In this document: positions 1 to 24,387 of the stretch, piece after piece
How positions within the stretch are numbered: the stretch's first letter is position 1
Layout: each line of letters begins with the position of its first letter
DNA from: a virus
DNA length: 24,387 nucleotides
Reading direction: 5' to 3' (one strand)
IMG/VR virus record: IMGVR_UViG_3300043331_001088
Coordinates: 1-24,387 of that record
Translations under genes and position numbers: made by a program
The notes under the pieces: model-generated
What the model saw: only the letters and a program-made list of their open reading frames with translations
The model's database searches: none
What the model was told of the DNA's origin: nothing

Positions 1-128
1 ACGAAGCGCTTCCAGTTCATCAGGCCCGCCAGATCCAGGGCTTGAGTCACGCTCACCACCGGGAGGCCGTCCAGGCGGTACTCGTGCGACGCCTCGTCGA
101 AGGACAGCGTGTGCTCAGCGGTCGCCAT
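1..128 (-). CDS. PD-(D/E)XK-type phage nuclease, N-terminal fragment
   Basis: Only the first 42 codons are inside the window and the gene runs off the left edge. Reading from an ATG at 128, the protein begins MATAEHTLSFDEASHEYRLD and continues with GLPVVSVTQALDLAGL. The pattern of F-D-x-x-x-H-x-Y followed shortly by a V-S-V-T-Q segment is typical of the N-terminus of phage RecB-like or Cas4-like PD-(D/E)XK exonucleases used in recombination and DNA processing. The catalytic residues lie outside the window, so activity cannot be judged. The start is supported by GGGGTG just upstream of the ATG. It begins 14 bases after the stop of the preceding gene and is probably in the same leftward operon. 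Family assignment is inference from a short N-terminal signature. Confidence 0.6.
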   Translation of the reverse strand, partial: MATAEHTLSFDEASHEYRLDGLPVVSVTQALDLAGLMNWKRF

Positions 129-142
129 CACCCCTAAACCAG

Positions 143-493
143 TCATAGCAGCGGCCCCCACATCCGATGTCCTTTCGCGCAAACCTGGTACGCCGTGAAG
201 CCGATACCCGGATTGCCCTGCGGGTTGTGCGCATAGCCCAGTGTGGTCAACGGCGCGCCGCACGGCTCAACGCAAGCCGTGATCGGGCAGCGCAGCAGCG
301 GCACGCCCAGGCCAAGCGTGCGGCGCACAGTGATGTCGATCGCTGCCCGCATGGCAGACTCACGCTCAAGGATCTCGTCCACAGCGGCGTCGATGAACCC
401 CTGCTGCTCGTCTGACCAGGGGAATTCCGGTTGATGCTCGGCGATGTAGGCGAGCGTGGCGGCACGGATCGAGTTCCACCGGGCGGCTGTCAT
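143..493 (-). CDS. Small protein with Cys-rich, possibly zinc-binding C-terminus
   Basis: A 116-residue protein whose family I do not recognise. The first 60 residues look helical and charged; the second half carries C69, C74, C78, C105 and H109 in the pattern RCPITACVEPC and CAKGHRMW, which could form a zinc ribbon. The ATG at 493 overlaps the stop of the endolysin gene as ATGA, which fixes the start and suggests coupled translation. It lies between the endolysin and the nuclease gene. A role in DNA metabolism or in lysis control would be guesswork. Confidence 0.7.
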   Translation of the reverse strand: MTAARWNSIRAATLAYIAEHQPEFPWSDEQQGFIDAAVDEILERESAMRAAIDITVRRTLGLGVPLLRCPITACVEPCGAPLTTLGYAHNPQGNPGIGFTAYQVCAKGHRMWGPLL

Positions 494-978
494 GAGCGGC
501 CCTCCCGCGCGCGGTAGGCCGCCGTCAGCTTGTCGATGTAGGACTGCGGCACGGCCTTTGCGTTGATGTTGCCGCCGTTGTAGCAGCGGGCGATGTCCTC
601 GATGGTCTTCGCCTCAATCGCGCGCGCGTTCAGGTACCGCACCGCGTACAGGCAGTTCGTCTCCGGATTGGCCAGTTCTTCCGGCGTGCCCGTGAACCCA
701 AGCTCCCGCGCCACCGGATACATGATCTGCCAGGGGCCGTAGCTGCAATGCGCCGCACAGCCGTAGACCTCGGTGAGCAGCTTGTCGAAGTATTTGCCGC
801 CACGGCAGTAGGCGGGCTCGTGGCGTGGGTTGCTGTTCCGCCCGTACGACGACTCGACATAGGCGATCGCACGCAGCAGAGCGGTGCCCTCGCGCTCCGA
901 AGGGACGATCTTCTCAAGGTCCAGGCCGAGCGCCAGGCCCTCGCTCGCTATGTCCAGGCGTGCAGGCTCGATTCTCAT
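490..978 (-). CDS. Lytic transglycosylase / endolysin (SLT-like)
   Basis: A 162-residue single-domain protein with the layout of a lysozyme-like transglycosylase, which cleaves the glycan strands of peptidoglycan. Supporting motifs in order: IAYVESSYGR with E42 as the likely catalytic glutamate; SYGPWQIMYPVA around residues 79-90, equivalent to the G-x-x-Q-I motif of SLT enzymes; NPETNCLYAVRYL around 104-116; and ARCYNGG around 130-136. There is no signal peptide, so export would depend on a holin. Five cysteines (58, 74, 78, 109, 132) are unusual for a cytoplasmic enzyme and could form disulfides outside the membrane. The ATG at 978 overlaps the previous stop as ATGA. It is separated by several genes from the holin-like cassette near 4-5 kb. 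A virion-associated lysin is a possible alternative. Confidence 0.85.
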   Translation of the reverse strand: MRIEPARLDIASEGLALGLDLEKIVPSEREGTALLRAIAYVESSYGRNSNPRHEPAYCRGGKYFDKLLTEVYGCAAHCSYGPWQIMYPVARELGFTGTPEELANPETNCLYAVRYLNARAIEAKTIEDIARCYNGGNINAKAVPQSYIDKLTAAYRAREGRS

Positions 979-1253
979 CGGCGTACGAGTGCCTCCCTGT
1001 TGATGGCTTCTGGCTGCTTTCGCTCCAGGGCCGTAAGGCGTGCCTCAAGCCGACGCTGGCCTTCCTCGATCGCGCGCAGACGGTTATCCAGGCCACGAAA
1101 AGGGTTCCGATCCTGCCAGTGCTGGAGCCGGCAGGCGTTCGAGCAAGACTTCTGACGCGGGTGGCGCGGCTCGAACGTGTTCGAGCAGCCGGCGTTCTGG
1201 CAGGCGCGCTCGACCTCTGGTGTATTGATTTCTTGCGTTACAACGATCGCCAC
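975..1253 (-). CDS. Zinc-finger plus coiled-coil small protein
   Basis: A 92-residue protein beginning at GTG 1253; the frame is closed upstream by a stop, so this is the only good start. Residues 16-45 contain C18, C23, C37 and C41 in the arrangement C-x4-C-x13-C-x3-C, ending KSCSNACRLQHW. This resembles small zinc fingers in which a final F/S-C-S-x-x-C-R motif is common. Residues 55-80 are rich in Arg, Glu and Leu (LRAIEEGQRRLEARLTALER) and should form a coiled coil, so the protein probably oligomerises. The zinc fold suggests binding of nucleic acid or protein. It is coupled to the endolysin gene downstream. Function unknown. Confidence 0.72.
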   Translation of the reverse strand: MAIVVTQEINTPEVERACQNAGCSNTFEPRHPRQKSCSNACRLQHWQDRNPFRGLDNRLRAIEEGQRRLEARLTALERKQPEAINREALVRR

Positions 1254-1307
1254 GGCGCTTTTACACCATCACCCATATCTAGGCTGCCCACGCTGCCGTG
1301 CGGCGGC

Positions 1308-1421
1308 CTACGGGAACAGAATCGCCAGTACCCTGCTCAGCCAGGTCGAGGGATCTACGGACCTCGGCCGGCGTCGCTGCGCCAACACCCACTGCGTCCA
1401 GTTGATGAACTGTCGCGGCAT
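1308..1421 (-). CDS. Possible 37-residue small protein
   Basis: A short reading frame fills most of the gap between the collagen-like gene and the zinc-finger gene. Its ATG overlaps the preceding TGA as TGATG, the same junction used elsewhere in this operon, and a GGAAAG element lies just upstream. The peptide starts MPRQFINWTQWVLAQRRRPR and ends in the hydrophobic stretch WLSRVLAILFP. It is basic in the middle and has four aromatic residues. It could be a real small phage protein or a chance frame; the coupled start is the main argument. Confidence 0.35.
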   Translation of the reverse strand: MPRQFINWTQWVLAQRRRPRSVDPSTWLSRVLAILFP

Positions 1422-2131
1422 CACTTCTTTCCGTGCTTGCGGCGGCACTCGTCGCAATCACAGTCCTTGCCGTCGCGCCCGGGCTTGCCATCCTTGCCGT
1501 CGCGGCCATTCTTCCCGTCGATCCCGTTGCGGCCGTCCTTGCCGTCATGGCCATCACGGCCGGGCGCGCCGTCGATGCCGGGCGGCCCAGGGATGGCCTC
1601 CGGCAGCCGTGCCTCATAGTTCATGCCGGCGGCGATCCAGCGGATCCCCCGCGGCTGACCGGCCGAGTCGGACGCAGGCGGCGAAAACTGCATCGAGACC
1701 GCATCGCCCCAACGCACCGAGCGCGGCATCAGCGGCCCGAGATCCACCACGACATGCCGCCCGGCGTGGCAGCGGAAGAACACAACGCCCGGCTCACTCA
1801 CCTGCGGCTGTTCGACGATGCCCTGAAGGGTCCATTTCACGTGCACGTCGGCGAGCTCGGCCCAGTTATCCCCCAGGCACTCGATGCGCGCAAAAAACTG
1901 CGGCGCGCCAACGGTGGGCAGCCGGTAGAAGTCGGGCGGGATGAGCAGTTCGGCCGCGACGGCGTTGTCGCCGGCGAACTCCAGGCGCGCGAGTTCATGG
2001 CGCAACTCGGTTTCGATCACGGCGGCCGGCGCGGAAACCTCTGCGGCCTGCGCGCGATCGAGCAGCACGCAGCCAAGCAGCGCGGCCAGCATGGAAACAG
2101 CGATGATGACGACCCGTTTGTACAGTGGCAC
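1421..2131 (-). CDS. Membrane-anchored or exported collagen-like protein
   Basis: From the GTG at 2131 the protein is 236 residues. It begins with a basic tip and a hydrophobic stretch (KRVVIIAVSMLAALLGCVLL followed by DRAQA), which is either a signal peptide ending at A-Q-A or an N-terminal anchor; a Cys in this stretch also allows a lipoprotein. The middle, about residues 30-180, is probably beta-rich and not recognised. Residues 182-223 are 14 uninterrupted Gly-X-Y triplets, mostly GKD, GRD and GRN, so a collagen-like triple helix is expected. A Cys-rich basic tail with CDCDEC ends the protein. Collagen-like stretches are common in phage fibres, but a signal or anchor makes this more like an exported or surface trimer. 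A longer start (GTG or ATG-like) at 2176 is possible. Confidence 0.75.
   Translation of the reverse strand: MPLYKRVVIIAVSMLAALLGCVLLDRAQAAEVSAPAAVIETELRHELARLEFAGDNAVAAELLIPPDFYRLPTVGAPQFFARIECLGDNWAELADVHVKWTLQGIVEQPQVSEPGVVFFRCHAGRHVVVDLGPLMPRSVRWGDAVSMQFSPPASDSAGQPRGIRWIAAGMNYEARLPEAIPGPPGIDGAPGRDGHDGKDGRNGIDGKNGRDGKDGKPGRDGKDCDCDECRRKHGKK
1463..1588 (-). repeat. Collagen-like Gly-X-Y repeat (14 triplets)
   Basis: This 126-base stretch encodes 14 perfect Gly-X-Y triplets, beginning GPPGIDGAPGRDGHD and ending GKPGRDGKD. At the DNA level it is an imperfect 9-base repetition biased to GGC, GAC and AAG codons. Bacterial collagens use charged X and Y residues, as here, instead of hydroxyproline. 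Confidence 0.95.
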
Positions 2132-2139
2132 GATTCCGA

Positions 2140-2382
2140 TTACCCCCAGACGATGACCCAGATGAAGCCGGCCCACACGGCCAGGCCCAACGCGATGACG
2201 ACCACAAGCGACTTGAGCGCCGGCGCGTATTCGTATTCCGCGACCGCGCGGCCTAGCTCAGTGGTGAAGCAGTCCAGGCATTCGTAATGCAGCGGCGCGA
2301 TGCAATCCGCGCCGATCTGGCACTCGCGGGCCTGGCCGCAGACTGGACAGACATGAGCGTGCGTTGCGGCCTTGACTTCCAT
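2140..2382 (-). CDS. Zinc-ribbon protein with a C-terminal membrane segment
   Basis: An 80-residue protein. The N-terminal half has C12-x2-C15 and C35-x2-C38, the pairing expected of a zinc ribbon, plus C21, C27, H8 and H10. Residues 56-79 (LKSLVVVIALGLAVWAGFIW) form one strong transmembrane helix, so the zinc domain should sit on one face of the inner membrane. The ATG at 2382 overlaps the upstream stop as TGATG, and AGGAT lies about nine bases upstream; a GTG one codon earlier is also possible. Function is unknown. Membrane tethering of a zinc ribbon would fit a host-interaction or lysis-timing role, but this is inference. Confidence 0.78.
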   Translation of the reverse strand: MEVKAATHAHVCPVCGQARECQIGADCIAPLHYECLDCFTTELGRAVAEYEYAPALKSLVVVIALGLAVWAGFIWVIVWG

Positions 2383-2600
2383 CACCCAACATCCTCTCGA
2401 TCCAACTTGAGCATCTCGGCGCACACCGCCGCGCGCGCGCCTTCGCCGCTTTTCATGATCTCGACCGCGCGAAGTATCGGATGCGGATCGCGCTCGCCGA
2501 AGTCGATGCCGGCCAGCGAACAGACGGCGCCTACGATCTCGGGGCCTGCGGCGTGTAGGTACGCGGCGGTCTGCTTGATCTGGTCGTGCGTTGGCGTCAT
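2382..2600 (-). CDS. Small hypothetical protein
   Basis: A 72-residue protein, mostly alpha-helical by composition, starting MTPTHDQIKQTAAYLHAAG and ending KLDREDVG. I do not recognise a family. The ATG overlaps the stop of the HTH regulator gene as ATGA and the stop overlaps the next start as TGATG, so it sits firmly in the coupled operon between a regulator and a zinc-ribbon membrane protein. No membrane segment or signal peptide is visible. Confidence 0.7.
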   Translation of the reverse strand: MTPTHDQIKQTAAYLHAAGPEIVGAVCSLAGIDFGERDPHPILRAVEIMKSGEGARAAVCAEMLKLDREDVG

Positions 2601-3157
2601 GCGACCTCCCGGTGAAGCTCACGCTCCCGCGCTTCATCGATCAGCGCCTCACGCGCCCAGTGTTCGGCGATCAGTACGCCCAGTTCGGCCCGCTGGAGGG
2701 TGACGTCGTCCACCACGTGCAGCCCGCACTCTTGCGCGACCCACTCCAACAATCTGCGGCTGCCCGTGGCCTTGACCCAGAGCGGCAGCGCCGCGACCGG
2801 TAGGTTTCGGTCGAGCCGGGTCCGCGCCAGCCAGCTATCGACCGTCGGCAGGCTTACGCCCACCAGGTCGGCGATCTGCGCGCGGCTCAGCCCGCAGGCC
2901 TCAGCGTCAATGGCCATCAAATCAATGACTTGGAGCCGAACACCGTCGGCGTGTGAGGGGTGGAAGATATCCCCGATCGGTGCTCCGGGTACGGAAATAG
3001 ACTGGGGGGCCGTACCCGGAGCTGGCGATGGGTATGGCGTCGTGGCGCGGCCCATACCCATCTTCGGGGGGATTCCCTGGTGGGTTCGCGGTCCCGTGAA
3101 CCCCGTACGGACTGCGGGCTGTCCGTCTGAAAACAAAGGCTTTGCCGCCGATGACAT
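2597..3157 (-). CDS. HTH transcriptional regulator (CII/CP76-like)
   Basis: A 186-residue protein from the ATG at 3157. Residues 90-112 (LSRAQIADLVGVSLPTVDSW) read as a helix-turn-helix that would bind DNA. Then comes LPVAALPLWVKATGSRRLLE and a helical C-terminus, an arrangement reminiscent of phage CII/CP76-type regulators, though the match is loose. The first 70 residues are Pro/Gly/Thr-rich and low in complexity, and their DNA contains large inverted repeats. The true start could therefore be further downstream, for example ATG 2917, with the repeats non-coding; against this, the start at 3157 overlaps the preceding stop as TGATG, with AGAGG upstream. It is coupled to a ribbon-helix-helix gene, so two DNA-binding proteins share one promoter. 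Confidence 0.75.
   Translation of the reverse strand: MSSAAKPLFSDGQPAVRTGFTGPRTHQGIPPKMGMGRATTPYPSPAPGTAPQSISVPGAPIGDIFHPSHADGVRLQVIDLMAIDAEACGLSRAQIADLVGVSLPTVDSWLARTRLDRNLPVAALPLWVKATGSRRLLEWVAQECGLHVVDDVTLQRAELGVLIAEHWAREALIDEARERELHREVA
2982..3022. repeat. 13-bp perfect inverted repeat, GGGTACGG type
   Basis: The arms GCTCCGGGTACGG (2982-2994) and CCGTACCCGGAGC (3010-3022) are perfect inverse complements separated by 15 bases. As DNA this could be a protein-binding site or cruciform; as RNA it would be a stable hairpin. It lies inside the predicted low-complexity N-terminal part of the HTH regulator gene. Confidence 0.9.
3027..3062. repeat. 11-bp perfect inverted repeat, GGGTATGG type
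   Basis: The arms GATGGGTATGG (3027-3037) and CCATACCCATC (3052-3062) are perfect inverse complements with a 14-base spacer. The core octamer GGGTATGG differs by one transition from the core of the adjacent repeat at 2982-3022, so the two look like diverged copies of one type of site. The spacing between arms is also nearly the same. Confidence 0.9.
3082..3103. repeat. Short third inverted repeat
   Basis: GGGTTC (3082-3087) and GAACCC (3098-3103) form a 6-bp inverted repeat, extendable in RNA by a G-U pair and two or three G-C pairs. It is followed at once by the octamer palindrome CCGTACGG (3103-3110), which shares the GTAC core of the first large repeat. It is weaker than the two preceding repeats and may be coincidental. 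Confidence 0.5.
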
Positions 3158-3348
3158 CACTTGCCGTTGACCTCTACGATCTGGTCATGGGCGTGGCGAT
3201 CCAGCCATTCAAGGACAGCTTCCGTGGCGATCTCGGTGATTAATCGCTGCCGCCGGACGGACTCTACTTTCAGCCGGTGATGGGCGCTGCTTTCGATGCG
3301 GACAACCGATAAATCGGCCGGTTGCTCTGCCTGTTGCTCGTGTGCCAT
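3157..3348 (-). CDS. Ribbon-helix-helix DNA-binding protein
   Basis: A 63-residue protein from the ATG at 3348. After a polar tip comes the strand LSVVRIESS, then helix AHHRLKVESVRRQRL and helix ITEIATEAVLEWLDR, the order expected of an Arc/MetJ/CopG-type ribbon-helix-helix repressor, which works as a dimer on repeated operator half-sites. It is the first gene after a strong promoter whose surroundings carry repeated CTTGTGATC elements, so autoregulation is likely. No good Shine-Dalgarno precedes the ATG or the alternative GTG at 3357; the leader is only some 20 bases, so expression may be low or partly leaderless. An antitoxin role is possible but no toxin partner is evident. Confidence 0.75.
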   Translation of the reverse strand: MAHEQQAEQPADLSVVRIESSAHHRLKVESVRRQRLITEIATEAVLEWLDRHAHDQIVEVNGK

Positions 3349-3377
3349 AGTTATCACGTGTTCACAAGATCACAAGG

Positions 3378-3406
3378 ATAATAGCGCTTATGATCACAAG
3401 AGTCAA
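3378..3406 (-). promoter_or_regulatory. Sigma-70 promoter for the leftward regulatory operon
   Basis: On the minus strand TTGACT (3406-3401) and TATTAT (3383-3378) are separated by exactly 17 bases, a near-consensus sigma-70 promoter. Transcription would start near 3371, about 20 bases before the ribbon-helix-helix gene. The spacer contains the palindromic operator candidate at 3387-3400, so a bound repressor would block RNA polymerase directly. This is the clearest promoter in the window. Confidence 0.8.
3387..3400. promoter_or_regulatory. Operator-like palindrome within the promoter spacer
   Basis: CTTATGATCACAAG is a 14-bp palindrome with a single mismatched pair. Its half-site, CTTGTGATC on the minus strand, recurs at 3376-3368, and CTTGTGAAC follows at 3368-3360. 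The three half-sites cover the promoter and the first transcribed bases. The most likely ligand is the ribbon-helix-helix protein encoded just downstream. Confidence 0.6.
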
Positions 3407-3471
3407 GAGGCAAAAGCACACAAGCACAGAAAAAATTGATTAGCTGTTTCAGTTTCTCGTGCGAGACCGCG

Positions 3472-3711
3472 ATGCGCCTGCGGTTTCGGGACGAACAGGG
3501 CAACGTCTTTCACGAGGCGACACGCACGCAGCGAAACCAAACCCTGCATTGGTTCAGCTTGAGCGCCGACTATCCGCAGGTGGCGGGGCGTCTCGGTAGC
3601 CTGGAAGTTACGAGCGCCGACGGCGCCAGCGAGTTCCTATCGGCGGTGGGGTTCAGCTTGCAGTTTGCCGGGAACGGCGCATTCACGGCTGTTGCTACGG
3701 CTGAAAACTGA
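3472..3711 (+). CDS. Lone plus-strand small protein, function unknown
   Basis: The only plausible plus-strand gene: 79 residues from the ATG at 3472, starting MRLRFRDEQGNVFHEATRTQ and ending FAGNGAFTAVATAEN. The composition is balanced and looks like a beta-rich globular domain. A longer form from TTG 3436 has 91 residues. No minus-strand frame of comparable quality covers this stretch, which supports it being real. It is divergent from the ribbon-helix-helix gene and converges on the XhlA-like gene with only three bases between stops. No convincing plus-strand promoter or strong Shine-Dalgarno is visible, so expression is uncertain. Confidence 0.55.
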   Translation: MRLRFRDEQGNVFHEATRTQRNQTLHWFSLSADYPQVAGRLGSLEVTSADGASEFLSAVGFSLQFAGNGAFTAVATAEN

Positions 3712-3714
3712 GCC

Positions 3715-3909
3715 CTAAGGCACCCGCACCTTCGCCAGCTCGCTGAACAGATTCACCACCACTGCGACCAGGTTCGCGATCATCAGGTACATGATCCACT
3801 CCAGCCGTGTGGCCTGCTTGGCGCTCTGCTCTTCGATATTGTCCATCCTCTCTTCCAGGCGCCCAAGCCGCTCGGCGGTGTTCAGATTGGCAGTGTATTC
3901 AGCGCTCAT
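3715..3909 (-). CDS. XhlA-like small membrane protein (holin-associated)
   Basis: A 64-residue protein. Residues 10-36 (LGRLEERMDNIEEQSAKQAT) form a heptad-like coiled coil, and residues 38-58 (WIMYLMIANLVAVVVNLF) form one transmembrane helix near the C-terminus. This soluble coiled coil followed by a single C-terminal membrane helix is the XhlA (hemolysin) layout, found beside phage holins. The ATG at 3909 overlaps the stop of the upstream membrane protein gene. It is the last gene of the long leftward late block, just before the convergent plus-strand gene. A role in host lysis is likely by context; other small membrane proteins have similar layouts. Confidence 0.7.
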   Translation of the reverse strand: MSAEYTANLNTAERLGRLEERMDNIEEQSAKQATRLEWIMYLMIANLVAVVVNLFSELAKVRVP

Positions 3910-4084
3910 CCTTTTCGATCGCCTTACGCAGGAAGAAACCGCCGTACGCGGCGGCCGTCATCGCCAGCCACATCAGCATCTCGTCCGAGTCGAACCTTAC
4001 GGCGTGAATATAGATGATCACCAAAAGGGTCATGCTGTAGACGCCGAGCACCATGGCGTCAAGGGTGTGACTGATTTTGGGCAT
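3899..4084 (-). CDS. Small two-helix membrane protein, holin candidate
   Basis: A 61-residue protein from the ATG at 4084, overlapping the end of the exported-protein gene by 26 bases. Two hydrophobic stretches, MVLGVYSMTLLVIIYIHAV and MLMWLAMTAAAYGGFFL, are separated by a short charged loop (RFDSDE), and the tail is KAIEKDER. Size and two-helix hairpin topology fit a class II holin, which would let the endolysin reach the cell wall, but no family was recognised. A start at ATG 4054 would remove part of the N-terminus. Its neighbour is XhlA-like, which supports a lysis context. Confidence 0.6.
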   Translation of the reverse strand: MPKISHTLDAMVLGVYSMTLLVIIYIHAVRFDSDEMLMWLAMTAAAYGGFFLRKAIEKDER

Positions 4085-4745
4085 GCGCCTGAGCGAGCAA
4101 CTCCACTTCGGCAAAATTCATGCGGGCCTGCGCGTCGGCAATCGCTTCCTCGATACGCCAGGATTCATCGATGCCGCGCCACGTCTCGGTTACCTGGGAG
4201 CGCCGGGCAGCCGTGTCGCCGTAGAGTGCGTACCAGGTCGATGGTCGAAACTCCAGTTTAGCCGGCTTAGGGGCAAGGATCGGCGGCAACGCGCCCGAGA
4301 CGATCTGCTGGTTACTCGCCGCGCTGTAGATCGCAACGAAGCCGGCCTCACTCGGCGTCTCGCGAAAGTCGTCGGGCTGGCCGGTGAAGAACGTGGTGCC
4401 TTCCTCAAGCAGCTTCGGGCCGCCGATAAACAGCGCCTGCGCCCACCATTCGTTGATGTCGCCGACGAGCGGGATCGCCGGAGTGAACAGCCCGGCGATG
4501 CGTAACCCGATCAGCCAAGCCTGCTTGCGGCTCTTGCGATTCAAGTCCTGGCCGAGCTGCGTCACCTTCGCTGGCCGCACAGGAGCGATGCCGTTACGAG
4601 AGAGCAGATCCCACGCCTGATCGTAGTCCATGCCGCGACAGCCCCACTCGACCACGCCATTCAGCACGGCGCCGGGCTGCTGGGCACAGGTCTGCGCGCC
4701 CACCGGCGCGGCTATCGCGACGAGCAGAACTGCGAGAATTCTCAT
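4059..4745 (-). CDS. Exported protein of unknown function
   Basis: A 228-residue protein from the ATG at 4745, chosen because it overlaps the previous stop as ATGA and has GGAGGG six bases upstream. The N-terminus MRILAVLLVAIAAPVGAQT is a clear Sec signal peptide with probable cleavage after G-A-Q or A-Q-T. The mature protein has two early cysteines that could pair, a mildly hydrophobic patch (LIGLRIAGLFTPAIPLVG) that might be a membrane helix, and a polar helical C-terminus. No family recognised. It sits among holin-like membrane genes, so a periplasmic role in lysis (spanin or inhibitor type) or in superinfection exclusion is possible but unproven. Confidence 0.7.
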   Translation of the reverse strand: MRILAVLLVAIAAPVGAQTCAQQPGAVLNGVVEWGCRGMDYDQAWDLLSRNGIAPVRPAKVTQLGQDLNRKSRKQAWLIGLRIAGLFTPAIPLVGDINEWWAQALFIGGPKLLEEGTTFFTGQPDDFRETPSEAGFVAIYSAASNQQIVSGALPPILAPKPAKLEFRPSTWYALYGDTAARRSQVTETWRGIDESWRIEEAIADAQARMNFAEVELLAQAHAQNQSHP

Positions 4746-4906
4746 TGGCATCCCTCCCTGGCCGCGGCGAGTTGCTCGGCCATGATCCTGACGATCTCGT
4801 AATCGTTTGCCTGCTGGCGGTGCGCATCGAACGCCGTCGTGAGTGCCGTTACGAGCGATCCGGCCGCCGCAATTACGAGCGCCCACGCCTTGAGCCGTGC
4901 GGTCAC
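4742..4906 (-). CDS. Small single-span membrane protein
   Basis: A 54-residue protein from the GTG at 4906. The start overlaps the previous stop as GTGA and has GAGGAG directly upstream. Residues 5-26 (LKAWALVIAAAGSLVTALTT) form one transmembrane helix, followed by a charged helical tail ending REGCQ. It could be an Rz-like spanin or holin partner, but it is short for an inner-membrane spanin. The chain of three overlapping small genes here is typical of phage lysis cassettes. Confidence 0.55.
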   Translation of the reverse strand: MTARLKAWALVIAAAGSLVTALTTAFDAHRQQANDYEIVRIMAEQLAAAREGCQ

Positions 4907-5133
4907 TTCTCCTCGGGCGGTTTCTGCTCGCCGCTGCCGTTGAGCTTCATACCGCGGAACAGCCCGATCGCGATCAGGAAGCAAGCGTCGAATGCTTTCC
5001 ATGCCGGCGAGCTGTCGACGACCGCCACCTGCTGGTAGGCATTCAGCACATCGATCCCCTGGGCGACCATGAAGAAAACCATCATGAGCGCGATCATCAG
5101 GTGGAAGTGCGACTCGATCGAGCCGTTGAGCAT
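4903..5133 (-). CDS. Small membrane protein, holin-like
   Basis: A 76-residue protein from the ATG at 5133, which has GAGGGTG upstream; longer in-frame starts would overlap the preceding gene in an Arg/Ser-rich, non-protein-like stretch. Hydrophobic segments are HLMIALMMVFFMVAQGIDVL (about residues 10-29) and AFDACFLIAIGLF (about 46-60), followed by the polar tail KLNGSGEQKPPEEK. Two membrane helices and a charged C-terminus fit a holin, although no family match is certain. It starts the coupled chain of membrane genes and lies 31 bases after the preceding gene. Confidence 0.6.
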   Translation of the reverse strand: MLNGSIESHFHLMIALMMVFFMVAQGIDVLNAYQQVAVVDSSPAWKAFDACFLIAIGLFRGMKLNGSGEQKPPEEK

Positions 5134-5164
5134 GTTCACCCTCGGGATTCGCAGTCGAATCAGC

Positions 5165-5488
5165 CTACAGCGCAAGGTCCTCAACGGCGAAAACTGTTGA
5201 CCAACTCGCCAGGAAGTACTCGGCGAACAGGTCGACCTTCCCGGTTTTCCTGTGCTTGAAAACCACATAGATCAACAGGCGCTGATCGAAGCCGGTGCCG
5301 TAGGAATCCGGGCTCAAACGGATGACCTGATAGAAAAAATCGTTGACGGTCACGCCCTTGGGATTCTGACCCATTGCGACTGCCTGCTGGAGGCGCTTAT
5401 TGAGGACCGGGATCGCCGGCGAGTCCGGCCCCAAAACGATGTACTGATCGTGGCCGAGCTGCCCGACGACGTCTTTCTGTTCAACCAT
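5165..5488 (-). CDS. Hypothetical protein at the tail-lysis boundary
   Basis: A 107-residue protein beginning MVEQKDVVGQLGHDQYIVLG. Its composition looks globular alpha/beta and there is no signal peptide or membrane helix. I do not recognise the family. Two purine-rich elements precede the ATG: AAGGA close to it and AGGAG about ten bases away, the latter able to pair with a CTCCT further upstream (5515-5519). The 42-base gap before it is one of the larger ones in this strand. It could be the last tail gene or the first gene of the lysis block. Confidence 0.65.
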   Translation of the reverse strand: MVEQKDVVGQLGHDQYIVLGPDSPAIPVLNKRLQQAVAMGQNPKGVTVNDFFYQVIRLSPDSYGTGFDQRLLIYVVFKHRKTGKVDLFAEYFLASWSTVFAVEDLAL

Positions 5489-5530
5489 TGTCCTTGTTCT
5501 CCTGTCGATTATTTAGGAGCGGTACTGGAA

Positions 5531-5974
5531 CTAGAGCGGGACCTTGCGGATGACGCACGTGTCAATATCGCCGGCGCTTGCTACGGTCCCGACAACGACC
5601 GTAACGTTGGCGCTCGTGTTGTAGGGAAGCTCGAGGTCCATTCCCCATGCGAGATTCAGCGCCGACGTCGAGCTGCCCGTCCCACCGGGATGCTTGATGT
5701 GCGGGCCAGCTTCGGTGGTCATAGTATTGCTGCCGTTGTAGATCGTGATCGTCATCGCCGTCGAGCCGTCGATCGTCACCGTGATCGAGACGACCGGCGA
5801 ACCCGTTACGGCGGTCGTGATACGGAAGGACACCGACTTGAGAACGCCGCGCTCGCCAGTAACGTTCAGCACGCCGATTGAACCAGTGCCAGCCGAAAGG
5901 CTCACCGCGGCCGAAGCCTCAATCGGGCGCAGCGCTTCGCGCCCGAGCACGTCACTGAATCGGATATTGCTCAT
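5531..5974 (-). CDS. Beta-rich hypothetical structural protein
   Basis: A 147-residue protein rich in Thr, Ser, Val and Gly with alternating hydrophobic strands (VSITVTIDGSTAMTITIYNG), consistent with a beta-sandwich virion protein. The N-terminus MSNIRFSDVLGREALRPIEA is typical of a short phage accessory protein. Four cysteines are absent apart from one near the end, unlike the exported proteins in this window. It follows the tail-tip genes, so a tail-tip or fibre accessory role is inferred. The family was not recognised. Confidence 0.65.
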   Translation of the reverse strand: MSNIRFSDVLGREALRPIEASAAVSLSAGTGSIGVLNVTGERGVLKSVSFRITTAVTGSPVVSITVTIDGSTAMTITIYNGSNTMTTEAGPHIKHPGGTGSSTSALNLAWGMDLELPYNTSANVTVVVGTVASAGDIDTCVIRKVPL

Positions 5975-5983
5975 TGGCTCACC

Positions 5984-6685
5984 TTAGAGTTCGATCAACT
6001 CGATCGACAGTCGCCCGATCACCACGCTCGAATTCAACGCCCGCCAGTGCACGGTGTAGCCGCCCGTGAGAAAGTGCTCGAGCTGCATCACACGCGACTC
6101 GCCGGGCGCCAGATGCTGATGCGCGGGGTTCGACACGATGATCCATTGGTTGTCGCCGGAGTCTTCTCCTTCCGGCACGGCACGCGCCGCGATGGCCTGC
6201 ACGGCGGAGTCTTTGTTGTGAACCAGCAACTCCATCTGTAGGATCTGAGCGTTTGCTGGAACCTCGTACGCCTCGGTGAGCGTGTTTGGCAGGTAGCCAG
6301 TGTTCACGCAGGCATACAGGCGCGTGAAGCCGTCAACCGTGATGCCGGCCGCGTCGACTTCACTGATGTCGAGATGCGCGGCCACGACGTCAGCCGCATC
6401 GGCTGCCCAAAAAATCTTGTCCCCTGCGGTGAGCACCTGATTGAGCGGATAGCTCCGTTGACCGCCGGGGATCAGCTTTGCCGATGCGCTCTCCATCCCG
6501 ATCACTTCGTACGCATCGCCAACCGACTGGCCGGAGGGCACGATCCAGATCGACACCGCGCGCACAACCGTGTCGAGATTCACGAACGAAAAGTTCAACC
6601 GGTTGGTGACGATATCGGTCGGGCAGACGTAGATTTCCGCGGCTGAACTCGGCAGCAGCACGCTCGTTTTGTGGATCAGGCCCAT
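5984..6685 (-). CDS. Tail-tip protein made of two copies of one domain
   Basis: A 233-residue protein with an internal duplication. The first copy spans about residues 10-105 and the second about 125-233. Matching segments include VPSGQSVGD with VPEGEDSGD, LIPGGQRSYPLNQVLTAGDK with LAPGESRVMQLEHFLTGGYT, and HLDISEV with RLSIELIEL. Each copy appears to be an all-beta domain of about 95 residues. Position after the hub and short fibre genes suggests a tail-tip or baseplate decoration protein. Family not named with certainty. Its ATG is only three bases from the upstream stop. Confidence 0.7.
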   Translation of the reverse strand: MGLIHKTSVLLPSSAAEIYVCPTDIVTNRLNFSFVNLDTVVRAVSIWIVPSGQSVGDAYEVIGMESASAKLIPGGQRSYPLNQVLTAGDKIFWAADAADVVAAHLDISEVDAAGITVDGFTRLYACVNTGYLPNTLTEAYEVPANAQILQMELLVHNKDSAVQAIAARAVPEGEDSGDNQWIIVSNPAHQHLAPGESRVMQLEHFLTGGYTVHWRALNSSVVIGRLSIELIEL

Positions 6686-6688
6686 GTC

Positions 6689-7093
6689 TCAGTTCTCCGT
6701 GACGCTGATATCGCCCGCCGCGAAGCTCGCCGTGTCGCCCGTGAAGATCGATTTGTTGACCTGGAGGGTCGACCAGAACAGCAAATTCCCGCCGCTTGAG
6801 GCGTCGAAGATCCCGAGCGCTACGACGGTGCCCCAGTTCGCCGTGGCGGTGGGGAACGTGATCGTTGTGCCGTTCGCCTTCGCACCGCCGGAAGCAGCCG
6901 GCCAGTTCGTCGCGTTGTTCGTGATCGCGACGCGCGCGTAGGATCCGCCAGAGACTTCCGTCCCGCCGCCGGCATCAGTCGGCGCCACGGTGTAGAGCGC
7001 CGCGTAGACTGTCGCCGGCGCGCTGTAGGCGGCATTGCCGAGCATGTGGTCAAGCAGTTCGTTCTCGAGAAAATCAGACTTTGATCCGGCCAT
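6689..7093 (-). CDS. Short tail-fibre family protein (copy 2)
   Basis: A 134-residue protein of a family commonly annotated as phage tail fibre protein in siphoviruses. It begins MAGSKSDFLENELLDHMLGN and carries the recurring landmarks VYAALYTVAPTDAG, GGSYARVAITN, TITFPTAT, and the terminal ISVTEN. The same landmarks occur in the same order in the 142-residue protein at 9817-10245, so the two are paralogues. All-beta structure is expected after a short N-terminal helix. It directly follows the hub gene. Confidence 0.75.
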   Translation of the reverse strand: MAGSKSDFLENELLDHMLGNAAYSAPATVYAALYTVAPTDAGGGTEVSGGSYARVAITNNATNWPAASGGAKANGTTITFPTATANWGTVVALGIFDASSGGNLLFWSTLQVNKSIFTGDTASFAAGDISVTEN

Positions 7094-7100
7094 ATCGCTC

Positions 7101-9479
7101 CTACAAGCTGATGCCCCTGCCGGGCAGGATCTTGGTTTTCAGCGCCGCGTAATTCTGCGCGACTTCCGCTGTCGATAGCGTGCGGCTGTAGAGCAGCGCG
7201 TACGCCATGCGCCCAGTGAAGCCGTTGCCAGCAAGGTCCTTCGCAATGCCGATGACGTGCTGGCCAGTGGCCGACAGCACCGTCTTGATTGCGCTGGTCG
7301 GCGCGCCGCCATTCAGGTGCAGGGACAGCGTCGTGCCGGCCTTTTTGACGGTCCCCATGTACCAGTTGCCGTTGGTCAGCGCTGTGACCAGATCCATCGG
7401 CGGCGGCCCGCCAAGGTTCGTCTGCATGCGGTCGTTGATGTTTTCTGTTTGCAGCGACGCGCGGCCCGAGCCCGTGCCGTCCTGCTGCGTCCAGAGCGTC
7501 TCAATTCCGCCAGTATCAGAGAAGCGGAACACGAGCACTAGCGAGAAATCATTGGCCGGGTCGAGCACGAACGGGATCGTGACGTAGTCGCCACCATCGA
7601 ACGAGAGCCCCTCGGTAACCCAGCTTGCTCCGTTGATCGAGCCGTCGGCCGAGCCCTTCGAATCGCCCAGCGTTGAGCCGCTGCCCTCATCAAAGCGCCA
7701 CTCGCCCACCAAGCCCGACTGGACGATATCCTCGACCGTCAGGCTGGCGACTACCGACGAGGCCCCCGCGATCGCATCGGGCAACAATTTCTTTGCGACT
7801 CGCAGGTGTGCTGTCACGAAGGACTCGCCCGCGATTGCGACAAGCGCCGGGCTCTCTGCTTCCTCATCCATGACGCTCGCGCCGAACCGCAGCCGGCCGC
7901 GCGCGATCGATGCCGGCCGGAAGTAATCGGACATCACGTACGGCTGGAGCGAGAAATCCGATTGGTGGACGGACAATACCGGCTCGGCTGTCAGATCGAC
8001 CAAGGTCAACTCGACGGCCAGGCTGGCGCCCACTGGCACGAGCCCCATGCCGATTACCTCGAATATTTGCCGGTCATAGCCGGCCTGGCCAACGCCAGCG
8101 AAATGCGTCAACCGCACCTGATCGCCGATCTCCAGATCGCCGTGCCAGTGCGGCGGCACGAGTACGCGCACGACCTGGCGGCCTTCGCGCAGGAAAAACA
8201 GCTTTGCGTCCGCGACCGCAGTCATCGACGCCGAGTCGCGGATAAACGGATGCTGCGAGGCAAGCGCGATATCCTCGCCCAGGTCGGTGATCTGGTGGGC
8301 GTTCGTTCGCTCCAGATGCGACAGGAACCCATTCGCGTACCAGTTGAATTCGTAATCGGCCGCGAGCGTGGCCGCGACGTCATCAGGTCCCTGCGCGTCG
8401 AAGCTCCCATCGACCACGTCGGCGAGCGCCGTAACCTCGGGCAGCTCGGCTTCCTCGTCGACGGTGGTAACCGGCGCCGTCATGCCGATGAGGCCTTCGC
8501 TGGTCGTGAATAACTGAAGGTTGTAGCTCTCGGCGAACTGGCGCACGATGTCGCCAATCGTCAACTCGCGATCGACCGCCACGAACGCGCCCACGATTCC
8601 CTGCGCGTTGAGCGCATTCGCAGCCTGCGCCACGGTGGTCGCGTCGATCTCGTCAGGATCGAAGCCGTGCAGTCGCAGCACCTTGACGAGTTGCTCTGCG
8701 CCATTGTTGACTGGGTTGCCCGTTTCGGTGTCGTCATCGGTGATGCCCGATCCGTTCCAAGCCACATGCGGGTTGAGTGGATCTGTCTCGTGTCCCGTCC
8801 GCGGATCGGCGTCGAATTCAATCGCGGTGACAACCGTGCCCGCCGGACCGCTGATGTAGTTGATCGAGTAATCGCCCGGGTCAACCAGCGCGCCGTAGGC
8901 GTAGACCTCGGTGATCTCTCGCCCGCGGCCCTGGCAGGCGACATAGACCCACGGAACAACATCGACCGATGGTTCGACCAGGTAGGCCGGGACGGCGCCC
9001 AGCGGTGCCGATACGTCACCGACGACCAGCGGGATCAGCGCCCGCGGCGTCTCGTCGGGCATGCGGTGAAAGAACCCGGAATCGAGTACGTGCTTGAGCG
9101 GCGTACGCAAACGCTGTTGCACGGCGTCGACGGCGTCGATCTGGCACGTCTGAGCGTTGAGCGTCCACCGCGAGATGCGCCCGACGAAAGCAATGACGGA
9201 ATCTCCGAAGCCCTGCGTCTCGGGATCAACAAGCCGCACGCGCAACAAACGGTTGCGCCAGGACTCTGCAGCGCGCAGGCGCGAGAATTCACCGCCCGCA
9301 TTGTTTAACGTGATCGAGGCCTGCGATGCGCGGTACTCGCTCGGCACGAGCGAGACTTCGCGCTTCGTGCCGCCGAAGGATGCGACGAGCGGCTCGTAGA
9401 AGTTCGACGGCGCCCGCACACCCTCGCGCGAAAAGTAGCGGGTGCCGGAGTCAAAGTCGATCTCGACGAGGATCTGCAT
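7101..9479 (-). CDS. Tail hub / baseplate protein with C-terminal LamG domain
   Basis: A 792-residue protein. The first ~530 residues look like a siphovirus tail-tip hub: an N-terminal beta domain (MQILVEIDFDSGTRYFSREG, ASITLNNAGGEFSRL), a central region containing LTIGDIVRQFAESYNLQLFT, and a segment ending in RLTHFAGVGQAGYDRQIFEV and GASLAVELTLVDL, features of proteins that cap the tail tube and hold fibres. Residues 588-792 form a separate LamG/concanavalin A-like domain: GLVGEWRFDEGSGS, GLSFDGGDYV, HLNGGAP and ALLYSRTLSTAEV. Such domains bind sugars, so receptor binding at the cell surface is likely. A fusion of hub and lectin in one chain is notable. No catalytic peptidase motif was seen. 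Confidence 0.8.
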   Translation of the reverse strand: MQILVEIDFDSGTRYFSREGVRAPSNFYEPLVASFGGTKREVSLVPSEYRASQASITLNNAGGEFSRLRAAESWRNRLLRVRLVDPETQGFGDSVIAFVGRISRWTLNAQTCQIDAVDAVQQRLRTPLKHVLDSGFFHRMPDETPRALIPLVVGDVSAPLGAVPAYLVEPSVDVVPWVYVACQGRGREITEVYAYGALVDPGDYSINYISGPAGTVVTAIEFDADPRTGHETDPLNPHVAWNGSGITDDDTETGNPVNNGAEQLVKVLRLHGFDPDEIDATTVAQAANALNAQGIVGAFVAVDRELTIGDIVRQFAESYNLQLFTTSEGLIGMTAPVTTVDEEAELPEVTALADVVDGSFDAQGPDDVAATLAADYEFNWYANGFLSHLERTNAHQITDLGEDIALASQHPFIRDSASMTAVADAKLFFLREGRQVVRVLVPPHWHGDLEIGDQVRLTHFAGVGQAGYDRQIFEVIGMGLVPVGASLAVELTLVDLTAEPVLSVHQSDFSLQPYVMSDYFRPASIARGRLRFGASVMDEEAESPALVAIAGESFVTAHLRVAKKLLPDAIAGASSVVASLTVEDIVQSGLVGEWRFDEGSGSTLGDSKGSADGSINGASWVTEGLSFDGGDYVTIPFVLDPANDFSLVLVFRFSDTGGIETLWTQQDGTGSGRASLQTENINDRMQTNLGGPPPMDLVTALTNGNWYMGTVKKAGTTLSLHLNGGAPTSAIKTVLSATGQHVIGIAKDLAGNGFTGRMAYALLYSRTLSTAEVAQNYAALKTKILPGRGISL

Positions 9480-9500
9480 GAGCTACGACTTGGTCGTGCG

Positions 9501-9815
9501 TTAACTGTCTTCGAGTGGCGTGACCGCTGTGATGTGTATGATTGAGGAAAATATTTCCTGCCCAGCCAGCACGACCTTGCCTTGCAGTTGCCAATCCCCT
9601 GGTGAATTGAAATCGGCAGCCACGCTCGTGTACTTGAGCAAGCCGTCGGATCCGTCAGAAACAAATTGGGCATTCGTGCGGATTGTCTTGCTGCCGTTCG
9701 GCGCGCATAGGCAGCACTCCTTAACGGAAGCCGCCGAGATGTTGAGGGCGTCAGACCCGCGAACGAACGAAAATTGAAATTCAAATCCGCCCTCGCCAAC
9801 AAATGTGTTGTTCAC
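9501..9815 (-). CDS. BppU-like baseplate Ig-fold protein
   Basis: A 104-residue protein with the order of landmarks seen in the N-terminal domain of BppU/DUF2479 baseplate proteins: FVGEGGFEFQFSFVRGSDAL, a middle segment ending in APNGSKTIRT, DGSDGLLKYT, SPGDWQLQGKVVLAGQ and a final strand FSSIIHITAV. That domain is an immunoglobulin-like sandwich attaching fibres to the baseplate. Here it stands alone, without the C-terminal fibre part. An ECCLCAPN cluster with three cysteines is unusual. Base composition looks lower in GC than in the adjacent hub gene. It begins one base after the stop of the tail-fibre-family gene. Confidence 0.7.
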   Translation of the reverse strand: MNNTFVGEGGFEFQFSFVRGSDALNISAASVKECCLCAPNGSKTIRTNAQFVSDGSDGLLKYTSVAADFNSPGDWQLQGKVVLAGQEIFSSIIHITAVTPLEDS

Positions 9816-9816
9816 G

Positions 9817-10245
9817 TTAGTCTTCTGTGATGGCGGTCGCTGTCGTCAGTTGCGGCGTCACGCCATTGGAGATCGCAATATTAGGGGTGATGGTACCCTT
9901 GTACATCAGGTAGCCAGATCCAGACGGGGCAGTCCCGATCCCAAAGTGAGTAGCCGTCTCCGAGCCAGACGTTGCTTGTGGGAAATTGATTGCTGCTGCC
10001 GGCACAACCTGGTTACCGCTCACCGTCCAGCCACCAGAAGTGCGAGCGACGGCAACGCGCGCATAGCTTCCATAGGCACATTCACTCGTGGTCTGATTGC
10101 CCGCTTCGCCAGGATCGGCGGTGTGTAAGCTGACATAGAGATTCGTGGCTGGCGACGAAGCGTCGTTTTCCGCTAAGTCCGCCAGCGCGGTCCCGTTGAA
10201 AAGCAGTTCCAAAAGATCAGTTTCGAGCGCGTTTGATTTAGACAT
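9817..10245 (-). CDS. Short tail-fibre family protein (copy 1)
   Basis: A 142-residue protein very typical of the short phage tail-fibre family: MSKSNALETDLLELLFNGTA, NLYVSLHTADPGEAGNQTT, YGSYARVAVART, ATHFGIGTA and the C-terminal TATAITED. The paralogue lies at 6689-7093. It is expected to form a beta-structured spike or fibre component near the tail tip. A strong Shine-Dalgarno, AAAGGAA, lies just upstream of the ATG at 10245. The gene is followed by a BppU-like protein and preceded by a repeat-rich protein, forming a small fibre module inserted between the distal tail and hub genes. Confidence 0.82.
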   Translation of the reverse strand: MSKSNALETDLLELLFNGTALADLAENDASSPATNLYVSLHTADPGEAGNQTTSECAYGSYARVAVARTSGGWTVSGNQVVPAAAINFPQATSGSETATHFGIGTAPSGSGYLMYKGTITPNIAISNGVTPQLTTATAITED

Positions 10246-10254
10246 AAGTTCCTT

Positions 10255-12003
10255 TCAACCGACCATCCTCAAATCCCGTACGTTTGTCGCAATGACCAGA
10301 TCGCGGGTTTCGGAGAGAAGCAAAAGCTGGCGCGCCTGGGCCATGATTAGGCGGCCCGTTTGAATTTCTCCAGGGCTGTGAGCAGTCGCTGTCGATCCGG
10401 CGAACGCAGATCCAATAGCAGACCAGAGAGCGGTGCCCGCTGCCGAAACGACTGCCGCGCCCATAGCCTGCCCCTGAGCGGAAGAGATGGCTACACCGAC
10501 AGCGAGAGCCGATGATGCTCCTTGAGCCGTGCCGTACCCGCCAGCACTGGGAGCAAACCCATTAACCGCTGCAGCGCCAGCGCTCGCCCCCGCCGCAGCT
10601 GCAATGGAAGCCCCTACTCCGGCAACACTCCCCATGCATGCGGCGCCCCCAGCGGACGAATGAATTGCCGCGCCGGCAGCCAAGGCGGTCGCGCCATTTG
10701 CGCTCGCCCCAATTGCGGCTGCGGTTGTTCTGCCACTCGCAGCCGCAGTTGCCGCGCCGGCTGAAGATCCGAACGATGAAGCCGTAGACCTGCCTATACC
10801 GTCGGCTGTAGCCGCGGCAGTGATCAAGCCAGCACTCGCCGCCGTGCTGCGCCCAACGCCGCTGACAGTCGCGACGCCGGCCGTTGACCCAACTGACCCG
10901 GAACTGGAAGCGACGCCGCTAAAATCAAGGACTTGTAGCGCCCACTCGTCAGCGTCATCGTGACGCGCAACCCACCATTCGGCATTCGAAGTCGAAGTTA
11001 GGCGGTATTGCCAATTGGGCCGCGGCCCGCGATTGGCGGTCTGGGCGGACTGCGTAGAACCGATCAGGGCCGCTGCCGCCGTATCCGATAGAGTTGTGAC
11101 CGTAGTATTGACCGTCTGCGGGCTGGCTGATCCGGCCGGGTGGTCGGTGCCGCCACCGTCGATCGAATCGAGATGCTCTACATCCAGGTCAGCATGCTTC
11201 ACCACGTGAACCACGAAATCTCCGCCGCCAGAGAGGCTGCGGAACTTTATGGCAGTGGTCGTAGCGCCCCTCCAAAAGTTGTTGCCGATGTCGTCGTCGT
11301 TGGCAGCATCGGCCCGGAACGATCCGACGATGAAGGCCGTAGCCCAGTCGGTGACGTCAGTGATCGTTTCGGTTTGCGTCGTCGCCGCGGAGACCGCATG
11401 GCTGACGTTCTGCTGAACCGTCCATGCCGAGCCGGTGAACTCGACTACGGCCACGCTGACTACGTTGGCGTTCGATGTATTGTTGCGGTCGAGGCGCACC
11501 TTATTGGGCGTGCCCGAGACCATCGTCAGCGTTACTAGCGCGGCATGCCAGTTCGCTGAAATATTTTCGTTCGTGATGCCGCAAACGAAGGGCACGCAAT
11601 CGCCCAACGTCGCGATGTCAGAAACGTCCTGGTCGACCTGGCCCGTGCCGCTCGCCATCGACACGTTGTTGTGATAGCGGACGAGAAATTCATTGGCGCC
11701 ACCGGCCGATCCGACGTACTCCCAAACTTCGAAGTACACGCGATAATCGGAGTTTTGCCCAGCCGCTAGACGCGTGAAGGTCACCGTGTCCGTCGCAGTC
11801 AACAGACACGTCATGCCCATGTCGTCGTTGTTCTTGGCTCCGCCCGTTGAATCGCCAGCAGCCAAGCCACCAGAATTGTGCTGAACTCCGGTTATCCGGG
11901 CGAAGGCTTTACCGAGGGACCCAACGGCGCTGATCGTGGCTGTGGCCGAATCAGCCGAAGCCCCGAAGTCCACTACGCCGCGCTGGATCTTGATATCGCT
12001 CAT
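10255..12003 (-). CDS. Virion protein with 20-residue Gly/Ala/Ser repeats
   Basis: A 582-residue protein in two unlike parts. Residues 1-365 are beta-rich and globular-looking (FEVWEYVGSAGGANEFLVRY, VRLDRNN, NISANWHAALVTLTMVSG), like a phage adhesin or receptor-binding head. Residues 370-541 are a low-complexity region of almost only Gly, Ala, Ser, Thr and Val, with a clear 20-residue period. The last 40 residues (MAQARQLLLLSETRDLVIAT) look globular or helical and could anchor the protein. Its place after the Dit-like gene suggests a tail-tip appendage. Gly/Ala-rich repeats like this occur in phage structural proteins, but I cannot name the family. A role in fibre flexibility or host surface binding is inference. 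Confidence 0.7.
   Translation of the reverse strand: MSDIKIQRGVVDFGASADSATATISAVGSLGKAFARITGVQHNSGGLAAGDSTGGAKNNDDMGMTCLLTATDTVTFTRLAAGQNSDYRVYFEVWEYVGSAGGANEFLVRYHNNVSMASGTGQVDQDVSDIATLGDCVPFVCGITNENISANWHAALVTLTMVSGTPNKVRLDRNNTSNANVVSVAVVEFTGSAWTVQQNVSHAVSAATTQTETITDVTDWATAFIVGSFRADAANDDDIGNNFWRGATTTAIKFRSLSGGGDFVVHVVKHADLDVEHLDSIDGGGTDHPAGSASPQTVNTTVTTLSDTAAAALIGSTQSAQTANRGPRPNWQYRLTSTSNAEWWVARHDDADEWALQVLDFSGVASSSGSVGSTAGVATVSGVGRSTAASAGLITAAATADGIGRSTASSFGSSAGAATAAASGRTTAAAIGASANGATALAAGAAIHSSAGGAACMGSVAGVGASIAAAAGASAGAAAVNGFAPSAGGYGTAQGASSALAVGVAISSAQGQAMGAAVVSAAGTALWSAIGSAFAGSTATAHSPGEIQTGRLIMAQARQLLLLSETRDLVIATNVRDLRMVG
10381..10896 (-). repeat. Nine tandem 60-bp units encoding 20-residue repeats
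   Basis: Successive 20-residue units begin SVGSTAGVATVSGVGRSTAA, SAGLITAAATADGIGRSTAS and SFGSSAGAATAAASGRTTAA, and continue in step for about nine units to residue 541, one unit being 19 residues. A Gly at position 3, small residues at 5-10 and Gly at 13 or 15 recur. The units are diverged at the DNA level, so the repeat is old and selected for protein shape, not a recent expansion. Confidence 0.85.
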
Positions 12004-12009
12004 CTCACG

Positions 12010-12795
12010 CTATGCACCGAGCGACCGCCCCGGCGAGTCCTCCAGCAGCTCCAGGTCAGCAACCTCGGTAACGCCGCCTTCTGTGCGCACGAGCGCAAAA
12101 TCAGTCACGAGCCGCCCATAGAACGCTTCCGTCTCGGTCGGGACGGGAATGAACAGCAGCCCGCGACGCTCGCGCTCCAGACCGAGCAGAAAGTCGTCGA
12201 GCGCGTCTCGCTGGCCAGCCGTGATCGCCTTGAATGAAAGCGCCAGGCGCGTGCGCTGGTAGATGTTCTGGCCGGCGACCGTCACACCGTACTCGGTCGA
12301 TAACGCCTGGTTCACGGTCTCCCGTCGTTTGGACCAACCGAAATCAAAGGCGCGGTCGAGTGTGATCTTGGATCCAAGCAGCGCCAGCCCGACTTCGATG
12401 TAGGTGTCCGGGTTCGCTGGATCGTCGATGATGAACAGCCAATACCGCCAGGTCTCTGCCGCCGTGAGAATCTTCCAGGCATTACGCCGCGCCCAGGTGA
12501 TCGTGGTCGTGAACTGGCTGCCGTCGGGATTCGCCGACGAGCCGCCGTTGAGTGTGATGGTGGCGGCCGATGTCAGATTATGGTTGACGAGCGCTGCGAT
12601 CGAGACGCTCTTTGCTGATCCGAGATCAACCGCCACATTCTGATTGCTCACCTGCGTTGCGGCCGTGCGCCAGGTTTTCGATACCGGCTCGATCTTCAGG
12701 TTGTCGTCTGGGTAGGCGGCCTGCTCGCTCACGGCGGCAATCGTGGCCGTCGGCGTGTAGGCATCGGCCAGCCGCAGGTAGGTGAACAGCCCCAT
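12010..12795 (-). CDS. Distal tail (Dit-like) protein
   Basis: A 261-residue protein immediately after the tape measure gene, overlapping it by one base. Residues 50-140 resemble a galactose-binding, discoidin-like sandwich: NVAVDLGSAKSVSIAALVNH, TITLNGG and ETWRYWLFIIDDP. The C-terminal half contains RTRLALSFKAITAGQRDALD and LLGLERERRGLLFIPVP, a layout frequent in proteins that form the ring between tail tube and tip. The position, size and domain order support Dit or a Dit-associated role; the exact family was not determined. The gene ends seven bases before the repeat-protein gene starts. Confidence 0.7.
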   Translation of the reverse strand: MGLFTYLRLADAYTPTATIAAVSEQAAYPDDNLKIEPVSKTWRTAATQVSNQNVAVDLGSAKSVSIAALVNHNLTSAATITLNGGSSANPDGSQFTTTITWARRNAWKILTAAETWRYWLFIIDDPANPDTYIEVGLALLGSKITLDRAFDFGWSKRRETVNQALSTEYGVTVAGQNIYQRTRLALSFKAITAGQRDALDDFLLGLERERRGLLFIPVPTETEAFYGRLVTDFALVRTEGGVTEVADLELLEDSPGRSLGA

Positions 12796-15380
12796 CAGCG
12801 CCCCCGGCTCACGCGCGCGATCGTGGTCGCGATCCCGTCGCGGTTCTGGTCGATGGCGGTTTTGAGTTCGCCGAGCTGGCCGGCTGTCCCGCGCGAGCCA
12901 GCGCGCGTGTTCGCCTCGATGGCCGCGATCGGGCGTGTGTTGCGCTCGATGGCGATCAGGCTCTCGGTCATCGGACCGAAGTAATCCGCGCCAAAGTGGT
13001 CGAGCGATGGCTGGATGAATGCGCCGTGCTGCTCGATCGCTCGCAGGGCTGGAATGGCTACGTCCCAGACCTTATTGCGCAGATCCTCGGTGGCCTTCAC
13101 CAGATTGCCGAACTCGAGCTGCTCAAGAATGCGGAACGACACGCCCAGGATGCCGCCGTCGGCGCGCTCGCCAACGAACATCATGGTGAACCGCGTGTTG
13201 TGCTCGATGGCGTTGAGGCTGGTTTCCATCTTGGCGTTCTGGAAATTGGTGATGACGCCAGTTACGGCCGAGACGCCACTGAAGACCGTATTGAGTGTGC
13301 CGCTCAGCCCACCCGCTGCGGCCCCACCAAGCCCGCCACCTCCTGAAACGCCAGGGATCGAACCAGCAGCCCCGCCAGCGGATCCCGCGGCTCCGGATGT
13401 ACCGCCGCTGAAAAGTCCGCCCAGGGCATTGCCAAGCGAGTTAAGCCCGGGGATCTGGCCTATGATCCCCGTCAGCAATCCAGAGAGCTTGCCCAGCACC
13501 TGCTCGCTGACAAGCCGCAGAATCGCGTCCTTAAAATCGTCGATGGGTTTGATGCCGGTGTTCAGGGCCGCGCCAAAGCTCGACACAAGATCGCGCCCCA
13601 GATCCGTGACGACGGTCGATACCTGTGTGAGTGAATCTTTGAAGAGGTTCGTCTTCTCGGTTGCGCCGCCGGCCTGGCTGATTTCCTTGGCATAGGCCGC
13701 TTGCGCCTTTCTGTAGTCTTCGAGCGGGATCTTTCCGTCGCGGTATGCTTGGTCAATCTGTCGCATCGACTCGTGCAGCTTGGCAAGCTTGTCCTGTTGT
13801 AATTCTTTCGTCTCGATCCCGAGGCCTTCAAAGGCGCCCGCCAGCGCGTCGGTGGGGATTTTGGTCTTTTCTATCTGGGCGATCTGATCGCCGAGTACTT
13901 TATTCAGCGCCGTAGCCGAACCGACCGCCCCGTTCATTGCGCCGCCAATGTCGACGATCGGTTGCTCTACCCCCTCGAACGCGATGCGAAGCGCATTTGT
14001 CTGGCCAGTGAGCGCCGCAGTTTTTTCATCCGCGACGGCTTCAGCGGTGACCATTTCTCCGAAAGCATCTGCTAACTTGCGCTCCTCGTCACTAAGTTTC
14101 TTGGTCTCCGATGCGGTCTCTTTTTTCTTCTCCTTTAGCTTGCCGAGCGTAGTTAGGAGCTTGGTCGCTTCCTCTTTTGCGTTGGCCATCTTTTTCCCGC
14201 TGTCTTCAACAGCCGGATTCAGTTGCTTGCCGGTGGCCTCTGCCAATTTTTCAGTGCTTGTTTTTGCCTCACTGCTCAATCCGATGAACTTTCCGATTGT
14301 GCCCAGAAATTCTACGGTCTTCTTATTCATCTCGACCGTGAAATCGATTGATTTCTTCAGTTGTGCCGCGAGCGATGAAAGCACGCCGACCAACACGCTG
14401 CCGATGGGCTCGACCAGATTTTTCAGGCTGTTCCACAGCTTTGTCATCGTCTCGCCGAAGTCGTCGGTTGATTCAGCAGTTGCGTTGATGGTCGTCTGCG
14501 AGTTTTGCAGCGAGGCGACCAACTCATCGATCTCGAAGCGGCCCTCGAGGATCGCCGCCGCGACGTCGGCGCCGGCACGTTTGCCGAACACTTCCATCGC
14601 AAGGCCGGTAGCTTCCGCCCCGGGCCCAAGCGCAGTGATTGTGTCAAGGGTTTTTTGAAGCGCGTCGGCGGGCGCGAGACCCGCCTCGGCGAACGTTGCG
14701 AGGGCGATGCGCAGCCCGCCCAGGATGGTCTCGGTGTTGACGCCCTCGGCATTCCACTTACCGATCAGGGCGGTCGCTTCCTCAAAACTGAACCCCAGTT
14801 GCCGCAACGGCGCGCCGAACTGCACGACCGTCTGCATCAGCTTGTCAACGTCGGTGCGGGTTTGCTGTGAGGTCTTGAAGAGAAAATCCAGCGCAGCGGC
14901 TTGGTTTTCGGTCGCGATAGACCAATCGCCAAATGTGCGCGTGGCGAGATCAACGGCCGTCGCCACATCCGTTCCGGTGACACGGGAAAGATTCAGGATC
15001 TGGACGGCCAGTGCTTCGAGCGGTTCTCCAGCAAGGTCAGTGCGGGTGCTGAGGTCGGCAATTGCAGTAGCAGCGGCATTGGCTTCAACGGGGACGCTCG
15101 CAAAGACGTTCTTGAATGATTCCTTGAGGGCATCCAGTTGCGGACCGGCGGCCCCGGTACGTTGCTCAATCGTATCGAATGCTTCATCGAACTCCACGCC
15201 GACGGCCAGCGCTGCCGCACCGATCGCAGCGAGGGCGCCAGCCGCTACCCCGGCCACGCCCAAAGCAGTGGTCGAAAAGCCAGTGAGGGATGAGATCCCC
15301 TGCTCGATACCTTTTGTCAGGTCTCCAGCATCGGCGCCCAGCTTTACGATCAGGTCGGCGAGTACGTCTTTTTCAGGCAT
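12795..15380 (-). CDS. Tail tape measure protein (TP901-like core)
   Basis: An 861-residue protein that sets tail length and helps DNA entry. The N-terminus (MPEKDVLADLIVKLGADAGD) is typical; a hydrophobic stretch at about 35-62 (LGVAGVAAGALAAIGAAALA) is followed by the TP901-type core, including FDEAFDTIEQRTGA, VDKLMQTVVQFGAPLRQLGF, and TETILGGLRIALATFAEAGL. A Lys/Glu-rich coiled-coil region is near 380-440, and a Gly/Ala-rich region near 660-720 precedes a helical C-terminus. If the usual scaling of about 1.5 angstrom per residue holds, the tail is roughly 130 nm. No lysozyme or peptidase domain is obvious. It starts three bases after the stop of the chaperone extension frame, with a weak Shine-Dalgarno, so it is probably coupled. 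Confidence 0.9.
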   Translation of the reverse strand: MPEKDVLADLIVKLGADAGDLTKGIEQGISSLTGFSTTALGVAGVAAGALAAIGAAALAVGVEFDEAFDTIEQRTGAAGPQLDALKESFKNVFASVPVEANAAATAIADLSTRTDLAGEPLEALAVQILNLSRVTGTDVATAVDLATRTFGDWSIATENQAAALDFLFKTSQQTRTDVDKLMQTVVQFGAPLRQLGFSFEEATALIGKWNAEGVNTETILGGLRIALATFAEAGLAPADALQKTLDTITALGPGAEATGLAMEVFGKRAGADVAAAILEGRFEIDELVASLQNSQTTINATAESTDDFGETMTKLWNSLKNLVEPIGSVLVGVLSSLAAQLKKSIDFTVEMNKKTVEFLGTIGKFIGLSSEAKTSTEKLAEATGKQLNPAVEDSGKKMANAKEEATKLLTTLGKLKEKKKETASETKKLSDEERKLADAFGEMVTAEAVADEKTAALTGQTNALRIAFEGVEQPIVDIGGAMNGAVGSATALNKVLGDQIAQIEKTKIPTDALAGAFEGLGIETKELQQDKLAKLHESMRQIDQAYRDGKIPLEDYRKAQAAYAKEISQAGGATEKTNLFKDSLTQVSTVVTDLGRDLVSSFGAALNTGIKPIDDFKDAILRLVSEQVLGKLSGLLTGIIGQIPGLNSLGNALGGLFSGGTSGAAGSAGGAAGSIPGVSGGGGLGGAAAGGLSGTLNTVFSGVSAVTGVITNFQNAKMETSLNAIEHNTRFTMMFVGERADGGILGVSFRILEQLEFGNLVKATEDLRNKVWDVAIPALRAIEQHGAFIQPSLDHFGADYFGPMTESLIAIERNTRPIAAIEANTRAGSRGTAGQLGELKTAIDQNRDGIATTIARVSRGR

Positions 15381-15383
15381 GCG

Positions 15384-15781
15384 TCAGATCGGCGGTGCAG
15401 GCGGTGGAATCTGAGATTTCTTGATCGTGGCAATCGTGCCGCCGCAAGACTCGACCCACGTTTTCGCGGCGTCAAGCGTGAGCGATCTTTCGGGCGCGCT
15501 GTGCGGCCGGTAGAAATCACTGGACTTGAGAGTCCTGCGACTGCTGCCGCGACTGCGCGGTTGGATGTTGTAGAGATGCGCCATGAGCGCGCCCCAGCGC
15601 TGGTTGACGCGATCCTGCTTGCGCTCGTGCGCCTCGACGAGATAGTGGATCTCGCGCGGCGTCAGGCGGAAGTATTCGTCGGTGGTGATTCCGAGTTCGA
15701 CCCGGAGGGTTGCGCGATACTCGCAGTCGCGATCCCACCATTCACGCGAGTCCGTTTCGGGGCCGCTGCGCGCGGCCCCTT
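15384..15781 (-). CDS. Tail assembly chaperone extension (T part, -1 frame)
   Basis: This frame is open from 15848 to the stop at 15384 and lies in -1 relative to the chaperone G gene. It has no plausible start of its own for the conserved part, yet encodes clearly protein-like sequence: REWWDRDCEYRATLRVELGI, TDEYFRLTPREIHYLVEAHE, RKQDRVNQRWGALMAHLYNI and SDFYRPHSAPE. The LTPREI motif and downstream helices are typical of the T domain of lambda-like G/GT tail assembly chaperones, which bind the tape measure. It is therefore expected to be made only as a G-T fusion by ribosomal frameshifting. The exact shift point is inferred; the coordinates given start at the best candidate slip site. Confidence 0.8.
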
Positions 15782-16123
15782 GGTAGGGCGCGGCGGCTGC
15801 TCGTCGCGCAGCAGAGCCTTGCGCAGACTTGTGACGATCGCGATCATCTCATCGCCAGCCGGCAGGTTCTTTCGGAGCTGGTCGTAGTCAAGGTCATCAT
15901 GCGCGTGCAGGAGCATGCCCCAGATAAACGCGCTGACCACATCGAAGCGCTCGCGCTCGCTCAGCTCAACCCACTTTTTGGAATCGCTAAAGGCGTTGAA
16001 TTTCTCTTCCCCGACCTTCTCCCTGATCGAAAGGGCCGCATAAGCTGTGAAGCGGAACTGCGTGCGCAGCGGCCCTTCGCCCAGGTCGATCTCGACAGGA
16101 ACGCGCGGGAAACTACGGTCCAT
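15662..16123 (-). CDS. Tail assembly chaperone (lambda G-like)
   Basis: A 153-residue protein between the tail tube and tape measure genes. Residues 1-105 are the conserved part, with FRFTAYAALSIREKVGEEKF, VVSAFIWGMLLHAHDDLDYD and LPAGDEMIAIVTSLRKALLR. After about residue 108 the sequence becomes Pro/Arg/Ser-rich, as expected when the functional message shifts frame. Like lambda G it should keep the tape measure in an assembly-ready state, with most ribosomes ending here and some making the longer G-T form. The ATG overlaps the tail tube stop as TGATG. Confidence 0.85.
   Translation of the reverse strand: MDRSFPRVPVEIDLGEGPLRTQFRFTAYAALSIREKVGEEKFNAFSDSKKWVELSERERFDVVSAFIWGMLLHAHDDLDYDQLRKNLPAGDEMIAIVTSLRKALLRDEQPPRPTKGPRAAAPKRTRVNGGIATASIAQPSGSNSESPPTNTSA
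15759..15785 (-). promoter_or_regulatory. Candidate -1 frameshift site and hairpin
   Basis: In the mRNA the zero-frame codons ACC AAG GGG CCG occur at 15784-15773; a glycyl tRNA on GGG can re-pair perfectly on GGG after slipping back one base. Starting at 15779 the message can fold GGGGCCGC with GCGGCCCC around a five-base loop GCGCA, an 8-bp all-GC stem ending near 15759. There is no canonical heptamer of the lambda GGGAAAG type, and the stem overlaps the slip site instead of lying 5-9 bases after it, so this is a candidate only. Confidence 0.45.
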
Positions 16124-16773
16124 CAGTCAACCCCCACGATGATGTACGGCTTACCAGTGAGCCGCACGGAGGCCTGAGCCTGCCAGGCCGAATCGGTCCC
16201 GGCGCTGAAGCTGATCTGGCTGACGTAGCCGACGACCATAAAGAACGAGTTCGCCAGATCTGGCGGCGCCGCGCCATCGGCGGCATCGGGCACGAACACA
16301 CGCCAGACACGCCGCGTGCCAGCGTCGAAGTCGGTTTGGAGTGCCGCGTGTACCGACGATTTCGGCTGGAACCAGATCGTGAAGCTGAGGTTTCCGGGAT
16401 CGCGCAAGCCCGTGATGAACTCGCGGAAGCCCTCGGTAGAAAACGACGAGACATCCACTTCCGCGGCCTGCTGCTCGGGGCCGCTAAGATCCGACGCGCC
16501 CGTGATCAGCCCGAACGTCACGACCGTGAATGTCGTCAGGGCGGGCAGGTCGGTGGTGAACGCCGCGTTGACGGTCAACCCGGTATCACTCGCGCGCGCT
16601 GTGACGACGCGAGCTTCGCCATTCGCGATAATCACCGAGCCGACCGGTGTTTCGGGATCGAACTGCGTGCCGGTCCCGGTGACGGCCGTGCCGCTGGACT
16701 CGATCGTGCCGGTGCCGGCGGTTTGCGCGGTTTCTTTTTCGAGCCGCGTTTTTGCTGACGCTACTGCTGCCAT
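16123..16773 (-). CDS. Major tail tube protein
   Basis: A 216-residue protein from the ATG at 16773, which has GGAGG at ideal spacing; a longer frame upstream reads through the terminator hairpin and is not protein-like. The segment GASDLSGPEQQAAEVDVSSF, followed by EFITGLRDPGNLSFTIWFQP and a C-terminal strand pair ending VRLTGKP, is characteristic of lambda gpV/HK97-type tail tube subunits, which stack as hexamer rings around the tape measure. The first 70 residues form an extra beta-rich part before the tube domain. Expression must be high; it is the first gene after an intrinsic terminator. Confidence 0.85.
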   Translation of the reverse strand: MAAVASAKTRLEKETAQTAGTGTIESSGTAVTGTGTQFDPETPVGSVIIANGEARVVTARASDTGLTVNAAFTTDLPALTTFTVVTFGLITGASDLSGPEQQAAEVDVSSFSTEGFREFITGLRDPGNLSFTIWFQPKSSVHAALQTDFDAGTRRVWRVFVPDAADGAAPPDLANSFFMVVGYVSQISFSAGTDSAWQAQASVRLTGKPYIIVGVD

Positions 16774-16792
16774 AGATCCTCCGTTTGGCAAT

Positions 16793-16836
16793 AAAAAAGC
16801 CCGCCGGGCTCCCATGCGGGAACCGCAGCAGGCTTT
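16793..16836 (-). terminator. Intrinsic terminator upstream of the tail tube gene
   Basis: On the minus strand the sequence folds either as AGCCC-GGC-GGGCT (16810-16798) or as a larger structure pairing AAAGCCTGC (16836-16828) with GCGGGCTTT (16804-16796) around an inner TGCGG-TTC-CCGCA hairpin. Both end in a run of six T followed by ATT. This is a good rho-independent terminator for leftward transcription. It lies in the 87-base gap between the tail completion and tail tube genes. Confidence 0.75.
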
Positions 16837-16860
16837 GGTGGTGCGTGTGTCGGCTGTGCC

Positions 16861-17286
16861 CTACGTGGCCAGCACGGTGAAATCAACGATGCGATGCGCG
16901 AGCGAGTCTTCGCCCGCCGGTACGGGTCCGTCGAATGGCGGCCCGTCGAGCAGAGCTATGCGGACGCCGTCGGCGACGTTCGCGAAACCTTGCAGCAGCG
17001 CCCTGATGCGCTCGGCGATCGCGTCAGCCCGCATCGTCGCGGTGTGGCTGCCGGCGACCGTTTCCGCGTAGCAGTGGAATCGGAATGTGCTCGTGGTCCC
17101 GGCCACGTCGGGGCCGTATACTTGGTCCGCGTTGCCGGGCAGGACCTCGTAGACCACGAGCGGCAGCGCGGCCGCAATGGGTCCGGCTGTGCCCGGCAGG
17201 ACCTGTGTCACGCCGAGCTGCCCTGGTCCCGTGCCGGTGAGTGTCGCGTCGGCGAGCAGCGCCGCGACGATCGACGATCTAGCCAA
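16861..17286 (-). CDS. Tail completion protein (DUF3168-like)
   Basis: A 141-residue protein beginning with ARSSIVAALLADATLTGTGP, followed by LPLVVYEVLPGNADQVYGPD, TTSTFRFHCYAETVAGSHTA and RADAIAERIRALLQGFANVA, and ending in SLAHRIVDFTVLAT. This is the order of segments in DUF3168/lambda gpU-like proteins, which sit at the head-proximal end of the tail. It overlaps the HK97 gp10-like gene by eight bases. The last gene before the terminator. Confidence 0.78.
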   Translation of the reverse strand: MARSSIVAALLADATLTGTGPGQLGVTQVLPGTAGPIAAALPLVVYEVLPGNADQVYGPDVAGTTSTFRFHCYAETVAGSHTATMRADAIAERIRALLQGFANVADGVRIALLDGPPFDGPVPAGEDSLAHRIVDFTVLAT

Positions 17287-17674
17287 GCCCGCCCTGCTTT
17301 ACCTTTGAGATGATGATGTCTTTCGCGGCGCTGCGTGTGCGGTTCACAGCGCGCTCAAAGAACGGATTAGCCGGCATGACGCCCACGCTCTTGCCAGACT
17401 TGTGGTGACGCTCGACGGTGCCGAACTCGACCAGGTGTCCGTGAGGTGCGGTACTGGCGGCATAGGCGCCCTTGCCGCCCGGCAGCAGCCCGGCCTTTAT
17501 GCCGCGGCGCAGCGAGCCGTCATCGACCGGAGCTTCGGCTATGGCGGCATCTCTGATCTGCTCGGCCGCGGCGAGTAATCCTTCCTGGATGGCCGGCTTC
17601 TGGACCACGTCGGCGAGCGCCGAGATGCGGTTGAGCACCTGCGGCATGTTAAGCACTGACAGGCTGAACTTCAT
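17279..17674 (-). CDS. HK97 gp10-like head-tail joining / tail component
   Basis: A 131-residue protein of the HK97 gp10 type: an N-terminal helix pair (RISALADVVQKPAIQEGLLA), EAPVDDGSLRRGIKAGLLPG, APHGHLVEFGTVERHH, and PANPFFERAVNRTRSAAKDI. The H-x-x-x-V-E-F-G-T and P-A-x-P-F motifs are strongly characteristic. Proteins of this family are found between the adaptor and tail completion genes, as here, and act at the neck. Start chosen at ATG 17674, overlapping the previous gene by 26 bases. Confidence 0.88.
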   Translation of the reverse strand: MKFSLSVLNMPQVLNRISALADVVQKPAIQEGLLAAAEQIRDAAIAEAPVDDGSLRRGIKAGLLPGGKGAYAASTAPHGHLVEFGTVERHHKSGKSVGVMPANPFFERAVNRTRSAAKDIIISKVKQGGLG

Positions 17675-17912
17675 TCTTGTGCTTTTCTCTCCATGCGTTC
17701 ACGGCCTGCACGCTGTTGTAGAACATGCCCTCAACGCCATCGATTCGCCACATCCCGGACTGTCCGTCTTGATATGGCGCGGGCGGCTCGGTGCGCTTCG
17801 GTGTGGGCGCGATTAGATTCAGGTAGCGCTCCAGGGCGTCAGCGATACGCTCGAGTGCTTTCGCTGTTCGCTCGGGCGTATCGTCAAGACTGATTTCGAA
17901 CTCTTCGTTCAC
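17649..17912 (-). CDS. Small hypothetical protein in the neck gene cluster
   Basis: An 87-residue protein from the GTG at 17912, which overlaps the adaptor stop as GTGA and has AGAGG upstream; an earlier TTG at 17942 is less likely. Residues 9-30 (DTPERTAKALERIADALERY) form an amphipathic helix, and the C-terminal half has aromatic residues and MWRIDGVEGMFYNSVQAVNA. I do not recognise the family. Placement suggests a neck or assembly accessory. Confidence 0.68.
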   Translation of the reverse strand: MNEEFEISLDDTPERTAKALERIADALERYLNLIAPTPKRTEPPAPYQDGQSGMWRIDGVEGMFYNSVQAVNAWREKHKNEVQPVSA

Positions 17913-18253
17913 GCCCGCAGCCTCTCTTCCGCCGTGATCCAAATCTCTCGCCGCGCCTCGTCGCGATCCTGCACGGTCACAAAATGAAACACGCGGCTGC
18001 CCAGCTCGGCGAACATGTCGACCGTGATCCCCGGGCGGTACCGGATGCGGATACGTATGATCGCGCGCCCATCCTGGATCCCCATGCGCAGAACCTCGTC
18101 ACCAGACAGGAACTCGATGGCTGCCCGGGGTGTGGCGATCGTGGTCGCACTGGCCGGCAGCAGCGAACCGTCAGCCTGTCGGGTGGGCGAGGCCGGCTGC
18201 TTGATCGTGATCTGCTCCCGGAGTTCGCCGGAGGTCAGCCAGCTACGTGCCAT
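17909..18253 (-). CDS. Head-tail adaptor (SPP1 gp16-like)
   Basis: A 114-residue protein typical of the phage head-tail joining family (Phage_H_T_join): LTSGELREQITIKQPASPTR, RAAIEFLSGDEVLRMGIQDG, RIRIRYRPGITVDMFAELGS, and a final strand FVTVQDRDEARREIWITAEE. In SPP1 the equivalent ring closes the connector and gates DNA exit. The ATG overlaps the connector stop as TAATG, consistent with coupled production of the two ring proteins. Confidence 0.88.
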   Translation of the reverse strand: MARSWLTSGELREQITIKQPASPTRQADGSLLPASATTIATPRAAIEFLSGDEVLRMGIQDGRAIIRIRIRYRPGITVDMFAELGSRVFHFVTVQDRDEARREIWITAEERLRA

Positions 18254-18849
18254 TAGGTGCTCAGCATCCGAATCGGCCAGAGAAGCGCCTGCGCGGCTTC
18301 GGGGATCGTGCCGGATAGCCGCTGGCCCGGCGCCGGGACATCGTCGCCGCGGTGCGCATAGAGTTCACTGATGGTCATCAGAATGGCCTGCTTGATGCGC
18401 AGCGGGACATCGCTCGCAGACGACCCGTATCCGGCGTTGTAACGCACCACGATCGCCTCGCGCGGCTTCAGTGTGACGGAGGGCCAGACGTTGCCGTAGG
18501 CGAGCACCAGCGCGCCCGGCTCGCGTGCCGTGGCGGCGAAGTAATTGGCCGCGTCCCAGGTGGTCTCGTCGCCGTCGGCGTCGGTGTACTTGAGCGAGCC
18601 GATCGATATGAGCGGCGCGGCATTGGGCAGCTCAATGAAGTCGCAGCCCGGGAAGTCGTCCAGGAAATAATCCAGCGTCGTCTGGATGAGCTTGCGTCCC
18701 AGGAAGTCCTCGACCTTCTCGCGCGCTGCGGTGATCAGGCTCGTCAGCAGCGTGTCGTCTGTCGTAAAATCCACGCGCGTCTGAGCTTTCACCTCGGTTA
18801 GCGTGACCGGCTCCGATGCTGGCGGGGTGACGATCTTCGGGTTTGCCAC
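18253..18849 (-). CDS. Head-tail connector (phiE125 gp8 / gp6-like)
   Basis: A 198-residue protein. Landmarks are VTLTEVKAQTRVDFTTDDTL, LLTSLITAAREKVEDFLGRK, the strand ELPNAAPLISIGSLKYTDAD, VRYNAGYGSSASDVPLRIKQ and AILMTISELYAHRG. These define the gp6-like/phiE125 gp8 family, a ring under the portal. It begins with a GTG whose first base directly follows the TAA of the beta-helix gene. The gene normally follows the capsid gene closely, but here four unrelated genes precede it in the window. No portal or capsid gene is visible. Confidence 0.85.
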   Translation of the reverse strand: MANPKIVTPPASEPVTLTEVKAQTRVDFTTDDTLLTSLITAAREKVEDFLGRKLIQTTLDYFLDDFPGCDFIELPNAAPLISIGSLKYTDADGDETTWDAANYFAATAREPGALVLAYGNVWPSVTLKPREAIVVRYNAGYGSSASDVPLRIKQAILMTISELYAHRGDDVPAPGQRLSGTIPEAAQALLWPIRMLST

Positions 18850-21800
18850 TTATGTCCCGGCTGTCTTTGCGACGCCGATCTTTCCGGTCCCCTGGTTATC
18901 AGCTGTTCCGCACCAAATTTTGTAGGCGTACTCGGTCACCTGTGACAGGCCGCTCGCGGTAAAGGTCTTGTCGCGCGTGGCGCCATTCGCCGTCTGCCCA
19001 CGCGTGATGTTCGCCGCGTTCGCGATCGCCCAGGTCGCGCGCCAGTTATCGACGTCGTAGCAGGTGCCCCCGACGCACTCGGCATAGTCCACGTAGCACT
19101 CCGCTGTCTGAAACGAGCGGAACGAGAGCGTGAAGCTGTTCGCATTTCCCGTGGCTGCTACCGGCCCGACGCGACCGATCTTTTCCTCGATCGTGTCGAT
19201 GGGCGCGCCCGAGCCATCGTAAGTGGGCGAAAGCGGCCGGTACTCTGTACCGAAGGTCAGCGCCAAGCGCTGATTCGTGCTCTGATCGCACGGATTGTTC
19301 GCGTTGCCGATGTAGGTCCAATCGGGCGCGGACAAACCGGTGAAGTTCGCCAACGCCGAAAGACTCGATTGGCAATGATTGTCTCCCGCCGCGGCGCTCG
19401 CTGCCTTTGTCGAAAAGTCTGAGAACGGCGAATTTGTGATCATCGGCAGGATAAAGTTCCCGCCCAGATCGAGCAGCGGATCTACGTGATCATCGGAGCC
19501 CGTTCTCGATGCTTCCTCGAACGCGGCCAAGCCGCCAGAAGTAGCAGGCCGGGCAGGAAGTTCGTTCGCCGGCGCAGTGGATTGGAAGCCCATCTGATTC
19601 GTATTCCCGCCGCCGGGCGCTCCGATGATGTTGTTTCGCACGCGCAGGCCACTCGACGCCTCAGCACCGGGGAAGTCCCAGAACCTGGCAAGCCGCGCGC
19701 GGTGAGGGCCGTCCGTGTTTTCCTCCACCGTCAGATCGACAACGCCGCGATTCATGCCGAAAAAAAAGCCATTGTTGTCACCTGGGTCGTCGGTGTAGAC
19801 CATTGTGTCGGTCCCGACGCGCAAGTTACCGCGCACGCGAATCTTTTGCGTGACGAGTAAAAGCCTGTCCGCGGGACGCGAAGAAGCCGCAAAGTAGAAC
19901 CCGCTGTTGCCGTCGCGCAGCACGTTATACGCTACGTCGACATTTTTTGGCGCTACGCCTGGATGCGTCCCCGCCGTGCCACGAGCGCCTTGCAGCGTCA
20001 TTTCAAGCGCAGACTGAGCGGCGGCAAACGCCGACCACCATCCCTTCATCTGGAGGCCCTCGATGAGCCACCGATTGCCGCCGTTTTTAACTTCGATCAG
20101 ATAGGGGTTTGGATTGAAGTAGATCCCTCGCGCGGGATGCGAGCCTACGTACTCGTCACGCCACCAGAACGTACTTTTCTTTATCGACACATCGTCCATG
20201 GATGCGCGATCGGCGGTGAAGAACGTTGCATCGTCGGCGAACATGACCGGCTTGGGAAAGATCCGGGTATTCAGCAGTTGGAAGTCTTCGACGCGGCGCC
20301 ACTCGATGTAGGCATCCTGCGTGAACGGGGCCTCGATCACATCCGAGACAACGGGCCGGATCTCGATATCGCACTGCTCCAATATCGAGTTGGCCACCGT
20401 CACGCGGTAGGAAGCATTGAAGGCGCCTGCGCTGCCCATCCAGGGAAAACACTTGCCCAGGTAGGATCGATCGACCAGGAAATCCCCACGACGCGCTGCG
20501 GCCGGATCGCCATCCGAAGAGTTGACGGCGAAGGTCGCGCCCCAACCACGCATGTCCAGGAACAAGTAGCCGCCGCTCGCGCCGGCTACGGCCGGAACTC
20601 CGAGCAGCTTGATATTGTTCGCATCGACGGCCGAGTAGGGGTGGGATCGCGGCTCGTGGTCGCCAAGCTCATCCTTATTCGTCTTGTAGATCATCACGGA
20701 CTTGATCCGCCGGATGGTGCCGAGCGTGCTCGGCGTGCAATTTGGCGTTTGGGTCGGATGCGAAAGCGTCACCGTGTTGCCGGAGACCGCGCCCTTCCAG
20801 ACGACATCATTGCAATTGGTGCCCGAGTTGCCCTCGATCATTACCATTTGGCCGTTGCCGAGCTGGTACTCGCTCGTAGTTCCGCTCACGGTGACCTGAT
20901 TCGTGGCAGGCACGCCTGTGATCGTCATCGTTGGAAAGTTCGGCAGGCCATGATCGGTGATGGTTAATCCCTGGGTGCCGTCGCCGGCGTCCTGCCAGGA
21001 CTCGATTTCGTGCGCCGCGATCCGCGTCACCGTGCCGCCCGAACCGTCATACGTGCCGACAAGATTCGCGACGGTGCCCGTGCAGCCGGTTGCGCCCGTG
21101 CGAAGCTGAAACGTGTTGCCGCTCTTATTGCACAGCAGAAAGGTCCCGTTGGCGCCGCGCACGCCCGTGCCTTCCAGATTGACGATCACCGCGTTACCAT
21201 TGACGACCGCGGCGGGAATCGATGAGACGGTGACCACATCGGTGCCTTCGTTGATCCCCGTGATCGTCATCTGGACGGGCGCCAAAACCGGGTCATCGAG
21301 CTTGGGCGGGCCGATGTAGACGCCCGTGAATGAGTAACCGCGCGCGCCAGCGGCGGGCGCGTAGGCAAAACGCAAGTTGCCGTTGCCATCCGCGCTCGTC
21401 GGCAGAAACGTGCTCCACGTCAAACCGAACAGCTTGTCTCGGTAGGTTTCGTCGATCGGGTTTCCCGCTGGCGGCAGCACGACATCGGGCGCATTCGAGC
21501 GCACGTTGACAAAACCATCGTTGGCGATCACCGGCATGGTGAAGTTGGACACCGGGCAATCGATCCCTGCCGGCCCGACGAGTTCGACCGTGTCTCCATC
21601 ACCCGCATCGGCCTCGGCCGCAGCCTTCTGTGATGCGAGGGTCGAGCAATCATTGGCGATCGAGTAGGAATGCCCGCCACCGCCCGTAATCGCGCCCGCG
21701 GCGCGCAAGCCCGCATGCACGGGCGGATCTGGCGTCGGATCACTATCGAGCGCGTTCATCACGACGTAGGGGAACTCGCCTGCCCCATCGCAATTGAAGC

Positions 21801-22212
21801 CGGAATTCGCCGCCGCGTACGCAATGCCGCTCGGTCCGCAATTCGTGCACGCCTGCAAGCAAGGCGCAGCGCTTGAAGACCACAGCGTCTTACTGCTGTC
21901 GGAAGTCTGGGGAATGAGATAGATGCGCTTACCGGGATCCAGGTTGTACAGGACGCAAAACGTGCGGTTGCCGCCTTGCGTGGTCTCGGCCACAAGTCGC
22001 GTGCTCATCCGCGCGAGCGACGCCGGCGAGTCCTCGTTCACGCCCACGCCGTAATCCCAGATGCAACGATCGCCGTCGTTGCCGATCACGGGTGTGATAT
22101 TCCCATGGATCGCCAAGCCGCGATCGAGCTTCTCGGCCACGAACACATCAAATGGCGTGCCCTGACCGGAGAGAGGAAGCGCGCAAAGAACGAGTAGAAC
22201 AAACTTCTTCAT
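18850..22212 (-). CDS. Exported beta-helix protein with Fn3-like C-terminus
   Basis: An 1120-residue protein from the ATG at 22212, which overlaps the previous stop as ATGA; the open frame upstream is not protein-like. MKKFVLLVLCALPLSGQGT is a good signal peptide. Residues 315-400 and 428-502 are two related beta modules (MTITGINEGTDVVTVSSIPA and MTITGVPATNQVTVSGTTSE), of the kind found in phage and bacterial fibres. About 515-1010 reads as a right-handed beta-helix, as in pectate-lyase-like tailspikes (DVAYNVLRDGNSGFYFAASS, VDLTVEENTDG, GLRVRNNIIGAPGG). About 1020-1120 is a Cys-containing Fn3-like domain. Many cysteines fit an exported, disulfide-bonded protein. Polysaccharide binding or cleavage is possible; catalytic residues were not identified. 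Confidence 0.75.
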   Translation of the reverse strand: MKKFVLLVLCALPLSGQGTPFDVFVAEKLDRGLAIHGNITPVIGNDGDRCIWDYGVGVNEDSPASLARMSTRLVAETTQGGNRTFCVLYNLDPGKRIYLIPQTSDSSKTLWSSSAAPCLQACTNCGPSGIAYAAANSGFNCDGAGEFPYVVMNALDSDPTPDPPVHAGLRAAGAITGGGGHSYSIANDCSTLASQKAAAEADAGDGDTVELVGPAGIDCPVSNFTMPVIANDGFVNVRSNAPDVVLPPAGNPIDETYRDKLFGLTWSTFLPTSADGNGNLRFAYAPAAGARGYSFTGVYIGPPKLDDPVLAPVQMTITGINEGTDVVTVSSIPAAVVNGNAVIVNLEGTGVRGANGTFLLCNKSGNTFQLRTGATGCTGTVANLVGTYDGSGGTVTRIAAHEIESWQDAGDGTQGLTITDHGLPNFPTMTITGVPATNQVTVSGTTSEYQLGNGQMVMIEGNSGTNCNDVVWKGAVSGNTVTLSHPTQTPNCTPSTLGTIRRIKSVMIYKTNKDELGDHEPRSHPYSAVDANNIKLLGVPAVAGASGGYLFLDMRGWGATFAVNSSDGDPAAARRGDFLVDRSYLGKCFPWMGSAGAFNASYRVTVANSILEQCDIEIRPVVSDVIEAPFTQDAYIEWRRVEDFQLLNTRIFPKPVMFADDATFFTADRASMDDVSIKKSTFWWRDEYVGSHPARGIYFNPNPYLIEVKNGGNRWLIEGLQMKGWWSAFAAAQSALEMTLQGARGTAGTHPGVAPKNVDVAYNVLRDGNSGFYFAASSRPADRLLLVTQKIRVRGNLRVGTDTMVYTDDPGDNNGFFFGMNRGVVDLTVEENTDGPHRARLARFWDFPGAEASSGLRVRNNIIGAPGGGNTNQMGFQSTAPANELPARPATSGGLAAFEEASRTGSDDHVDPLLDLGGNFILPMITNSPFSDFSTKAASAAAGDNHCQSSLSALANFTGLSAPDWTYIGNANNPCDQSTNQRLALTFGTEYRPLSPTYDGSGAPIDTIEEKIGRVGPVAATGNANSFTLSFRSFQTAECYVDYAECVGGTCYDVDNWRATWAIANAANITRGQTANGATRDKTFTASGLSQVTEYAYKIWCGTADNQGTGKIGVAKTAGT

Positions 22213-22592
22213 GGGGTTAGCATCGGCGCGCCAAGCTCGCAAGCGTCGCCATCCTGGCGCGCGGCTCCTGTCACTTCGTGCGGGTCGGACACCCCGCCCG
22301 CATCGTTGCCGCCCACAGCCGGCGCCGAAGCCCAGTAAATCTCGGTGAGCAGCGGGCAATCGGTCGTGAACTCGCCGGCGGCCGCTTCGGCCACCGCGCC
22401 TTCGCCAATGAAAATGTTCACCACAACGGCATGCCGCCCGCCTTGCGTCGTGATGCGCACAGCGGGACCCTGGGGTGCGAAAGCCATCTGCAAGCGCGCG
22501 AGGCGCGACATGGGCGCGATCGGAAGTTCGAGCGGGACAGCCGCGAGACAAGCAGTGGCTGAGATCAATAGACAAGCGATCAGGCGCGTCAT
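22209..22592 (-). CDS. Small exported protein, function unknown
   Basis: A 127-residue protein with a clear signal peptide, MTRLIACLLISATACLAAVP, probably cleaved after A-A or processed at the Cys as a lipoprotein-like site. The mature part contains VRITTQGGRHAVVVNIFIGE and only two cysteines beyond the signal. No family recognised. It lies three bases after the LamG gene and overlaps the beta-helix gene as ATGA, so the three exported proteins appear to be co-translated, possibly as parts of one complex. Confidence 0.65.
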   Translation of the reverse strand: MTRLIACLLISATACLAAVPLELPIAPMSRLARLQMAFAPQGPAVRITTQGGRHAVVVNIFIGEGAVAEAAAGEFTTDCPLLTEIYWASAPAVGGNDAGGVSDPHEVTGAARQDGDACELGAPMLTP

Positions 22593-22595
22593 TCG

Positions 22596-23426
22596 CTATC
22601 CCCTGCCGGCCCCGAAAATCTCCGCAAAACATGAAGCGGCCACGACGACGTTGTAAATGCGCGTGTCGTCGATCAGTCCGGCGAACTCGTTAGCGAGATT
22701 CGTGGAAGCCAGCGCCACCAGGTACGCGCCATCGCTACGCATCGTCCCGCCCGCCGAGGAAACCAGCGTTGTCGTCACCGGCTGTCCGTCGATGTAAATC
22801 TGAATCGTGTCGCACGACATGTCGCCGCAACCGGTCGCGGAAAATCCAACGTGCGTATATGTTGACAAGCCGACGTGCGAATCCCAAGAGTCATCGGGGG
22901 AGGTCCATGTCGCAAGTCCATTCGAGGTATTTTCAAGTTGCACGCGGACCGCGCCAGGCGTATCGATTGTGGTCTGGAGCCGCCAGCTCCAATCACTGGC
23001 TCCTGAAGCCGTCTTGCCCATGATGACCATGGTGGCCGCACCATAGGCATCCTGCCGCACCCACGCCATGACGCTGATCGCCGTCTCAGCGAGCGTATCC
23101 GCATCACTTCCGAACGTCGCCTGATCATCTGTGCCGTCGAAGTCGAGGGCGTAATTGCCGCTCGATGCCGGGTCTTCCACTCGGGCAGTCTGGCCGGCCA
23201 AAGTACCCGTGCCGCTGGTCGCGCCTTCCCAGGTCTGCGTACCGGAAGAAATCACGGTGTGGTGAACCAGATTCGCGGCCGGCGGGCAGCCGGTGATGCC
23301 CGAGCCGGAATCCGTTCGTCCCTTGCTCGCGATGATGAGTTCCTGGGCGAACAACGGCGGATGCGCAAGCCACGCAGCAAGCCACGCAACGACTAGCGCC
23401 CTGAGCAGATATGCTTTCACGGTCAT
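22596..23426 (-). CDS. Exported LamG / concanavalin A-like protein
   Basis: A 276-residue protein from the ATG at 23426, overlapping the upstream stop as ATGA and preceded by GAGG. MTVKAYLLRALVVAWLAAWL then AHPPLFAQE is a signal peptide. The remainder is a LamG-type jelly roll: YALDFDGTDDQATFGSDADT, ISVMAWVRQD, VQLENTSNGLATW, IQIYIDGQPV and the closing GLIDDTRIYNVVV. LamG domains bind sugars or proteins. The hub at 7101-9479 carries another LamG domain, but this one is free-standing and exported. An early CPPAANLVHH segment separates the signal from the lectin fold. A role in adsorption, coating the cell or blocking superinfection is inference. Confidence 0.78.
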   Translation of the reverse strand: MTVKAYLLRALVVAWLAAWLAHPPLFAQELIIASKGRTDSGSGITGCPPAANLVHHTVISSGTQTWEGATSGTGTLAGQTARVEDPASSGNYALDFDGTDDQATFGSDADTLAETAISVMAWVRQDAYGAATMVIMGKTASGASDWSWRLQTTIDTPGAVRVQLENTSNGLATWTSPDDSWDSHVGLSTYTHVGFSATGCGDMSCDTIQIYIDGQPVTTTLVSSAGGTMRSDGAYLVALASTNLANEFAGLIDDTRIYNVVVAASCFAEIFGAGRG

Positions 23427-24387
23427 GGCGCGAACCTCATGATGAGTTGCCCGCCCTTGCCGTCGCTCGCGGTGTCCACATCCGCGCACCAGCGGTCACT
23501 CGCCAGCGCGTCGTCGTTCGACGCGTTAATTAGCCCGTTGCAGCCGCTCGCCGCGTTGTCGTCCGAGTGAAACTCGTTCTGCTGAACGTTGCAGCCCCCG
23601 GTCAGCACGTCTACGGTTCCCTCCGCGGTGGCCGAGCTAAGGCGTTTCCGGCTGACCATGACGGTGACGCCGCTTGCGCCCGTATCGGCGGCGTCCAAGC
23701 GTAGCTCGACGTGACTGAGCAGCATCGGCGCGACAGAAGAGCACCAGATTGGATTCGTCGAGCAATCATCGGGCCCGGGGATTGTGAAGCATGCCTGCTG
23801 ATCGCCCGTCGTGATCGTCACGCCAGGCGCAAACAGCGGCAGAACGACCTCGCGCGTTCGCAAATTGTAAGTGCAGGGCGTGCCGTTGGGCGCGATGCAA
23901 AGTTCCGTACCTTCGATCTTGCCGCTCTCGTAGACGACCTGGCGGATGCGGAACGTATTCGTCGCGGGACACTCGCCATAGACCCGGTCGCCATCCTGGG
24001 TCATGACGATATCGCGGCCGGTCGGGTTCGCCACGCCCGCGAAGCTGATCGTCACGACTTCGGATTCCGATTCGGGCTGGATGACGAACGTGTTTCCCGC
24101 AGTGCAGGTCCCGCCGCCGTCCCAGGTGTCGGTCGCAGCGTTGCTGAACGTGCCGAGCGAGATTACGCCGCCGCCAGCCGGCAGGGCGAGATCGCCGTTC
24201 GTGTCGAGCGAGACCGCCTGCGCGCTCCCAGCCAGGACGGGGTATTGCGGGTGCGGATTGCCAACGCCGAGATTGGCGAGGATGTTGTGATCGATTCCGT
24301 TGAGCCCGTCGAGGTTTGACGCATCCAGCGGATCGGCGCCGCCCGTCTCATAGCGCGATGCCGGCGCGAAGCCGAGATCGTCCGGGA
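23423..24387 (-). CDS. Fibre-like protein, N-terminus outside window
   Basis: The reading frame stays open to the right edge, so the gene is partial; 320 codons and the stop are visible. Near the edge, NLDGLNGIDHNILANLGVGN followed by PHPQYP matches the H-N-x-L-x-x-L and H-P-Q-Y signature common in tail-fibre stems, usually preceding a receptor-binding part. The rest is beta-rich with several cysteines (CTAGNTFVIQP, SRKRLSSATAEGTVDVLTGG, MRFAP at the end). Stop overlaps the LamG start. Whether it has a signal peptide like its three downstream neighbours cannot be seen. Confidence 0.7.
   Translation of the reverse strand, partial: PDDLGFAPASRYETGGADPLDASNLDGLNGIDHNILANLGVGNPHPQYPVLAGSAQAVSLDTNGDLALPAGGGVISLGTFSNAATDTWDGGGTCTAGNTFVIQPESESEVVTISFAGVANPTGRDIVMTQDGDRVYGECPATNTFRIRQVVYESGKIEGTELCIAPNGTPCTYNLRTREVVLPLFAPGVTITTGDQQACFTIPGPDDCSTNPIWCSSVAPMLLSHVELRLDAADTGASGVTVMVSRKRLSSATAEGTVDVLTGGCNVQQNEFHSDDNAASGCNGLINASNDDALASDRWCADVDTASDGKGGQLIMRFAP

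Follow-up and report, generated by a model that had tools for sequence, protein, structure and literature searches.

A candidate cassette of exported head-fibre proteins beside the head-tail connector gene of a siphovirus

Next to the head-tail connector gene of a phage with an HK97-type siphovirus module lies a tightly coupled block of four genes, three of which are complete and encode proteins with signal-peptide-type N-termini. We read the block as an accessory head fibre or decoration cassette with Sec signal peptides, whose products would be exported and would attach to virions at lysis; judging from the sequences, we assign this reading a probability of about 0.4. Similar arrangements are found in unrelated, uncultured phages, where the proteins that carry the signal peptides are recognisably of virion type.

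Gene order and coupling of the block

The window, by which we mean the whole stretch of DNA that was analysed, is a complete IMG/VR record of 24,387 bases and represents a genome fragment. It contains the HK97-type siphovirus head-tail module in order, with gp6-type connector, head closure, gp10-like, tail tube and tape measure genes. The capsid gene is off the contig, and its place just upstream of the block is deduced from synteny with relatives. The block and the genes that follow it are arranged, almost without gaps, as below.

23423..24387, minus strand: fibre-like gene, truncated at its 5' end by the contig boundary (320 aa visible)
22596..23426, minus strand: LamG (ConA-like lectin) gene, 276 aa, Pfam Laminin_G_3
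22209..22592, minus strand: gene for a small exported-type protein, 127 aa, with a signal-peptide-type N-terminus, supported by codon statistics
18850..22212, minus strand: gene for a 1120-aa protein with a signal-peptide-type N-terminus
18253..18849, minus strand: head-tail connector, gp6/Ad1 type (PF05135 E=3e-11, phrog_442 E=6e-30)
17909..18253, minus strand: head closure protein Hc1 (PF05521, phrog_25)

The preliminary description had placed four genes against the connector, joined by two ATGA overlaps and a three-base gap, and both the order and the coupling are confirmed on the minus strand. In block order the junctions are ATGA, TAG-CGA-ATG, ATGA and finally TAA followed directly by GTG, the connector starting at the base right after the stop codon of the 1120-aa gene (0-base gap). 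Codon statistics indicate that all four genes are coding, with in-frame values of +0.18 to +0.32 bits per codon and values no higher than 0.00 in the other frames.

The same description took as its premise that the connector gene follows the capsid gene in a standard operon, which proved too strict: in the 58 loci where a capsid gene was recognised, the median gap between capsid and connector is approximately 1.0 kb, and the gap reaches 5.2 kb. Since this gap is a common accessory site, the position of the block alone is not unusual. A site that tolerates insertions, together with exported lectins suited to surface modification, would accommodate genes of lysogenic conversion, or morons, that alter the surface of the host cell and whose place in the structural operon is incidental. 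However, the coupling to the connector leaves no room for a promoter, no lysogeny gene was recognised among the window genes searched (a partial genome), and the corresponding cargo in other phages is of fibre type. We regard this explanation as very improbable.

Signal peptides, cysteines and identity of the block proteins

N-termini were assessed with a home-made n-h-c score combined with a -3/-1 site, at a threshold of 4.0. When applied to two 50-kb E. coli K-12 regions, whose proteins we labelled exported or cytosolic from our own reading of the annotation, this threshold called 17/20 exported and 1/43 cytosolic proteins. The three complete block proteins all pass (LamG 4.51, 127-aa protein 5.14, 1120-aa protein 5.44), and with an earlier version of the score their values were reached by 13, 151 and 2, respectively, of 20,000 residue-drawn N-termini. 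The predictor is crude and fires on tape-measure segments too; because two of the 16 other structural genes of the window also pass (tail terminator and major tail protein), single calls do not constitute proof. Mis-called starts were considered as a source of the signal peptides and rejected: a Shine-Dalgarno-like GAGG precedes the LamG gene and AGGGGA the 127-aa gene, while the 1120-aa gene is ATGA-coupled and has no such site.

For LamG the candidate cut chosen by eye falls between LFA and QE, and the best site in the scoring test is after residue 18. The N-terminus of the 1120-aa protein, MKKFVLLVLCALPLSG, would be cut before QG. That of the 127-aa protein is compatible with signal peptidase I or with a lipobox (SATA before C15), a pattern matched by neither LamG nor the 1120-aa protein. 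With all three above a calibrated threshold, the earlier claim of signal-peptide-type N-termini holds at the level of prediction, and we also count as supported the idea that something is exported from this block; Sec export of the three proteins is, in our view, quite probable.

Elsewhere in the window, a 230-aa protein (4751-4059, minus strand) has a strong signal-peptide-type N-terminus, MPMRILAVLLVAIAAPVGA before QT, with a purine-rich site upstream, and gave no family match. A collagen-like protein (GPPGIDGAPGRDGHDGKDGRNG..., 2131-1421, minus strand), read from a GTG start, has an N-terminus of signal-peptide type together with a lipobox-like site; another locus (L128) has a similar collagen-repeat ORF in the interval from capsid to connector. 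An SLT transglycosylase (PF01464; 978-490, minus strand) is a candidate endolysin.

Cysteine is enriched approximately six-fold in the block, as the preliminary description had supposed in speaking of disulfide-type content. With signal peptides removed, 36 of 1779 block residues are cysteines vs 15 of 4223 in 15 other genes of the virion operon (Fisher p=2e-9; p=0.002 per gene). The counts are all even, at 10 in the fibre-like protein, 4 in LamG, 2 in the 127-aa protein and 20 in the mature part of the 1120-aa protein. The enrichment is not general among signal-peptide-bearing proteins of other phages (34/4002 vs 101/16113, p=0.13), and the idea that proteins are generally exported for the sake of disulphide folding was not upheld beyond the window phage.

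The match of the LamG protein to Laminin_G_3 (PF13385, E=4e-12) scores 46.9 bits against a curated cut-off of 27.6, and an AF2 model is beta-rich (pTM 0.70) with LamG/ConA-like proteins as Foldseek matches. Its PDB matches all have TM below 0.5 and represent ConA-like lectin domains of a generic kind, and no ligand is therefore proposed. No relatives of this protein were found in phages. A second LamG domain lies at the C-terminus of a 792-aa tail protein of the window (9479-7101, minus strand). The visible 320 aa of the fibre-like protein include the phage-fibre-type segment 'DHNILANLGVGNPHPQYPVLAG'; the protein gave no tblastn match in phages and no Pfam, PHROG or NCBIfam match. Two further window genes belong to phrog_240 (10245-9817 and 7093-6689, minus strand), the first also matching PF23140, Ralstonia phage GP4 fibre I. 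For the 127-aa protein neither a homologue nor a PHROG match was found.

The beta-helix proposed for the 1120-aa protein could not be confirmed, there being no match in Pfam, PHROGs, NCBIfam or PDB sequences. Rung motifs number 6, little above the 3.7 found in shuffles, and an AF2 model made without an alignment has a pLDDT of 32, unusable for assigning a fold. The C-terminus is weakly fn3-like (Pur_ac_phosph_N in Pfam, E=0.07 at 1019-1103). No relatives were found in viral contigs, genome contigs or phages, and BLASTP gave E=0.008 over 21 residues to a 144-aa protein of locus L087.

Signal peptides beside the connector in other phages

Recurrence was surveyed in 80 loci, most from a connector search (80 loci found) and a few found otherwise; a 9-member connector alignment was too diverse for scanning. 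Since the signal-peptide predictor is crude, the survey was redone with duplicates removed and with a stricter hydrophobic core. Once near-duplicates were removed, signal-peptide-like ORFs made up 12/116 between capsid and connector vs 16/550 elsewhere (p=0.001). With the stricter core the figures are 10/116 vs 6/550 (p=6e-5), a test that is not fully independent by phage because four of the ten strict matches come from one phage. Four of the 12 matches between capsid and connector look weak (L004, L088, L138 and L140).

The clearest cases are L086/L087, from two metagenomes, with five consecutive signal-peptide-type ORFs before the connector (four above threshold, a 79-aa one failing the stricter score), L131 with two such ORFs and L115 with one. 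Less clear are L077, where one ORF lies in the gap from a recognised capsid gene to the connector and another immediately follows the connector; L078 and L082, in which one such ORF flanks the connector on either side but the capsid gene was not recognised; and L125, with a pair downstream of the connector. A further, unrelated phage (L018, also L017) came from a LamG search; its gene order is protease, capsid, several sugar-related-looking genes, a 591-aa fibre-type protein, a 132-aa protein, LamG, a 352-aa protein and a connector-like gene. Signal peptides are found there on the 591-aa, LamG and 352-aa proteins, and fibre-like sequence stands directly behind the signal peptide.

With the same score, no signal-peptide-type gene adjoined the connector in any of the seven bacterial-genome loci scanned. 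Reading the annotation of GenBank relatives, though not systematically for every one, revealed no comparable block; one of these relatives (L004) has at the same site a fibre-type protein of 275 aa together with a GDSL protein, neither with a signal peptide. The recurrence that the preliminary description proposed to check is thus seen for the same kind of cassette in unrelated phages, but not for the same four genes.

The proteins that bear signal peptides elsewhere belong to virion-type families. In L087 and L131 they include phage trimeric fibres, and the 288-aa L087 protein has a fibre core common to 29 other viral loci (best identity 48%), in none of which an ORF passes the signal-peptide test, some of these ORFs being truncated by the start of the contig. 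In L115 the protein aligns with the phrog_12102 profile from residue 19, just behind its signal peptide, whereas the L126 member of this family lacks one and aligns from residue 3; both are encoded between capsid and connector. The EQGGA motif is also present in L131, and the window proteins are not members of the family. L078 and L082 combine a signal peptide with phrog_16194, annotated 'tail protein'. LamG/ConA-like proteins (PF13385) of environmental phages share their domain and a DFDGTDD motif with the window LamG, which has a signal peptide, whereas only 3/48 other distinct N-complete viral LamG ORFs do: that of L018 and the L032/L036 pair, which share one N-terminus. Those of L032 and L036 are long proteins. 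These comparisons suggest that virion-type families have gained the signal peptide secondarily, and more than once. As homologues without signal peptides exist in several families, virion-type adhesins appear to have been re-addressed for export, and the suggestion of a previously undescribed secreted complex, separate from virion proteins, is not supported in that form: elsewhere the carriers are virion-type fibres, a phrog_12102 protein and a 'tail protein'.

Fibres and lectins also occur as head accessories in RcGTA, which has head spikes (Rcc01079/Rcc01080), and among other capsid fibres. The RcGTA head fibre binds capsule polysaccharide and is held by a docking peptide, I-A-L-G-L-G-L-G-L, inserted into a capsid base protein (PMC7296036). 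By this precedent the block could encode virion fibres whose uncleaved hydrophobic N-terminus is such a docking peptide and not a Sec signal, and 7/48 viral LamG ORFs do begin with GLG-type peptides (for example MVGLGLGLGTG). However, the N-termini of the window proteins and of L018, L087, L131 and L115 combine a positive n-region with a longer h-region and a -3/-1 site of small residues; they are without the GLG repeat, and they differ in sequence among proteins of one phage. The RcGTA fibre thus differs from the window proteins in having a GLGLGL docking N-terminus, with export not described in the passages of that source consulted, where the window block has Sec-type signal peptides. We consider docking an unlikely explanation for the block. 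The LamG proteins of L033, L040, L050, L052, L053, L068 and L074 start MLGLGN or MVGLGLGLG, resemble the RcGTA docking peptide and may themselves be head fibres.

Export and attachment to the virion

Phage T5 Llp is a periplasmic protein that blocks the receptor FhuA from the inside and has a disulphide (PMC9586334). It is a precedent for masking a receptor from the periplasm. On this reading the block would encode exported lectins or fibres that are not part of the virion and that, in the periplasm or after release, would occupy the surface receptors or glycans used by the phage itself, with superinfection exclusion, progeny kept off debris or a loosened matrix as the effect. The Sec-type N-termini of the block would suit such a role, and so would the 127-aa protein, which in its candidate lipobox and two further cysteines resembles superinfection-exclusion lipoproteins such as Llp and Cor. 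Llp is nevertheless a single small lipoprotein, whereas the window has large lectin- and fibre-type proteins in a structural operon, the timing of which is late for exclusion. In addition, cargo and position are virion-type, the L018 protein continues as fibre-like sequence straight after its signal peptide, and several different adhesins per phage exceed what one receptor would need. Masking strikes us as a rather unlikely role, although it is the leading alternative to the cassette reading.

Under the preferred reading, that of a head fibre or decoration cassette, the block proteins would be made late, together with the particle proteins, exported via the host Sec system and cleaved by signal peptidase. 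They would fold in the periplasm, where those of the window phage would be disulphide-bonded, and would then be released with the virions at lysis, to become surface fibres of the particle with affinity for glycans of the host or of a matrix. It is the N-termini that point to Sec export of late adhesins, and the virion-like cargo type and genomic position that point to their joining the virion.

Tailed virions assemble in the cytoplasm, and to our knowledge there is no established example of a part of a tailed virion that joins after export. Attachment after export would accordingly require a step without an established example, and we put it forward tentatively, as falling somewhat short of an even chance. 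None of the open-access papers searched describes phage fibre or decoration proteins that carry signal peptides, an absence that is weak evidence as most subscription papers lie outside that set.

Since the arrangement is found again in environmental phages that are unrelated, components believed to be put together only within the cell may in some phages be exported. A broader proposal, which we consider doubtful, is that several tailed-phage lineages have independently placed Sec signal peptides on head-fibre or decoration proteins, which would be exported, mature in the oxidising periplasm and attach only at lysis, in a two-compartment assembly. Annotators should not assume that a signal peptide within the structural operon of a phage must reflect a mis-called start or a gene of the host. 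If virion-type fibres are indeed exported, then either particles would be finished outside the cytoplasm, which permits disulphide-rich, glycan-binding surface proteins, or soluble copies of the adhesins would be deployed against receptors.
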